Shown here piece after piece: positions 1-64,000 of a DNA stretch of 64,000 bases; position 1 is the stretch's first letter, and the number at the start of each line of letters is the position of its first letter. The translations under genes were made by a program, and so were the position numbers. Location: contig NZ_CP077639.1 in assembly GCF_019056395.1 (NCBI RefSeq), forward strand, positions 3,226,001 through 3,290,000, read 5' to 3'. The notes beneath the pieces are model-generated. The model was given only the letters and a program-made list of their open reading frames with translations, had not been told where the DNA came from and ran no database searches. Origin of the DNA: Terribacillus sp. DMT04 (GTDB lineage Bacteria; Bacillota; Bacilli; Bacillales; Amphibacillaceae).

Positions 1-1
1 G

Positions 2-736
2 GGGAAATTACAAAACAAAGTAGCACTAATCACAGGGGGAGCATCTGGAATTGGTGCCGCTACGGCTCGCCTTTTCGCATCAGAAGGCGCAAAGCTTGTC
101 CTTGTTGACTTGAACGAGGAAAAAGGAAAAGAAGTCGAAGCAGAGCTAAAGGCGAATAACGCCGAAGCAATCTTTATTAAGACTAATATCACAAAAGAAG
201 AAGAAGTAACAGCTTTGTTCAAGCAAGCAGCAGAGACATTCGGCAAGGTTGATATCGTCTTCAATAATGCCGGAATTGGCCGTGTCCATCCAACCCATGA
301 TTTAGATTATGCGGAATGGCGTAACACAGTAAATGTAGACTTGGACGGTGTCTTCCTTGTAGCGCGCGAAGCACTTCGCAGCATGCTTGTGAATGGCAGC
401 GGCACAATCGTAAATACCGCTTCTATGTATGGATGGGTTGGCTCACCTGGTTCCGCGGCTTACAACGCAGCTAAAGGCGGTGTTGTGAACCTGACTCGCT
501 CGCTTGCATTGGAATATGCAGAGAAAAACATCCGTATCAACGCGCTATGCCCAGGCTTTATTGATACGCCAATCATCCCAGAAGATGATAAAGTAACACT
601 TTCGACAATGACACCAATGAAGCGTCTTGGAAAAGCGGAAGAAATGGCCAAAGCTGTTTTATTCCTAGCTTCTGATGATTCTTCTTATATGACCGGCAAC
701 AGCTTAATTGTTGATGGTGGTTATACAGCTCAATAA
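2..736 (+). CDS. SDR family NAD(P)-dependent oxidoreductase, 5' end cut by window
   Basis: A classical short-chain dehydrogenase of which 244 residues are visible. The open frame runs to the left edge, so only the first one or two codons should be missing. The Rossmann motif TGGASGIG is at visible residues 11-18, NNAG at 88-91, and the catalytic Ser, Tyr and Lys are near 141, 154 and 158 (YNAAK). An Asp closes the second beta strand, which suggests NAD(H). The substrate cannot be told from sequence; the family includes glucose dehydrogenases and 3-oxoacyl reductases. A similar SDR lies at 3734-4480, on the far side of an alpha-glucosidase, so a role in sugar or polyol metabolism is possible but is inference. 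Confidence 0.93.
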   Translation, partial: GKLQNKVALITGGASGIGAATARLFASEGAKLVLVDLNEEKGKEVEAELKANNAEAIFIKTNITKEEEVTALFKQAAETFGKVDIVFNNAGIGRVHPTHDLDYAEWRNTVNVDLDGVFLVAREALRSMLVNGSGTIVNTASMYGWVGSPGSAAYNAAKGGVVNLTRSLALEYAEKNIRINALCPGFIDTPIIPEDDKVTLSTMTPMKRLGKAEEMAKAVLFLASDDSSYMTGNSLIVDGGYTAQ

Positions 737-747
737 CACATGAATGC

Positions 748-783
748 AGCTCATCTCCTAAAGTGGAGATGAGCTTTCTTTTT
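748..783 (+). terminator. Intrinsic terminator after SDR gene
   Basis: Perfect 11-bp stem (748-758 with 765-775) with a six-base loop, followed by a T-rich tract, just after the SDR stop codon. Confidence 0.85.
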
Positions 784-784
784 A

Positions 785-1263
785 TCACCAAACAGTATCT
801 AGGTTGTCTGCATAAAAACGAATTGCCTTTTGATATGTTCGAATTTCTTCATCTGAACTTGTTTTCGCCAGCAAATTCAGGAGAATCTGGATAGCTTCTC
901 CGTACTGCTTGCGATCATACTGCACCATGGCATAAAAACCTGAAGTGCTTTATTTTCCGGAAATAACGTTATGGCATTCCACAACGTTTTCTTCGCCTCC
1001 TCATATTCTCCTAGTGTTCGGTATGTACTTCCTAAGCCAAGGTAGGCTCCTTCTGCTTGCTCATCTGGTAACCCTAGCGCAATTGCCCGTTTATAATAAG
1101 GAACTGCAGCTCTTTCCTGTCCCAGCACATCAAAACTCCACGCACATTGATAATGTGTCTCCGCATGATCTGGATTAGCAGCTGCTAGTTTGACCAATTG
1201 CTTATTAGCTTCTGTAAGATTACCCGCTTCCCGTTGTGCGATTGCCTCTGAAATCTCCTTCAT
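785..1263 (-). pseudogene. Tetratricopeptide-repeat protein, frameshifted
   Basis: The first 111 or so residues from the ATG at 1263 form TPR helices (ETHYQCAWSFDVLGQ, AYLGLGSTYRTLGEYEEAKK). The frame then breaks: after ALQVF it reads an unrelated tail and stops at 877. Adding one base to the A5 run at 934-938 restores a sensible protein: FYAMVQYDRKQYGEAIQ continues the repeat, and the frame stays open to a TGA at 785-787, giving about 159 residues, as expected for small Bacillus TPR proteins. Either the gene carries a one-base deletion or the assembly lacks a base. TPRs mediate protein contacts; no partner is indicated nearby. Confidence 0.8.
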
Positions 1264-1455
1264 AGCCTGCTCTCTCCTCCTTCGTTAGTATTGCTCGAAT
1301 GCGCTTTGCACATTACAAGATGATGGGTAGGTCCATTGCGGTCACAAGATTCTAAGCTGAGCATGATGTACAGCTTCTCCCGAATTCTATTGCTTTCCAT
1401 TTTATCGGAAAGCGAGAGAGATTCTTAGATAATGCCGAAAAAGACGCCTCCTTTC

Positions 1456-1464
1456 TGTTATAAT
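1456..1464 (+). promoter_or_regulatory. Extended -10 promoter element
   Basis: TGT followed by TATAAT (1459-1464) makes an extended -10 element. No good -35 is seen. It lies about 34 bases before the start of the membrane protein gene at 1498. Confidence 0.5.
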
Positions 1465-1497
1465 AATATAAGTTTAACCGTGTTTAGGAGGCTGTTT

Positions 1498-1707
1498 ATG
1501 TTAAAGAAAAACTCCCTTTATATTATTTTCCTCGGCACAATCTGTATCCTTGCAGGAATAGGAATTATGATTTGGGCTAGTGATAAATTTTACTTAGGTA
1601 TTGCTTTTGCTGCACTCGGTCTCATTTATGGCTTAGCAGGCATTCTGCTATATCACCGAGTAAAAAAGAAAGAATCCGAAACAATAAAAGAACAATCCGA
1701 GCAATAA
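1498..1707 (+). CDS. Small two-helix membrane protein
   Basis: A 69-residue protein starting MLKKNSLYIIFLG. The ATG at 1498 is chosen because AGGAGG lies seven bases upstream; an in-frame ATG at 1432 lies before the promoter's -10 element. Two hydrophobic segments are visible (about residues 6-26 and 31-50, rich in Gly, Ala, Ile and Leu), then a charged Lys/Glu tail. This suggests a hairpin in the membrane with both ends in the cytoplasm. I do not recognise a family with a known function. The tiny gene at 1752 follows 44 bases later and may be on the same transcript, which would end at the terminator at 1854. Confidence 0.75.
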   Translation: MLKKNSLYIIFLGTICILAGIGIMIWASDKFYLGIAFAALGLIYGLAGILLYHRVKKKESETIKEQSEQ

Positions 1708-1751
1708 GCTCTTGAGAGAAATGCGACCGACTTTAGCTGGAGGTAAAACTA

Positions 1752-1853
1752 ATGAAACTTTCTATTAAAGTAAAGCTGGAAATCTCCCCATATGTTGCGG
1801 CAGGACTTGCAGCAGCCGCATGTATTCTTATCTTCAAGAAAATCCGAAACTGA
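1752..1853 (+). CDS. 33-residue single-helix membrane peptide
   Basis: ATG at 1752 is preceded at good spacing by TGGAGG (1739-1743). The peptide starts MKLSIKVKLEISPYVAA, has an Ala-rich hydrophobic stretch (AAGLAAAACILIF) and ends in the basic sequence KKIRN. It stops at 1853, and a strong terminator begins on the next base. A ribosome binding site, a coherent membrane helix and a terminator directly after the stop argue for a real gene. Function unknown; it could be a regulatory or stress peptide of the membrane. Confidence 0.6.
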   Translation: MKLSIKVKLEISPYVAAGLAAAACILIFKKIRN

Positions 1854-1886
1854 CCCGCTTTGCTGTTTAGCAAAGCGGGTTTTATT
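1854..1886 (+). terminator. Intrinsic terminator
   Basis: Perfect 11-bp stem (CCCGCTTTGCT, 1854-1864, with 1869-1879) and a T-rich run. It begins directly after the stop codon of the 33-residue ORF. Confidence 0.85.
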
Positions 1887-1948
1887 TGCATGCTTTTACG
1901 GAAGGAAGGGAATAGTCCTGCAAAAGGCACTGAAAGATAGGTGATGAA

Positions 1949-3634
1949 ATGGAGAGAACGTATTGGAAGGAAAGCATTATTTACGAATTATATACGCGCA
2001 GTTTTAAAGATAGTAACGGCGATGGAATTGGCGACTTAGAAGGAATCTTAGAAAAGATAGATTACCTCGATTATCTCGGGATTGATGCTGTCTGGCTGCC
2101 GCCAATCTATGCTTCCCCTAACATTGACCATGGCTATGACGTAAAGGATTATCGTGCAATTCAGCCCGAGTACGGAACAATGGACGACTTTCATTCTGTA
2201 TTGACTGCTTTTCACCAGCGTAATATCAAACTTGTTCTAGATTTTATTCCCAATCATACCTCCCAAGAACACGAATGGTTCCAGCAAGCTAAAACATCCA
2301 AAGATAACCCGTACCATGATTATTATATATGGCAGCAAGCAAAGTCTGACGGCAGTCCGCCATCTAATTGGACTTCCCATCTCGGTCACTCTGCTTGGAC
2401 TTGGAATGAGCAAACAGAAGAGTACTACTTACACTTATATAGTGACAAACAACCGGATTTAAATTGGGACAACCCTATGGTACGTCGAGAAATGTATGCA
2501 ATTATGCGTTTCTGGCTCGAAAAAGATATAGACGGTTTCCGCATTGATGCGGTGAACGTTATTTCTAAAGATCGCCGATTTCCTGATTCAAATAAGGATA
2601 AGCTGCAAGCCAAAGGCGAAGAATATTTTAAAAATGGTCCCTATGTTCATGATTATCTGCATGAGATGATAAGTGAACTGAAACAGGATTTTGAATTTTT
2701 TACAGCTGGGGAAACTTCTGCTGTTCATGATCATGATGTACTTAACTATACGAAGCCCGACCGAGAAGAATTAAATATGGTGTTATCCAGTGAGGCAGCT
2801 GAGCTTGCTAATCAAGAAAAGGATAAATATAAAACTAAAACGTGGTCTGTTCACGATTTCCGTGAAGTACTGCGCAAATGGCAAAAAGACGTCGGTGACA
2901 ACGAAGGCTGGTTCGGCTTATATTTGAGTCATCACGATGCTCCAAGAATGGTTTCTACATTTGCAGATGATGGCAAGTATCGTATAACTTCAGCAAAACT
3001 GCTGGCTACTTTACTGCACACCTTGCGCGGTACGCCATTTATCTTTCAAGGGGAAGAGTTGGGGATGACGAATTATCCTCACTTTGACTCGATTGATTCC
3101 ATAGAGGAACAAGAAGCCCGCAGCTACTATAACCTCAAAGTAACAGAGCAAGGTGCATCGAAGACCATGATTATGAAAAGGATTAAAAAGAAAACCCGGG
3201 ATCACGCCAGAACACCAATGCAATGGGATACCTCCCCTCACGCAGGTTTTACAAGTGGAAATCCATGGCTGCCAGTTAATCCAAATTACAGTGAAATTAA
3301 TGTTCAGGCAGGTATAAATAATTCCAATTCTGTATTGCAGTTTTACCGAAAGCTTATTCAAATGCGAAAAGAGAACCCCATCATGGTCTACGGTGAATTA
3401 GATATTATTCTAAATGATCATGATCAGCTATTCGGCTACATTCGCCGATTGGGTAATGAAGAATGGGTTATCCTGCTAAACATGACCGATAAAGAGGCCT
3501 TATACGATATCCCCAAAGAGTGTGTGGAAGATTGGGATAAAAAGCAATGTATGGTTAGAAATTATCCACATGTGGATAATAATAATAATATTCTAAGACC
3601 TTTTGAAGCAGTTGTGTATAAGTACAGGAAATGA
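1949..3634 (+). CDS. GH13 alpha-glucosidase (oligo-1,6-glucosidase type)
   Basis: A 561-residue cytoplasmic enzyme of the usual length for MalL/TreC-type glucosidases; it releases glucose from the non-reducing end of alpha-linked oligosaccharides. The (beta/alpha)8 barrel motifs are in order: DSNGDGIGDLEGI (21-33, calcium-loop type), DFIPNHTS (98-105), DGFRIDAVN with nucleophile Asp200, TAGETS with acid/base Glu255, and SHHDAPR with Asp330. The DHARTPMQW signature of this group is also present. No signal peptide is seen. The start is supported by TAGGTGATG just upstream. It stands between two SDR genes, with no PTS or maltose transporter nearby, so the exact substrate (isomaltose, trehalose-6-phosphate, sucrose) is undecided. 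Confidence 0.92.
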   Translation: MERTYWKESIIYELYTRSFKDSNGDGIGDLEGILEKIDYLDYLGIDAVWLPPIYASPNIDHGYDVKDYRAIQPEYGTMDDFHSVLTAFHQRNIKLVLDFIPNHTSQEHEWFQQAKTSKDNPYHDYYIWQQAKSDGSPPSNWTSHLGHSAWTWNEQTEEYYLHLYSDKQPDLNWDNPMVRREMYAIMRFWLEKDIDGFRIDAVNVISKDRRFPDSNKDKLQAKGEEYFKNGPYVHDYLHEMISELKQDFEFFTAGETSAVHDHDVLNYTKPDREELNMVLSSEAAELANQEKDKYKTKTWSVHDFREVLRKWQKDVGDNEGWFGLYLSHHDAPRMVSTFADDGKYRITSAKLLATLLHTLRGTPFIFQGEELGMTNYPHFDSIDSIEEQEARSYYNLKVTEQGASKTMIMKRIKKKTRDHARTPMQWDTSPHAGFTSGNPWLPVNPNYSEINVQAGINNSNSVLQFYRKLIQMRKENPIMVYGELDIILNDHDQLFGYIRRLGNEEWVILLNMTDKEALYDIPKECVEDWDKKQCMVRNYPHVDNNNNILRPFEAVVYKYRK

Positions 3635-3733
3635 TGATTATTTACTTATAAGTCTTAAAATTTGATAAGTCTAAAAATAAAGTTCATTATTGAATTGAAG
3701 TACAAATTACCCATTACATTGGAGGTAGTATTT

Positions 3734-4480
3734 ATGACAGCAATAGACGGTAAAGTAGCAATTGTAACAGGAGCGGCATCCGGAATCGGACTAGCAACAG
3801 CAGAAGCATATGCAAAAAAAGGTGCAAAAGTAGTTATTGCAGATTTCAATGCGGAAGCTGGTCAAAAAGAAACAGATAAACTGAAACAATCTGGTGCTGA
3901 TGCATTGTTTATCGAGTTCAATGCTGCGGATGAAGAATCAATTAAGAGCTTAATCGATAAAACTGTTTCCCATTATGGTCAAGTTGATATTCTGGTTAAC
4001 AATGCTGGCATTGGTAATGAAATGGGCCCGACTGATGAGCTATCTTATGAAGACTATCGCAAAGTTATCGCGGTGAACCAGGACGGTATGTTCTTAGCGT
4101 CTAAATACGCTATTAAAAATATGCTGAAAACAGGCAGCGGTGTTATTATCAACACGTCTTCTATCTTAGGCTTTGTAGCGCAGCCTGGTGCATTTGCATA
4201 TAACGCTAGCAAAGGCGCAGCCAATACACTAACTAAATCTTTAGCTGTGGAATATGCTGATAAAGGTATTCGTGTTAATGCCGTCAATCCAGGTTTCGTT
4301 GAATCTGGTATGATGAACAAAGAAGCACTGGGTGATTTCTACGACACACTTGTAGCAAAACACCCAATCGGAAGACTAGGTAAAGCGGAAGAAATCGCAC
4401 ATGCCATTGTATTCTTAACGGAAAATGACTTCGTAACTGGCGAAACACTTGTAATTGATGGCGGTTACTTAGCACAATAA
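3734..4480 (+). CDS. SDR family NAD-dependent oxidoreductase
   Basis: A complete 248-residue SDR. The ATG at 3734 is taken because TTGGAGG precedes it; upstream in-frame codons are not SDR-like. TGAASGIG is at 12-19, the acidic residue for NAD preference is Asp37, NNAG at 89-92, catalytic Ser142/143, Tyr156 and Lys160. It resembles the truncated SDR at the window start (both end VDGGY.AQ), so the two look like paralogues. It is separated from the glucosidase by about 100 bases and may have its own promoter. A glucose-dehydrogenase-like role is a guess. Confidence 0.92.
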   Translation: MTAIDGKVAIVTGAASGIGLATAEAYAKKGAKVVIADFNAEAGQKETDKLKQSGADALFIEFNAADEESIKSLIDKTVSHYGQVDILVNNAGIGNEMGPTDELSYEDYRKVIAVNQDGMFLASKYAIKNMLKTGSGVIINTSSILGFVAQPGAFAYNASKGAANTLTKSLAVEYADKGIRVNAVNPGFVESGMMNKEALGDFYDTLVAKHPIGRLGKAEEIAHAIVFLTENDFVTGETLVIDGGYLAQ

Positions 4481-4492
4481 CTAAATTATTAT

Positions 4493-4532
4493 AAGCCTGC
4501 TTGTACACGTGTGTATAAAGCAGGCTTTTTCT
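4493..4532 (+). terminator. Intrinsic terminator
   Basis: AAGCCTGCT paired with AGCAGGCTT around a long loop, then TTTTTCTT. Confidence 0.8.
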
Positions 4533-4662
4533 TATTTCTCTATTACTTTTATCTTGCCTGGCAGGCTGTTAGACTCTTCTCCTCTCATTGACAATTAAAC
4601 TGCAGTTATATATGGTATCCAAGTAGCAAAAAACTGGTGATAATCCAGAGAGGATATAAAAA

Positions 4663-5481
4663 ATGGATTGGATTTTACTAGCAAAGTATTTTATCTTAGG
4701 TCTTATTCAAGGTATCTCAGAACCCATTCCTATCAGTTCCAGCGGGCATCTCATTTTAGCTCAGAATCTGTTCGGATTAGGCCTTGATGATCTTAGCTTT
4801 GAAGTAGTTGTGAACACTGCTTCTTTATTAGCTGTTATTCTTGTTTACAGAAAAGATATTATCAGGTTGATTTCATCGACCATGCAGTACCTACGTAAGC
4901 GAGAAGCATCTACAAAAGATGTGAAAGATGATTTTAAACTGGTTATCTACCTTATAATTGGGACCATTCCTGCAGGTCTATTAGGCGTACTCTTTAATGA
5001 TTTCATTGGAGAACATCTCAAAAGCACGTTCACTGTTGGCATTGCCCTTTTGGTCACAGCTTTTTTCTTATTCTTTATTCGCAATTTGAAAGGAACAAAA
5101 GGCAGACATGCAATGACGTGGAAAGAAGCCTTACTCATCGGTATTGGCCAGGCAGTTGCCCTGACTCCAGGTGTAAGCCGTTCCGGAGCTACGGTTGTTA
5201 CAGCCATGCTAATCGGCATGAAGCGCGACACAGCGCTCATGTTTTCTTTCTTGCTATACATACCAGTAAGTTTAGGAGCAAGTGTGCTTGAGATTCCGGA
5301 TATGCTTCAGAAAGACTTCTCAAACGATTTGCTAATCGCTTACGCTTTAGCGTTCATCGCTTCCCTTGTTGCGAGCTTCTTTGCTTTGAAGTGGTTCATT
5401 GATGTGATGAAGAAAGGGAAGCTCGTGTATTTTGCTATTTACTGTTTAGTGATAGCAATTATTACGCTGTTTCTATTGTAG
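4663..5481 (+). CDS. uppP: Undecaprenyl-diphosphatase UppP/BacA
   Basis: A 272-residue polytopic membrane enzyme of normal family length. It dephosphorylates undecaprenyl pyrophosphate, recycling the lipid carrier of cell-wall synthesis; overproduction gives bacitracin resistance in this family. The two signatures are present: the N-terminal loop QGISEPIPISSSGH (16-29), with the conserved Glu20, Ser and His, and PGVSRSGAT (169-177), the second half of the active site. About eight hydrophobic helices can be seen. GAGAGG precedes the ATG. It is a single gene with its own terminator. Confidence 0.95.
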   Translation: MDWILLAKYFILGLIQGISEPIPISSSGHLILAQNLFGLGLDDLSFEVVVNTASLLAVILVYRKDIIRLISSTMQYLRKREASTKDVKDDFKLVIYLIIGTIPAGLLGVLFNDFIGEHLKSTFTVGIALLVTAFFLFFIRNLKGTKGRHAMTWKEALLIGIGQAVALTPGVSRSGATVVTAMLIGMKRDTALMFSFLLYIPVSLGASVLEIPDMLQKDFSNDLLIAYALAFIASLVASFFALKWFIDVMKKGKLVYFAIYCLVIAIITLFLL

Positions 5482-5485
5482 AGGG

Positions 5486-5526
5486 TAATAATACCGGCAA
5501 AGCATATGCTTGCCGGTATTATTATC
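5486..5526 (+). terminator. Intrinsic terminator
   Basis: 14-bp stem (AATAATACCGGCAA, 5487-5500, with 5510-5523) after uppP. The T content beyond the stem is modest. Confidence 0.75.
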
Positions 5527-5771
5527 TATCCAAAGCTAAAACAGAACCACAAAGACTTGCTATGAAATGCTACTTCTGAAAATGATATCCACATCTTCTT
5601 CTCCGATATATGAAACGATTAAAATTTCCCTGTCTGTAGCTTGTAATTTCTTGATATCACTTGTATAGAAATATATTGAATATAATTCGGAATATTGTTA
5701 ATATTGGTTAACATAAAATTTGATGTATATTACACCTCTTATCTAAGTAAATAAAACAGGAGATTTGGTAT

Positions 5772-6635
5772 ATGAAGGTGCTTGTGAATGAACTTACAAA
5801 ATTGATTATCTTCTTATTAATTATACTTTTTATAAGTATGATTCCTTTATTTATTAATTCTTCCGGAACACAATTGCCAAATGTAGATGCAACAATTCAG
5901 TTTGTCCGCAGTCTTCTTACTCCTCAGTCATTAACCTACAGCAATAATATCTCTGATATCGAACGCCCATTATTTCCTCTTATATTCATTGCATTCCGTT
6001 CGAGCTTCACTATATTTTTCCTATCGTTCCTATTATCACTCGGGCTTGCATTTCTTCTTTCCTATACACAGCTATTTATACCTCATCGTGTAAACAGACT
6101 CTTGCAAATATTTGTTTCTACTCTGCACTCAATCCCGGATATTGTATATATTATTTCAGCACAGTTATTGGTTGTAGCTGCTTATCAGCTTACCAGAATT
6201 CAAATCTTTCATTTTACAGGAGCAGGAGACGCAGAAGCAGTCGCTTTACCAGTTCTAGTACTCAGTATTGTTCCTACACTCTTTTTATTCCAAACGTTAT
6301 CCCGTTTAATAGAGATTGAGTGGAAAAAACCATACATAGAGGTGGCAAAAGGGAAAGGTTTATCTCATTCTGAAGTTCTTCGTAAGCATTTACTAAGGAA
6401 TGTATTCGTTCAGCTGTCCTACAATTTAAAATTTATAATTGCCACTTTACTAGGTAATCTGTTCATTGTAGAAGTTTTATTCAACAATTTCGGCCTGACA
6501 ACATTCCTGCTTTCCTACACCCAACCTGCAATATTTTTCATTAGTGCCTTTTTGCTATTTATCCCCATTTACATACTGCTGAAGCTAATGGAGATTGCAC
6601 TTTACTTTATGTTAGGGAAAGGAGTAGAACTATGA
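5772..6635 (+). CDS. ABC transporter permease, DppB/OppB-like
   Basis: A 287-residue inner-membrane permease of the peptide/nickel ABC group. The N terminus has one helix (residues 7-27) and then an outside loop. The cytoplasmic coupling loop reads EVAKGKGLSHSEVLRKHLL, matching the EAA motif spacing. CAGGAG precedes the ATG. The stop overlaps the start of the second permease by four bases (ATGA), so the two are translated together and should form a heterodimer. No ATPase or substrate-binding protein gene follows, which is unusual; those subunits must be supplied from elsewhere or the pair is a remnant. The substrate is unknown. Confidence 0.85.
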   Translation: MKVLVNELTKLIIFLLIILFISMIPLFINSSGTQLPNVDATIQFVRSLLTPQSLTYSNNISDIERPLFPLIFIAFRSSFTIFFLSFLLSLGLAFLLSYTQLFIPHRVNRLLQIFVSTLHSIPDIVYIISAQLLVVAAYQLTRIQIFHFTGAGDAEAVALPVLVLSIVPTLFLFQTLSRLIEIEWKKPYIEVAKGKGLSHSEVLRKHLLRNVFVQLSYNLKFIIATLLGNLFIVEVLFNNFGLTTFLLSYTQPAIFFISAFLLFIPIYILLKLMEIALYFMLGKGVEL

Positions 6636-7546
6636 GAATTCTTTGGATTCCTTCTTTTCTTATTGGTAGTCTCATACTCGCAAGCTTACTGCTAGGCAGT
6701 ATACTATACAGCCTTCTTTTTGATTCGTATATTGCACAGACTTCATTTGCATACAACGATGCTGGTGAACTGCAAGGACCCCCTTTCGCTCCGTTTGAGT
6801 TTTCCTTTCTAGGCACTGATCATTTTGGTAATCATCTTGCTCCTACACTGTTAATGGGAGCTAAGTATACAATTGGCGGTGTTATTGCTATTGCTCTAAT
6901 TGGTATACTCATGGCTTTTGTATCTGGTACTGTCCTTGGCTTTTATAAAATTGATCAGTTGCGGATTCTGATTAAAAATAGTTTGTTTGCTTTCTATTTC
7001 ATCCCTGGCTCTTTGCTTGCTTATCTTATCTTAAAGCCAATTTTATGGGAACCTTTCGAGGGTTTTCATTACTCCCTGGCTGAGCGGATCATAATTCAGA
7101 TAGTAGTTATTGGTGTCTTACTTGCACCTCCCGCAACCTTGTTAGTTGCTGATACTGTACAAGATATTTTAATGAGAGAATACGCTCTCGTTAGTAAAAC
7201 ACTCGGCGCAACCCGACGGCACCTTTTTCGCGTTCATGTACTTCCTGGTATATTCTCAACTCTGCTGCAGCTTTTGTTCAACTGCTTGGTCCAAGCATTT
7301 CTCATTATTGGACATTTGAGTATTTTCAAGCTTTTTTTTGGCGGAACGAAAGTTAGTTACGATCCTTTTTCTCCATCCCCTCCTGCACCTATTACAAATG
7401 AGTGGTTCTCTTATATGGGAAATTATTATGATTCCTTTCTTACCGGAGCAACTTGGCTGTTATGGGTACCTTTACTGGCTATTGTATTGTCCATAATTTC
7501 ATTTCAGTTGATGATTCGCGGGATCCAGCAATATGTAAAGCAATGA
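6632..7546 (+). CDS. ABC transporter permease, DppC/OppC-like
   Basis: A 304-residue permease, partner of the previous gene by the four-base overlap. It has a hydrophobic N-terminal anchor, the sequence LGTDHFGNHL typical of the DppC group (LGTD..GRD in relatives) and the coupling loop REYALVSKTLGATRRHLFRVHVLP. An extracellular loop near residues 230-270 is longer than usual and rich in Pro and Ser (PFSPSPPAPITNEW). The reading frame is intact. No ABC ATPase or solute-binding lipoprotein is encoded within the window, so the transporter is incomplete at this locus. Confidence 0.85.
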   Translation: MRILWIPSFLIGSLILASLLLGSILYSLLFDSYIAQTSFAYNDAGELQGPPFAPFEFSFLGTDHFGNHLAPTLLMGAKYTIGGVIAIALIGILMAFVSGTVLGFYKIDQLRILIKNSLFAFYFIPGSLLAYLILKPILWEPFEGFHYSLAERIIIQIVVIGVLLAPPATLLVADTVQDILMREYALVSKTLGATRRHLFRVHVLPGIFSTLLQLLFNCLVQAFLIIGHLSIFKLFFGGTKVSYDPFSPSPPAPITNEWFSYMGNYYDSFLTGATWLLWVPLLAIVLSIISFQLMIRGIQQYVKQ

Positions 7547-8030
7547 GAAGTTAATACCCCTTTCTATAGTTTACCCATTGCATAACATATAAAATGGCAA
7601 TAGTCTTATGGAAACCATATTTGCGATAGCAGATTATACCAGGTTCTGTCTCCTATAGTATCGGTTTCCTTCCTTGTCATCTTTCGTGAGATTAACTTGT
7701 TTCCGTCAGCCTTTCATAGACTGGATTTTATTAATAGAGGGATACCTTGCTTTCTTTGGCTCTGGCTTATTATTTCATTTTGGAATTATATACTATTTAG
7801 GTAAAATAGCAGTAAGACTTTTCAGAGGTGAACTACATGCCTGTTTTATTGTAATCATTAGATGCAGTTTAGGTGTCGTGCGTTGATTTGCCTCAGTCTG
7901 ATTAAGCTACTTTGCCCTAAAGCAGTACCAAACAGCTATACAACTTTAATTACATTACCTCTGTTTCACAGGATGCGTTCCATGAAGAAATACAGGAAAC
8001 AATTACTAAAGCAAAACAAGGAGGAGACGT
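7547..8030 (+). other. Gene-poor stretch before the dehydrogenase
   Basis: 484 bases with no intact gene. AT-rich, with no convincing hairpin terminator after the permease pair. Scattered open pieces in different frames look like remains of a membrane protein; see the remnant at 7674-8034. Confidence 0.5.
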
Positions 8031-8034
8031 ATGA
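7674..8034 (+). pseudogene. Possible decayed gene, C-terminal end in frame with next start
   Basis: One frame reads a hydrophobic helix (EGYLAFFGSGLLFHFGIIYY, near 7735-7794). Another frame, open from 7921 to a TGA at 8032-8034, reads YNFNYITSVSQDAFHEEIQE and ends TKAKQGGDV, which looks like a natural amphipathic C terminus. Its TGA overlaps the ATG of the next gene, a typical operon junction. Stops in all frames between the two pieces show that any such gene is now broken. I cannot name the family, and the pieces could be chance. Confidence 0.3.
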
Positions 8035-9089
8035 AAAAGCTGAAGATTGCCAGTTTACCAGGTGACGGTGTTGGCAAGGAGGTTGTACCAGCTGCGCAGA
8101 CAGTTTTGAAAGCGATTGCCGAGGTGCATGGCGGTTTGCAATTTGATTTCACAGCCTATCCTTGGAGCTGTGAATATTATCTGGAACATGACCAAATGAT
8201 GCCGGACGATGCATTGGATCGCCTGCAGGATGCTGACGCTATCTTTCTTGGTGCAGTCGGAAACCAGAAACTCGTTCCAGACCATATATCGCTTTGGGGT
8301 ATGCTGATTAAGATACGCCGCGAATTCGAACAGGTTATTAATATCCGACCCGCTAAGCTGCTGAAAGGAATTACGTCTCCACTTGTCAGCCCAAAGAACT
8401 TTGATTTGTTAGTTGTGCGGGAAAACAGTGAGGGAGAATACAGTGAAGTTGGCGGGAGAATATTCCGCGGAGAAGATGAAGTAGCGATTCAAAATGCTGT
8501 TTTCTCGAGACGAGGTACAGAAAGAGTGATGCGCTATGCTTTTGACTTGGCTGCCAAGCGCCAAAAACATGTGACGAGTGCCACAAAGTCTAATGGTATT
8601 GTCCATTCGATGCCATTCTGGGATGAAGTCTTTCAATCTGTTAGTCAGGATTATCCGTCCATAAACACAGACAGCCAGCATATTGATGCTCTTGCTGCCT
8701 TCTTTGTCACCCAGCCGCAGCGCTTTGATGTGATTGTTGCGAGTAATCTATTTGGGGATGTTCTAACAGACATTGGTGCTGCTATTATGGGCAGTATCGG
8801 TATTGCGCCTGCTGCCAATATTAATGTGAACGGCAAATATCCTTCCATGTTTGAGCCTGTACACGGCTCTGCACCGGATATTGTGGGAAAAGGCATTGCC
8901 AATCCGCTCGGTCAAATATGGACAGCGAAACTTATGCTGGATCATTTTGCTGAGGAAGAACTTGGTGAGAAGCTGCTGGATATTATCGAGGAAGTGACTG
9001 CAGCAGGAATCCTGACGCCTGATCTTGGCGGAAAATATGGAACGGACGATGTTACTGGAGCCATTCTGAAGAAAATAAAAGAATTGTAG
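8031..9089 (+). CDS. ycsA: D-malate/tartrate dehydrogenase (YcsA-like)
   Basis: A 352-residue member of the isocitrate/isopropylmalate dehydrogenase family. It is closest by eye to tartrate dehydrogenase/decarboxylase and D-malate dehydrogenase: the segment YPWSCEYYLEHDQMMPDD followed by PDHISLWGML is diagnostic of that group and differs from LeuB. The expected reaction is NAD-dependent oxidation and decarboxylation of D-malate to pyruvate (or of tartrate). SLPGDGVG is at 8-15, the metal and NAD motif SNLFGDVLTDIGA is in the C-terminal half, followed by GSIGIAPAANIN. AAGGAGGAG lies six bases before the ATG. Confidence 0.88.
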   Translation: MKKLKIASLPGDGVGKEVVPAAQTVLKAIAEVHGGLQFDFTAYPWSCEYYLEHDQMMPDDALDRLQDADAIFLGAVGNQKLVPDHISLWGMLIKIRREFEQVINIRPAKLLKGITSPLVSPKNFDLLVVRENSEGEYSEVGGRIFRGEDEVAIQNAVFSRRGTERVMRYAFDLAAKRQKHVTSATKSNGIVHSMPFWDEVFQSVSQDYPSINTDSQHIDALAAFFVTQPQRFDVIVASNLFGDVLTDIGAAIMGSIGIAPAANINVNGKYPSMFEPVHGSAPDIVGKGIANPLGQIWTAKLMLDHFAEEELGEKLLDIIEEVTAAGILTPDLGGKYGTDDVTGAILKKIKEL

Positions 9090-9095
9090 AATAGG

Positions 9096-9136
9096 TTAAG
9101 AAACCCTAGACTTATATCCAGCCTAGGGTTTCTTAA
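9096..9136 (+). terminator. Intrinsic terminator
   Basis: 14-bp perfect stem TTAAGAAACCCTAG (9096-9109) with its complement at 9123-9136, directly after the dehydrogenase gene. Confidence 0.75.
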
Positions 9137-9171
9137 TATGCTAGCTAAAACCAACGTCTTCATTAGCCAAT

Positions 9172-9648
9172 TCAGTTAATTACATCTTCTAAATGATTTT
9201 GAAATCCAAATACAACGTTCTTTCTTTCATCCCTATATACCTCATCCAGAAGGAATCTTGCCAACTTTCCTGATAAGACCAGTTCTTCTCTAAAAATATT
9301 GCGGATGCTGTCTATAAAGTAAGCTGGATCAGATTCATATAAGAGGAAACTAGAAGTTCCTAATTGCCAACCCTTCAAAAGCATATCCCGATTAATTTCA
9401 GGAAGCATAAAGACAATTTTGATAGCTGGAAATCGGTATTTTATATATTCAATTGTGGTAAATGCATGCAAACTAAGTTTACTTGTATCTACTAACATTA
9501 CCTGTGGATTATTCTCTGCAATAAGCTGCACAATTTCGTCCACACAATTAGAGATTCCGACAACTTCCATATCTATTTCTCCATTTAAAATTGCTTGGAT
9601 TCCCTGACCAAGTACGCCATTGTTATCAACTATCAAGATACGAATCAT
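9172..9648 (-). CDS. Stand-alone, degenerate response-regulator receiver protein
   Basis: A 158-residue protein with a NarL-type receiver fold but no LuxR-type DNA-binding domain; a usual NarL protein has about 215 residues. The start at 9648 (MIRILIVDNN) is preferred over the ATG at 9669 because GAAAGG lies nine bases upstream. The phosphorylatable Asp54 (MLVDTS) is kept, but the acidic pair is Asp8-Asn9, the switch Thr/Ser is Leu82 (VFMLPE) and the conserved Lys is Tyr104 (FLLYES). The tail after residue 115 is helical. Signalling by phosphorylation is doubtful. No histidine kinase is near. It may act by protein contact, or be a relic. Confidence 0.7.
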   Translation of the reverse strand: MIRILIVDNNGVLGQGIQAILNGEIDMEVVGISNCVDEIVQLIAENNPQVMLVDTSKLSLHAFTTIEYIKYRFPAIKIVFMLPEINRDMLLKGWQLGTSSFLLYESDPAYFIDSIRNIFREELVLSGKLARFLLDEVYRDERKNVVFGFQNHLEDVIN

Positions 9649-9801
9649 CTCTTCCAACCTTTCAAGCATAGAGTCCTGTTATCATTTACTATATGTCTCT
9701 AGCCTGTACAATTTCTGAACATTTTCACACAGCCCGTATGCTTCTGGTTCTTTCGGTTATCCGGTTGGAGTTAGTTGGGTTTCTATATAGCATTCTTATA
9801 C

Positions 9802-9840
9802 AAAAAGACCAGAAGGAATATGAACTATCCTTCTGGTCTT
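9802..9840 (-). terminator. Intrinsic terminator of the reductase gene
   Basis: Perfect 13-bp stem AAGACCAGAAGGA (9805-9817) with 9828-9840. On the minus strand the stem is followed by a T run (A5 at 9802-9806). Confidence 0.85.
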
Positions 9841-9867
9841 ATAACTTTGATATGTGATTTAATCAAT

Positions 9868-10914
9868 CTATACTAACTTCTTCGACAGCTCGCGGTTCCG
9901 CTGCTGGAATAATACATTGTGAGATGAAACCATGCCGATTTTTTCTGCTGTAGGTTCCACATACTGTTTCGCTTTATTAACCGCGTTTGCTGCATCTTGG
10001 AAACAGCCCGCAATCAGGTTAACCTTGCCATCGTGTTTCAGGATATCTCCTGCCGCAAACAATCCTGGAACGGACGACTCGCCGCACGGTGTTCCTGCAA
10101 TATAATAGTTATCAAGCAGCTTAATATCTACTTCACTATTTTCAATCAGATTCATATCACGCTCATAGCCGTGGTTAATGATGACTTCATCGATAGGCAG
10201 CTGTACAATTTCGTTCGTTTCGTGATTTGTCAGCTCAACACGTTCAATATTATGCTGATTTGGACAAGCTACCAACTTTGTAATAGAGGTGCAAAGGAAA
10301 CACTTAGCTCCGCCGCACATAAGGCGTTCTACAGATGCTTCATGCCCTTTTAACGCTTCGTTTCGATACGTCACATATACCTTTTTAGCAACCGACTCCA
10401 GCTCATTTGCCCAATCAACAGCTGAGTTTCCGCCGCCAGAAATAATGACAGTTTTGTCCTTAAATCGCTGCATATCTTTTACCGTATAATTAAGGTTCGC
10501 TACTTCGAACTTTTCACAGCCTTCAATAGACAGCTTCTGCGGATTGAGGATACCTCCGCCAACAGAAACGATGATTGTCTTGGAGTAATGCTTTACTCCG
10601 CTTGCTGCGTGCAGTTCAAAGATTCCATCATCATTTCGTTTAATGCTTGTTACCTTCTCGTTCAATACCACTTCAGGATCAAAGGTCATCGCTTGTTCTG
10701 TCAGCTGATCAATTAGCTTACCTGCCGGAAGCGGTGGCATTCCGCCTACATCCCAGACCATCTTCTCCGGATACACATGCAGCTTGCCGCCAAGATAAGG
10801 CTGAAACTCAATAATTTTTGTTTTCATTTGCCTTAACCCACTATAAAAAGCAGAATACAATCCCGCCGGACCTCCACCAATGATCGTAACGTCATACAGC
10901 CACTCTTCCTGCAT
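9868..10914 (-). CDS. ycgT: Ferredoxin/flavodoxin-NADP reductase, YcgT type
   Basis: A 348-residue FAD enzyme of the thioredoxin-reductase-like FNR family (YumC/YcgT). The FAD motif GGGPAGLYSAFY is at 13-24, the NADPH motif ISGGGNSAVDWANE is mid-protein, and AAGDI near the C terminus contacts FAD. The CxxC redox pair of thioredoxin reductase is absent, as expected for an FNR. A Fur box overlaps its -10 region, so it should be induced by iron starvation. Together with the divergent FecCD permeases this suggests electron supply for release of iron from ferric siderophores. GAGGAAT is the likely ribosome binding site. Confidence 0.9.
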   Translation of the reverse strand: MQEEWLYDVTIIGGGPAGLYSAFYSGLRQMKTKIIEFQPYLGGKLHVYPEKMVWDVGGMPPLPAGKLIDQLTEQAMTFDPEVVLNEKVTSIKRNDDGIFELHAASGVKHYSKTIIVSVGGGILNPQKLSIEGCEKFEVANLNYTVKDMQRFKDKTVIISGGGNSAVDWANELESVAKKVYVTYRNEALKGHEASVERLMCGGAKCFLCTSITKLVACPNQHNIERVELTNHETNEIVQLPIDEVIINHGYERDMNLIENSEVDIKLLDNYYIAGTPCGESSVPGLFAAGDILKHDGKVNLIAGCFQDAANAVNKAKQYVEPTAEKIGMVSSHNVLFQQRNRELSKKLV

Positions 10915-10938
10915 ACTAATTCCTCCTTCACCCGATAG

Positions 10939-10957
10939 TGATAATCATTCTCATTAT
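10939..10957 (-). promoter_or_regulatory. Fur box over the reductase promoter
   Basis: TGATAATCATTCTCATTAT closely matches the 7-1-7 Fur consensus (TGATAATNATTATCA). It overlaps a minus-strand -10 TATAAT (complement of 10953-10958) about 25 bases from the start codon, as expected for iron-dependent repression. Confidence 0.85.
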
Positions 10958-10988
10958 AATATATCGCAAAGTTTTCTGAAAATCAATG

Positions 10989-11017
10989 TTGACATGAACT
11001 TTTTCTGCCTTTATGAT
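10989..11017 (+). promoter_or_regulatory. Strong sigma-A promoter of the iron-uptake leader
   Basis: TTGACA at 10989-10994, a 17-base spacer and TATGAT at 11012-11017. Transcription would start near 11024, just before a Fur box. Confidence 0.8.
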
Positions 11018-11032
11018 GGAATTAAGCGAGAT

Positions 11033-11051
11033 TGATAATCATTCTCATTCT
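11033..11051 (+). promoter_or_regulatory. Second Fur box, downstream of the promoter
   Basis: TGATAATCATTCTCATTCT sits about 10-28 bases downstream of the predicted start of transcription, a position where bound Fur would block RNA polymerase. It repeats the first 16 bases of the Fur box at 10939. Confidence 0.85.
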
Positions 11052-11326
11052 CATCGTATTGCCTTAGTGCCCTGTCCCCCTAACAGGGCACCCCCCTTCA
11101 TATAATGTAATAACTTATATATAATGAAAGCAGTCATTGAATTGCGGAAATAAAATACAGTATTACAAATCTATGGATTGACCAGCAGAGACAGCGTCGC
11201 TTATTCTTGTTGAAGAATCCTATGGACGTAATATTTAAGACTTTTAAAATAACTTGAAGCCATACTTAAACTTCAGACTGATGACTCTGTTCCACAGAAT
11301 CACTAGTTGAATTTATATTTAATGAT

Positions 11327-11355
11327 AGCTTCCTAGCATCTTAGGAAGCTTTTTT
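11327..11355 (+). terminator. Intrinsic terminator 31 bases before the fecC-like start
   Basis: 9-bp stem AGCTTCCTA (11327-11335) with TAGGAAGCT (11342-11350), then six T. There is no room for a promoter between it and the ATG at 11387, so permease mRNA has to read through it. Confidence 0.8.
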
Positions 11356-11386
11356 ACCTTATCTTACATAGAAAGATGCGTGGCTG

Positions 11387-12382
11387 ATGAAGAACATATC
11401 GTTTCCATTAAAACTTATTGCTGGTGTTTTATTATCACTGGCCGCATTCTTTGTGGCTTTATCATTCGGTGCTGCAGATGTTTCTTTACGTGATGTATGG
11501 GGTGCGCTGTTCAGCAGTCCTACAAATGAAGATATGCTGATTATTCGGGAGAATAGACTGCCGCGGGAAGTAGGTGCTTTCTTTGTCGGAGCCGCCTTAG
11601 CTGTAGCAGGGGCTATTATGCAAGGCTTAACGCGTAATCCGTTAGCAGATCCGGGCCTGCTCGGCTTGACAGCTGGTGCCAATGCAGCATTGGCAGCCGC
11701 TATGGCGTTTATTCCGAGCGCAAACTACATCGTCATCATTATAGCTTGCTTTATCGGAGCAGCAATTGGAGCTGGGCTCGTCTTTGGCATTGGTTCTCTC
11801 CGCCTTGGCGGACTATCTCCAGTCAAAGTAGTCTTAGCAGGGGCTGCTGTGTCGGCATTGTTATATGCGGTCTCAGAAGCAATCGGCTTAAGCTTCGAGC
11901 TCTCTAAGCAAGTATCTGCGTGGACTGCCGGCGGTTTAGTCGGCGTGAATTGGACGCAGCTGCAGCTTGTTATTCCAATTCTGTTAGCAGGCACGATTCT
12001 TTCCCTATTTCTTTCCCACCAGCTGACATTGCTAAGCTTAAGTGATGAAGTGGCTGTTGGTCTTGGACAGAAAACCTTTGTTATTAAAGCGTTGTTATTT
12101 CTAGTGACCATTCTTCTGGCCGGAGCATCTGTTGCTTTAGTTGGAAACATGACCTTCATTGGCTTAATGATTCCGCATATTGTCCGCTTTTTTGCTGGAA
12201 CGGATTACCGCTACATTTTACCGCTATCCTTTTTTGCCGGCGGGACTTTCATGCTTCTCGCTGATACAGCGGCGCGAACAATCAATGCACCATTTGAGAC
12301 ACCACTTGTGGCAATTGTAGCAGCACTCGGTTTGCCGTTCTTTTTATTCATCGTGCATCGAGGAGGTCGAGCTTACTCATGA
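11387..12382 (+). CDS. FecCD-family ferric siderophore permease 1
   Basis: A 331-residue polytopic permease of the BtuC/FecCD group (about ten helices), comparable to FeuB, FhuB or YfiZ of Bacillus. Family motifs are RLPREVGAFFVGAALAVAG near the N terminus, GLTRNPLADPGLLG in the first third, and the coupling region LLLAGASVALVGNMTFIGLMIPHI in the last third (read here in parts). The ATG at 11387 has only a weak GAAAG upstream. It overlaps the next permease by four bases. No binding protein or ATPase gene adjoins; Bacillus YfiZ/YfhA likewise borrow the ATPase YusV. Expression depends on the leader and terminator upstream. Confidence 0.9.
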   Translation: MKNISFPLKLIAGVLLSLAAFFVALSFGAADVSLRDVWGALFSSPTNEDMLIIRENRLPREVGAFFVGAALAVAGAIMQGLTRNPLADPGLLGLTAGANAALAAAMAFIPSANYIVIIIACFIGAAIGAGLVFGIGSLRLGGLSPVKVVLAGAAVSALLYAVSEAIGLSFELSKQVSAWTAGGLVGVNWTQLQLVIPILLAGTILSLFLSHQLTLLSLSDEVAVGLGQKTFVIKALLFLVTILLAGASVALVGNMTFIGLMIPHIVRFFAGTDYRYILPLSFFAGGTFMLLADTAARTINAPFETPLVAIVAALGLPFFLFIVHRGGRAYS

Positions 12383-13383
12383 AAACAGCAAAGAAAAGCA
12401 GACAAGCTATTGTGATGATTGCTCTGACCGCTTTAATTATTCTTACTATTATCATCGGCATGGGGCTCGGTCCGGCTTCCCTTTCTTATTCGCGCTTGCT
12501 GCCGACAATAGTAGGTAACGGAACTTTTCCAGAGTCTTTTGTGTTATTTGATGTGCGGCTTCCGCGTATTGTTATTACTTTGCTAGCGGGAATGGCCTTA
12601 GCTATTGCCGGAACCATCCTGCAGGGGATTACGAGGAATGATTTAGCTGACCCTGGTATTATCGGTATTAATGCCGGAGCTGGACTAGGTATTGCGCTAT
12701 TCTTCTTGTTCATGCCAATTGATGCAGGAAGCTTTGCTTATGCCCTGCCGATTGTTGGTTTTGCAAGTGCATTCGTTACAGCTATCCTCATTTACCTATT
12801 CTCTTACAGCAAGCGCCATGGCTTGCAGCCGGTTCGCCTCGTATTAGTTGGAGTGGGCTTCTCCATGGCGTTATCTGGTGCGATGATTGTGTTGATTTCT
12901 TCAGCCGAGCAAACAAAAGTTGATTTTATTGCGCAGTGGCTGGCAGGGAATATTTGGGGAACGGATTGGCCCTTTATCCTGGCTTTGCTTCCGTGGATTA
13001 TTATTATTCTGCCGCTCACGCTTTATATGGCCAATCGCCTGAATGTGTTAGCTCTTAGTGAGGAAGTCGGTGTTGGGATTGGTGTGCAGCTTAATCGGGA
13101 CCGCATCATTCTATTGGTAGCCGCTGTAGCAATTGCCGCCGCTGCTGTATCGGTTGCGGGCGGTATTAGCTTTGTTGGCTTGATGGCACCGCATCTTGCC
13201 CGGGCACTTGTCGGAGCTAGACACCAGCTCGTGATTCCGGTTGCTGCTCTAATCGGCGGTTGGCTGCTATTGGTAGCCGATACAATTGGCCGTAATATTA
13301 CAACGGCAGACGGGCTGCCAGCTGGAATTATCGTAGCCTTTATCGGCGCTCCCTATTTTCTGTATTTACTGTTGAAAAAATAA
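12379..13383 (+). CDS. FecCD-family ferric siderophore permease 2
   Basis: A 334-residue partner of the previous permease; the ATGA overlap ensures coupled translation and a heterodimer in the membrane. It shares the family landmarks RLPRIVITLLAGMALAIAG, GITRNDLADPGIIG and SFVGLMAPHLAR. The substrate is probably a ferric hydroxamate or carboxylate siderophore, inferred from the Fur boxes and not from binding residues. A strong bidirectional terminator follows directly. Confidence 0.9.
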   Translation: MKTAKKSRQAIVMIALTALIILTIIIGMGLGPASLSYSRLLPTIVGNGTFPESFVLFDVRLPRIVITLLAGMALAIAGTILQGITRNDLADPGIIGINAGAGLGIALFFLFMPIDAGSFAYALPIVGFASAFVTAILIYLFSYSKRHGLQPVRLVLVGVGFSMALSGAMIVLISSAEQTKVDFIAQWLAGNIWGTDWPFILALLPWIIIILPLTLYMANRLNVLALSEEVGVGIGVQLNRDRIILLVAAVAIAAAAVSVAGGISFVGLMAPHLARALVGARHQLVIPVAALIGGWLLLVADTIGRNITTADGLPAGIIVAFIGAPYFLYLLLKK

Positions 13384-13414
13384 GAGGTACTGCGCCTGCG
13401 CAGTACCTCTTTTA
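13383..13414. terminator. Bidirectional terminator between convergent genes
   Basis: 12-bp stem AGAGGTACTGCG (13383-13394) with 13399-13410 and a T run on the plus strand. It overlaps the permease stop codon and abuts the SMR gene stop. Confidence 0.85.
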
Positions 13415-13765
13415 TTGGGAAGCAGAAGATTCCTTTTCCTTTTCTGCTTTATGTTGTGTATTTAAAAGCACCAACCCGATGATAACAAGCAGCAGTCCGC
13501 CAAACTTCATTAGAGACACAGCTTCCCCGAAGATTGTGACGCCAATCATAGCTGTTAAAGCTGTACCTGCACCAGACCATGTCGCATAAGCTGTGGACAA
13601 GGACATGGACTTCAATGTAAGCGATAGGAGGACGAACGCTCCAAGATATCCAATGACGACAATGATGGATGGAAGCAAAACAGAAAATCCATCTGACACC
13701 TTCAGCATGGATGAAGCAATTGTCTCTAATATGATTGCTGCTGCTAAGTATAAAGCTGCCCTCAT
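13412..13765 (-). CDS. Small multidrug resistance (SMR) exporter subunit 2
   Basis: A 117-residue, four-helix SMR protein (EmrE/EbrB/YkkD kin). The essential membrane Glu in helix 1 is kept (AAIILETIASSMLK), as is the YATWSGAGTALTA motif of helix 3. A charged tail (EKEKESSASQ) extends beyond the usual end. It is the last gene of a three-gene unit after the TetR gene and another SMR gene. Paired SMR genes usually encode heterodimers that export cationic drugs, or in some groups guanidinium; the substrate here is not known. No guanidine riboswitch is present. Confidence 0.9.
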   Translation of the reverse strand: MRAALYLAAAIILETIASSMLKVSDGFSVLLPSIIVVIGYLGAFVLLSLTLKSMSLSTAYATWSGAGTALTAMIGVTIFGEAVSLMKFGGLLLVIIGLVLLNTQHKAEKEKESSASQ

Positions 13766-13778
13766 TTTCCTTCCCCCC

Positions 13779-14093
13779 TTATTTTGAAATGTTCATTAGC
13801 ACAAGGCCCACAAGTAAAACAGCAATCCCTAAGACACCTTTTTTATTAATTTTTTCTTTAAACAGCAGCATACCAATTATGACCGTCAGTACGGTCCCTA
13901 CCCCGCTCCAAGTTGCATAGACGATACCAAGCGGCAATACTTGCAGCGTTTTGGATAGTGCATAGAAGCTGACGCCATATCCTGCAACTAATACAACTAT
14001 AGGAATTATGTTCTTAAAACCGTTCGATAATTTCAGCATCGTCGAGCTTAATACCTCAAAAAGAATAGAAGCTGCTAAAAATAGATAGCCCAC
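13779..14093 (-). CDS. Small multidrug resistance (SMR) exporter subunit 1
   Basis: A 104-residue SMR protein with four hydrophobic helices, the active-site Glu of helix 1 (AASILFEVLSSTMLK) and the YATWSGVGTVLTV motif. It lies four bases after the tetR stop and 13 bases before the second SMR gene. This is the arrangement of EbrA/EbrB or YvdR/YvdS pairs, so a dual-topology heterodimer that exchanges protons for cations is likely. Confidence 0.9.
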   Translation of the reverse strand: MGYLFLAASILFEVLSSTMLKLSNGFKNIIPIVVLVAGYGVSFYALSKTLQVLPLGIVYATWSGVGTVLTVIIGMLLFKEKINKKGVLGIAVLLVGLVLMNISK

Positions 14094-14097
14094 ATCC

Positions 14098-14631
14098 TCA
14101 CTCCTCTTCTTTATCTATACGCGCAAGCAGCTTGTGTAATAAGTCGGCTGCAAAATCAGATACACGCATCGTTCCAGCCACTTCGTTAAACCAAAGTCCA
14201 TCACAGACAAAGCGAATGGTGGCAGCAGCTTCCCACGTTAAGCCGTCTTGTTCAAACCGCTGCTGCCATCTTGTATAACCTTCCTGCCAAACTGCCATAA
14301 TTTCCGGATAATCACTAAAGATAGAAATAAGTGCTGTGCTGCGCGGGGAACCCTCTTTCTTAATATCTTCTAGTGTCGCCAGCGCATACGCTCTGGTAAA
14401 AGCTCCCTTGCCATTTTGCTCTGCAAGATGACGGGCCATTGCTTCTTCAAATTCACGAATTGCCGCGAAATTAAGTTCCTGAAATAATGCTTCTTTTGTA
14501 TGGTAGTGATATAACAAGCCACCCTTACTTACAGCTGCCTTCTTGGCAATTTTCGCTAATGTGACATTACTCACGCCTTCTTCCAATATAAGTTCAGCCG
14601 TAGCATCTAATATTTTTCCCTTTGTATTCAC
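14098..14631 (-). CDS. TetR-family repressor of the SMR pair
   Basis: A 177-residue TetR/AcrR regulator. The start is set at GTG 14631 (VNTKGKILDATAEL), just after AGGGGTGGAG; the frame is open further upstream but is not protein-like there and would run through the operator. The N-terminal helix-turn-helix reads NVTLAKIAKKAAVSKGGLLY, with a typical YHYHTKEALF end. The C-terminal ligand domain resembles that of QacR/YfiR-type drug-sensing repressors. It is first in the operon and separated by 14 bases from a perfect inverted repeat, so autoregulation with release by an exported drug is probable. Confidence 0.88.
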   Translation of the reverse strand: MNTKGKILDATAELILEEGVSNVTLAKIAKKAAVSKGGLLYHYHTKEALFQELNFAAIREFEEAMARHLAEQNGKGAFTRAYALATLEDIKKEGSPRSTALISIFSDYPEIMAVWQEGYTRWQQRFEQDGLTWEAAATIRFVCDGLWFNEVAGTMRVSDFAADLLHKLLARIDKEEE

Positions 14632-14644
14632 ATCTCCACCCCTA

Positions 14645-14658
14645 ACCGTCCAGACGGT
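14645..14658 (-). promoter_or_regulatory. TetR-type operator
   Basis: Perfect inverted repeat ACCGTC-CA-GACGGT between the tetR start and a minus-strand -10 like TATAGT (complement of 14666-14671). ACCGTC/GACGGT arms are common in operators of AcrR-type repressors. Confidence 0.75.
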
Positions 14659-14684
14659 ACAGTAAACTATAGCATATCTATGAA

Positions 14685-14715
14685 CAAAAAAGGTACTGAT
14701 TTCACTCAGTACCTT
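14685..14715 (-). terminator. Intrinsic terminator of the small membrane protein gene
   Basis: 10-bp stem AAGGTACTGA (14690-14699) with TCAGTACCTT (14706-14715). Read on the minus strand it ends in a T6 run. It stops transcription from the right just before the tetR promoter. Confidence 0.75.
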
Positions 14716-14808
14716 TACCACATCTGCTTATATGTAAATCATAGCTGCAAACTGCTTTGCCTATCACTTTGAAAAGCTAAGAGATAGGTTTTATGAGATA
14801 CGGCACAC

Positions 14809-15003
14809 TTACCCTCGGTAATGATTATTCCGTCTTATCCCTACAAGAAATAAGACCGTCGACAATAAGGTTACCGGTATGAAAATGAGAAGAATAGAAC
14901 CCATGTCCATGCCGCTATCTCGTAGAAATACAAACAATAAAATACTGACGAATTCTATCAGGCCAGCAACGATGAATATTGGCAGCACTCCTGGAGCGAT
15001 AAT
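14809..15003 (-). CDS. 64-residue membrane protein, possible ATT start
   Basis: On the minus strand GGGAGG (complement of 15009-15014) is followed five bases later by ATT, and the frame then encodes two hydrophobic helices: APGVLPIFIVAGLIEF and a second, IPVTLLSTVLFLVGI, ending RRNNHYRG before TAA at 14809-14811. An in-frame TGA lies just upstream, so no ATG, GTG or TTG start fits the ribosome binding site; the first GTG is codon 6. Either initiation is at AUU, as in infC, or an ATG has been lost. The hydrophobicity pattern and terminator support a real gene. Function unknown. Confidence 0.5.
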   Translation of the reverse strand: MIAPGVLPIFIVAGLIEFVSILLFVFLRDSGMDMGSILLIFIPVTLLSTVLFLVGIRRNNHYRG

Positions 15004-15086
15004 GTATACCTCCCTTCATAATCCGATAACACCACCCTAACATTTCCACATTATGGATAAAAGGAGAATACACTGTTTTCTCCATA

Positions 15087-15151
15087 GAAAAAGAAGGCAC
15101 TCTAACCAGATGCATTGCCTTTACGCAATTACATCTGAAAGAGGCCTTCTT
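15087..15151 (-). terminator. Long-stem terminator after the choline dehydrogenase gene
   Basis: AAGAAGGC (15091-15098) pairs with GCCTTCTT (15144-15151), and inside it CAGATG pairs with CATCTG and ATTGC with GCAAT, giving a stem of about 60 bases. A T run follows on the minus strand. Confidence 0.65.
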
Positions 15152-15161
15152 AAGCATATTG

Positions 15162-16844
15162 TTATTGTGTTACTGTTCCCGCATCAGCTGGATGGACGCC
15201 ATGGCGATAGAAATCGGCATCAATCGGATCCAGCGGCTTACGGCCAAGGATAAGATCGGCTGCTTTTTCTGCCAGCATTAATACTGGTGCATGGATATTG
15301 CCGTTTGTAACATAAGGCATAGCCGATGCATCGACTACTCGAAGATTTTCAAGTCCGTGTACTTTCATCGTTTTCGGATCAACAACAGACATTGGATCTG
15401 AAGCAGGTCCCATTTTAGCTGTACAAGATGGATGAAGAGCTGTTTCTGCATCTTCTTTTACCCAATCTAAAATTTCTTCGTCTGTCTGAACAGAAGGACC
15501 TGGTGACAGTTCTGCTGCATTGTAACGCTTCATTGCTGGTTGAGACATAATCCTACGGGTCACTCGTATCGCTTCTACCCACTCTCGTCTGTCCTGTTCC
15601 GTAGAAAGATAATTGTAGACCATGCTTGGATACTCTTTTGGATCTTTTGAGCGGATTTTCAATGATCCTCGAGCATCAGAGTACATTGGCCCTACATGCA
15701 CTTGGAAACCGTGATCCGTTGGTGCTTTTTGGCCATCATACCGTACCGCCAATGGAAGGAAGTGATACATCAAATTCGGATAGTCAACATCTTCATTGGA
15801 ACGAACGAACCCCCCGCCTTCAAAATGGTTAGTCGCAGCCGGGCCTGTACGCCCAAGCAGCCATTGCAAACCAATCCAAGGCATGCGTGCTTTATTTAAA
15901 CTAGGCTGTTCGGATACAGGAAGCGGACATGCATGTTGGATATAGACTTCCAAGTGATCCTGAAGATTCTCTCCTACACCCGGAAGATGTGCTACTGGCT
16001 TAATACCAAGTGAGCGAAGATGTTCAGCATCTCCAACGCCTGACAGTTGAAGCAGCTGCGGCGTATTAATAGCACCGCCTGAGAGAATAACCTCGCCAGC
16101 TTTTACTTGATGTGTCTTTCCATTTCGCTCATATGTTAATCCTGTCGCTTTTTTACCGTCAAAATCAATATGCTTCACAAAAGCACGTGTTCTTACTGTT
16201 AAGTTTTCACGTTTCATTGCCGGATGCAGGTAAGCACGGGAAGCTGACAGGCGGCGTCCTTTGTATACATGTTTATCAAAGGGTCCAAATCCTTCCTGAC
16301 GAAAACCGTTTACATCAGGGGTTCTTGAATAACCGGCTTCTACACCTGCATTAAAGAATGCTTGGAATAGCGGATTCGTCGCTGGTCCGCGTTCTAATTT
16401 AATTGGTCCGTCATGGCCGCGAAGATTATCATTTGGTGATCCTAATGCGTTTTCTAAGCGTTTGAAATAAGGAAGACAATGCGCAAAGTTCCATGTTTCC
16501 ATCCCTTCATCCGCACCCCAGCGTTCATAGTCCATCGGATTTCCGCGCTGATAAATCATTCCGTTAATGGAACTTGAGCCGCCGAGCAGTTTTCCTCTTG
16601 CATGCTTAATTCGGCGTCCATTCATATATGGTTCAGGATCAGATTCGTATTTCCAATCATAAAGGCTTTTACCTGCTGGGAATGGCAATGCTGCCGGCAT
16701 TTGAATTAATAAATCCCATGCATAGTCACTGCGCCCTGCCTCTAAAACAAGTACACTTTTCGTCCCATCTTCACTTAAACGGCCGCCGAGTACAGAACCA
16801 GCACTCCCGCCTCCTACGATGACAATATCATATGTTTCACTCAT
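15162..16844 (-). CDS. betA: Choline dehydrogenase, GMC flavoprotein
   Basis: A 560-residue FAD enzyme of the glucose-methanol-choline oxidoreductase family. It oxidises choline to betaine aldehyde, the first step to the osmoprotectant glycine betaine. The FAD motif [13 protein letters not shown] is at 11-23, then the GMC signatures [12 protein letters not shown] and [16 protein letters not shown], and the C-terminal catalytic pair in HPSCTAKMG and [24 protein letters not shown] lies upstream of the ATG. It is 99 bases after the aldehyde dehydrogenase gene, probably on one transcript. In Bacillus subtilis this step uses GbsB, an unrelated alcohol dehydrogenase; here the BetA type stands beside GbsA and GbsR. 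Confidence 0.92.
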
Positions 16845-16943
16845 ATACTGTTCCTCCTTGAAAGTTGGAATTGGAAGGAAGGAATATACCCTTCTTCATT
16901 TATTTAATCTAGTTAGCAGTTATGTTTTTTTAAGATAATCACT

Positions 16944-18416
16944 TTAGAACCAATTAATAGATTCAGGCTTAAGATTTTGGAAGATATGCTTTGTTTCTGT
17001 ATATTCTTCCATTCCTAGTCTGCCTAGCTCGCGTCCAATACCAGACTGCTTAAATCCGCCCCATGGAGCATGCGGAAAATACAGGTTGAAATCATTAATC
17101 CAAACAGTTCCCATGCGCATTTTCGCTACACAGCGCTCGGCTTTGGCAATATCATTGGTCCAAACACCGCCAGCAAGTCCGTAAATGGAGTCATTAGAAA
17201 GCTTTATCGCTTCCTCTTCTGTTGTGAACTTTTCAACCGTGATAATTGGACCAAAAGCTTCATCTTGCACAATGCGCATGTCTGTTGTGCAGTCTGTAAA
17301 AATAGTAGGCAGGTAGAAGAATCCTTTTTGCAGTTCCGGATCTTCTGGACGTTTGCCGCCAACCGCTAAGGTAGCTCCTTCTTCCATCCCTGTTTCTACA
17401 TATTTCTCTACTTTCGCAAGATGTTCTGCTGAAATAAGCGGTCCCATTTGCGTATCTTCGTCAAAACCGTTTCCAAGCTTGAATTTCTTCACTCGCTCCA
17501 CGAGTGCGTTCACAAACTTATCGTGTATGCTTTCTTCGACAATCAATCTGGTACCAGCAGAACAAATCTGTCCTGCGTGGAAAAACACACCGTTTAATGC
17601 TTGATCAACAGCTACTTCAAAATCTGCATCAGCAAATATAATATTCGGATTTTTTCCGCCAAGCTCTAGTGCAAGCTTTTTCACGTTCACGCTTGCTGCT
17701 TGCATGATTTTCTTTCCGGTCGCAATGCCGCCTGTAAATGAGATAAGGTCTACATCTGTATTATTAGAAAGCTCTGCTCCAACTGTATCGCCAGCTCCAA
17801 GAACTAGATTTGCAACACCAGCAGGTACGCCTGCCTCTTCCATTAGTTCAAACACTTTTATCGTAGTCAGCGGTGTAATTTCACTTGGCTTCATGATTAG
17901 TGCATTTCCTGTCGCAAGTGCCGGAGCAAGTTTCCAAGATGCTTGCAGCAATGGATAATTCCAAGGTGTAATTTGACCGCAAACGCCAACAGGTTCATGC
18001 ACTACTTTACTAATAGCGTTTGGTACTGGGGAATTTATTAATTCTCCGCCATCTTTATCAGCAAGTTCACCATAGTAGCGAAATACACCCGCGATGTCAT
18101 CCATGTCTCCGCGGCTTTCATCCATTGTTTTTCCTGTATCCAATGATTCAAGATAAGCAAGCTCTTCTTTGTCTCTTTCAATTAAATCAGCTATCTTCTT
18201 TACCATAGTTCCTCGCTCAATCGCAGGAAGTGATGACCATTCTCCTTTATCAAATGCTTCTCTTGCTGCCGTGATGGCTGCCTTCGTATCTGCTTCATCA
18301 CCTTCTGGAACAGTGGCGATGATTTCTTGGTTAAATGGATTTATAATCTCACGAGTGTTTCCGGAGATCGCATTCACCCATTCACCATTTATGTATTGCT
18401 GCAGTTTTAGATTCAT
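16944..18416 (-). CDS. gbsA: Betaine aldehyde dehydrogenase
   Basis: A 490-residue NAD(P)-dependent aldehyde dehydrogenase that converts betaine aldehyde to glycine betaine. The start at 18416 is taken because TTGGAG precedes it; an alternative TTG lies seven codons upstream. Conserved residues are Asn153 (PWNYP), Lys176 (KPSE), Glu251 (LELGGK) and the catalytic Cys285 (GQICSAG). Family-specific sequence such as GGELINSP and the end EYTETKHIFQNL fits BetB/GbsA. It is first in an operon with betA, from a good minus-strand promoter at 18477-18505. The divergent gbsR gene is probably its repressor. Confidence 0.93.
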   Translation of the reverse strand: MNLKLQQYINGEWVNAISGNTREIINPFNQEIIATVPEGDEADTKAAITAAREAFDKGEWSSLPAIERGTMVKKIADLIERDKEELAYLESLDTGKTMDESRGDMDDIAGVFRYYGELADKDGGELINSPVPNAISKVVHEPVGVCGQITPWNYPLLQASWKLAPALATGNALIMKPSEITPLTTIKVFELMEEAGVPAGVANLVLGAGDTVGAELSNNTDVDLISFTGGIATGKKIMQAASVNVKKLALELGGKNPNIIFADADFEVAVDQALNGVFFHAGQICSAGTRLIVEESIHDKFVNALVERVKKFKLGNGFDEDTQMGPLISAEHLAKVEKYVETGMEEGATLAVGGKRPEDPELQKGFFYLPTIFTDCTTDMRIVQDEAFGPIITVEKFTTEEEAIKLSNDSIYGLAGGVWTNDIAKAERCVAKMRMGTVWINDFNLYFPHAPWGGFKQSGIGRELGRLGMEEYTETKHIFQNLKPESINWF

Positions 18417-18451
18417 ATGTATCAACTCCAATTTCAAAGAGTGTTAATTTT

Positions 18452-18469
18452 GTTAAGAATTTATTTAAC
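18452..18469 (-). promoter_or_regulatory. Candidate GbsR operator in the gbsA leader
   Basis: GTTAA-GAATTTAT-TTAAC, an inverted repeat with 5-base arms, lies just downstream of the gbsA start of transcription. A close copy occurs at 19355-19372 before the betaine-binding protein gene. Confidence 0.45.
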
Positions 18470-18476
18470 GTTTTAA

Positions 18477-18505
18477 ACAATACCATGTCTTTCTAGGGCT
18501 GTCAA
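18477..18505 (-). promoter_or_regulatory. Promoter of gbsA-betA
   Basis: On the minus strand: TTGACA (18505-18500), 17-base spacer, TATTGT (18482-18477). The leader to the ATG is about 55 bases. Confidence 0.7.
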
Positions 18506-18601
18506 AGCCATTTGAAAGATTAAAAAGAATTACAATTGATGCAGATCGTTAGGATTTATGGGATTACGATTGTTTTCACCTGAGAAAATGACTGCCTCGA
18601 T

Positions 18602-18629
18602 TTGACATTTCATCTGAGTACGTTAACAT
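18602..18629 (+). promoter_or_regulatory. Probable promoter of gbsR
   Basis: TTGACA at 18602-18607, 16-base spacer, TAACAT at 18624-18629, about 67 bases before the gbsR start codon. Confidence 0.5.
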
Positions 18630-18696
18630 ATAGTCCGTAAATAACATTTGAAATATATTTAATGGGATTTACTTTATATATTGAAGGAGCGACCTT

Positions 18697-19248
18697 ATGA
18701 GTGAATCTACTGAAGGATCTAACAGCAGACTAGAACAGGCGAAAGATAAAGTCATCGGCACCATTGCAGAGACGATGGATTTGTATGGGGTTACACCAGC
18801 TACAGCCAATTTATATGCGATGATGTACTTTAAAGATCAGATGACGCTTGATGAAATGCGTACCGAACTCGAGATGAGCAAGCCGAGTATGAGTACTAGT
18901 GTACGCAGGCTTCAAGAGATAAAGATGGTAAAAAGAACTTTTACACGCGGCTCCAGGAAACATACTTATATAGCGGAGAAAAATTTCTTCCGTTCCTTTA
19001 TGGGCTTTTATTGTCAGATGTGGGAACGAGAAGTCAAAATGAATATGGAAGCTATTGAGGAATCTCAAAAAGATTTTATCGATATTATAAAAGACGCTGC
19101 CAACACACCAGAAGTTGCAGCTGAAGCACAGCAATACTATGATCAATTAGAAGAATCGAAGACGTACTACCATTGGCTGGACGATTTAGTAGCAAGTATA
19201 AGAAGCGGAAAGATATTTGAATTCTTACCGAAAGACCAGCCAGATTAA
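18697..19248 (+). CDS. gbsR: Choline-responsive repressor GbsR
   Basis: A 183-residue MarR-like regulator, closely like GbsR of Bacillus, which represses choline import and oxidation genes until choline binds. The winged helix covers about residues 25-95, with LDEMRTELEMSKPSMSTSVRRL as the DNA-reading part (quoted here only to locate it at residues 49-70). Aromatic residues in HYWLDDL-like sequence near the C terminus (YYHWLDDLV) may form the choline pocket. AAGGAG precedes the ATG. It is divergent from gbsA-betA and upstream of a betaine-binding protein gene, the expected control position. Confidence 0.93.
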   Translation: MSESTEGSNSRLEQAKDKVIGTIAETMDLYGVTPATANLYAMMYFKDQMTLDEMRTELEMSKPSMSTSVRRLQEIKMVKRTFTRGSRKHTYIAEKNFFRSFMGFYCQMWEREVKMNMEAIEESQKDFIDIIKDAANTPEVAAEAQQYYDQLEESKTYYHWLDDLVASIRSGKIFEFLPKDQPD

Positions 19249-19354
19249 ATGGCCAGAAGTGATAAGGTGGTCTATAGAAAGCAACTGCTATAGACTGCCC
19301 AATCAAATAAATATCTCAGTTTTCTGCAGAAAGATACTATTACTTTGTATTTTC

Positions 19355-19372
19355 GTTAAAAATTTTCTTAAT
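19355..19372 (+). promoter_or_regulatory. Candidate second GbsR operator
   Basis: GTTAA-AAATTTTC-TTAAT, matching the arms, spacing and AATTT core of the motif at 18452-18469. It lies 60 bases before the start codon of the betaine-binding lipoprotein. Confidence 0.4.
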
Positions 19373-19431
19373 ATATTTAATTTAGGATGTATTTTCATTA
19401 CTATACAAATAGATAAAGGGAGTTTTATTAC

Positions 19432-20301
19432 ATGAACAAATGGAGAAAACCACTTAGTCTTATTGCAGCAATTTTAATGGTCGCAGCACTGGCAGCATGC
19501 GGAAACAACAGCAGTGCTGATGCAGACTCAGGAGAAATAACGATTGGCCAAGTTAACTGGGCTGAAAATGTTGCTATCACAAATATGTGGAAAGTAATTT
19601 TAGAAGACGAAGGCTATGACGTAAAGCTAAACAACTTGAATATGGGTGTGACGATGAAGGCGTTAAAAGGCGGCGACTTAGATGCTAGTTTAGAGATATG
19701 GCTGCCAGTACAGGATGCTAATTATTTGAAGCAATATAAGGATTCCGTTAACTTCTCGGATGCTACTTGGTATGACAATGCGAAAGTTGGACTTGTTGTC
19801 CCTTCCTACGTAGAGAATGTTAATAGTATAGAAGACTTAAACGACCATAAAGAACTTTTCAATGGCAAAATAGTTGGTTTTGACCCAGGTGCAGGTACAA
19901 TGGAAGTCACAGAACAACTGCTGAAGGATTATGACCTGAATTACGAACTGCTAAAAAGTTCAGAATCTGCGATGTTAGCTGAAATTAGGAAAGCAGTAAA
20001 AGATAAAGAACCAATAGTAGCACCACTTTGGAGCCCGCACTGGATTTTCTCAAAATATGATCTGAAATTTTTGGAGGATCCGCAAAATACATATGGCGGT
20101 GTTGAAAAAATTCACCATGCCACAAGACAAGGATTTGAAGAAGATTACCCTCAAGTAAGCCAGTGGTTTAAGAATTGGAAGATGAATGATCAGCAAATTG
20201 GTGAGCTGATTGAATATGTAGAAGGTGCTAATACACCTATTGAAGGCGCTGAAAAATGGGTGGAAGAAAATCAGGATTTGGTTAACGAATGGGTAAAATA
20301 A
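19432..20301 (+). CDS. Glycine betaine ABC transporter substrate-binding lipoprotein (OpuAC-like)
   Basis: A 289-residue lipoprotein: the signal peptide ends in the lipobox LAAC with Cys23. The mature part is an OpuAC/ProX-type binding domain for glycine betaine or related compounds, with Trp residues in GQVNWAENVA, EIWLPVQD and LWSPHW that fit an aromatic cage for the trimethylammonium head. It stands alone: no opuAA ATPase or opuAB permease gene adjoins, and a strong terminator follows. It probably serves a transporter encoded elsewhere, or acts as an extra receptor. AAAGGGAG is upstream of the ATG. Confidence 0.9.
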   Translation: MNKWRKPLSLIAAILMVAALAACGNNSSADADSGEITIGQVNWAENVAITNMWKVILEDEGYDVKLNNLNMGVTMKALKGGDLDASLEIWLPVQDANYLKQYKDSVNFSDATWYDNAKVGLVVPSYVENVNSIEDLNDHKELFNGKIVGFDPGAGTMEVTEQLLKDYDLNYELLKSSESAMLAEIRKAVKDKEPIVAPLWSPHWIFSKYDLKFLEDPQNTYGGVEKIHHATRQGFEEDYPQVSQWFKNWKMNDQQIGELIEYVEGANTPIEGAEKWVEENQDLVNEWVK

Positions 20302-20316
20302 AAGCCATTTGTTATA

Positions 20317-20363
20317 AAGAAGTTGGTCTCCTTTATTATAGGGAGCCAGCTTCTTTTTCTTTT
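20317..20363 (+). terminator. Intrinsic terminator
   Basis: AAGAAGTTGGTCTCC (20317-20331) pairs with GGGAGCCAGCTTCTT (20341-20355), then a T-rich run. Confidence 0.85.
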
Positions 20364-20435
20364 CTTGAGAAAATTAGATGAGAAGATTTGAGAAATTAGT
20401 TATGTACATAGAAGTTTCACATTATTTAATCACCA

Positions 20436-20466
20436 TTGATTGTAATCGTTATCATTTTCTTATACT
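20436..20466 (+). promoter_or_regulatory. Possible licT promoter with Fur-like palindrome
   Basis: TTGATT and TATACT are 19 bases apart, which is long. Between them TTGTAATCGTTATCA (20440-20454) matches 11 of 14 informative bases of a Fur box, or loosely a Zur/PerR site. Weak evidence. Confidence 0.25.
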
Positions 20467-20510
20467 ATAGACCTAGATAGTTTAACCCTCATAAGAAATA
20501 GGTGATCCTG

Positions 20511-21356
20511 ATGCAGATCAAGCAAGTGCTGAATAACAACGTCATCACCGTCTTGGATGAACAGGACCAAGAACTGGTTATCATGGGACGGGGCATTGCC
20601 TTTGGTCGCAAAGCTGGCGACGAAGTAGATAAATCACGGATTGAGAAAACGTTTAAGCTGGACGATAAAGAAATGAATAAACGGTTATTGGAATTATTAG
20701 CGGAAATTCCTCTATCATTTGTAGAAGTATCCGAAGAGATCATCCAATATGCCAAAAAGCACACAAATAAAAAAATACATGACAATATCTATGTTAGTCT
20801 GACAGATCATATTTATTATGCTGTGGAAAGATTTCAGCAGGGTATAGATATTAAAAACGCACTGCTTTGGGAGACAAAACGGTTTTATCCGGAAGAATAT
20901 CGGATTGGCCAGCACGCCTTGTCCATCATCGCAGAGAAGGTCGGTATTATTCTGCCAGAGGACGAAGCTGGCTTTATCGCCTTGCACATCGTTAATGCGC
21001 AAATGAACGAAGATATGCCCGTAATGATTAATATTACAAAGTTTATTCAGGATGTGCTTCATATTGTGAAGTTCCACTTTGGTATTGAGTATGAAGAAGA
21101 ATCATTGGCTTATTACCGTTTTGTCACACACCTAAAATTCTTTGCCCAGCGAATTCTAAATCACCGCACACAGAAAGAAGACGATAATAGTCTCTTTGAA
21201 ATGGTGAAAACTAACTACAGCAGGGCTTATGCATGTGCCCAGAAAGTACAGTCTTATATTCAAAAGATGTACCACGAGCAGCTTACGAATGAGGATATGC
21301 TTTACCTGACAATCCATATCCACCGGATTGTCCAGAAAAAAGAAGAAAAGAAATAG
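20511..21356 (+). CDS. licT: Transcription antiterminator LicT
   Basis: A 281-residue BglG/SacY-family RNA-binding antiterminator. Residues 1-55 are the CAT domain that binds RAT RNA hairpins, followed by two PTS regulation domains. With the ATG at 20511 the four phosphorylated histidines fall at 100, 159, 207 and 269, exactly the LicT positions, which settles the start (AGGTGAT upstream). In LicT, phosphorylation by HPr activates and by the beta-glucoside EII inactivates. No bglP- or beta-glucanase-like target and no RAT site is adjacent, so it acts in trans on a locus outside the window. Confidence 0.9.
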   Translation: MQIKQVLNNNVITVLDEQDQELVIMGRGIAFGRKAGDEVDKSRIEKTFKLDDKEMNKRLLELLAEIPLSFVEVSEEIIQYAKKHTNKKIHDNIYVSLTDHIYYAVERFQQGIDIKNALLWETKRFYPEEYRIGQHALSIIAEKVGIILPEDEAGFIALHIVNAQMNEDMPVMINITKFIQDVLHIVKFHFGIEYEEESLAYYRFVTHLKFFAQRILNHRTQKEDDNSLFEMVKTNYSRAYACAQKVQSYIQKMYHEQLTNEDMLYLTIHIHRIVQKKEEKK

Positions 21357-21391
21357 AGCCTGCCGTCACCGGCTGGCTCTATTGCTTTTTT
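21355..21391 (+). terminator. Intrinsic terminator between licT and nrdF
   Basis: AGAGCC (21355-21360) pairs with GGCTCT (21375-21380) with an inner GCCG/CGGC stem, then T7. Overlaps both stop codons of the convergent genes. Confidence 0.75.
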
Positions 21392-22427
21392 ACAGATCAT
21401 CAAATCCGTTTAAGTCGCTTGTCTTCGTATACTGACGGGATTTTTGTTCGAAGAAGTCTGATTTTGTCCCGTTGAAGTTATCTGTATACGCACGGATCCA
21501 CTTCATCGGATTCTTCTCATAGCCTTCATAAATTTCACTTAGTCCGAGCATGCGAAGCATTTTATTCGCACGATACTTCACGTAGCCTTCCATGTCATCT
21601 AAGTCGATGCCATCAATACCAGCTAGTACGTAGCGGCTCCATTTTGTCTCTTGCTCGACAGAATGACGGAATTCTTTATATACCCACTCGATGAACTGCT
21701 CGTTATTGTATTCTGGATTCTCCGCTAACGTCGCACGGAACAATTCACTAATAAAGCGGCCATGATGCAGCTCGTCCCGGTTGATATACGAGATCATCGT
21801 CGATGTACCGACCATTTTTTGATTTCGTGCTAAATTGTAAAAAAATGCAAAACCGCTGTAGAAGAATAGACCTTCTAATAACGCGGAATATACCATGGCC
21901 TTCAGCACAGTCTCAATTGTCGGGTTTTCAGCAAATTCGTTATACACTGTAGCAATGCGCTTATTGCGCTCCAGCAGTACTTCATCTGTACGTCCTTCAT
22001 TAAAGGAAGCAATTTGATTATCGTAATTCGTAACCGATGCTAGTACATACGTATAGCTATGGTTATGCTCGCTCTCCTGGTCAGCTATTGTTGCCAAAAT
22101 CGATTTGACACTTGGATCTGTCGAATAGGCAGCGACTTTGGAGGCGATATCCGTTTGCGGACCATCTAATGTCGCAAGCAAACCGATAATTTTCAAAAAT
22201 GCTGTTCGTTCTTCATCTGATAGACTCGCGAATTGCTTCGTGTCGGCCACCATATTTACTTCATTTGCAGTCCAAAATAGACCGCGAATTGTTTTACGCA
22301 AGTCATAAAAATGCGGGTAAGCCACGTTATCCCAATGCAGGATACCGCTCGCTTCGCCATTGAATAATGCAGTTGCTTTATTTGGATGCTTCGGTTCAAG
22401 TACCGTTGCTTTCATCAATTTAGCCAT
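21390..22427 (-). CDS. nrdF: Class I ribonucleotide reductase small (beta) subunit
   Basis: A 345-residue ferritin-like radical subunit that supplies the tyrosyl radical for reducing ribonucleotides. The start at 22427 is chosen for GAGGAG seven bases upstream. All expected metal ligands are seen: Asp88, Glu118, His121, Glu185, Glu219, His222, with the radical Tyr125 (HNHSYTY). It is the Firmicute type ending SRQYTKTSDLNGFDDL. It overlaps nrdI by 13 bases, which points to a dimanganese cofactor activated by NrdI. The large subunit gene nrdE/nrdA is missing from this locus, where it would usually sit between nrdI and nrdF. Confidence 0.92.
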   Translation of the reverse strand: MAKLMKATVLEPKHPNKATALFNGEASGILHWDNVAYPHFYDLRKTIRGLFWTANEVNMVADTKQFASLSDEERTAFLKIIGLLATLDGPQTDIASKVAAYSTDPSVKSILATIADQESEHNHSYTYVLASVTNYDNQIASFNEGRTDEVLLERNKRIATVYNEFAENPTIETVLKAMVYSALLEGLFFYSGFAFFYNLARNQKMVGTSTMISYINRDELHHGRFISELFRATLAENPEYNNEQFIEWVYKEFRHSVEQETKWSRYVLAGIDGIDLDDMEGYVKYRANKMLRMLGLSEIYEGYEKNPMKWIRAYTDNFNGTKSDFFEQKSRQYTKTSDLNGFDDL

Positions 22428-22864
22428 TCTACTACTCCTCTCGTCCATTCCACTACTTCTTGTTCTTGTGATCCTCTTGGTGACTGCTCAATCTTGAGCG
22501 GTGCAAGCGGCGAATGATAAAATTTCACCAGCTTGTCCGCTGCCATACAAAACATATCCTCGCCGCCAAACTGGGTATCACCTGTGCCGAACACAAATAC
22601 TTGCTCCGGCTTATATCCGACATCCGCCACAAAATCCTTCACAGCAAACGGCGTATCTCCTGAACCCCATGTATACGTTCCAATTAGCATCGCATCATAA
22701 TCCGGCACATGCGGAAATGGCTCACTGCCGCTTACACAGTAAAGCGTAACGTCGTGTTCCATATGTGACAGTTCTTTCGCAATCAGCTCTGCAACTTCTT
22801 CGGTGTTGCCGCTGACAGAAGCATAGGCGATGAGAAAGGTTTTTGTTTGGATAGGCTTCGGCAT
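22415..22864 (-). CDS. nrdI: NrdI flavodoxin-like protein
   Basis: A 149-residue flavodoxin-fold protein that generates the oxidant for assembling the manganese-tyrosyl radical cofactor in NrdF. FMN-binding loops are visible: YASVSGNTEEVAELI near the N terminus, GTYTWGSGDTPF in the middle, and FGTGDTQFGGEDMFC, characteristic of this family. The start at 22864 (MPKPIQ) fits AAGGA upstream; an earlier ATG at 22891 lacks a site. It is the first gene of an nrdI-nrdF pair with overlapping ends. Confidence 0.88.
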   Translation of the reverse strand: MPKPIQTKTFLIAYASVSGNTEEVAELIAKELSHMEHDVTLYCVSGSEPFPHVPDYDAMLIGTYTWGSGDTPFAVKDFVADVGYKPEQVFVFGTGDTQFGGEDMFCMAADKLVKFYHSPLAPLKIEQSPRGSQEQEVVEWTRGVVEWLN

Positions 22865-22987
22865 TGTAGAGATTCCTTTTTCAGAATGCACTTGTAATCA
22901 GTCCAATCTGTTCATCATTTTAACATAAGGGCTTATTTTTAACATAATCCGTTTTAAAACTACATTCCCCCTATAATAGCAGAGAAA

Positions 22988-23028
22988 CCTATATATAGAT
23001 ACAGGTAATATTACATTATATATATGTA
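22988..23028 (-). promoter_or_regulatory. Possible pair of NrdR-like boxes upstream of nrdI
   Basis: Two AT-rich imperfect palindromes, CCTATATATAGATACAGG (22988-23005) and TACATTATATATATGTA (23012-23028), lie 120-160 bases before nrdI. NrdR boxes are similar AT-rich palindromes in tandem. The centre spacing (about 23.5 bases) is not ideal and the sequence is low in complexity. Confidence 0.3.
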
Positions 23029-23095
23029 GTATTATTCTGTTAATTTTCTTTTAGCCACACACAACTAATAAAATAAGCCAACAATCGCCGTCGGC

Positions 23096-23302
23096 TTATT
23101 TCTCGCTCATTTTCTTTAGTTCCCATTTAACCAAAATTACCATTAAATCGAAAAGCATGTAAATACTGCAGAACAGCAGAGGGAAACCTATATTTATGAT
23201 TTCTTTCTGCATTAGATTCTCGTATAGCCAAAACATAAAAAATGCCGTACCAAGTAAACAGTAGCGTTTCAGCAAGTAACGGTGATTTTTCACGTTTCCC
23301 AC
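23096..23302 (-). CDS. Small membrane protein in operon with Nudix gene
   Basis: A 68-residue protein with a basic N terminus (KNHRYLLKR), a hydrophobic segment CLLGTAFFMFWLY and a second, GFPLLFCSIYMLFDLMVILV, then the charged tail KWELKKMSEK. It starts at GTG 23302, one base after the Nudix stop, so translation is probably coupled; a second in-frame GTG at 23293 is an alternative start. I do not recognise the family. Confidence 0.6.
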   Translation of the reverse strand: MGNVKNHRYLLKRYCLLGTAFFMFWLYENLMQKEIINIGFPLLFCSIYMLFDLMVILVKWELKKMSEK

Positions 23303-23303
23303 T

Positions 23304-23723
23304 CTATAAAAGACCTTCGTCTATATATGGAATACCCGCACCAATAATACAGAGAATTCCACCTGGATAATAGGTCATTACACGATCAACTTCTTCATAG
23401 GACATCCACTTGGCTTCAGCTATCTTATCCGCATCTTGAATTTTAATTTCATTACTAATTTGCTCTGCACGGAATGTCACAAAGACAGCGTGCTCGTTAT
23501 TGGCTAACATCTTAGCTTCATTGACTGCCAAGATTGTTGTTACTTGGATGTCTAGCCCGGTCTCTTCCTTCGCTTCCCTGACAGCAGCTTCTGCAAGTGA
23601 TTCACCTGTTTCCACCAAACCACCAGGCAACGTCCAGCTGCCGTTCTTCTTATTAGATACCATAAGAATTTGTTTTGTTTCTTCATTATGAATCAGTGCA
23701 TAAGCTACACGAACTTCTTTCAT
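23304..23723 (-). CDS. Nudix hydrolase
   Basis: A 139-residue pyrophosphohydrolase acting on nucleoside diphosphate derivatives. The complete Nudix box G-x5-E-x7-REAKEETGL is seen ([20 protein letters not shown] and on). The start at 23723 (MKEVRV) is chosen because CAGGAGG lies six bases upstream; the frame is open further up. The strand pattern [13 protein letters not shown] before the box is that of the MutT/8-oxo-dGTPase-like and ADP-sugar groups, but the substrate cannot be given. A small membrane protein is encoded directly downstream. Confidence 0.9.
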
Positions 23724-23844
23724 ACTCATCCTCCTGCCGATCACTTTAAACCATTATATACCAATTGCATCTACATGTATTGACCCGAAAGATAATTATC
23801 TATATAGTTTAGTTTAGTTAACTTAATTATTAGAGGTGTGTTCT

Positions 23845-25053
23845 GTGAAGCAATTACTTAAAAACAAACAATTCGTCTTCGTTCTGCAATCGGAGTTATT
23901 TTCTGTTCTAAGTTTTTCTATGTTTATGATTACTATCTCCTGGTATGTTGTAGATGTGCTGCATCATCCGCAATATCTAGGGTTAATAATGGCTGCTGCT
24001 TCCATCCCGAGAATGTTCACGATGCTTATCGGCGGCGTGCTCGCTGATCGTATACAAAAATCCAAAATACTTTTTGGCACTCGACTGATTCACGGGCTCT
24101 TAATTGGAATCTTGCTAGTTGGACATTCTCAAGATGCACTTTCTATTTGGTTATTGCTAATTGTTTCTTTCTTTATCGGATGTTTTGATGGGTTATTTTT
24201 CCCTGCTCTTTCATCCTTAGTTACGACCATTGTGTCTCAGAAGCAACTGCAGTCTGCCAATACACTTATTCACAGTTCACAAGAGCTGTTCTTTCTAATT
24301 GGACCAATTGCCGCAGGAGCTATCTTGCATTATTTCAGTTTCAGCGCTACCTTTACTGTTAGTATTGTCGCTGCAATAATCAGTGCGTGTTTTGTTTATC
24401 CAGGATTTATTAAGGATAAAAAGCCGGAAAAACCAGAAGTAAAAGTTACCTTTATGACAGAACTCAAAGAAGGCTATCGTTACTTACGGTCTTCCTCAAT
24501 CTATATCTCTGCTATTAGTATTATCATCATTGTAAATTTCTTTGTGTTCGGCCCAATGTTCCTTAGCCTGCCTATTCTGGCAGAACAACTCGGGGGCAAT
24601 GCGCTTGATCTTAGCTTTTTAGAGGCTGGTTTTTCGGTTGGCTCTTTATCAGCTACGGCCTTGCTGCTTTTCATTTCATTTAGGAAGAACCGCGGGAAAA
24701 TGGTGCTCGTATTCCTCCTTGCTAGTGTCCTATCGCTTGGATTATTCAGTCAAATCCCTAGTTTAGGCTGGTTAATTCCCGTCGCAGCTCTGATTGGCTT
24801 CTTTGGCTTCTTCACTTATATTCCAACGGATGTCATCATTCAAGAAAAAACGGACCCAGCCATGATGGGAAGAGTCATGAGTATTGTATTTTTAGCTTCT
24901 ACTGCCTTTGATCCCATCTCACAGACTTTATTCAGTTCTCTGATGACCCTTGGGTTCTCCGCTCGTTTCTTACTAGCTGTATTCGCTAGCAGCGGGCTAA
25001 TTCTAGCAATCGTCGTGTTTGCAAAAGCAAAAAAATGGCGTAATATGCAATAA
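23845..25053 (+). CDS. MFS transporter, drug-efflux type
   Basis: A 402-residue major facilitator with 12 hydrophobic segments, like the MFS_3/enterobactin-exporter-like exporters of Bacilli. The A-motif region between helices 2 and 3 reads GGVLADRIQKSK. GTG 23845 (VKQLLKNKQF) is preferred because AGAGG lies eight bases upstream; another GTG is at 23836. The MarR gene follows after 24 bases on the same strand, so the regulator probably controls its own exporter. The substrate is unknown. Confidence 0.88.
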   Translation: MKQLLKNKQFVFVLQSELFSVLSFSMFMITISWYVVDVLHHPQYLGLIMAAASIPRMFTMLIGGVLADRIQKSKILFGTRLIHGLLIGILLVGHSQDALSIWLLLIVSFFIGCFDGLFFPALSSLVTTIVSQKQLQSANTLIHSSQELFFLIGPIAAGAILHYFSFSATFTVSIVAAIISACFVYPGFIKDKKPEKPEVKVTFMTELKEGYRYLRSSSIYISAISIIIIVNFFVFGPMFLSLPILAEQLGGNALDLSFLEAGFSVGSLSATALLLFISFRKNRGKMVLVFLLASVLSLGLFSQIPSLGWLIPVAALIGFFGFFTYIPTDVIIQEKTDPAMMGRVMSIVFLASTAFDPISQTLFSSLMTLGFSARFLLAVFASSGLILAIVVFAKAKKWRNMQ

Positions 25054-25077
25054 AGAAGCCATTAACGGAAGGAAACG

Positions 25078-25527
25078 ATGTACGTGAACAATTCCTATAA
25101 AGAAATTATTCGAAAAATGAATGAAGCGTATGAAGAGTTCGGTATTCTTATCTCAAGAGAAACTAGTAAATTAGATGATCTAAATCTGACTGTTCAACAA
25201 GAGTTCATTCTTTCTTATATTTCTAAAAATGAGCAGATTACAGCCAACGATATCGCGGCGGTATTCGACATTTCTAAAAGTGCGGTTAGTCAAGTGCTAT
25301 CTAAATTAGAAAAACGAGAAATGATTACCAAGAAAGCAAACCCTTCAAACAAACGAGAGTATTTCCTAGCCCTTGGTGTTAATGGTCATAAATATATGGA
25401 AAGTCTGCTGCAGCTGGATGACATACTAATCGACAAGTATTATTCAAAGATTGAGATAGAAGCATTACAGCAAATGACGGAAACCATGCTTCGAATAAAT
25501 GAAGTGATCCGTGAACAAAAAAAGTAG
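25078..25527 (+). CDS. MarR-family transcriptional regulator
   Basis: A 149-residue winged-helix regulator. The recognition helix is in ITANDIAAVFDISKSAVSQVL and the wing in KKANPSNKREYFLALG. GGAAGG precedes the ATG at 25078. Its position directly after an MFS exporter suggests a drug- or metabolite-responsive repressor of that operon. No sharp palindrome was identified before the MFS gene. Confidence 0.88.
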   Translation: MYVNNSYKEIIRKMNEAYEEFGILISRETSKLDDLNLTVQQEFILSYISKNEQITANDIAAVFDISKSAVSQVLSKLEKREMITKKANPSNKREYFLALGVNGHKYMESLLQLDDILIDKYYSKIEIEALQQMTETMLRINEVIREQKK

Positions 25528-25562
25528 AGGAGCTGCCAAATTAAATTGGCTACTCCTCTTTC
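25526..25562. terminator. Bidirectional terminator
   Basis: AGAGGAGCTGCCAA (25526-25539) pairs with TTGGCTACTCCTCT (25546-25559) at 12 of 14 positions, between two convergent genes. Confidence 0.75.
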
Positions 25563-25564
25563 TT

Positions 25565-30148
<4,584 letters not shown>

Positions 30149-30215
30149 TTATGCACAATTTCATATATACGGAACGGTTATAGATTGCTATTTTCCTAAA
30201 AAGACAAGACAAAAA

Positions 30216-30550
30216 AGCCCGGGACAAAACAAGATTAATTCATCCGAAAAGCGAACGATTACTAGATTGTTACCTATTTAATGCAGCCAGCTGACAGCTG
30301 CTTTCTCTCCAACTCTAGAAGTTATCGTCGGACAAGAAGTAGGGACCGACAAGAAAATCGCTTCTTATTTTCGAGGAGTCTGCGTATTCTGCCTACACTA
30401 GTGAAGGTTACCCATAACAAAAATCAGCGTAGTGTATTTCCGAAGCGATGCTCTCATCTAAATATCCAAGGCAAAAAATCCAAGCAACGCTGCGATTAAT
30501 TGCAGTATTGTTTGGATTTTTATATAGCTTAAACAGTTATGTCTCAGCCT
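30216..30550. repeat. MITE-like element with ends resembling the IS at 53.4 kb
   Basis: AGCCCGGGACAAAAC (30216-30230) and the complement of 30536-30550 (AGGCTGAGACATAAC) form imperfect inverted ends (11/15). They resemble the ends of the IS1182-type element (GAGACTGGGACAAAAC). The 335 bases have no ORF but several nested hairpins (for example ATCGCTTC near 30357 with GAAGCGAT near 30440). This covers most of the 450-base gene-free gap here, which also holds the kdp terminator. Confidence 0.4.
30473..30521 (-). terminator. Terminator of the kdp operon
   Basis: AAATCCAAGCAACGCTGC pairs imperfectly with GCAGTATTGTTTGGATTT around GATTAATT; a T6 run follows on the minus strand, 40 bases after the kdpD stop. 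Confidence 0.7.
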
Positions 30551-30561
30551 CTATATGTTCG

Positions 30562-31665
30562 TTACCTGTTTAACTGCTGGTCTGCAACAACATGCACATC
30601 AATGTTACGCGTCTGCCGCATAATCGTATTCACAATGGACCCTTTCCAAATTTCCTCCCACCTCGTCCGAGCTGATTGTCCAAGCAATACCTGTGTAATG
30701 TAGTATTTTTTTGCTTCTGCTACTATTGCATGCGCCACACGCTTGTTGGTTATTTTTAATAAAAAATGCGCGTTAAACTTTGCACAAAGTCCGCGTATAT
30801 ATGTGATTTTCTCTTCATCTGTCTCTTTACTGCAGCTTATATGCAATACATAGAGTTCGGCTCTTAAACGATTTGCCATTCTGTATCCGCGTCGTACGAG
30901 CCTCTCTGCTGTATTCAGATGCTGTACACAAATTAGAATCTTTTCATGCACGCCTATTGGACCTTTAAAGTCTGCCCCGCTCTGGCGTTCTAGTTTCTCA
31001 TCTACCTCATCAGCTATTTCCCGAAGCGCCAGCTCACGCAGTGCTGAAAGATTTGTCAGCTTAAAATAATGCAGCAAACTCTTTTCAATACGCTCGGCCG
31101 GATAAATTTTTCCCTCTCTCAATCGTTTTTGTAATGTTTCTGGTGTTGTATCAATCAGTTGGATTTCGTCTGCTGTCTGAATAAATAAATCCGGTACACG
31201 TTCATTCACCCGGACATTCGTAATGTTTTGTACGATATCGTATACGCTTTCCAGATGCTGAATATTAACTGCAGCAAGCACATCGATGCCTGCATCCAAA
31301 AGCTCCGTTACATCTTGATAACGTTTGGCATGTTTACTGCCAGGAATGTTCGTATGTGCCAATTCGTCAATCAGAACCACTTTCGGCTGACGCAATAAGA
31401 TTGCGTCTACATGTAATTCTTGATAGGAGCGTCCCTTGTAATGAACTGTCTGTAATGCAACTTGCTCCAGTCCTGACAATTGGGCTTCCGTTTCCATTCT
31501 CCCGTGTGTCTCAATTAAACCAATCACAACATCTACATTTTCTTCCAGCATTTGCTTTGCATCAATCAGCATCTTATACGTCTTTCCAACGCCAGGTGCA
31601 GCGCCTATATATAACGTCAAACGCCCTCTCTTTGAATTGGATACCGCCTCTTCATTTATCTTCAT
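30562..31665 (-). CDS. kdpD: Short KdpD: sensor domain without histidine kinase
   Basis: A 367-residue protein equal to the N-terminal cytoplasmic part of KdpD. It has the KdpD domain with Walker A GAAPGVGKT (22-30) and IDELAHTN, then a universal-stress-protein-like domain (about 240-365). The transmembrane, GAF and kinase parts of full KdpD (about 900 residues) are absent, and no kdpE follows. Short KdpDs occur in other Bacillaceae kdp operons; the USP domain of KdpD is known to bind c-di-AMP in Staphylococcus. Its start overlaps the kdpC stop (ATGA). With a c-di-AMP riboswitch at the head of the operon, a nucleotide-sensing role is plausible. Confidence 0.9.
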   Translation of the reverse strand: MKINEEAVSNSKRGRLTLYIGAAPGVGKTYKMLIDAKQMLEENVDVVIGLIETHGRMETEAQLSGLEQVALQTVHYKGRSYQELHVDAILLRQPKVVLIDELAHTNIPGSKHAKRYQDVTELLDAGIDVLAAVNIQHLESVYDIVQNITNVRVNERVPDLFIQTADEIQLIDTTPETLQKRLREGKIYPAERIEKSLLHYFKLTNLSALRELALREIADEVDEKLERQSGADFKGPIGVHEKILICVQHLNTAERLVRRGYRMANRLRAELYVLHISCSKETDEEKITYIRGLCAKFNAHFLLKITNKRVAHAIVAEAKKYYITQVLLGQSARTRWEEIWKGSIVNTIMRQTRNIDVHVVADQQLNR

Positions 31666-32234
31666 CGCGCCGCTTCTATATCCATATTTAACTGCAAGAC
31701 ATTTACTGCCGGAGAACCTACCAGCTCTTCCATTGTCGTTGTCCGATTTTGTTCAATTAAATGGTATAGTTCTTTGTGGGTAATACCGCTGGCTTCCGCG
31801 ATACGCGGCACCTGATATATCGCTGCTTCGACAGATATGTGCGGATCTAATCCAGATGCTGAATTTGTAATTAAATCAGCAGGAACTGATTCTCCATCAG
31901 GATTTAATAGCTGCTGTTCTTGGTTTGCTTCCGCTGTTCTTGCTGCTAGTTCTGGATTCGACGGGGCATAGTTTGGGCTTCCAGAACCGGATGCATCATA
32001 TGCGATACTGGAAATCCTTCCGTGAAATAAGCCCTCGTCAGAGAAGGACTGCCCAATCAACGAAGAACCTATAACTCTCCCATTCTCATCTTCTATCAGA
32101 CTTCCATTTGCTTGGTGAGGGAAAAACAACATACCGATTCCCGTAACTAGCAAAGGATAAATCACAGCACAAACAACCAAGCATACGGCACTTAATCTTA
32201 GGACAGGCAGAAGCTGGTTCATATGGTTAGTCAT
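31662..32234 (-). CDS. kdpC: Potassium-transporting ATPase subunit C
   Basis: A 190-residue subunit with one N-terminal membrane helix (VCLVVCAVIYPLLVTGIG) and an extracytoplasmic domain. Family landmarks are IGQSFSDEGLFHGR, SGSGSPNYAPSNPEL and DLITNSASGLDPHIS. KdpC stabilises KdpB in the high-affinity K+ pump. It lies 11 bases after kdpB and overlaps kdpD by four. Confidence 0.95.
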   Translation of the reverse strand: MTNHMNQLLPVLRLSAVCLVVCAVIYPLLVTGIGMLFFPHQANGSLIEDENGRVIGSSLIGQSFSDEGLFHGRISSIAYDASGSGSPNYAPSNPELAARTAEANQEQQLLNPDGESVPADLITNSASGLDPHISVEAAIYQVPRIAEASGITHKELYHLIEQNRTTTMEELVGSPAVNVLQLNMDIEAAR

Positions 32235-32245
32235 ATTGTCTCCTC

Positions 32246-34306
32246 CTAAAGAAACGAACTCAATATTAAATCAATCACTTTAATTCCGAGAAACGGTATC
32301 AATACGCCGCCCAAACCATAAATAAACAAATTCTTACGCAGCAGCTTGTCAGCAGAGACAGGTTTGTATGCAACACCCTTGATCGCGAGTGGAACTAGTG
32401 CAGGTATGATCAGGCCATTGAATAACAAAGCCGATAAGATTGCTGAAGCAGGTGATTCCAGCTGCATAATATTTAAAGCGTTCATTTCCGGGATAGCTAA
32501 CATAAACAGTGCGGGAATAATTGCAAAGTATTTTGCTAAGTCATTAGCAATACTAAAAGTTGTTAATGCACCTCGCGTCATTAACAGCTGCTTCCCAATG
32601 GCAACAACTTCTATCATTTTCGTTGGATCTGAATCTAAGTCGATCATATTTGCCGCTTCCTTAGCTGCAGTTGTCCCACTATTCATCGCAATTCCAACAT
32701 CGGCCTGAGCTAATGCTGGTGCATCATTTGTTCCGTCCCCTGTCATAGCCACCAGCTTCCCTTGTGCCTGTTCCCTCTTAATTACTTCAATCTTATCTTC
32801 TGGCGTACTCTCTGCAATATAGTCATCGACACCTGCTTCTTTTGCAATTGTGGCTGCAGTGAGGGGATTGTCACCCGTACACATAACCGTTTTAATACCC
32901 ATCTGCCGCAGTTCATCGAAGCGTTCACGCATGCCAGGCTTAACAGTATCTTTCAAATATATTAACCCTAGCAGTTCTGTATCCACCGCAACTGCTAATG
33001 GAGTACCGCCTTCTTTGGCAATGCTTTCTGCTTTATCTTTCAAATCGGCCGGTACACTTCCACCTCGTTCTGTTACCCAAGTCTGCACAGCAGCAACTGC
33101 CCCTTTGCGATAACTGCCCCCTTCTGCCAAATCTATTCCGCTCATCTTAGTTTCAGCTTGGAAAGGAACAAATGTGGCTGCATCCCATCCTCTCTCTTCT
33201 ATTGTTACACCCCTTGCATTCGCTAAACTGATGACAGAGCGCCCCTCCGGTGTCTCATCTTTCCAGGAAGTAATGACAGAAGCTTGCATTAAGCTGTACG
33301 CAGAGACTGATTGTAATGGAATGAAAGCTGCTGCCATCCGATTTCCAAAAGTGATCGTCCCGGTTTTATCCAAAATGATCGTATCAATATCTCCCGCTGC
33401 TTCCACTGCACGGCCAGACTTCGCAAGTACGTTAAAACGCGTGACTCGATCCATCCCTGCGATTCCGATTGCACTGAGCAGACCGCCAATAGTAGTTGGA
33501 ATTAAACAAACCAGCAGTGCAACAAGCATTCCTGTATCCAGCGCAAAGCCAATATAATTTGTAAAGAACGGCAACGTAATAACAACGAACATAAAAATGA
33601 TAGTCAAACTGATCAATACAGTATTTAATGCAATTTCATTCGGTGTCTTCTTTCGATCCGCACCTTCCACGAGTGCAATCATACGATCTAAGAAGCTCTC
33701 TCCCGGCTGGCTCGTTATCTCAATAGTCAGCTCGTCGCTTATAATTGTCGTACCGCCTGTAACAGAGTTAAAATCGCCTCCTGCTTCCTTCAAAACAGGT
33801 GCTGATTCTCCTGTGATAGCTGATTCATCGACACTTGCAATACCGGCTATTATGGTACCGTCCCCAGGAATTACTTCTCCTTCTTTGACACGTACTATAT
33901 CACCTTTCCGTAAAGCAGCAGAAGCTATCATCACTTCTTTTCCACGCGATACACGCCTTGCCTGCGTTTCCTGTTTTGTGTGCTTCAACGTGTCTGCTTG
34001 GGCTTTTCCTCTTCCTTCTGCTACTGATTCCGCTGCATTTGCAAATAACACTGTTAGAAGGAGAATGAACGAAACACTCCAATAAAATGAACTGCTCATC
34101 GTTCTTGATGGATTATCAGGTAAAATCGCCAGCAGCACTGTGATAATAAATCCAAGCTCTACAATGAAAAGGATTGGATTTTTCACCATATAAACAGGGT
34201 TGAGCTTTACTACTGCTCCTACAAAAGCATTCTTTATCATGTTCTTTGTGAATAAACGGGTAGGAGAAGTGCTTTCCTCCCTAGCAGCTTGCATTGTCAT
34301 TATCAT
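32246..34306 (-). CDS. kdpB: Potassium-transporting P-type ATPase subunit B
   Basis: A 686-residue P-type ATPase, the catalytic subunit of KdpFABC. The phosphorylated Asp313 is in DKTGT (313-317), TGES is at 165-168, and the hinge [16 protein letters not shown] follows in the P domain. TAGGAGAGTGA precedes the ATG at 34306. It is eight bases after kdpA. ATP hydrolysis here drives K+ uptake through KdpA when external K+ is low. Confidence 0.97.
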
Positions 34307-34314
34307 TCACTCTC

Positions 34315-35961
34315 CTATAAAGTTACGTATTCTGCTATTGGTCCTAAAACAAGAACAGGCAGGAATGTTAGTGCACCCACTAGAAAGAAAGTGCCGACTA
34401 AAAGACTTGCAAACAATGGCTGGTCAGTTCGCAAGCTGCCGATGCTTTCTCGAACTGCTGGTTTGCCAGCGAGGGACGCAGCCACTGCTAGTAATAAAAT
34501 GATAGATAAATAGCGTCCCAAAAACATTACAACTCCTGTTAAGATGTTCCAGAATACCGTTGCATCTCCGAGTCCTTCAAAACCAGATCCATTATTTGCA
34601 GCAGATGACGTAATCTCATACAAAACCTGCGTCAGGCCGTGATATCCAGGATTTGATATAGCTCCATTACCTGCTGGAAGATAAATAGCCAGTGCAGTAC
34701 CAATCAAAATAAGTACTGGCTGGATCAGCAGTGCAGCCGCCAGCAGCTTCATTTCTTTACCCTCCAGTTTCTTACCCAGAAGTGCAGGTGTACGGCCCAC
34801 CATTAAACCAGCAAGGAAAACCGCAATCATTACATACAGCATGACATTCATAAACCCTGCCCCAACACCGCCAAAGACTGTATTCAACAGCATATTCCCA
34901 AGTGCCAGCATGCCTGTAATTGGGCTTAATGTATCATGCATCGTGTTGACTGCCCCCGTCTCCGTCGCAGTTGTAATCACCGCGTACATCACACTGCCGA
35001 TTACTCCGAAACGAGTTTCTTTCCCTTCCATGACAGCTTGTTGGATTAGCGGATTTACTTGAATTTCTGTAATTAAGCTTGCTATTCCCATGATGAAGAA
35101 TACAACCGTCATAGCCCAAAAGAGCATGGCACCTTGCTTTGGCTTATTAATCATTTTTCCATATGTGAATGGAAGCGATGCTGGCAGAAGCAGCATCAGC
35201 CAATACTGCAGCATATTTGTATAAGCATTTGGATTCTCAAAAGGATGCGCAGAGTTAACTCCGAAAAATCCACCGCCATTGTTGCCCAGCTCTTTTATAA
35301 CTAGAAAAGAACTAACAGGTCCGCGAAGAATAGTTTGTTCTGCTCCATTTAGACCCGTCGCATGTACAACTGCTGAAAATGTCTGCGGCACACCGAGAGC
35401 GATAAATATTACAGCCATCACGAAAGCTAAAGGTACAAATAATCGTGTAAGCGAACGCAAAAATGTCTCATAAAAATTTCCGATTGGTTTGCCGCCAAGC
35501 AGCCGGATAAAACCGATTGCACTAGACAATGCAGTAGCCGGAGCAATAAACATCATGAACAAAACAGCTGCTGTTTGAGAAAAGAGTGATAGTCCAGATT
35601 CTCCGCTATAGTGCTGCAAATCGGTATTTGTCATAAAGCTCACTGCTGTATTAAATGCTAGCGCCGGATCCATTCCTGCTATATGTAATGGATTTAATGG
35701 CAGCACACCTTGAAAACGGAAGATAGCATAAACAAACAACAAAATCACAAAATTTAACAGCAGCATGGCAGTTAAAAACTGCTTCCAGTTTTGCTGTTCT
35801 TTCCTCAAACCAGCTAATCGGTATAAGAAATTTTCAACTGGAAGAAATATTCTATCCATTCGAGAATCCGAAAATGCAGCAGCCATGTACAAACCCATTG
35901 GCTTTAACGTACATCCAATCAAGATTAGGATTACAGCCAAGACAAGCAGTGAAACCATCAT
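34315..35961 (-). CDS. kdpA: Potassium-transporting ATPase subunit A
   Basis: A 548-residue K+-selecting subunit with about ten membrane helices, related to the Trk/Ktr channel family. Selectivity-filter-like loops are present: TNTDLQHYSGE, GNNGGGFFGVNSAHPFENP, and TETGAVNTMHDTLSP. GAAGGAAGG lies upstream of ATG 35961. It follows kdpF by 18 bases. Confidence 0.96.
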   Translation of the reverse strand: MMVSLLVLAVILILIGCTLKPMGLYMAAAFSDSRMDRIFLPVENFLYRLAGLRKEQQNWKQFLTAMLLLNFVILLFVYAIFRFQGVLPLNPLHIAGMDPALAFNTAVSFMTNTDLQHYSGESGLSLFSQTAAVLFMMFIAPATALSSAIGFIRLLGGKPIGNFYETFLRSLTRLFVPLAFVMAVIFIALGVPQTFSAVVHATGLNGAEQTILRGPVSSFLVIKELGNNGGGFFGVNSAHPFENPNAYTNMLQYWLMLLLPASLPFTYGKMINKPKQGAMLFWAMTVVFFIMGIASLITEIQVNPLIQQAVMEGKETRFGVIGSVMYAVITTATETGAVNTMHDTLSPITGMLALGNMLLNTVFGGVGAGFMNVMLYVMIAVFLAGLMVGRTPALLGKKLEGKEMKLLAAALLIQPVLILIGTALAIYLPAGNGAISNPGYHGLTQVLYEITSSAANNGSGFEGLGDATVFWNILTGVVMFLGRYLSIILLLAVAASLAGKPAVRESIGSLRTDQPLFASLLVGTFFLVGALTFLPVLVLGPIAEYVTL

Positions 35962-35979
35962 CTAGAAGACCTTCCTTCT

Positions 35980-36066
35980 TTAAAATTTTTCAGGATGGAA
36001 CAAAGCATAAACAAGATAAAGAATGACAGCAGCACCAATAACAAGCAATCCCGCTTGCACCATCAT
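35980..36066 (-). CDS. kdpF: KdpF small subunit
   Basis: A 28-residue single-helix peptide (MMVQAGLLVIGAAVILYLVYALF, then HPEKF), with the diagnostic YLVYAL..PEKF ending of KdpF, which stabilises the KdpABC complex in the membrane. GGGAGGA precedes the ATG at 36066. It is too short for usual gene finders. The start codon overlaps the stop of another tiny gene upstream. Confidence 0.9.
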   Translation of the reverse strand: MMVQAGLLVIGAAVILYLVYALFHPEKF

Positions 36067-36164
36067 CGTGTTCCTCCCTTCTCAATTAATTGGACTGCAG
36101 CCCTAAGCAATACTGATAATCCAGCAAATAAAAGCGTAATTAAACTAATCATTATAAGATCCAT
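36063..36164 (-). CDS. 33-residue membrane peptide heading the kdp operon
   Basis: ATG at 36164 is preceded by AAAGGAGATAACC, a strong site. The peptide is a hydrophobic helix (MDLIMISLITLLFAGLSVLL) with the amphipathic tail RAAVQLIEKGGTR. Its TGA overlaps the kdpF ATG, so translation is coupled. It is not KdpF, which follows. By position it is a candidate extra small subunit or regulator of the Kdp pump; I know of no name for it. Confidence 0.7.
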   Translation of the reverse strand: MDLIMISLITLLFAGLSVLLRAAVQLIEKGGTR

Positions 36165-36207
36165 GGTTATCTCCTTTCTCCTTTTGATCTACACCCTAAA
36201 AAAGTAC

Positions 36208-36250
36208 ATAAAAAAGAAGTCACAGAAGAGGGCCCTCTTCTGTGACTTCT
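36208..36250 (-). terminator. Riboswitch-controlled terminator of the kdp operon
   Basis: Near-perfect 18-bp stem (AGAAGTCACAGAAGAGGG and its complement, 36215-36250) with a T run on the minus strand. It lies between the riboswitch and the first kdp ORF, where premature termination would switch the operon off. Confidence 0.9.
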
Positions 36251-36287
36251 GGGCATAACAAAATAAACGTGTGCCTATCACATTTTT

Positions 36288-36427
36288 GGCTTCCTCTCGA
36301 ACGCTTGCGAAGTTAGCTGACGGATTCGGGCCAGAGAGTAGCCCTACTCATTTAGAGATTCACCCCATGTAACATATCTGTTACGGTTGGTTCCCCCGCT
36401 TCCTGTTAAAGGAATTAAGCGATTAAG
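36288..36427 (-). promoter_or_regulatory. c-di-AMP riboswitch (ydaO/yuaA class)
   Basis: Read on the minus strand the conserved ydaO elements occur in order: AACAGGAAGCGGGGGAACCAA, ATGGGGTGAAT, TAGGGCTACTC followed by GCCCGAATCCGTCAGCTAAC and CGAGAGG (each piece read separately). In this class c-di-AMP binding favours termination. c-di-AMP is high when K+ is plentiful, so the kdp operon would be expressed when K+ and c-di-AMP fall. The terminator lies directly downstream. Confidence 0.93.
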
Positions 36428-36890
36428 ATAACTATGAAGTTTTTTGTTCAATCTCTGAAGATGAACTTATTTTACGCCTGGCTTTCAGAATAGTAAAACG
36501 CTCATAAAACGGATTAAGACCAGAAACATAACCAAATAACCCCAAATAACAGAAAATAGTCGACCAAAATCAACCGCTGCTTAAATTATCGTAGTTTCTC
36601 GCTGATTTTCTTGCTCTTTCTTATTGTGATTAAAATCTAATAATTCAGTCTTTTTATCTTATTAGGTATGATCTAAACTCTGTGCATCTCCATTTTAGGT
36701 AATAACGTAGAATCGTAAATTAAATTCACCCCTCTTCCCCGGGAATGATTGGCACTGTTTTTCTCCATCTCGATACCGATCTTTTTATGGGGAAGAAACG
36801 TAGTGCAAGAAGCAAGAAGCTAGAGTCACTATCACCATAGTATGATTAGCCGGTCTTCCGTCCATACTGCTTGCTAGTGAGGTGGTAACG
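36428..36890. other. Intergenic stretch between kdp leader and glycosidase gene
   Basis: About 460 AT-rich bases that must hold the kdp promoter (minus) and the promoter of the glycoside-hydrolase-like gene (plus). TTGAAC followed by a poor -10 is seen on the minus strand near 36435-36460. No ORF, RNA motif or clear palindrome was found. Confidence 0.5.
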
Positions 36891-37940
36891 ATGGAGGCAA
36901 AACCAAATCTATTATATTCCATGCTGGATGGATATAAGCCAATCCGTAATTTACTAGGATTAGGTGATCCATGTGTAGAGAAGATTGAAGATCAGTGGTG
37001 GATGTTTTTTGGTGGTTTTCAACGCAATTTTAGAAATAACTTATTCAGTGCCAGTCTCCCAAAAGGTGAACCTCTGACAACAGAAAATAGATGGCGTATC
37101 TCAACTTATCCTGGTAAACCACATAAAGCAAAGCCATTACTGCCGCAGCCGAAAGAAGCTGCTTGGGATCGTTATGGATTGCATGAACCTTGTTATGTGG
37201 AGGGGAAAGCGGACGGAGCACCTGTCCGCCGTATCTATTACACAGGACGAAGCGCCAGCAATGTGTTGGGAAATGAATCTCCTTACAGCATAGGCTGTCT
37301 GGAATTAAGGCATGGCAGATGGTTCCGGCATCCAAATCCAGTAATGATCGGAACAGTGCGGAATGACAGTGTCCTTGCGCCAAAAGTGATTTACGATGAA
37401 GGAAAATGGAAAATGTGGTTTGCTGCAACGCCGCACGAACCAGGCAAAGGCGATATCCCAATGCATGAAGTGTATGCCGCTGAAAGTGAGAATGGCTTGG
37501 ATACCTGGTCGAAGCCGCGCTTATTTTTCACCCGAGAAGATGCCTTTACACATGCTCGGCCAAAGAAAATTAACAATACGTACTACTTGCTTGTCAGCCG
37601 CTGCGGCAATGCTTTTGGTGAAGATACGTATAAACCGCAAGATCTCTGGTTATTTAAAAGTGATAGTGCTAGCTTTACCAGAGCGGATTGGTCAGAAGCG
37701 CCAAAATTGCTGATTAAGGCTGATACGGGAGAGGATTGGTACCAAAACGGCATATTCGGCTCATGCTTATGCGTGGATGATAATGGCGAAATGGTGATCT
37801 TCTTTTCTGCTATCAACAAATCAATTTATTGGCTTAACGAAGCTGGAGCCAAACTTAAGCAAGGAAAGAAACCGCCATTCCCCGCACCATTCTATTTTAC
37901 TGTCGGTAATCTGCGGGTAAAAGATGTACAAACAAAATAA
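36891..37940 (+). CDS. Five-bladed beta-propeller glycosidase-like protein
   Basis: A 349-residue protein with the repeating blade pattern of GH43/GH130-like beta-propellers: GDPCVEKIEDQWWMFFGG, KVIYDEGKWKMWFAA, ARPKKINNTYYLLVSR, and SCLCVDDNGEMVIFFSA. No signal peptide, so probably cytoplasmic. ATG 36891 is chosen for GAGGTGG upstream; a GTG lies three codons earlier. Neighbouring genes degrade keto-deoxy sugars, so an oligosaccharide or glycoside-phosphorylase substrate is possible. Catalytic acids cannot be assigned with certainty by eye. It could also be a non-catalytic sugar-binding propeller. Confidence 0.7.
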   Translation: MEAKPNLLYSMLDGYKPIRNLLGLGDPCVEKIEDQWWMFFGGFQRNFRNNLFSASLPKGEPLTTENRWRISTYPGKPHKAKPLLPQPKEAAWDRYGLHEPCYVEGKADGAPVRRIYYTGRSASNVLGNESPYSIGCLELRHGRWFRHPNPVMIGTVRNDSVLAPKVIYDEGKWKMWFAATPHEPGKGDIPMHEVYAAESENGLDTWSKPRLFFTREDAFTHARPKKINNTYYLLVSRCGNAFGEDTYKPQDLWLFKSDSASFTRADWSEAPKLLIKADTGEDWYQNGIFGSCLCVDDNGEMVIFFSAINKSIYWLNEAGAKLKQGKKPPFPAPFYFTVGNLRVKDVQTK

Positions 37941-37976
37941 GCAGGAAGTGCTACAATCACATTTCCTGCTTTATTA
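37939..37976. terminator. Bidirectional terminator
   Basis: AAGCAGGAA (37939-37947) pairs with TTCCTGCTT (37963-37971) between convergent genes; it overlaps the stop codons. Confidence 0.7.
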
Positions 37977-38192
37977 CTTTCGCATTTGCTTTACATTCCG
38001 AACAAGCTTTGGTCCTCTTTTGATTCCCTCTACACCTGCCATACTGCAAACAGAAGCAATAATTATTCCTGCGCCCAATAACTTCGCTGTCATATAAAGT
38101 CCTGAACCAGCTGCGATATCAATAAGAAGAAATGAATAAATAGCAGTCGCGTTTACAACAATGATGACAATTTCTTTCTTCTTTACCGCCAT
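37974..38192 (-). CDS. Small two-helix membrane protein
   Basis: A 72-residue protein starting MAVKKKEIVIIVV; ATG 38192 follows AAGGGGG at good spacing. Two hydrophobic segments (residues 8-27 and 32-52, with AKLLGAGIIIASVCSMAG) are followed by the basic tail KRGPKLVRNVKQMRK. I do not recognise the family. It lies just downstream of kdgA on the same strand, 55 bases away, and may be cotranscribed. Confidence 0.65.
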   Translation of the reverse strand: MAVKKKEIVIIVVNATAIYSFLLIDIAAGSGLYMTAKLLGAGIIIASVCSMAGVEGIKRGPKLVRNVKQMRK

Positions 38193-38247
38193 AAAGCAAG
38201 CCCCCTTCACAATGTCCAGTGTATGCCAAGGAAAGCTTGACTCATGT

Positions 38248-38907
38248 TCAAATATTCACACGTTCTGCTCTTGCTTCGCTAACTTTTTGAACGTATTGCT
38301 GTGCAATAGAAGTGATTTTAGCAAAGTCACCTGTTGCTGCTGGTGCCACAAGATTCCCGCCAACCCCAACTGCCACTGCCCCGTTTTGCAGCCACAGTCC
38401 AATATTATCCAAGTCCACTCCACCTGTAGGCATTATATTAACTTGTGGCAATGGAGCTTTAACAGCCTTAATAAAGCTTGGTCCGTAAACACTTCCAGGG
38501 AAAAGCTTCACAATATCCACTCCCGCCTCCATTGCGTGTTTGATTTCAGCAATTGTCATACAGCCTGGCAAGTAAGGAACTTGGTAGAGGTTGCACATCC
38601 TGGCTGTTTCGGCATCGAAGGCCGGGCTGACGATAAAGCGAGCTCCTGCCAGGATCGCCAGACGAGCTGTTGTACTATCCAGCACTGTTCCCGCTCCGAT
38701 TATGACATTATCATTCGCTTTATATTGCGAAGAAAGTTCTTTTATCACCTGATCTGCATCACGGACTGTAAACGTCACTTCAATTCCTGTAATACCACCT
38801 TCGATACAGGCTTCTGAGATCTGAATTGCCTCTTCTGGCGAATCAGCGCGAACAACAGCTACAATTCCTTGTTCGCTGAGCTTGGTTAGAACACTTGCTT
38901 TTTCCAT
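38248..38907 (-). CDS. kdgA: KDPG/KHG aldolase
   Basis: A 219-residue class I aldolase that splits 2-keto-3-deoxy-6-phosphogluconate into pyruvate and glyceraldehyde-3-phosphate. The Schiff-base Lys134 is in VDIVKLFPG, the catalytic Glu43 in GIEVTF, and GAGTV is at 71-75. AGGAGG precedes the ATG. It is divergent from the IclR gene, with a shared operator between. It completes the pathway begun by kduI, kduD and kdgK nearby. Confidence 0.94.
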   Translation of the reverse strand: MEKASVLTKLSEQGIVAVVRADSPEEAIQISEACIEGGITGIEVTFTVRDADQVIKELSSQYKANDNVIIGAGTVLDSTTARLAILAGARFIVSPAFDAETARMCNLYQVPYLPGCMTIAEIKHAMEAGVDIVKLFPGSVYGPSFIKAVKAPLPQVNIMPTGGVDLDNIGLWLQNGAVAVGVGGNLVAPAATGDFAKITSIAQQYVQKVSEARAERVNI

Positions 38908-38936
38908 TTGTATTCCTCCTATTTTATATAAGGCGT

Positions 38937-38965
38937 TTTACAAACGTTAACCGTTCCCGTATCAT
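38937..38965 (+). promoter_or_regulatory. Divergent kdgA/kdgR promoter region with palindromic operator
   Basis: For the regulator gene, TTTACA (38937-38942), 17-base spacer, TATCAT (38960-38965). The spacer contains AACGTTAACCGTT (38943-38955), a palindrome with one mismatched pair. Repressor bound there would block this promoter and lie by the kdgA start of transcription. A related TTAACGTTCC occurs at 43751-43760 upstream of kduI. Confidence 0.6.
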
Positions 38966-39006
38966 AAGATATAAGTAATGATCGCAATAGAAACGGAGTA
39001 ATACCT

Positions 39007-39768
39007 ATGTCTAATGTGCAATCACTAGAACGCGCTTTAACTATTTTGAATACGCTTTCTGATTATCCTGACGGTCTGACTATTGCCAAGCTTTCTAAAC
39101 TTGTAGATTTATCAAAGAGCACCACACATCGGCTTCTTGCTACACTTGTTAATTTGAATTATGTGGCAAAGGATCTGGAAAATGACCGTTACAAAATTGG
39201 CTTGCAGACACTGTATGTCGCACGCAGTGTTTTGAATAACAATAATATTGCTACTGTAGCAAAACCATTTCTAAAGCAGCTATGCACTGACGTGAATGAG
39301 ACCGTGCATCTTTGCTTGGAAGATAAAGGTGAGATTGTTTATATTGATAAGCTAGAAAGCAATCAAACCATTCGCATGTACTCCCGGATTGGCAACAGAG
39401 CACCCATGTACTGTACAGCTGTCGGTAAGGTGCTTTTGTCCGGTATGACCCCTGCACGATTGGATGAAATTGCTGATGCTACAACATTTTCAGTACGAAC
39501 ACCCCGTACCATCACTTCAAAAGAAGCACTTAAAGAAGAAGTGATAAGAGTACGGCAGCAAGGCTATGCGCTTGATGACATCGAGAATGAAGAAGGCATC
39601 CGGTGTATCGCAGCCCCGATTTACAGCCATGAACACCGCATCGTAGCGAGCTTTAGCATTTCCGGTCCGAGTAACCGTGTGACGATGGAGCGTGTGAATG
39701 ACGAGTTGATCAAAAAGATGAAAAACTGCAGCCAAGCGATTTCTCACGCCTTAGGTTATACTGGTTGA
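39007..39768 (+). CDS. kdgR: IclR-family repressor of the KDG regulon
   Basis: A 253-residue IclR protein: winged helix at about 1-70 (LTIAKLSKLVDLSKSTTHRLL) and a C-terminal ligand domain with the IclR signature EGIRCIAAPIYSHEHRIVASFSISGP. IclR-type KdgR proteins respond to 2-keto-3-deoxygluconate. It is divergent from kdgA, and its own promoter overlaps the proposed operator, so autoregulation is likely. The ligand is inferred from context. Confidence 0.9.
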   Translation: MSNVQSLERALTILNTLSDYPDGLTIAKLSKLVDLSKSTTHRLLATLVNLNYVAKDLENDRYKIGLQTLYVARSVLNNNNIATVAKPFLKQLCTDVNETVHLCLEDKGEIVYIDKLESNQTIRMYSRIGNRAPMYCTAVGKVLLSGMTPARLDEIADATTFSVRTPRTITSKEALKEEVIRVRQQGYALDDIENEEGIRCIAAPIYSHEHRIVASFSISGPSNRVTMERVNDELIKKMKNCSQAISHALGYTG

Positions 39769-39803
39769 TATGAAGACCTTCCAAGCGGAAGGTCTTCATA
39801 TCA
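39766..39803. terminator. Bidirectional terminator between kdgR and kdgK
   Basis: Perfect 17-bp stem (39766-39782 with 39787-39803) and the tetraloop AAGC. It spans both stop codons. No marked T run, so efficiency is uncertain. Confidence 0.7.
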
Positions 39804-40751
39804 GCCAATTGGCTCCCGTTTCATGAATTGCCGCAGTTCTTCTCGGTTTGGCAAACCATCATTGTCTCCTGGGGACATAACTGCCAGAGCACCAATTGCA
39901 GCTCCTCTAGCAATGCAGTCAGACAACTCCAGTCCTTCCAGCATTCCGCTTACAACGCCGACCGCAAAACCGTCTCCTGCTCCAACTGTGTCGACGACTT
40001 CCTTTACCGGAGAGCCTTCTGTATAAAATTGCGTTCCATCTGCACAGCTTGTAAACGCTCCTTCTGCGCCTAGTTTTAACACGACATGCGGTACACCTGC
40101 CGCATGGTAATGCGCGGCAATATCCTGTACATCACGCTTGCCGGTTAATTGTTTTCCTTCAGCAATCCCTGGGAATATAATATCGGCCTGACTAGCTAGG
40201 GCATTGATTACCTGCACCATTTCCTCTTTATTCGGCCACAGACCTGGACGGATATTTGGATCAAACGATATTTGCAGACCTTGTTCTCTCGCTTCTTTCA
40301 TCATTTGGAATATAAGCTCACGGCAGCTAGCTGATAAAGCTGGCGGAATACCAGTAAGGTGGAGATGATCATATTCCGCCCACTTGATTTTCTTAATCAG
40401 CTTTCTGTCCATATGAGATGCCGCTGAACCTTTCCTAGCTGAAAATACCTCTGGATCTCCACTCTTCACTTTCTGCTTCCATTGCATGCCTGTTAGATAA
40501 GCGGCATCATAATGGATAGAAGATGTATCTATATTGTTTTTCTTTAAGAATTTATGAATGTTTCTGCCAAACGGATCTAACCCAAGCTGTGTTATATAGG
40601 TTACGTCATGCCCCAGCCGCGCCATTCCAATGGAGAAGTTAACCTCTGCTCCGGCGATAAAGCGAGAAAAGTGTTCCGCATCATCCAATAATCCTTCCTG
40701 TTCCGCAACAAACAACGCCATCGGTTCCCCGATTGTAAGAATCCTGCTCAT
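39801..40751 (-). CDS. kdgK: 2-keto-3-deoxygluconate kinase
   Basis: A 316-residue PfkB-family sugar kinase that phosphorylates KDG to KDPG, the substrate of KdgA. The PfkB signature with catalytic Asp reads VDTVGAGDGFAVG near residue 250. The N-terminal GEPMALFVAEQEG and GAEVNFSIGMARLG fit KdgK. GGAGACG lies upstream of the ATG. It follows the transporter gene kdgT by 57 bases in the same direction. Confidence 0.93.
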   Translation of the reverse strand: MSRILTIGEPMALFVAEQEGLLDDAEHFSRFIAGAEVNFSIGMARLGHDVTYITQLGLDPFGRNIHKFLKKNNIDTSSIHYDAAYLTGMQWKQKVKSGDPEVFSARKGSAASHMDRKLIKKIKWAEYDHLHLTGIPPALSASCRELIFQMMKEAREQGLQISFDPNIRPGLWPNKEEMVQVINALASQADIIFPGIAEGKQLTGKRDVQDIAAHYHAAGVPHVVLKLGAEGAFTSCADGTQFYTEGSPVKEVVDTVGAGDGFAVGVVSGMLEGLELSDCIARGAAIGALAVMSPGDNDGLPNREELRQFMKREPIG

Positions 40752-40808
40752 CTTTCAACGTCTCCTTTACGTAAAGAGAGACATACTGTATATGCCTCTC
40801 TGTTTGTT

Positions 40809-41819
40809 TTATACAGTATTTGAGTTAATATTGTCCGAATCGATCGTAGAATCATCCGAATTTCGCTTTTCCTTCTTCTTCATATACTGCGCCCAATAGG
40901 CCGTAAGAATTGGGACAAGAACAGAAGTAACAACAACAGATGCTGCCACTAGTGCAGTAGCCGCTTCTGCAATAGGCATGAACTCCGGTATCATCGTCGC
41001 AATAATCATCGGGTTGGCAACAGCTGCTCCGGCTGTACTTGACGCTGCAATTCCAGCGGTTCCGTTTCCTCCTCCAATGAACTTATCAGCAAGCATAAGC
41101 GGTATACCGGTAACAACGATAACTAGAACACCAAGAATAATTCCCGCAATACCAGTATCAAGAATGACGCCCAGATCAATGGAGTTACCTAATGCAAAGC
41201 CGAAAAATGGAATCATTGTCTGTGTTGCTTTGGAAAAGAAAGTCCGAAGATCGCTATCGAGGTTTCCTAACAGGAAACCGACTAAGAATGGAAGTACTGC
41301 TCCTACAAATACTTGCGGTTCAAAAGCAGCAAGTCCAGTGGAACCGAGAATTACCATTGTCATGAGCGGACCAGATTCCAAAGACATAAGTACAAATGCT
41401 CCGGCTTCTTCCTTTGATCCATACTGCTGCATAATGGATGCATATAATCCGCCATTGGTCATATCCATCGCTGCAACAAGTGTTAAGACCGAAAATCCAG
41501 CAAACAAGCCCGTCTGAATGCCGCCTTCAGGCAGGAACTGCGCTGCAACAATGGCCACAACCCACGCAACCGCAATTTTCGTGATGACAAGTGTGCCAGA
41601 TTTCCGAAGAATGGTACCAGTCGATTTCAACTGAATGCCAGCTCCCATACAGAAGAACCAGACAGCCAGAATAGGAACGGTACCAGTCATGAGTCCACCT
41701 GTAAATGACCCAAAATAATCTGCTGAACTTGGTGCAAAGGTATTAATGATTGCCCCTAAAAATAACGGTACGAGCATAAGCCCGCCAGGAATTCTCTCCA
41801 TCGTCTTCATTATTTTCAT
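40809..41819 (-). CDS. kdgT: 2-keto-3-deoxygluconate permease
   Basis: A 336-residue membrane protein of the KdgT family with about ten hydrophobic helices. It imports KDG with protons. Family features include [20 protein letters not shown] at the N terminus (read in parts), [21 protein letters not shown], and VLIPILTAYW near the C terminus. The C-terminal tail is charged and Asn/Ser-rich ([17 protein letters not shown]). The leader upstream holds two inverted repeats and probably its own promoter. Confidence 0.93.
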
Positions 41820-41904
41820 TTTGCATCCCTTACCTTTCGTTATAGGTAATCGAGCAAAAGAAATTGAGATATTTGAATCACACGAGGTGATATGCTATTT
41901 TAAT

Positions 41905-41965
41905 AATGATCGCCCAGATCATTGGATGAGAGGGTGGCATACACAAAGATGTTCCAGATCTTTGG
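41905..41965 (-). promoter_or_regulatory. Two inverted repeats in the kduD-kdgT gap
   Basis: AATGATC-GCCCA-GATCATT (41905-41923) is a perfect 7-5-7 repeat, and AAAGATGTTCCAGATCTTT (41947-41965) has 6-base arms. They lie 90-140 bases before kdgT and may be operators or RNA hairpins. Neither has a T run, so terminators are unlikely. Confidence 0.4.
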
Positions 41966-42032
41966 TCACCTTCCCAGTCCTCTCAATCTCTCTTTCCCGT
42001 CAATCAGCTTTGACGCAAACTATCCATCTTCC

Positions 42033-42809
42033 CTATCTTGCGAGCCAGCCACCATCAACAGCTAGTACATGACCATTCATATAGTCGGATGCTCGGCTTG
42101 CCAAAAATACTGCCACACCCATTAAATCAGACGGATCTGCCCAGCGACCGCTTGGAATTCGTGATAAGATTTCGGCATTTCGCTTTTCATCCGCGCGAAT
42201 TGGCTCTGTATTCGCTGTTGCAACATACCCAGGTGCTATGGCGTTTGTCTGGATATTATAGGCTCCCAGCTCATTCGCAAACGCTTTCGTCAGTCCAGCT
42301 ACTGCGTGTTTGCTTGCTGTATAGGACGGCACGAACTTTCCGCCTTGGAATGACAGCATAGACGCCACATTAATAATTTTTCCGCCGCCTTGTTCTTTCA
42401 TCACTTTCGCAGCTTCCTGCCCTAACAAGTAAACAGCATGCAGATTCACATCCATGACTTTATCCCAATCTTCTTCCTTGTACTCTAGCAGCGGCGTCCG
42501 AATAATAGTCCCAGCATTGTTTACTAATATATCAACTCTGCCAAATACATCTACGCAGCTAGCAACTACTTGCTTTACTGCCTCTCTATCTGTCAAGTCA
42601 GCTTGATGGAACTGTGCCTTGCCGCCAGTCTGTTCGATCAGTTGCTTTGTTTCCTCCCAGTCATCTCTATGTGTTACTACGAAAACTGCTGCCCCTGCTT
42701 TTGCCAAAGCGACCGCATATCCTTGGCCAAGCCCTTTACTGCCGCCTGTTACGATTGCAACCTTGCCTGCCAGATTAAAATAATCCATTGAAAAATCTGT
42801 TAAGCTCAT
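42033..42809 (-). CDS. kduD: 2-deoxy-D-gluconate 3-dehydrogenase / DKII reductase
   Basis: A 258-residue SDR. TGGSKGLGQG is at 21-30, NNAG mid-protein and the catalytic pair in YTASK. It reduces 2,5-diketo-3-deoxygluconate to KDG with NADH in pectin and uronate breakdown. AAAGGAGG precedes the ATG. It lies 12 bases after kduI, whose product it uses, which supports the assignment over other SDR functions. Confidence 0.92.
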   Translation of the reverse strand: MSLTDFSMDYFNLAGKVAIVTGGSKGLGQGYAVALAKAGAAVFVVTHRDDWEETKQLIEQTGGKAQFHQADLTDREAVKQVVASCVDVFGRVDILVNNAGTIIRTPLLEYKEEDWDKVMDVNLHAVYLLGQEAAKVMKEQGGGKIINVASMLSFQGGKFVPSYTASKHAVAGLTKAFANELGAYNIQTNAIAPGYVATANTEPIRADEKRNAEILSRIPSGRWADPSDLMGVAVFLASRASDYMNGHVLAVDGGWLAR

Positions 42810-42821
42810 TGTTTTCCTCCT

Positions 42822-43652
42822 TTAGCGCAGCTCATCCATCGCCACTTTATCCATGTCGGTGTATGTCTTGTTTTCACCAGCCATCCCCCAGATGAATGCG
42901 TAATTGCTTGTCGCACTTCCGCAATGAATGGACCACGGCGGAGAAATAACGGCTTGTTCATTTTTCATAACAAGATGGCGGGTTTCCGTTGGTTCTCCCA
43001 TTAAATGAAACATGCGGGCTTCCTCATCCAGATCAATGTACAAATAGGCTTCCATGCGGCGATTGTGGGTGTGAGTCGGCATTGAATTCCAAACGCTGCC
43101 ACTCTCAATAATGGTGATACCCATGGCAATTTGACAGCTCTGGATACCTTCGAGGTGAATAATACGGCGGATAACGCGTTCGTTAGCACTTTCCTTCGCT
43201 CCCATAGCATCACCGGGAACATCTTGGAAAGACACTTGTTTAGTAGGATAAGAAGTATGCGCCGGTGCTGAGAACAGATAGAATTTTGCAGGAGTCGCTT
43301 CCTCACTACTTGCAAAAAGTAATTTCTCATTGCCTTTGCCGATGTAGATACAATCCTTGTTCGCCATTTCGTACGATTCACCATCTACTGTAATCGTTCC
43401 AGTACCGCCAATATTGAAGATCCCGACTTCCCGTCTTTCCAGGAAATAATCTGCTTTAATTTCATTATAACTTTCCAAAGCAATCGCACTGCCAGCTGGT
43501 TGGATACCACCGATGATTGTACGGTCCTCCATACTGTAGACAAGTTTGGTTTCTCCAGATACAAATAGGTCCTCAACTAAATAATGTTTTCGCAATTCCT
43601 CTGTCGTGAATGTTTTTGCATGCTCTGGATGCGTCGCATAACGCAGTTCCAT
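42822..43652 (-). CDS. kduI: 5-keto-4-deoxyuronate isomerase
   Basis: A 276-residue cupin-type enzyme that isomerises 4-deoxy-L-threo-5-hexosulose uronate, the spontaneous product of unsaturated uronates. Zinc ligands are visible in MPTHTHNRRMEAYLY (two His and a Glu) and PPWSIHCG (His). ATG 43652 (MELRYATHP) is chosen for AAGGAG nine bases upstream; an ATG three codons earlier has no spacing to the site. First gene of the kduI-kduD unit. No pectate lyase or GH105 hydrolase is in the window, so the sugar enters from elsewhere. Confidence 0.94.
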   Translation of the reverse strand: MELRYATHPEHAKTFTTEELRKHYLVEDLFVSGETKLVYSMEDRTIIGGIQPAGSAIALESYNEIKADYFLERREVGIFNIGGTGTITVDGESYEMANKDCIYIGKGNEKLLFASSEEATPAKFYLFSAPAHTSYPTKQVSFQDVPGDAMGAKESANERVIRRIIHLEGIQSCQIAMGITIIESGSVWNSMPTHTHNRRMEAYLYIDLDEEARMFHLMGEPTETRHLVMKNEQAVISPPWSIHCGSATSNYAFIWGMAGENKTYTDMDKVAMDELR

Positions 43653-43730
43653 TCCAATCATCTCCTTCCATCATTTTCGTTGCTTCCTCACAACTATGAA
43701 ACCCCTTACATTTGGTTTGAAATAAAAAGC

Positions 43731-43803
43731 ATCGAAAGTTCGATACCTCTTAACGTTCCACCATGTGGTACGGTGTTTCATTATGATTATTATAGCGCTT
43801 TCA
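43731..43803 (-). promoter_or_regulatory. kduI promoter region with cre-like site and palindromes
   Basis: On the minus strand TGAAAGCGCTATAA (43803-43790) is a near match to the CcpA cre consensus and overlaps a -10 TATAAT (43794-43789). Downstream lie TTAACGTTCC, shared with the kdgA/kdgR operator, and the palindrome ATCGAA-AG-TTCGAT (43731-43744). Glucose repression plus induction by a uronate intermediate would fit. The gap 43653-43978 holds nothing else recognisable. Confidence 0.5.
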
Positions 43804-43978
43804 ACGCTGTAAATCCAGCCTAATCCTTAAATATGTTATATTATTTCCTTTTTTTATAAGCTGGTTTTATCCATCAAATAAATCTGCTAACTATCATCGT
43901 AATTATCCTCTTGCCAATTCACTTCCAGTCTAAAAATCTGATAAAATAGCACTAATAATGATGAAAGGGATTACAGCT

Positions 43979-45643
43979 ATGAACCCGACCTTAGAAATGA
44001 TCTTCTCCATATTTGAACGTGCTGCTTTACTGCTGATTATTCTTTTCTTCCTAACCAAAATCAAAGGGTTTAAAGAAATTCTGCAGAAAGAGCATCACTC
44101 TGTTAGAGAACTTAGTGTATTAACAATCGTCTTCTGCAGCTTTGCTATTTTTGGCACTTACTCTGGGATTGAAGTGGAAGGATCTCTTGTTAATATCCGC
44201 ACAGTGGCTATTATTGCTGGAGGGATATTATTCGGACCGTGGGTTGGTATTATTACAGGAATTGTTTCCGGTTTACATCGCTATCTCATCGATATGGATG
44301 GGATTACTTCGCTTCCTTGCTTGATTACTAGCATAACAGCCGGCTTTGCCTCAGGTTTTATCAATAAAAGGATCAAAAAGCATCGCTGGTGGTATGTTGG
44401 GATTCTCACTGGTGTGCTGTGTCAGGGACTAACGATGACACTAATCATTATACTTAGCGAACCTAGATCGCTAGGAATTTCCATTGTAGAGCAGATTGTT
44501 ATACCAATGATGGTAGGCGAAGTAAGTATTGGATTACTAGTCCTGCTCGTCCACAACATCGAAGGCGAGAAAAAACAAATAGCGGCTGCGCAAGCAAAAC
44601 TTGCATTGGATATAGCGAATAAAACACTGCCTTATTTCCGTTCAATTACGCCTGCTTCCTTGCAGCGTATCTGTCAGATTATTAAAGAAGAAATTGGTGC
44701 GGATGCTGTTGCCATAACAGATACCGAAACTGTTATTGCCTATCATGGACTAGGTGCAGAACGCTATCAAAACACATCTCGCATTGTAACCGATATGACC
44801 AAAGAAGCACTATCGAGCGGGGAGATTGTCATACGAAATGAAGTGGATGACTTGCATTTGCCGCAAATGCACTGTTTGCTCATTGTTCCTTTTCAAGAAG
44901 GTCATGAAGTCACAGGCGCCTTGAAGATTTATTATGAGAAGAAAAACAGAATCACAGATTCTCTGCAAACACTCGGCATTGGACTAGCGCAAATTATCTC
45001 AAACCTTATGGAAATATCACGGATAGAGCAGATTAAAGAAGCTGCTAATAAAGCAGAGTTAAAGGCATTGCAATCGAAGATCAATCCGCATTTTCTGTTT
45101 AATTCGCTTAACGCTATTGCCTCGACAACGAGACGTGATCCAAACCGCGCACGTGAACTGATTCATAACTTGTCCGGCTACTTGCGTTACAACTTGGAGC
45201 TGCATGATGAAATGATTGCTATTGAAGAAGAACTCAAGCAAGTTCGTGATTATGTAGAAATTGAGAAGTCGCGCTTTGGGGATAAGCTTCGCATTATCTA
45301 TGATATTGACCCTGTGCAGATAAAGGTACCAAGTCTCTTGCTGCAGCCTTTAGTCGAGAATGCTATCCATCATGGTGTGCGAAAAAGCAGATGGCAAGGC
45401 GCAGTTTACCTTTCTGTAAAAGCGCAGCAAGACTTTATTCGAATAAGCGTATCAGACACAGGTGCTGGCATTGAGAAAGAAATCGTTGAAAAGCTTTATA
45501 AAGATGAAGCAAGCGTTAAAAATATTGGATTGGCAAATGTACATCAGCGAGTCCGTCTTAATTACGGAAAAGGTTTAACGATTAATCAGCTGGATCCTGG
45601 CACGGAGATTTACTTTGATATACCGGTAAAGGAAGGAAAATAA
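43979..45643 (+). CDS. LytS-family sensor histidine kinase
   Basis: A 554-residue membrane kinase. ATG 43979 (MNPTLEMIF) has AAAGGGA eight bases upstream. The N terminus carries a 5TM-LytS-like sensor (GTYSGIEVEGSLVNIRT, GPWVGIITGIVSGLHRY), then a GAF-like domain (about 220-360), the phosphoacceptor region INPHFLFNSLNAI and the ATPase motifs ENAIHHGV and VSDTGAGI. Kin include Bacillus LytS and E. coli BtsS and YpdA (PyrS), which respond to pyruvate. It is three codons' distance from its response regulator and is followed by an OFA transporter gene. Confidence 0.9.
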   Translation: MNPTLEMIFSIFERAALLLIILFFLTKIKGFKEILQKEHHSVRELSVLTIVFCSFAIFGTYSGIEVEGSLVNIRTVAIIAGGILFGPWVGIITGIVSGLHRYLIDMDGITSLPCLITSITAGFASGFINKRIKKHRWWYVGILTGVLCQGLTMTLIIILSEPRSLGISIVEQIVIPMMVGEVSIGLLVLLVHNIEGEKKQIAAAQAKLALDIANKTLPYFRSITPASLQRICQIIKEEIGADAVAITDTETVIAYHGLGAERYQNTSRIVTDMTKEALSSGEIVIRNEVDDLHLPQMHCLLIVPFQEGHEVTGALKIYYEKKNRITDSLQTLGIGLAQIISNLMEISRIEQIKEAANKAELKALQSKINPHFLFNSLNAIASTTRRDPNRARELIHNLSGYLRYNLELHDEMIAIEEELKQVRDYVEIEKSRFGDKLRIIYDIDPVQIKVPSLLLQPLVENAIHHGVRKSRWQGAVYLSVKAQQDFIRISVSDTGAGIEKEIVEKLYKDEASVKNIGLANVHQRVRLNYGKGLTINQLDPGTEIYFDIPVKEGK

Positions 45644-45645
45644 CT

Positions 45646-46377
45646 ATGACGTTACGCGCAATCATTGCAGAAGATGAATTCCCCGCTCAAGAAGAGCTGC
45701 AATATTTAATTGAAACATATAGTTCAATTGAAGTAACAAAATGCTTTGATGATGGCTTGGATGTACTGAAATATTTTCAGGAAAACACAACGGATGTGCT
45801 TTTCCTCGATATTAACCTGCCTTCGCTGGATGGGATGATGCTTGCTGGAAGTTTAGCCAACTTCAAGCAAAAACCAATTATCGTGTTTACAACTGCTTAT
45901 AAAGAACATGCCGCAAAAGCATTCGAGCTGGAGGCTTTTGATTATATTTTAAAGCCATATAGCGAAGAGCGTGTTGCCTCGATGCTTAAGAAATTGGAAT
46001 CAAAAGGACAAGCACCAGAGCCCACCATTCCAGAACCCAGCCAAGCAACCGAACGATTGAATGTGTGGAAAGAAGAGAAAATCTACGTAATCAACGTACA
46101 AGATATCGCATACGCCGAAGCTGACGAGAAACAAACAATTGTTCACACAAAAGAAGGTATCTACACCTACCCTGGTTCCATCAGCACATTTGAAGAGCTG
46201 CTGTCATCCGGCATGTTTTTCCGTTGTCACCGCTCTTATATTGTGAACACAGAGCGAATTCATGAAATTCTGCCTTGGTTTCACAATACGTACCTCGTTA
46301 AAATGAAAGGTATGGACGAACAAATACCAGTCAGCAGGAGTAAGGCAAAACAATTTCGACAAATCATGCGCCTTTAA
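45646..46377 (+). CDS. LytTR-family response regulator
   Basis: A 243-residue regulator with receiver Asp55 (FLDINLPS), Thr near 83 and Lys103 (ILKPY), and a C-terminal LytTR DNA-binding domain (about 140-243, with MFFRCHRSYIVN). It begins two bases after the kinase stop, so the two form a two-component system. The likely target is the MFS gene 110 bases downstream. GGAAGG is in the end of the kinase gene. Confidence 0.92.
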   Translation: MTLRAIIAEDEFPAQEELQYLIETYSSIEVTKCFDDGLDVLKYFQENTTDVLFLDINLPSLDGMMLAGSLANFKQKPIIVFTTAYKEHAAKAFELEAFDYILKPYSEERVASMLKKLESKGQAPEPTIPEPSQATERLNVWKEEKIYVINVQDIAYAEADEKQTIVHTKEGIYTYPGSISTFEELLSSGMFFRCHRSYIVNTERIHEILPWFHNTYLVKMKGMDEQIPVSRSKAKQFRQIMRL

Positions 46378-46399
46378 GGACCATTCGTTCCCCTGCACA

Positions 46400-46425
46400 G
46401 GCAATTCACGAGAAAACGCTTTCAG
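46400..46425 (+). promoter_or_regulatory. cre site and possible LytTR half-sites before the OFA transporter
   Basis: AGAAAACGCTTTCA (46411-46424) is a near-palindrome; its complement TGAAAGCGTTTTCT fits the CcpA cre consensus at all but the last base. GGCAATTCAC (46400-46409) is 8/10 identical to the GGCATTTCAT box of E. coli YpdB, but a well-spaced second copy is not clear. Confidence 0.5.
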
Positions 46426-46486
46426 ATACATCTGCAAAGGATATTATAAAACTATAAAACAACGCAGATGAAATGAGGGAATTCTC

Positions 46487-47713
46487 ATGAAAACAGAAAC
46501 AAACCGTTGGCTGATCGTCCTCGGAACGATTATTACTCAAATTGGTCTTGGTACCATTTATACTTGGAGTTTGTTTAACCAGCCATTGGCTGATGCATAT
46601 GGCTGGAGCACCTCCGCTGTGGCAGTCACCTTTTCGATTACAAGCTTTGCTTTAGCAATTGCTACTTTATTCGGAGGAAAGCTGCAAGATAAGTTAGGTA
46701 TTAAAAAGCTTGTTATTTGTGCAGGTATCTTGCTTGGAGCTGGCTTGATGCTAAGTTCCCTCGCTTCATCACTATGGCTTATCTATCTGCTCGCAGGTGT
46801 AGTCGTAGGCTTTGCAAACGGTATTGCTTACATTACAACACTATCTAATGTGATCAAGTGGTTCCCAGAAAAGAAAGGTCTTATATCTGGTATTTCTGTA
46901 GGTGCTTTTGGTACAGGAAGCCTTGTTTTTAAATATATTAACCAATCCTTACTTGCTTCTGCAGGTGTACAAGGTACATTCTTGATTTGGGGAATCGCTG
47001 CACTTATCTTAATTAGCGGTGGCGCCTTCTTGCTGAAGGATGCATCACCGCAGGAAACAACCGCAAGCGCCACTCAAAAGAACTTTACTGTTAAGGAAAT
47101 GCTGAAAACGAAGCAAGCATATATACTATTCGTCATCTTCTTGACTGCATGTATGAGCGGATTGTATTTAATCGGTATTGTGAAAGATGCGGGTATGGAG
47201 CTAGCTAATCTTTCTGCTGCCACAGCAGCAAATGCTGTCGCTATCGTAGCAATCTGTAACACAACAGGACGTGTCGTGCTAGGGGCTCTTTCTGACAAAG
47301 TAGAGCGGTTATATCTAGTGGCTGCAGGATTGTTTGTTACAGCTGGTGCTGTTGCGGTACTTAGCTTGGTGGAGCTCTCCACATCCTTATTCTTTGTTTG
47401 TGTAGCAGCCGTTGCCTTCTTCTTTGGCGGAAACATCACCGTGTTCCCTACGATTGTAGCAGATTACTTCGGTCTGCAAAACCAAGGTAAAAACTATGGT
47501 GTCATTTATCAAGGATTCGGTATTGGAGCACTAGGCGGATCCTTTATTGCTACCTTACTTGGCGGTTTCCAGCCCACATTTGTAGCCATCAGCATCCTTT
47601 GTGTCATCAGCTTCTTTTTAGCTGTGACAGTTCGCAGTCCGCAGCAGCCAGCAGCTGTTAAGAAGCAGCGCGAACGCCAAAACACAAGAGCCGTACCGTC
47701 TCAGCAGCACTAA
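46487..47713 (+). CDS. MFS transporter, oxalate/formate antiporter family
   Basis: A 408-residue, 12-helix transporter with OFA-family features: N terminus RWLIVLGTIITQIGLGTIYTW, then VTFSITSFALA and GGKLQDKLGIKK (A motif), and FFFGGNITVFPTIVADYFG in the second half. E. coli YhjX, the target of pyruvate-responsive YpdAB, is in this family, and here a LytS/LytT pair lies directly upstream. Pyruvate or another short carboxylate is therefore the favoured substrate (inference). ATGAGGGA precedes the ATG. Confidence 0.88.
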   Translation: MKTETNRWLIVLGTIITQIGLGTIYTWSLFNQPLADAYGWSTSAVAVTFSITSFALAIATLFGGKLQDKLGIKKLVICAGILLGAGLMLSSLASSLWLIYLLAGVVVGFANGIAYITTLSNVIKWFPEKKGLISGISVGAFGTGSLVFKYINQSLLASAGVQGTFLIWGIAALILISGGAFLLKDASPQETTASATQKNFTVKEMLKTKQAYILFVIFLTACMSGLYLIGIVKDAGMELANLSAATAANAVAIVAICNTTGRVVLGALSDKVERLYLVAAGLFVTAGAVAVLSLVELSTSLFFVCVAAVAFFFGGNITVFPTIVADYFGLQNQGKNYGVIYQGFGIGALGGSFIATLLGGFQPTFVAISILCVISFFLAVTVRSPQQPAAVKKQRERQNTRAVPSQQH

Positions 47714-47717
47714 TCAG

Positions 47718-47747
47718 AAAACCAGGAGCAGATCTGCTCCTGGTTTT
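47718..47747. terminator. Bidirectional terminator
   Basis: Perfect 15-bp palindrome AAAACCAGGAGCAGA and its complement, with T/A runs on both sides. It overlaps the stop of the convergent acetyltransferase gene. Confidence 0.9.
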
Positions 47748-48297
47748 ATTTTGTCCGGTTATCTGTAGCCAAAATAGAATACATATAATGATCTTCAAAC
47801 TTCCCATCTATTCGCAGGACATCACGCTCCAGCCCTTCCCGCTGGAAACCACATTTCTCTAACACAGCGATGGAGCCTAGGTTTCGCGGCATGACACCTG
47901 CTTCTACACGATGGAAATGTGCTTCTCCGAATGCAAAATCAAGCACAAGCTGGACTGCTTCTGTCATATAGCCTCTTCCGTTGTGTGCTTCATCAAGCGA
48001 ATAGCCAATCATGCACCGCTCTGCTGTTTTACGTTCAATAAAAAATAAAGATACAGTACCAATCAATCTGTCTTCACTCTTCAGGAAGATACCAAATTCG
48101 TATCCCTTATCTTCCTTCCAATCTCCTAAGGCAGCTTTAATATTCTTCTGATACTTGCTATGTGTATAATCGGAATCGTTTCGTTTCACCGGCGAAATCG
48201 ATTCAAACAGCTCACGGTTACGCAAGTTCAAATCTAAGAGCTTTTTAGTATCTGTTTCCATCAATGGTCTTATTAGCAATCTATCACTCTGATACAA
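47746..48297 (-). CDS. GNAT acetyltransferase, RimJ/RimL-like
   Basis: A 183-residue N-acetyltransferase. The acetyl-CoA loop (LDEAHNGRGYMTEAV) is at about residues 102-116, followed by AHFHRVEAGVMPRNLGSIAVLEKCGF, the typical end of the RimJ/RimL group (split here by eye). It acetylates protein N termini or small amines; the substrate is unknown. A single gene with a shared terminator at its end. Confidence 0.88.
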   Translation of the reverse strand: MYQSDRLLIRPLMETDTKKLLDLNLRNRELFESISPVKRNDSDYTHSKYQKNIKAALGDWKEDKGYEFGIFLKSEDRLIGTVSLFFIERKTAERCMIGYSLDEAHNGRGYMTEAVQLVLDFAFGEAHFHRVEAGVMPRNLGSIAVLEKCGFQREGLERDVLRIDGKFEDHYMYSILATDNRTK

Positions 48298-48351
48298 CTG
48301 ATCGCCCCCTTTATCTTATTATACAAACTAAGAGGGAACTGTGCATTGCCG

Positions 48352-49548
48352 CTACAGATCCTCCCCACGGTAAGACATAATCAGATAGCTGGCACTGATT
48401 GGATGATAATCTGTTTTCGGTGAAGGGCTTTTCACTTTCCCTTCAATTTTATTTTCTGCTGTCAGCCACTGATACCACGCACCGTGCTCCGGATCGATAA
48501 AAACATCCTGCACATAACGAAATAGGTCTTCATAATGTTTGCTATAAATATCATTGCCTGTTTGGCTATGCAGCAGTGCTGATGCAGCTAAGGCTTCTGC
48601 CATAACCCAATAGGACTTTCCTTTATCAATAATCTCTTTGTCCGGACTCATCGCGAAATATATCCCGCCATTGCTTGTATCATGGTAATAGCTCCAGCCC
48701 GTTTGATACAATTCTTCCGCTCGTTCCAATAACCAGCTCGTCGGCTGATGAAGATTTAACCAAGCTAATAGTTTGCTCCATTCCAACTGATGCCCCCCGA
48801 CAAAACCGTATGCCCGGAATTCATCTCTCGTTTCGCCATAGTTGAAACGTTCATCCTTCATCCATGCTTCGTCGTAGTTCTCCCAAATGAGTCCGTTACT
48901 TTGAGCTGCGAGCTCATTAGTTACTTTGTCTGCGATGCTCAATGCTTGATCCAAATAATGGCGCTGATCAGTTGCTTCATAAGCTGTAATTAACGACTCA
49001 CACATGTGCATATTACAGTTTTGTCCGCGATATTCAAGGAAGGTTGACCAATCACGGGTCGCTTCATCTTTATAAAGCCTGGCAGCCGGCTCATACAATT
49101 TCTCCGTCAGTACTTGATAAATATCTGCAAGCAGCTCGTCCGCTCCTTCTATCTCGGCCTCCACTGCAGCGACGGCTGCTCGGAAGATAAATGCATGCCC
49201 GTAGGTTAACTTCTTATCATCAGTTGCCCGGCCCTTTTTCCATTCTGTGTAATAACCACCGTAAACCTTATCTCGCATTTTATTCTGGAAGAAGTGTACG
49301 CCATGTTCTGCCGCTTCCTTATATTCCTCATTTTCTGTGAGTGTGTAGCCGACACTAAAATCATACAGATGTCGCGCTTGCCCAACGATGTGTTTTGTTT
49401 TACTGTCTGTTAACGATCCGTCCATATAATAGCCTTCGTGATAACCGCCATATTTCCTGTCTAATGCTTGCGGATAATAGAATGCAAGTGTTTCTTCTAT
49501 ATGCTGCAGCAGCCCTTGTCTGGTATGAAAATCAATCGTATTTTTCAC
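48352..49548 (-). CDS. AGE-family sugar epimerase/isomerase
   Basis: A 398-residue (alpha/alpha)6-barrel enzyme of the N-acylglucosamine 2-epimerase family, which also includes mannose isomerase, cellobiose 2-epimerase and YihS. Conserved barrel motifs are RHLYDFS, NCNMHMCESLI, GHQLEWSKLL with a catalytic His, and KTDYHPISASY with a second His. The length fits mannose/YihS-type isomerases. Context (uronate catabolism, glycosidase) suggests a sugar isomerase of carbon metabolism, but the substrate is not determined. Confidence 0.9.
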   Translation of the reverse strand: MKNTIDFHTRQGLLQHIEETLAFYYPQALDRKYGGYHEGYYMDGSLTDSKTKHIVGQARHLYDFSVGYTLTENEEYKEAAEHGVHFFQNKMRDKVYGGYYTEWKKGRATDDKKLTYGHAFIFRAAVAAVEAEIEGADELLADIYQVLTEKLYEPAARLYKDEATRDWSTFLEYRGQNCNMHMCESLITAYEATDQRHYLDQALSIADKVTNELAAQSNGLIWENYDEAWMKDERFNYGETRDEFRAYGFVGGHQLEWSKLLAWLNLHQPTSWLLERAEELYQTGWSYYHDTSNGGIYFAMSPDKEIIDKGKSYWVMAEALAASALLHSQTGNDIYSKHYEDLFRYVQDVFIDPEHGAWYQWLTAENKIEGKVKSPSPKTDYHPISASYLIMSYRGEDL

Positions 49549-49904
49549 GTCTAGGCACCTCTTTCGTTTTGGTATGTGCCTTTTATTTTCCCTTTTTTGC
49601 CATAGACAAACGACTGCTAAAGATGTGTGGACACTTTAAAACTGCTATATAGTAATAAAATAAATATAAATTTTTGGAGGACGCTGCCACACGAAACCAC
49701 TCAATGTTTATTCTCAGCAGACCCTTAGGGATTCCTCGTAGTATGCTTGCACAAATATATGGCATTGCCGCTGACTCTAATGCCGGAATATAGAGCTTTC
49801 TGCTGTTACATCAAACGCAGTATCCTGGGTTGGCAATCCGGGATTAAGTGTCATTATTTTATGCGCCGTATCGTAATACCAAGTGCTTAGCTAGACCATA
49901 CACA
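49549..49904. other. Gene-free stretch
   Basis: About 355 bases between convergently placed transcripts of the minus strand. Short open frames on both strands have no ribosome binding sites and no family resemblance. No repeat or RNA motif was recognised. Confidence 0.5.
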
Positions 49905-49935
49905 AAAGAGGCTGTCGCTTACTGACAGCCTCTTT
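49905..49935 (-). terminator. Terminator overlapping the CHY zinc finger gene end
   Basis: Perfect 12-bp stem AAAGAGGCTGTC (49905-49916) with 49924-49935. The right arm encodes the last codons of the gene at 49919. Confidence 0.75.
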
Positions 49936-50251
49936 CTGTTGATTCAAAATATAAATGATGATGCAGCTGGCACCCTGGGTTGAATGCTGCATCACAATGC
50001 GGACAGTGTTCTGTATCCATGTATGCATGGATGCTAAGCGTTTTTTTACACACGCCACATAGTATGGCTTGTTCATGGAACTGTTCTCTTGGCCAAACAG
50101 CAGCTTCGTGCCCAGCCGTCTCTTCATGACATTGATAACAAGGATAGAATTTGTTACAGCAAGCAAACTTGATTGCGATCACATCAAGCGGAGAGTGATA
50201 ATGTTCACATCTTGTCTCTCCATCAACTGTTTTCCCATGTACTTGGCACAT
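49919..50251 (-). CDS. CHY-type zinc finger protein
   Basis: A 110-residue protein rich in Cys and His: CEHYHS, CCNKFYPCYQCHEE, CGVCKK, CPHCDAAFNPGCQLHHH. This is the CHY zinc-finger pattern, with about nine Cys/His metal ligands. It probably binds several zinc ions; bacterial members have no defined role. ATG 50251 lies one base after the stop of the signal peptidase gene and has no Shine-Dalgarno of its own, so translation is coupled to that gene. Confidence 0.88.
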   Translation of the reverse strand: MCQVHGKTVDGETRCEHYHSPLDVIAIKFACCNKFYPCYQCHEETAGHEAAVWPREQFHEQAILCGVCKKTLSIHAYMDTEHCPHCDAAFNPGCQLHHHLYFESTERGCQ

Positions 50252-50252
50252 C

Positions 50253-50780
50253 TTAATTACCAATATGGAAGTCAGAGAATGGATAGAACGTCATCTTCAC
50301 TTCTCCGATTACTTCTTCTTTTGGTACAAAGCCGAAAATTCGGCTGTCCTTGCTGTTTGTACGATTATCGCCCATGACGAATAGCTTTCCTTCAGGTACA
50401 GTTTGTTCGCCAGTTAGTTCTTTTAATCTGAAATCACCGGTAATCATATCTTTCGGAAGATATGATTGGTCCTGCACTGCTCCGTTTACATATAACACAT
50501 TATCTCTCACTTCAATCGTATCACCCGGTAATCCAATTACCCGCTTGATATAGTGGGCATCTGCATCTGGTGCGTTAAATACGACAATATCGTCTTGTTC
50601 AATCTTAGATATCTTGCTGACAATGACATGATCACTGTTCTTATATGTCGGCATCATCGATTCGCCGTGGACAGTTGATGGTGTGAACAAAAAATAGCGG
50701 CAAGCGAAGGCAATAATGACAGCAATGCCAATTGCTTTTATCCAGGAGAGAATCTCTCTCGTTGTTTTGTTTTCTGACAT
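50253..50780 (-). CDS. lepB: Signal peptidase I
   Basis: A 175-residue type I signal peptidase of the Gram-positive SipS/SipT kind, with one N-terminal membrane helix (AIGIAVIIAFACRYFLF) and an outside catalytic domain. Ser41 is in GESMMPT, Lys79 in YIKRVIGLPGD, and the box GDNRTNSKDSR follows. It cleaves signal peptides of secreted proteins, of which this window encodes several. It forms an operon with the CHY zinc finger gene. Confidence 0.94.
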   Translation of the reverse strand: MSENKTTREILSWIKAIGIAVIIAFACRYFLFTPSTVHGESMMPTYKNSDHVIVSKISKIEQDDIVVFNAPDADAHYIKRVIGLPGDTIEVRDNVLYVNGAVQDQSYLPKDMITGDFRLKELTGEQTVPEGKLFVMGDNRTNSKDSRIFGFVPKEEVIGEVKMTFYPFSDFHIGN

Positions 50781-50938
50781 AATCCATTCTCCTAACCTAT
50801 CTTTTTGTGAAGTATAGGGTACATTTCTTATTTTAGCAGTGTCAAAGATAGATGCAAAGCAGGATCTTTCACTGAAAAGCTGCTCTTTTCGTCACATATG
50901 ATTTCCTTACAGTGATCCGCTTCCAGCCAAACCTTACT

Positions 50939-51475
50939 CTACGCCCGGCAATCTTTATGCAGCTTAAGACCTGCTCGTTCAGCTATAACAGCCGCCACTT
51001 CGTCTATTGTTAATTCATCTGTCACCAGCTTATTCTCAAATATTGGATCTGCTAAGCCGTTCACACAGCGCGGAATCTGCTGGGCAGGCCACGAGTTCTC
51101 TTTGTCCCCCCGATTGACTAAGCGCCTACCGAGTGTTTCAGCTGAAGCAGCTAGCACAAAGTGGAGAACCTCGTGACCATCTTTGCGTAGTTGTCCAATA
51201 ATCTCTTGATAGTTAGAAGAATCTGTAATTGTCATTGGTACAAGAATAGTCTCCTCTGTGTTCGTTGTAAGGTAAGCTAAATGGTCACGCACAATGGACC
51301 GCCATAAGGGATGATTCTGAAAATCTGCTTTTTGCATGGAATCTGGTATATTCTTTCTTATATAAAACCCCGCTTGTTCTGGATCGTAAAGGAAAGCGAG
51401 CGGAAGCCGATGCTGGAGGGTGATTGCGGTCTGTGTTTTTCCTGCACCGAAAGCACCGTTAAGCCAAATAATCAT
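50939..51475 (-). CDS. TmrB-like P-loop ATPase
   Basis: A 178-residue ATP-binding protein with Walker A GAFGAGKTQ at the N terminus and the sequence ILVPMTITDSSNYQEII typical of tunicamycin-resistance protein TmrB and related small kinases. In Bacillus TmrB confers tunicamycin resistance; the function here is inferred from likeness. Its ATG overlaps the stop of the VOC gene by four bases (ATGA), so the two are cotranslated. Confidence 0.85.
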   Translation of the reverse strand: MIIWLNGAFGAGKTQTAITLQHRLPLAFLYDPEQAGFYIRKNIPDSMQKADFQNHPLWRSIVRDHLAYLTTNTEETILVPMTITDSSNYQEIIGQLRKDGHEVLHFVLAASAETLGRRLVNRGDKENSWPAQQIPRCVNGLADPIFENKLVTDELTIDEVAAVIAERAGLKLHKDCRA

Positions 51476-51822
51476 TTCTTCTGTTGGCAGACCATGACAA
51501 TATTGCCGTCAGGATCTTGGAAATTAAAGAATCCAACCGCCTCATCTTCTTCCAACTCCCGTACTATCTTACCGGCTTGTGCTGTTTTCTTGTATGCTAA
51601 TTGAGTTTCTTCTGTTTCAAGCATAACGGCCGGACGTATTCCCGCTACATTATTTCGGTTATCATCAATTATGAGACCTCTTTCGTCTCCCAATTCCATA
51701 AACTGAACCGGCCCTGTTGTTGGGTGAGGTTCTGATTTCCCTAATAACTTTGCATACCAATTCGCCACTTCATTTGCATCTTTCACATGATCAAAGACAC
51801 TGCTAATATGGAATTCAGCCAT
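51472..51822 (-). CDS. VOC-family (glyoxalase/bleomycin resistance-like) protein
   Basis: A 116-residue vicinal-oxygen-chelate fold protein: FDHVKDANEVANWYAKLLG, GPVQFMELGD, and the C-terminal strand FFNFQDPDGNIVMVCQ with the metal Glu position changed. Members are glyoxalases, dioxygenases or antibiotic-binding proteins; no specific activity can be assigned. First gene of a two-gene unit with the TmrB-like ATPase. Confidence 0.85.
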   Translation of the reverse strand: MAEFHISSVFDHVKDANEVANWYAKLLGKSEPHPTTGPVQFMELGDERGLIIDDNRNNVAGIRPAVMLETEETQLAYKKTAQAGKIVRELEEDEAVGFFNFQDPDGNIVMVCQQKK

Positions 51823-51889
51823 CTCTCACCCTACTGTTTTTTGGATATTTTACCACAAAGAGCCAAATGATAATATAGAGAATTGAACA

Positions 51890-51926
51890 AGAAAAAAGGA
51901 CAGGCAAATTACATATGCTGTCCTTT
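51890..51926 (-). terminator. Terminator of the AraC-family gene
   Basis: AAAGGACAG (51895-51903) pairs with CTGTCCTTT (51918-51926); a T6 run follows on the minus strand. Confidence 0.75.
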
Positions 51927-51961
51927 CATGTACTGTTCTGTATCTATCAGTATACCGAACA

Positions 51962-52849
51962 TCACACCAGCTCATCCTCAAAAGAAAGATTAACGGGGTC
52001 TTCCTGTATCTCATAAGACATATCCAAATTAGTTGTCGGAACAGATTCATCCACTTCTTCAAAACGAAACCCATCTGCCCAGACCTGTCCCTTGCCAGAA
52101 AGAATCACGCCGAATGAGATAATCGCACTGTTTTCCGGCACATCCAAGACAATACGGTATCTAGTCCAATTTGTTGTACCTTTAATTGGCCGGTTGCTCA
52201 TGTTATCAAATTGAATAATATCCTCTGAAGCATTATCGACCCGCATCCACATACTAGCAATGCTATCCACGTTTTCTGTCTTGAGAAAGCAGGAAAGCTG
52301 CATGCGCTTACCTACATACTTTTCAGCCTTAAATTGCTGCATCATTGTCGCGAATTCCTCTGCTCCCATAACAGTCTTTGATTTTAAATAACCTGATGCC
52401 TTGCCTTGATGCACGTGCTTATAATCAATTCCCATCTCGTAGTTATGCGGATCTGTCCCGCTCAATATCCAGCCTGTTACTGTTTTTTCTTCCATATTCT
52501 CCTCCTTCTGATGCAGCACAGCATGCATCATGCGTCGAAATTTTCCTGGCGGCAGCTTGTAATACTTTTTAAAAGCCCTCGTAAATGCTTCTTGGGATTC
52601 AAAATGAAACATAAACGCAATATCCAATATGCCCATCTCAGTATGCAGCAGCATGGCCGATGCTCCTGCCAATCGTCTTCTGCGGATATAGTCTGCGAGT
52701 GTTAACCCGACAGTAGTTTGAAACAGTCGATGAAAATAATATTGGGAAAATCCTGCTTGGCGGGCCACCTCTTCAGCTGAAAGAGATTCATGTGAATTTT
52801 TTTCTATATAGGTGAGTGCATGATGGATAGCTTCCTCATGAACCTGCAT
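51962..52849 (-). CDS. AraC-family regulator with beta-sandwich C-terminal domain
   Basis: A 295-residue protein with the AraC double helix-turn-helix at the N terminus (residues 8-105: SAEEVARQAGFSQYYFHRLF, then DIAFMFHFESQEAFTRAFKKYY and PPGKFRR; shown in parts). After a linker (KEENMEEK) comes a domain of about 160 residues with all-beta pattern (GSGTDPHNYEMG-like start, WADGFRFEEVDE near the end) like a carbohydrate-binding jelly roll. AraC domains at the N terminus with a separate ligand domain after it occur in Rob/MarA-like regulators. The inducer may be a sugar (inference). Confidence 0.85.
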   Translation of the reverse strand: MQVHEEAIHHALTYIEKNSHESLSAEEVARQAGFSQYYFHRLFQTTVGLTLADYIRRRRLAGASAMLLHTEMGILDIAFMFHFESQEAFTRAFKKYYKLPPGKFRRMMHAVLHQKEENMEEKTVTGWILSGTDPHNYEMGIDYKHVHQGKASGYLKSKTVMGAEEFATMMQQFKAEKYVGKRMQLSCFLKTENVDSIASMWMRVDNASEDIIQFDNMSNRPIKGTTNWTRYRIVLDVPENSAIISFGVILSGKGQVWADGFRFEEVDESVPTTNLDMSYEIQEDPVNLSFEDELV

Positions 52850-52959
52850 ACATCTGCCTCCTTTAATTACAGCTTACATCAAGCTACTGACTACTTTTTT
52901 GATTTTTTTTGCTAAATTGTAAAACTTTCTCTTCTAAACTAAATTTAAAGGAGTGATTT

Positions 52960-53373
52960 ATGTTGGATGCTTTATATGAAGCAGCAGTTCAGTTAATTGA
53001 AAGGCGTTATCCAACCGGGTGGGGAGGAGCTGCGGCAATGCTTGCGAGCGATGGCAGCATCCTCACAAGTGTTGCACCAGCAGTAATAAATGCCGCTACC
53101 GAGTTATGCATGGAAGTAGAATCAATTCTGGAAGCCCATAAACTAGAAGCAGCTGTCACCCATTCTATTTGCGTAACAAGAGAGGATGAACACAGTCCTT
53201 ATAAGATACTCACACCATGCGGCATCTGTCAGGAAAGACTCCTATATTGAGGTCGTGATGTGCAAGTAGCAGTGACGCATGAGGGGGAATCTATTCAGTA
53301 TGTATCCTTACAGGAGTTACAGCCTTATCACTGGACATATGCTTATCACGAGAAAGAGATATTTAAAAAATAA
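52960..53373 (+). pseudogene. Cytidine deaminase-like gene with in-frame TGA
   Basis: From ATG 52960 (AAAGGAG upstream) the first 96 residues match the cytidine deaminase family: zinc ligand and catalytic Glu in ELCMEVE (Cys50, Glu52) and PCGICQERLLY (Cys87, Cys90). A TGA at 53248-53250 stands where relatives have Trp (family LxYWG). The same frame continues GRDVQVAVTHEGESIQYVSL and on to TAA 53371-53373, giving 137 codons, the usual length. Thus a single TGG to TGA change has interrupted the gene, or the stop is read through. An IS begins at the next base after the final stop. Confidence 0.85.
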
Positions 53374-53407
53374 GAGACTGGGACAAAACCCAAAAAATGA
53401 GTAATTA

Positions 53408-53457
53408 AGATGAGGCAGGCGTCTCCGAGAATTCGGAGATGTCTGCCTCATCTTTTT
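53408..53457 (+). terminator. Hairpin inside the IS left end
   Basis: AGATGAGGCAG pairs with CTGCCTCATCT with further pairing inside (TCTCCGA/TCGGAGA), then T5. It would stop transcription coming from the deaminase side before the transposase gene. Confidence 0.75.
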
Positions 53458-53545
53458 ATCGTTAATGTATCGTTTATAGAAGCAAAAAAAGGACCCCTCT
53501 GATAGAATTAAGTTACGACACAAAACACAAAAGAGGAGGGTCCTT

Positions 53546-55363
53546 ATGTTTAAACATTATACCATGTGTGAAGTCGTTTTACCTCTAGATTTGGAAAGAA
53601 AATTACCTGAAAATGATATTGCTTTTACCGTTAACCATTTAGTAGAAAGTATTCCAGATGAAGCTTTTGACGGTTTCCGTCGGGAAACCGGACACCCTGC
53701 TTATCACCCTCGCATGATGATGAAGATTATTTTATGTGCCTATACGCAATCCGTTTTCTCGGGCCGTAAGATTGAGTCATTACTTCAAGACAGCGTACGC
53801 ATGATGTGGCTTGCCCAAGATTATCAGCCCAGCTATCGCACCATCAACCGATTCCGTGTGAACCCTCACGTAAAAGAACTCTTACGCCAGTGCTTTGTCC
53901 AATTTCGCAGCCAGCTGGTTCAAGAAAAAGTCATTGAAGAAGAAGCCATTTTTATTGATGGCACCAAAATCGAAGCAAATGCCAACAAGTTTACTTTTGT
54001 ATGGCGGAAGTCCACTGAGAAATACAGTACGCAATTGGTGGAAAGATCGGCTCAGATGTATGAAGAACTGTTGGAGCAGGAAATTATCCCCGCAATCGAG
54101 CTGGAGAACCCCGAAGCCCTATCGGGCGAAGAGTTAACAAAAGTAGCAGAAAAACTGGACGAAAAAGTGCAGGAATACGATCGTCGCATAGAAGCAAGTG
54201 ATGATACTGCCGAACGCAAGCAGCTTCGTTCCGAACGTAAAGCACCAAAACAGTACCGAAAGCAAGTCAATGATTTCATTAAACGGAAATCAAAATATCA
54301 GGTCGACATGGAAATCTTCGGAGACAGAAATAGCTACTCCAAAACTGACCATGGTGCCACTTTTATGCGCATGAAAGATGATTATATGAAAAATGGCCAG
54401 CTTAAACCTGGGTACAATGTGCAGCTGGCTACTGAAGGTCAATATGCCCTGGCCTATGATGTGTTCCCGAATCCTACGGATACGCGAACTTTCATCCCTT
54501 TCCTTGATAAGATTGAACGGGACTTTTTTGAGCTGCCCGACTATATTGTCGCGGATGCCGGATATGGCAGTGAGCAAAATTATGATGATGTGGTAAATAA
54601 TCGGAAGCGCATCCCTCTCATCACCTATAATCACTACCGAAAAGAAAAGCAAAAGAAATATAAACAAGATCCTTACCAAGTAGCTCACTGGGATTACGAT
54701 GCCGAAGGCGACTTTTTCACTTGCCCGAATAACCGGAAATTAGCGTTTCGGTACCTATCCGAAAGATGCGACAAATTTGGATTCAAGCGTCATTATCGCG
54801 TGTATGAATGTGACGATTGTACTGCTTGTCCCTTACGTGCAGAATGTACGAAAGCGAAAGAAGGAAACAACCGGAAAATCTATTACAACGAAAGATGGGA
54901 AAAACAAAAAGCATATACCCAGCAATTACTCAGCGAAAAAGAAACAGGGAAAATTTACGGGAAACGTAAAATAGATGTCGAGCCAGTCTTCGGATTTCTG
55001 AAGGCTCATTTGTGTTTCACTCGTTTCTCGGTACGAAGTAAAGAGAAAGTGGAAAACGAATTAGGATTCGCCTTCATGGCGGTGAACATCAGGAAGTTCA
55101 CCGCCCGATCAGCAAGTATAGTAAGGAATTCAAAAAATATCAGATCAAAAAAGATCTCGGTCACCATTTTCCTGGTGACCGAGATCTTTTTTGTGTCAGA
55201 GAGGAGTTATGTCCCGCTCTCCGGGTCTTCTAATATATGTTTTTACTGCTGGAGCTTCATACTGTCGGAATTTCTCCAGGAGATTAGCAGAGTTCGTATC
55301 GGATATCGTCATATCACGATACTTCTCATGCATGAACTTTTCATCTGCCATATGGTTGAATAA
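53546..55363 (+). CDS. IS1182-family transposase (DDE)
   Basis: A 605-codon frame. The N-terminal DUF772-type region (HPRMMMKIILCAYTQ, SYRTINRFR) and DDE residues Asp138 (FIDGTKIEANAN), Asp337 (IVADAGYGSE) and Glu479 (DVEPVFGFLKAH) are present, with the zinc-like CDDCTACPLRAEC between. GAGGAGGG precedes the ATG. Past about residue 515 (MAVNIRKFTARSA) the frame runs through a 20-bp terminator palindrome, then the right inverted repeat, and about 47 codons into the neighbouring gene on the opposite strand. The natural protein probably ends earlier, so the last 40-60 residues are doubtful. Confidence 0.85.
   Translation: MFKHYTMCEVVLPLDLERKLPENDIAFTVNHLVESIPDEAFDGFRRETGHPAYHPRMMMKIILCAYTQSVFSGRKIESLLQDSVRMMWLAQDYQPSYRTINRFRVNPHVKELLRQCFVQFRSQLVQEKVIEEEAIFIDGTKIEANANKFTFVWRKSTEKYSTQLVERSAQMYEELLEQEIIPAIELENPEALSGEELTKVAEKLDEKVQEYDRRIEASDDTAERKQLRSERKAPKQYRKQVNDFIKRKSKYQVDMEIFGDRNSYSKTDHGATFMRMKDDYMKNGQLKPGYNVQLATEGQYALAYDVFPNPTDTRTFIPFLDKIERDFFELPDYIVADAGYGSEQNYDDVVNNRKRIPLITYNHYRKEKQKKYKQDPYQVAHWDYDAEGDFFTCPNNRKLAFRYLSERCDKFGFKRHYRVYECDDCTACPLRAECTKAKEGNNRKIYYNERWEKQKAYTQQLLSEKETGKIYGKRKIDVEPVFGFLKAHLCFTRFSVRSKEKVENELGFAFMAVNIRKFTARSASIVRNSKNIRSKKISVTIFLVTEIFFVSERSYVPLSGSSNICFYCWSFILSEFLQEISRVRIGYRHITILLMHELFICHMVE
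55147..55192. terminator. Perfect 20-bp terminator palindrome at the IS right end
   Basis: 55147-55166 pairs with 55173-55192 without mismatch, with T6 and A6 flanks, so it can act in both directions. It lies inside the transposase frame and three bases beyond the stop of the LOG-family gene. Confidence 0.85.
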
Positions 55364-55795
55364 ATTGATCAGCAAATCATAATAGCCTTCCACATTTAAA
55401 ATACCGAGCGGTTTCTTATGCAGACCAAGCTGTGCCCAAGTGAAGATCTCGAAGAATTCTTCAAGCGTTCCTGGTCCGCCTGGCAGTGCAACGAATCCAT
55501 CCGCCAGCTCTGCCATCTTGGCTTTTCGCTCGTGCATAGAAGAGACAACCATCAATTCAGATACATGCGAATGTGCAACCTCTCGTTTTTCCAGAAAGTC
55601 AGGTATAACGCCGATTACATGGCCGCCGGCTTTCATAGCACCATCTGCAACTGCTCCCATCAACCCTACACTTGCACCGCCATAGACAAGCGTAAGCTTC
55701 TGTTCGGCCAGCGTTTTTCCTAGTTCTTTAGCCGCCTCCATGTAAGCCGGAGATGCACCTTCACTAGAACCGCAAAATACAGCAATACGTTTCAT
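55196..55795 (-). CDS. LOG-family protein (cytokinin riboside 5'-monophosphate phosphoribohydrolase type)
   Basis: A 199-residue Rossmann-fold protein like YvdD. The LOG signature PGGPGTLEEFFE is preceded by HERKAKMAELADGF, and the nucleotide loop is VYGGASVGLMG. Such enzymes release nucleobases from nucleoside monophosphates. The last eight codons (ERDITPL and stop) fall in the inverted repeat and end of the IS, so the native C terminus after VKTYI has been replaced. The active site is not affected. The next gene upstream, an alkylation repair protein, ends four bases before its start. Confidence 0.9.
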   Translation of the reverse strand: MKRIAVFCGSSEGASPAYMEAAKELGKTLAEQKLTLVYGGASVGLMGAVADGAMKAGGHVIGVIPDFLEKREVAHSHVSELMVVSSMHERKAKMAELADGFVALPGGPGTLEEFFEIFTWAQLGLHKKPLGILNVEGYYDLLINLFNHMADEKFMHEKYRDMTISDTNSANLLEKFRQYEAPAVKTYIRRPGERDITPL

Positions 55796-55799
55796 ACCT

Positions 55800-56906
55800 T
55801 CACTCCTTTTTGATTAGTTCCAACTCAGTACTCGCTACTTCTATACCATTTGCTAACAGCGCAATCCGATGCACACCTGGATAGTGCACCCTGGTCGTCA
55901 AATCACTCCATTTATGTACGCGTTCCTTGGCAATATCTTCACCTGCTGCAAACACGCGATCAGAAAGAAGGAATTTCTTTGTTGTGATTTTCCGTTTTTT
56001 AATAAAATCAATGCTATATTCAATACGTAATTTTGCCTGTTGCTTCACATGGAAAGCATAAGCGAGGGTAACTGTTTCACCAATATTCACTCGCTGTCTA
56101 TCTGCTGCAATGGCAACATCTGCTAGTGCGCCTTTGACATCTTCATATCCGAACAAGGCCAGCACTTCTGGTTCTCCGCTTCGCAGCAATGTCCGGCAGC
56201 CGTGCCGAATAATCCAATCTGTTTCCTTAGAATAGTCATTCCAGCGTTTTGCGGTTTGAATAACAAGCTCAGGATGATCTTTGCTAATATCATTTAGATT
56301 GTTGGCAACACTTTTCCGTACATACAAAGAAGGATCGGCTTTGAGTAATTCCAGCACTTCCAGAACAGGCTGCGGTTCCGCTTTGAATTGACTGATTGCT
56401 TGTCCCCATGGCAGTCTTGGTCGACACCCTTCACTTGCCAGTCGGCGAACGTGATGATTTTCTGATTGCGCCCACTCCTTCATCTTGAGCATAATACGCT
56501 CTGGCGCTCTAATCAGAAACGGTCTAATCGCAAATTCAGCCGTCGATCTTTTCGTAAATACCTCCAGAGCATGCAGCGAGATTTCTTCATGTGCAGGATT
56601 TTGCCCAAATACTTCTACAAAATCAGGGATAAACAAATAAGGAAACCCTTCGTATTGTGCTTCGATTGCTAACAAGATGGTTACCGCCTCTGGATAATCA
56701 TCTGGCAGCAGTGAACCCAGCACTAGTGCTATGCGACGTATTCTTGCTTTTAGCTCCAGCTCTTCCCAGCCGTCATCCATCACATCAGCCAAGAACTTAT
56801 TCTCTTCAAATTCGCCATATTCCTCTTTCACTACAGAAGCGAAATGTTCAAGAAATTCTTTCGTATACATCGCCTTCATTGGCTCTGCCACTTGTACCGC
56901 CTCCAT
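55800..56906 (-). CDS. HEAT-repeat DNA alkylation repair protein (AlkC-like)
   Basis: A 368-residue protein of the AlkC/AlkD superfamily of DNA glycosylases, which remove N3- and N7-alkylated purines without base flipping in known members. Helical HEAT repeats fill about residues 1-255 (HVRRLASEGCRPRLPWG, LYVRKSVANNLNDISKDHP, WIIRHGCRTLLRSG). The last 100 residues are beta-rich (TVTLAYAFHVKQQAKLRIEYSIDF in parts), like the Ig-like domain of AlkC. The start codon lacks a clear ribosome binding site, so the first nine residues are uncertain. It is probably in one operon with the LOG gene. Confidence 0.85.
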   Translation of the reverse strand: MEAVQVAEPMKAMYTKEFLEHFASVVKEEYGEFEENKFLADVMDDGWEELELKARIRRIALVLGSLLPDDYPEAVTILLAIEAQYEGFPYLFIPDFVEVFGQNPAHEEISLHALEVFTKRSTAEFAIRPFLIRAPERIMLKMKEWAQSENHHVRRLASEGCRPRLPWGQAISQFKAEPQPVLEVLELLKADPSLYVRKSVANNLNDISKDHPELVIQTAKRWNDYSKETDWIIRHGCRTLLRSGEPEVLALFGYEDVKGALADVAIAADRQRVNIGETVTLAYAFHVKQQAKLRIEYSIDFIKKRKITTKKFLLSDRVFAAGEDIAKERVHKWSDLTTRVHYPGVHRIALLANGIEVASTELELIKKE

Positions 56907-56962
56907 ATTATCTGTATCTATATTTTACAGGAAAGAAGCGGTAAACTACAAATAAGCCCCTG

Positions 56963-57589
56963 TTAAAAAATTCTGCTTAAAAATCGCACAAAGAATACAA
57001 TCGCAAAGTAGCTAAGTACCAGACCTGCACCAATCGAGACCCATTTCACGACTGTCTCATTGACAACTTTCCTTGTCCCAGCCACGATGCTCATTAGCCC
57101 AACATCATGAACCTGAATACCTGCCAATACACCAAGTCCGGCTACGATGAAAGAAAGCTCGCTCCCTTCTGCAAAACTGCTGGATAGAAACGTCCCAAAC
57201 ACGCTAATCCAAAATACAAGATTACTAGGGGAAACTGCTACAAGAAGTCCATTCTTGTAGGATGAAGCTAGCCTTTTTGTCGTTTTTTCGCCGCCTAGTG
57301 TGATCTGCTTGTCCGCATTTTTAATACTATCGTACGCAATATACATTAAAAAGATTGCACCTAACAGCCACATGCCTGTTTGAATGGTTGGAGCAGCTAA
57401 AATGGGAGCCAGCCCAAGAAATAATGCCAGCATCAATAGGAAGTCAACTGTCATCCCGCCGACACCTACCATCCATCCATGCCAGAAACCATTCTTTAAC
57501 CCTTGCTTGGTCATTTCAATCGTCACCGTACCAACTGGCAAGGCAATAGAGAAACCTAAGAGCACGTTTGTTAAAAATAGTGAAATCAT
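56963..57589 (-). CDS. LysE-family exporter
   Basis: A 208-residue membrane protein with about six helices and the LysE/RhtB N-terminal motif (FLTNVLLGFSIALPVGTVTIEM). The central loop is charged (KNADKQITLGGEKTTKR) and SPSNLVFWISVFGTF is typical of the family. These proteins export amino acids such as lysine, threonine or homoserine; the substrate is unknown. ATG 57589 is preferred; a GTG lies three codons upstream. Confidence 0.88.
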   Translation of the reverse strand: MISLFLTNVLLGFSIALPVGTVTIEMTKQGLKNGFWHGWMVGVGGMTVDFLLMLALFLGLAPILAAPTIQTGMWLLGAIFLMYIAYDSIKNADKQITLGGEKTTKRLASSYKNGLLVAVSPSNLVFWISVFGTFLSSSFAEGSELSFIVAGLGVLAGIQVHDVGLMSIVAGTRKVVNETVVKWVSIGAGLVLSYFAIVFFVRFLSRIF

Positions 57590-57660
57590 TACAATCACCG
57601 CCTTCAGATATGGTTTAATAATACAATTATGTTAATAAAAATACAATAAGAGGAGCATAT

Positions 57661-58185
57661 ATGATGTACAGTAAGCAACTTGTCCACCTTCGTCCTATAG
57701 CGGTATCCGATGCAGCGTATCTCTTTGCATTCTGGTCTGATCCCGAAGTGACAGCTTTCATGAATATTTCGCCCATGCAACGTGTGGAGCAGGCAGAAGA
57801 AATGATTGCATACATTACCCAGCTTAATAATGCGAATCGATACACAATTGTATTGAATGAACATACAATTATCGGAACCTGCGGCTTCAACTATATTGAC
57901 TCTGCGAATCAGCGAGGTGAAATTGGCTATGAATTAGGAAAGAAATATTGGAGAAAGGGATATATGAGTCAAGCATTGCAAGCTTTGCTTCAAGAAGGAT
58001 ATTTCCAATTAGATTTAAATAGAATAGAAGCCAAAGTGGAACCTAAAAACAGTGCATCACGTATGCTGCTTGAGAAATTTGGCTTTCGGCAGGAGGGCAC
58101 ATTACGACAATACGAGAAACGGAATGGCGTTTTTCTGGATATGATTTTCTACAGTCTGCTGCAGACTGACTATACAGCTATATGA
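57661..58185 (+). CDS. GNAT acetyltransferase, RimJ/RimL-like
   Basis: A 174-residue acetyltransferase. The acetyl-CoA loop is in YELGKKYWRKGYMSQAL and the end DLNRIEAKVEPKNSASRMLLEKFGF matches the RimJ/RimL group (read in parts). GAGGAG lies before the ATG. A second member of this family is at 47746-48297, but the two are not very similar. Confidence 0.88.
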   Translation: MMYSKQLVHLRPIAVSDAAYLFAFWSDPEVTAFMNISPMQRVEQAEEMIAYITQLNNANRYTIVLNEHTIIGTCGFNYIDSANQRGEIGYELGKKYWRKGYMSQALQALLQEGYFQLDLNRIEAKVEPKNSASRMLLEKFGFRQEGTLRQYEKRNGVFLDMIFYSLLQTDYTAI

Positions 58186-58243
58186 AACTTCCAGATAAAC
58201 TATTCGTAGAATAAAGCAGTGTGTATGTATGAGGTGATGATAA

Positions 58244-58690
58244 ATGAGCAAACGAAATAAAAAATCTAAGATTCTCATTGCCTCTCTTTTACTACTAATA
58301 GTAGTAGGTACCTTTGCTTTTGTAGCTGTATTGTATTATTTCAGCTTTCTAGGTGCTTTCAGCATTTTAGATGTCTTCTATGAAACACCAAAGCACTTAG
58401 CTGTCTTTGTCGGCATCTATCTTATTTTAAGTATCATCGGAGAATTTTTTGTCAAAGGTATTTACTATGTTAGAAAGAGAAAGCGCAGGGCCGATACGTT
58501 CTCTGAATACATGCTATTATTCTGCATGAACTTTATCATGAATTGGCTGATCATTTCCATGATTGATGGTCTTTATCAACCTGTTCATGTAGAGTGGTAC
58601 ACAGAAATTGTTCTCGGAGCATTCATTTCACTGGCAGAAGTTCTTCTGGATAATGGCAGTAAAAAGGAGAAAGATGACCGCAGCAACTAA
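58244..58690 (+). CDS. yrvL: YrvL-family membrane protein
   Basis: A 148-residue protein with four hydrophobic segments and KR-rich loops, matching YrvL of Bacillus (FSILDVFYETPKHLAVF, EYMLLFCMNFIMNWLIISMID, EWYTEIVLGAFISLAEVLLDN in parts). In B. subtilis yrvL is linked to the acid-activated sigma-O/RsoA system as a negative factor. No sigma-O genes are in the window. GAGGTGAT precedes the ATG. Confidence 0.8.
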   Translation: MSKRNKKSKILIASLLLLIVVGTFAFVAVLYYFSFLGAFSILDVFYETPKHLAVFVGIYLILSIIGEFFVKGIYYVRKRKRRADTFSEYMLLFCMNFIMNWLIISMIDGLYQPVHVEWYTEIVLGAFISLAEVLLDNGSKKEKDDRSN

Positions 58691-58711
58691 CTGCGGTCTC
58701 TTTCCAATTGA

Positions 58712-58819
58712 TTAGTAACCGCCGCCAACGTAAGAAGCACCGATGATAATCAACAAAATGAAAAGCACTACTAAAAGTGCGAAACCGCTGCCGTAACCGC
58801 CACCGTAACCTTCAGACAT
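58712..58819 (-). CDS. YjcZ-family small sporulation peptide
   Basis: A 35-residue peptide, [12 protein letters not shown] at the start, one hydrophobic helix [18 protein letters not shown] and the end VGGGY. This is the pattern of the YjcZ/YhcO-like small spore proteins found in many Bacillaceae. AGGGGAT lies before the ATG at 58819. Too short for routine gene finding. Confidence 0.9.
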
Positions 58820-58994
58820 GATATCCCCTCCTTTTCTTTTCAAGCCATTCTATGTAGAAGGAAACCAATGCGTACCGACTAGCAGCATAGAAAATTACAA
58901 ACAGCAAAAATCGCTTCCGAATATAGTCTTTCTACTGCATTCGGAAGCGATCATTTTTGCTTTTTCAATGGTTCACACTGCTCTCATATTTATA

Positions 58995-59195
58995 TTAGTT
59001 GTTGTTATTGTTGGAACGGCCGCCTTTAGAGCCAATCTCTTGGAAATGCTCCTGATCGTGTTGCTCTGCGTTAGACTCTCCGCCTTTGGAGCCTATCTCT
59101 TGATAAAATTCTTTATCATGATTTTTAGATGTTGCTTGTCCGCCTTTTTTGCCTGCTTCTTCATAACTCATTTTACCGTTGTTACTGTCTGCCAT
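58995..59195 (-). CDS. KGG-repeat general stress protein
   Basis: A 66-residue hydrophilic protein with three KGG motifs (EAGKKGGQATSKNH, EIGSKGGESN, EIGSKGGRSN) and a poly-Asn end, like GsiB, YciG and Con-10 stress proteins. Such proteins are disordered and help against drying, salt or heat. GAGGAGGAG lies before the ATG. A sigma-B promoter is found about 90 bases upstream, in keeping with a general stress gene. Confidence 0.92.
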   Translation of the reverse strand: MADSNNGKMSYEEAGKKGGQATSKNHDKEFYQEIGSKGGESNAEQHDQEHFQEIGSKGGRSNNNNN

Positions 59196-59281
59196 GTTAA
59201 TCTCCTCCTCAAGAATAATATGTCTCTTTTGTAGTAGCTTAACTAGTAGTGTAACGATGCGTGGCCACGCTTAGTAGATGT

Positions 59282-59306
59282 ATTCCCGGATCACACCTAT
59301 CTAAAC
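59282..59306 (-). promoter_or_regulatory. Sigma-B promoter of the KGG stress gene
   Basis: On the minus strand GTTTAG (59306-59301), 13-base spacer, GGGAAT (59287-59282), matching the sigma-B consensus GTTTAA-N12-15-GGGWAW. Confidence 0.88.
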
Positions 59307-59416
59307 AAGGAGGTCTAAATTTAGGAGAAAAGTTGGATGATACATAATGTCAGTTTTTTTATTCGGCATTACGCCTTAACCTATTCCATAAGTACACTTA
59401 ACTACGCGAGCAACGT

Positions 59417-59446
59417 AAAAGAAGCAGGCGTCATTCTGCCTGCTTC
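59417..59446 (-). terminator. Terminator of the large exported protein gene
   Basis: GAAGCAGGC (59421-59429) pairs with GCCTGCTTC (59438-59446), with a short T run on the minus strand. Confidence 0.7.
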
Positions 59447-59454
59447 CTCCTAAG

Positions 59455-61749
59455 TTAGGCTGCACATTTCCAGCTTTTATCGTGCCCTTTTCCCTTGCCT
59501 TTTCCTTTATCTGCTCCTTTATGCTTACCATTATCTGTTTTACATGGAGCAGGAACGGGTTGTTCTTCTGCAGGTTCTTCTGCTTGTACAACTTCCGTAA
59601 TGTTAGCTGGTGATACAGGTTTCAACTGATACGTTCCATTGAAAATGGCGGATACACCTGTAATGTTTACTGCATCTCCTTCATGGAACTGTGAAACGAA
59701 GGCGGAATAATCTAATCCAATTCTGTTATCGACCCGCACGCGTGTAACATGACCGTCTGCTGCTGTTGCATCAAACTCAAATGTACCGTAAGTGTTAACT
59801 TCTTCTATGTTTGTTACTGTTACTTCTGTCAGTTTTACTAGCTGCCCCTGATTTGTTTCATCAATCGCTGAAACGACTTTCGGCGCAGGAACCTCTTCTT
59901 GGCCAATCACTTCAGACTGGATAATGTCCGTCAATTCAACTTCATCATTATAGGTTGTCTTTACACCAGTAATTTGAATACGATCTCCTGGCTGGAAGCT
60001 TTCACTATCCTGGAAAACATAAATACCGGCAGAGTCGTCTTGCATATAAAAACCTTTGCCTCCGAAGCTGCCTGTTTCAGAAGTTACGATACCTTCCACT
60101 GTTACTACTTCTCCGTCCGCTACTGTGCGTGCCTCCTGAATAGGTGCTGTGTCTGGCAGCTTCACTTCATCTCCAGGCAGGGGTTCAGCTGCTACATTGC
60201 CTACTTGAACTGATTTTGTCAGTACATTGCCGCCATCCTGCCGTACTCGCAAGTTGGCTGTACCATCCGCCGTTGCAGGATTTAGCTGTCCAGGGACTTC
60301 CACTGTCGCTCTCCCTGTTGCATCAGCTGTAACAGAGAAACGGCTGCTATATCCGTAACTGCTTGGCCATGTTCCTGTTGTATTGAACTTTCCGATTTGC
60401 TGACCGCCTGGCAAATATGTGCCTAACTGCAGATCAGTTAGCGTTTCACCTGGCTGCAGGTTTTCTACTACTAGGCGTACTTCAAATTCCTGTTGTGTTG
60501 GCAATGTAGTTGGTGTTACAACGCTGTATGTCGGATTTGATGCCACTTCATCAGATCCGTATGCACCAGCAGCAAACGTACTTGGATCATACCAGCGATA
60601 GCCTGTTGGCGGATTTCTCCATGGCTCTGCTTCTGTTTCAGTTGTCAGTTCTGGATTTTCATTTATTTCTGCTGTCTCAAGAAGTGGTGTTTCTTCACTA
60701 AGTGTGATAGAAGTTTCCTCGAAACTTGCGTAGGTTTCTTTCTCACTCAACCAGTTCATAACATTCAGCAAGTATTGGCCGTTATTTCCTTCTCCAGTAA
60801 AGCCATCATACGTACGCTTCGTGCTGCCGCTATCTTCTCGAAGGTACTTCGGTGTAGCATCTTCTACTGGTGAAGAATCTCCAATAAAGGCCGCTTTCCC
60901 TTGTTCAACTTTTGAGATGGCAGCAAAAGCCCCCTCATCAATCCCGCCGTTCGCGTATACTCCCTGATCAACAGCATTCGGCCAAGCCGGGATATTTTCT
61001 GGGAAATAGATAAGTCCTTTCGCTTTTGCAGGGTCGAGAATTGTCAGAGTAGCACCTGCATGGGACTCTACAACTTCAATTCCTTCTGTAATTCCGAAAG
61101 AATCTTCCTGACTAACGACAGTTTGTCCCGCTTCAATATCGCCAACTGCATTGAAGCGGAATCGAATCCCAAAATTGTCACCAAGCCAATCAGAACTTTC
61201 TACACCTTGCATTCGGTCAGAACTTGCTTCGTCCGCTGTCATTCCTTTTGCAGGATTATCAAAGGCACCGCGACGGTATCCATTGAAAATCTCACCAGAG
61301 TCCCAGCGATTGTAGTTGCGATCCGCATTATAATGATCGCCAATGAAGAAAATACTGCCGCCCTCCTGTGTATAGCGCAGCATCGCATCCTGTTCCGATG
61401 CTTTAAATGGAATATTCGGTTCCGGAATCACAAAAACGTCATAAGCGCTTAGATCGCTGTAAGTAATTGGCGACGTTTTACGCAGCTCTTTTACATAATA
61501 GCCATCTTTCGCTAAAGCATCTCCAAAATCAGAAAATGCACCATCGATTACCCAATCGGATGCACCTGCTGTTTGTCCGTGCGTATTATCAAATAATACC
61601 TTTTTGCCGTTAGCTTCGCCTGTCGGCTGCAGCTCCGGCGCCGGATCAGCTGCTGTTTCCGCATCACTTTGCTGCGCATAGCCGAACAATGTTACAGGGA
61701 TAAGTAAAACCGCCAAAATGAGACCTTTCCAATCCATCGCTTTCTTCAC
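59455..61749 (-). CDS. Exported multidomain protein: GATase-like domain, OB-fold domains, Lys-rich tail
   Basis: A 764-residue secreted protein. GTG 61749 is chosen because AGGGAGGA lies eight bases upstream; it gives a classical signal peptide (VKKAMDWKGLILAVLLIPV, cleaved near FGYA-QQ). Residues about 45-330 resemble a glutamine-amidotransferase-like fold (KVLFDNTHGQTAG, GGSIFFIGDHYNADRNYNRWD). Then a Ser/Glu/Thr linker, an Ig-like or beta domain, and two OB-fold repeats (GKGFYMQDDSAGIYVFQDS and a second) of the kind linked to YhcR-type nucleases. The tail is GKHKGADKGKGKGKGHDK. No nuclease domain is seen. It may bind DNA or another polyanion at the cell surface. Confidence 0.75.
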   Translation of the reverse strand: MKKAMDWKGLILAVLLIPVTLFGYAQQSDAETAADPAPELQPTGEANGKKVLFDNTHGQTAGASDWVIDGAFSDFGDALAKDGYYVKELRKTSPITYSDLSAYDVFVIPEPNIPFKASEQDAMLRYTQEGGSIFFIGDHYNADRNYNRWDSGEIFNGYRRGAFDNPAKGMTADEASSDRMQGVESSDWLGDNFGIRFRFNAVGDIEAGQTVVSQEDSFGITEGIEVVESHAGATLTILDPAKAKGLIYFPENIPAWPNAVDQGVYANGGIDEGAFAAISKVEQGKAAFIGDSSPVEDATPKYLREDSGSTKRTYDGFTGEGNNGQYLLNVMNWLSEKETYASFEETSITLSEETPLLETAEINENPELTTETEAEPWRNPPTGYRWYDPSTFAAGAYGSDEVASNPTYSVVTPTTLPTQQEFEVRLVVENLQPGETLTDLQLGTYLPGGQQIGKFNTTGTWPSSYGYSSRFSVTADATGRATVEVPGQLNPATADGTANLRVRQDGGNVLTKSVQVGNVAAEPLPGDEVKLPDTAPIQEARTVADGEVVTVEGIVTSETGSFGGKGFYMQDDSAGIYVFQDSESFQPGDRIQITGVKTTYNDEVELTDIIQSEVIGQEEVPAPKVVSAIDETNQGQLVKLTEVTVTNIEEVNTYGTFEFDATAADGHVTRVRVDNRIGLDYSAFVSQFHEGDAVNITGVSAIFNGTYQLKPVSPANITEVVQAEEPAEEQPVPAPCKTDNGKHKGADKGKGKGKGHDKSWKCAA

Positions 61750-61908
61750 GAATAGATTCCTCCCTCTGTTATATAAGATGAGCATAGCAAATCCTCCACC
61801 AACTTTGGGTGCATTTACAAAAAAGCTACACAAGCAGAGAAATATTTACGTTGCTGTCATCTTACTGTATAAAAGGAACAACATTAGACTTTCTACAACC
61901 TTGAGGCA

Positions 61909-61936
61909 CAAAAAAACTGCATGCTTGTGCATGCAG
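61909..61936 (-). terminator. Terminator of the beta-helix protein gene
   Basis: CTGCATGC (61917-61924) pairs with GCATGCAG (61929-61936); T7 follows on the minus strand, six bases after the stop codon. Confidence 0.85.
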
Positions 61937-61942
61937 CTGCAG

Positions 61943-63358
61943 TTAATCTATAACGGATTGTGCCGGTGTGCCTTCCTTCAACGAAAAATCTTTGCTGGAA
62001 ATATCGTTATATTGGATGTCCATATAAACAGAATCGGCTTCCTGGCCGGTTGCTTCTTTATAGTTTGCGAAATTATGATATTCCGCCTGTTTCCAAGTCC
62101 AACTCACATCCAAGTTCTGTTCTTCTTCGTAAACGTTTCGCTTTAATTGTGTGTTTGTATTTGTCTGGAAGTCATTCGCAATAAACAACCCTGTCTTACT
62201 TGCGGTAAAGACATTATGAGAAATTGTGTTATCTTGAATATCATGCTGCAGAAGAAGCTGACCGCCATATAAATCTTTCGTATCGTTTTGATAAAGAACA
62301 TTGTACATAATAGAAGCATTCTTTGTACCGCCACGTTCCTCATCGTACCCGCCAATGGAAATGCCGGTATAATGGTTTTCATAAACCACGTTCTTCATTA
62401 TCTTTATATTATCTGCATAGCGGCCTTTATGCTCGGACGTCGCTTCAATGCCTATATCATTATGAAACACTCTATTACGTTGGACCGTGACATTCTGAGC
62501 GCCGTCAATATAAATGCCACCTGCAGAATAATCTTCGCCATATGCTGGGTTTCCGTACGAAGAATTATTATGGACTGTGTTGTTCTCGACTGTTCCATTT
62601 CGTACGTAATCGGCTCCCGGATCCTCTGCTACACCTTCATAACCAATTAAATCAATGCCTATATTATTGTTATTTCGGACTCTGTTTCCTGATACAGTGA
62701 AGCCATCAATATTGCCGTTTAAGACGACTGCCTCGCTGGCACCAAGCGTCAATTCTTCTACAACATTGTCCATAATCTGAATTTGTTTCATTTCTCCAGT
62801 TCCATACACCGCAATACCATGTGCGTTTCCTTCATCTGAAGTAGTTTCTATATGCTGGATATAGTTCTGGATAATCGTGATCTGACTGCTGCTTCCTGTC
62901 ACATAAATACCCATCACAGCCAAATCAGAAGCATTTGTCTTCAAATCTTGAATGGTTAATCCTTGAATTGTTATATAACTCTGACTGTCTATATGTAGTA
63001 ATGCTGTATCTTCTTCTGGCTCCAAATCACGACCGCTTATAATGACTTTTTCATTATCGTAGTTACGAATGATCAACGGATTAGCTTTCTTACCACTATG
63101 GTTAACCTCAACACTGCCAAAATAAGTACCACCTCGTATATAGATGGTGGTTCCAGCTTGGGCTTGGTCAACTGCCGCTTGAATTGTACGCAGTGGATCC
63201 TCTTTTGTCCCATCGTTCTCATCGTCACCGTCTGTTGCGACGAATAGCTGTTTTGAAATGGTCACTGCTGCCACTTCTTTCTCGTTGTTTACTGTAATTG
63301 CATAGATAACTGCACCGATTAAGCAGAGTACTATCGCAATCAGGATGGATAATCTCAT
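61943..63358 (-). CDS. Right-handed parallel beta-helix surface protein
   Basis: A 471-residue protein with an N-terminal membrane anchor or signal (MRLSILIAIVLCLIGAVIYA). ATG 63358 is chosen for AGAAGAGAG upstream; a TTG lies 11 codons earlier. After VATDGDDENDGTKEDPLRTIQAA (a DUF1565-type start, read in parts), about ten beta-helix turns follow (SGNRVRNNNNIGIDLIG, VQRNRVFHNDIGIEATSE, IMKNVVYENHYTGISIGG). This architecture is used by polysaccharide lyases (PL9-like), epimerases and adhesins. Active-site residues were not identified. It could act on pectin- or alginate-like polymers, which would fit the kdu/kdg genes 20 kb away, but this is speculative. Confidence 0.8.
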   Translation of the reverse strand: MRLSILIAIVLCLIGAVIYAITVNNEKEVAAVTISKQLFVATDGDDENDGTKEDPLRTIQAAVDQAQAGTTIYIRGGTYFGSVEVNHSGKKANPLIIRNYDNEKVIISGRDLEPEEDTALLHIDSQSYITIQGLTIQDLKTNASDLAVMGIYVTGSSSQITIIQNYIQHIETTSDEGNAHGIAVYGTGEMKQIQIMDNVVEELTLGASEAVVLNGNIDGFTVSGNRVRNNNNIGIDLIGYEGVAEDPGADYVRNGTVENNTVHNNSSYGNPAYGEDYSAGGIYIDGAQNVTVQRNRVFHNDIGIEATSEHKGRYADNIKIMKNVVYENHYTGISIGGYDEERGGTKNASIMYNVLYQNDTKDLYGGQLLLQHDIQDNTISHNVFTASKTGLFIANDFQTNTNTQLKRNVYEEEQNLDVSWTWKQAEYHNFANYKEATGQEADSVYMDIQYNDISSKDFSLKEGTPAQSVID

Positions 63359-63470
63359 TTGCTGACTCTCTTCTATACGTAAATTTGCCAATCAGGCCAC
63401 TGCTAGTATGATACAGTTGATACAGCTGTTTGTATAGAAGAAATCCGTATTCTTCACAATATCTTCATTG

Positions 63471-63866
63471 TCATAAAAATCGCTCTTTTAGCGCAGGAGA
63501 TGGCAGCATGCATTCATTTTGCCGACCGAACCAGCGATAACGATTTTTGGCTACATAACGATACAATGTATTTCTAACAGGACGTGGAATAATCCATGCT
63601 GCGGCTGCTAGCTTCCACACTCCATCTAAGTTTCTGGCTATCCGAACTACAGCGCTCGATTCGGTATACACCTTTCCCTCCTCAACAAGTAAGATACTAT
63701 CCACGTCATCCGGCAGGTGATGTTCACCAGCCAGCGCCACGCCAAAATCGCTTTGCAGAGATGCAAATTTAAAGTAAGCTCTTTGATCGTGTTTAATGAT
63801 AAATTGAACACTAGTATTACAAAGGTTGCACACCCCATCAAAGAGAATGATTGCTTTGCTGTTCAT
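63471..63866 (-). CDS. DCC-family thiol-disulfide oxidoreductase-like protein (DUF393)
   Basis: A 131-residue protein with the DxxCxxC signature of the DCC family (FDGVCNLC: Asp10, Cys13, Cys16), then FASLQSD, ESSAVVRIARNL and the C-terminal RNTLYRYVAKNRYRWFG. Like YuxK of Bacillus. It has a thioredoxin-like fold and is thought to have redox activity; the substrate is unknown. GGAGGT lies upstream of the ATG. The 130 bases beyond it to the window end hold no recognisable feature. Confidence 0.9.
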   Translation of the reverse strand: MNSKAIILFDGVCNLCNTSVQFIIKHDQRAYFKFASLQSDFGVALAGEHHLPDDVDSILLVEEGKVYTESSAVVRIARNLDGVWKLAAAAWIIPRPVRNTLYRYVAKNRYRWFGRQNECMLPSPALKERFL

Positions 63867-64000
63867 GTTATACCTCCTGCTTATTTAGCAGCTTGCTTGT
63901 GATAATTCAGCTAACAAGCTTAATCCCTCTTCCTTTCTATATACCCTTATTTATCGTCTTTGAAAATTGTAAATTAAATGCAAATTAACTGCAGGGCAGC

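Follow-up and report, generated by a model that had tools for sequence, protein, structure and literature searches.

A small gene beside kdpF in Terribacillus and other bacteria: a candidate for an accessory subunit of the Kdp pump

A 33-codon gene ahead of kdpF

The kdp operon of Terribacillus sp. DMT04 has a short open reading frame (ORF) just ahead of kdpF, and an earlier note on this DNA had proposed that it is a new small gene whose hydrophobic product serves either as an additional Kdp subunit or as a leader peptide. Is it a gene, how widely does it accompany kdpF, and which of the two roles suits it better? The 64,000 nucleotides analysed here (the window) hold the following features, which on the minus strand run in the order riboswitch, terminator, small ORF, kdpF, kdpA, kdpB, kdpC, short kdpD:

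36287..36431, minus strand: c-di-AMP (ydaO/yuaA) riboswitch aptamer (RF00379, 101 bits, E 8e-23)
36215..36250, minus strand: 16-pair intrinsic terminator hairpin with a T tract, 3' of the aptamer (pattern scan)
36171..36176, minus strand: Shine-Dalgarno sequence AAGGAG of the small ORF, 6 nt 5' of its ATG (sequence and script)
36164..36063, minus strand: small ORF with ATG start, 33 codons encoding 33 amino acids, MDLIMISLITLLFAGLSVLLRAAVQLIEKGGTR (ORF list and sequence)
36073..36077, minus strand: Shine-Dalgarno sequence GGAGG of kdpF, within the final codons of the small ORF (sequence and script)
35980..36066, minus strand: kdpF, 28 amino acids (PF09604, E 3.8e-8; TIGR02115 barely above its cut-off)
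34315..35961, minus strand: kdpA (PF03814, E 5.8e-210)
32246..34306, minus strand: kdpB (P-type ATPase domains and position)
31662..32234, minus strand: kdpC (PF02669, E 4.9e-63)
30562..31665, minus strand: short kdpD, 367 amino acids (PF02702, E 2e-90; Usp PF00582, E 1.3e-7)

The anatomy that the earlier note had described is borne out by this map, namely a strong ribosome binding site (AAGGAG, 6 nt 5' of the ATG), a location between the riboswitch terminator (36250..36215) and kdpF, and a TGA (36065..36063) that overlaps the kdpF ATG (36066..36064). The coordinates 36063-36164 hold as well, and to them we add the minus strand, which had been absent from the claim. A second ATG lies in frame within kdpF at 36063, and the terminator hairpin folds at -26.5 kcal/mol (z -6.4). 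The short KdpD, which gave no histidine-kinase domain match in the domain scan and combines KdpD with Usp, resembles the shorter KdpD that, in the available text of PMC11018627, controls KdpFABC post-translationally under c-di-AMP.

The small ORF is a gene and not a chance reading frame. kdpA was found in 5 of the 159 genomes of the family, all five belonging to the window's genus (it was not found in 5 of the 10 genomes of that genus), and all five carry the ORF with 33 codons from a matching ATG and a stop sharing 1 or 4 nt with the start of kdpF. Compared with each of the other four Terribacillus, the window gave pS values of 0.60-0.91 and pN values of 0.29-0.37, the loci L002 and L003 differ at 6 of their 25 synonymous sites and at 3 of the 74 nonsynonymous ones, and codon positions 1, 2 and 3 differ 81, 64 and 162 times when summed over ten Terribacillus pairs (five species, so that the pairs are not independent). 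This excess of pS over pN and of third-position changes is what one expects of a conserved protein. In the seven distant pairs it also holds for the core of the ORF, final codons excluded, with a pS of 0.57-0.97 versus a pN of 0.32-0.41. When all 2409 stop-to-stop ORFs in the six frames of the window were scored with a profile of 61 sequences devoid of Terribacillus, the small ORF ranked first (15.8 bits, E 0.0012) and the runner-up reached only 6.6 bits. A Shine-Dalgarno core of 5 nt or longer stands ahead of the small ORF in 134 of 159 cases; among control positions within kdpA, 51 of 795 had one. A non-coding artefact might be suspected from the length of only 33 codons and from the lack of a name for the ORF in Pfam or NCBIfam; it is contradicted by the codon-position and pS/pN signal, by the top rank in the window and by a strand control at 10 bits, in which the forward strand matched at 192 of 233 loci (duplicates included) and the reverse strand at none of 233 (maximum 5.6), and we give it next to no credence. 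In the two loci of genome G132 (L005, L006), kdpA is in two pieces, one with an in-frame TGA, and the small ORF and kdpF are open.

The alignments A1 and A2 are almost free of gaps over about 27 columns and share a signature that opens with M-x(0-2)-D, continues as a hydrophobic stretch in which a Phe is common and closes with a basic/acidic end (for example CDRL or WC(D/E)(K/R)), beyond which many Bacilli have a longer charged tail. At least 90% of the 46 Bacilli rows have the early Asp. AlphaFold2 models the protein as one helix spanning residues 2-30 (mean pLDDT 91.6), and it is predicted to insert in the membrane. The window ORF matched no Pfam or NCBIfam family at E 1, KdpF models included, while representatives and two alignments drew just weak, unrelated matches from these databases (E at least 0.05) and a PDB sequence search with a rhizobial member returned nothing at E 10. 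Among 16 annotated plasmid loci with the ORF, one has a coding sequence with the same stop in its gene table, which is incomplete; this is a 65-residue 'hypothetical protein' with a distant start in Arthrobacter (L165).

Distribution of the gene and its place beside kdpF

We examined 233 kdpA loci, of which 199 are distinct. A match to the ORF profile together with KdpF was present at 159 of them, KdpF alone at 33 and neither at six; at the remaining locus (L045) the ORF matched and KdpF fell below threshold, with a KdpF-like ORF still visible. No ORF match occurred among the 199 loci where a KdpF-like ORF was absent. The threshold of 8 bits was chosen after L212, at 8.9 bits, was found to have a plainly similar ORF. 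The two classes are well spaced, with 158 of the 160 matches at 10 bits or more, three below 12 bits (L209, L212, L224) and a top score of 6.0 among the other 39 loci. The profile used for the tally comprises 65 sequences and is partly circular, because its members were picked by position within the same loci; among loci L181-L220, which are Paenibacillaceae fetched after the members had been fixed, 39 of 40 scored at least 8 bits, the exception being L206. As the plasmid loci were hand-picked for variety, the tallies are not to be read as frequencies.

The earlier note had made its claim depend on conservation of the peptide upstream of kdpF in relatives with the same operon, and the relatives uphold it. 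The ORF profile matched at all 5 Terribacillus loci and at all 58 other loci of the order Bacillales (55 from genomes and three from plasmids; kdpA matches occurred in 58 of 397 genomes of the order, with the fragmentary G204 and G492 left out). One locus counted as positive, L144 (G392), matches in its second half only, in a frame without a start codon and beside an intact kdpF; this small ORF looks broken, either as a broken copy or through a sequencing error. Paenibacillaceae (our inferred label for family f48, since the Bacillota were grouped by kinship codes) have a kdpA match in 152 of 197 genomes, 147 of them above the cut-off, and 72 of the 73 loci read carry the ORF; in L206, kdpA is present and both kdpF and the small-ORF match are missing together. 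Other Bacillota match at 7 of 40 loci and lack the match at 33. The Bacillota outside Bacilli include divergent forms of the small ORF at 8-21 bits (L223, L226, L229, L224).

Conservation beyond the order was seen as well, with the ORF beside kdpF in four other phyla: Actinomycetota (4 of 4 loci), Deinococcota (4 of 4), Bacteroidota (2 of 2) and Pseudomonadota, where it was found in 7 of 8 alphaproteobacterial loci, KdpF being likewise not found in the eighth (L180), and in the single betaproteobacterial locus. The ORF is thus present at 18 of the 18 kdpF-bearing loci of these groups (alpha and beta for the Pseudomonadota). The profile matched neither of two gammaproteobacterial loci, nor the one locus each of Halobacterium and Lactiplantibacillus, and E. 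coli K-12 (L164) gave no match.

Searching the 159 family genomes yielded five matches below E 1e-6, all at the kdp loci of the five genomes with kdpA, followed by one at 0.003; four of the five Terribacillus sequences are in that profile, whose shortness leaves room for distant copies. In whole-genome searches of the genus, a Bacilli profile without Terribacillus (A3) recovered no kdp copy at E 0.3, and a non-Bacilli profile (A4) recovered one of the five, in G132 (E 0.005). With these searches mostly negative, the membership of the divergent Terribacillus form in the family leans on position as well as on sequence. A single scan of genome contigs found one locus only, that of Terribacillus saccharophilus (L007).

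Across the loci compared, the constant feature is that the ORF adjoins kdpF. Its stop and the kdpF start share 4 nt in 63 of 159 loci and 1 nt in 30, and are 0-30 nt apart in 61 and 59-121 nt apart in three; one of the spaced copies, L174 (D. ficus), follows kdpB and lies 121 nt 5' of kdpF. In the remaining two, L075 (Deinococcus sp. KNUC1210) and L167 (Allomeiothermus), the ORF stands 3' of kdpF, between kdpF and kdpA. The kdpF Shine-Dalgarno sequence falls inside the small ORF in 110 of 159 loci, and part of the composition of the C-terminal tail may therefore reflect this site. The window has one c-di-AMP riboswitch and loci L124, L135, L067, L076 and L077 have two in tandem before the small ORF and kdpF; in L067, on a megaplasmid of Niallia taxi, 19 tRNA genes (54-1875) lie directly 5' of the riboswitches and the kdp operon.

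On a FastTree phylogeny of 197 KdpA proteins, presence of the ORF needs 11 changes, versus 35.2 in shuffles. ORF-bearing proteins fall on both sides of the midpoint, and a block of 19 Bacillota loci together with E. coli is devoid of the ORF. The tree says only that presence of the ORF tracks the KdpA lineage, the gene being old or repeatedly spread, as its long branches do not separate gain from loss. We also computed mean-field couplings (DCA; 158 loci, Neff 75), where 50 of 11934 ORF-KdpA pairs exceeded z 4, no excess compared with 466 of 103294 non-local pairs within KdpA, and where five of the six ORF-KdpF pairs above z 4 (of 546) fell on one KdpF column; for both reasons the couplings were not used as evidence.

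Candidate roles of the small protein

Sequence comparison makes it fairly likely that the small protein is an accessory (fifth), single-helix Kdp subunit beside KdpF. Such a subunit would be expected to come from a conserved coding gene with one predicted membrane helix that occurs only with the pump genes, and this is what we found, for the last point in 159 genomes at E 1e-6. We infer its association with the pump from its linkage to kdpF and from its absence wherever kdpF was not found. Against this stand the 33 of 199 loci that have KdpF without the ORF, and E. coli K-12. The 'additional Kdp subunit' of the earlier note is thus supported in part, as the best reading of the comparisons.

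The other role proposed there, a leader peptide responding to the riboswitch or to low potassium, fares much worse. It is suggested by the location of the ORF in a long leader that runs from the c-di-AMP riboswitch to kdpF; however, the ORF starts (36164) downstream of the terminator (36250..36215) rather than upstream of it as an attenuator peptide would, and the stretch of RNA between 36200 and the ORF's end is no more stably folded than shuffled sequence (z 1.9). In the DNA examined, which is short upstream in many loci, RF00379 was found in 0 of 20 loci outside Bacilli and in 22 of 40 loci within Bacilli, leaving 18 there without a match; all 60 match the ORF. Because the 20 loci outside Bacilli keep the ORF with no RF00379 match and because it lies 3' of kdpF in the two Deinococcota loci L075 and L167, we consider a leader peptide very unlikely. 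A role in cis, in which ribosomes are brought to kdpF by translating the ORF and the peptide has little function of its own, has more to commend it, since in 93 of 159 loci the stop shares 1 or 4 nt with the kdpF start and the kdpF Shine-Dalgarno sequence lies within the ORF in 110. Coupling of this kind would not call for the purifying selection that also acts outside the final codons (core pS 0.57-0.97, pN 0.32-0.41) or for the Asp conserved in the N-terminal region (at least 90% of 46 Bacilli rows), and it does not suit copies that are kept 3' of kdpF (L075, L167) or 121 nt 5' of it (L174). We regard it as unlikely that the gene acts in cis only.

Small one-helix proteins such as MgrB and phospholamban regulate kinases and P-type ATPases, and the operon in the window ends in a short KdpD, so that the product could instead be a small membrane protein that regulates KdpD or the phosphorylation of the pump, rather than a stable subunit. 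Yet the ORF is present alongside differing regulator genes, among them a HAMP-type kinase gene transcribed divergently from kdpF (L075), a gene for a universal stress protein following kdpC (L069) and KdpD with a response regulator upstream (L169), and a KdpF-like ORF accompanied it wherever it occurred among the 199 loci; a regulator accordingly seems improbable, more so than the role in cis.

The small gene is probably co-transcribed with kdpF, as their positions suggest, and translational coupling, to judge from the overlapping anatomy, would yield the small protein and KdpF in near-equal amounts. As an accessory subunit, the small helix would sit within the membrane part of KdpFABC and may stabilise the pump or tune its activity. 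KdpF is the model for such a role: in E. coli it is described as a part of the Kdp complex that stabilises it. In Terribacillus sp. DMT04, high c-di-AMP would turn off the whole unit, small ORF included, through the riboswitch. KdpF, of about 28 residues, and the small protein are both single-helix products of the same operon; the latter differs in its early Asp, in having no PEKF end and in being encoded by a separate gene beside kdpF. One-helix proteins are described, in the source passages available, as associated with large membrane complexes (CydX, AcrZ) and with P-type ATPases (phospholamban); what the small protein has in common with them is the single helix, and its own place in a complex is putative.

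Relation to KdpZ and meaning for the Kdp pump

The kdp operon of Alicyclobacillus acidocaldarius reportedly reads kdpZFABC-N, and KdpZ and KdpY are said to be small and hydrophobic. KdpZ, which we take to be defined by its position as a small ORF directly 5' of kdpF, has a counterpart in the window, where a small ORF directly precedes kdpF and the order small ORF, F, A, B, C, short KdpD equals the reported Z-F-A-B-C-N. The small ORF, likened to it by gene position and order, is probably KdpZ. The Kdp transcript of Clostridium acetobutylicum, as given in the available text of PMC5401905, is kdpZYABCXDE. With kdpZ and kdpY thus already named ahead of kdpA, it is doubtful that the gene is new, as the earlier note had it: the name kdpZ likely predates it, and its spread across phyla was not found in the literature searched. 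That search, mostly short of full texts, returned no description of the ORF family beyond the name kdpZ, and the main text of a Sinorhizobium small-proteome paper does not mention kdp. The divergent forms in L223, L226, L229 and L224 might be a place to look for a link to the Clostridium kdpZ.

Published accounts of kdp leaders have room for such a gene. In the parts of the sources available, the 143 bp from terminator to kdpF in B. thuringiensis are termed a 5'-UTR (PMC6488665) and a 120-bp 5'-UTR precedes kdpF in Mycobacterium smegmatis (PMC5401905); by length alone, the small ORF would fit in both. The plasmid-borne kdpFABC of Bacillus anthracis is described as a working transporter in E. 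coli in the available text of PMC11302148, which leaves the ORF unmentioned.

Quite possibly, and we suggest this tentatively, the ancestral Kdp of many bacteria consisted of five proteins, one of which later disappeared from the E. coli lineage and from most of the other Bacillota. Kdp is a model for the hybrid of a P-type ATPase and a channel. The window KdpA matched three KdpA sequences in the PDB, presumably all from E. coli, whose structures would show the pump without the small protein. If the suggestion is true, the pump seen in the solved structures is a reduced form, and the partnership of the one-helix protein with KdpF is old and was inherited across several phyla. Reconstitutions, clones that start at kdpF and '5-prime UTR' annotations may then omit a subunit in many non-enteric operons.
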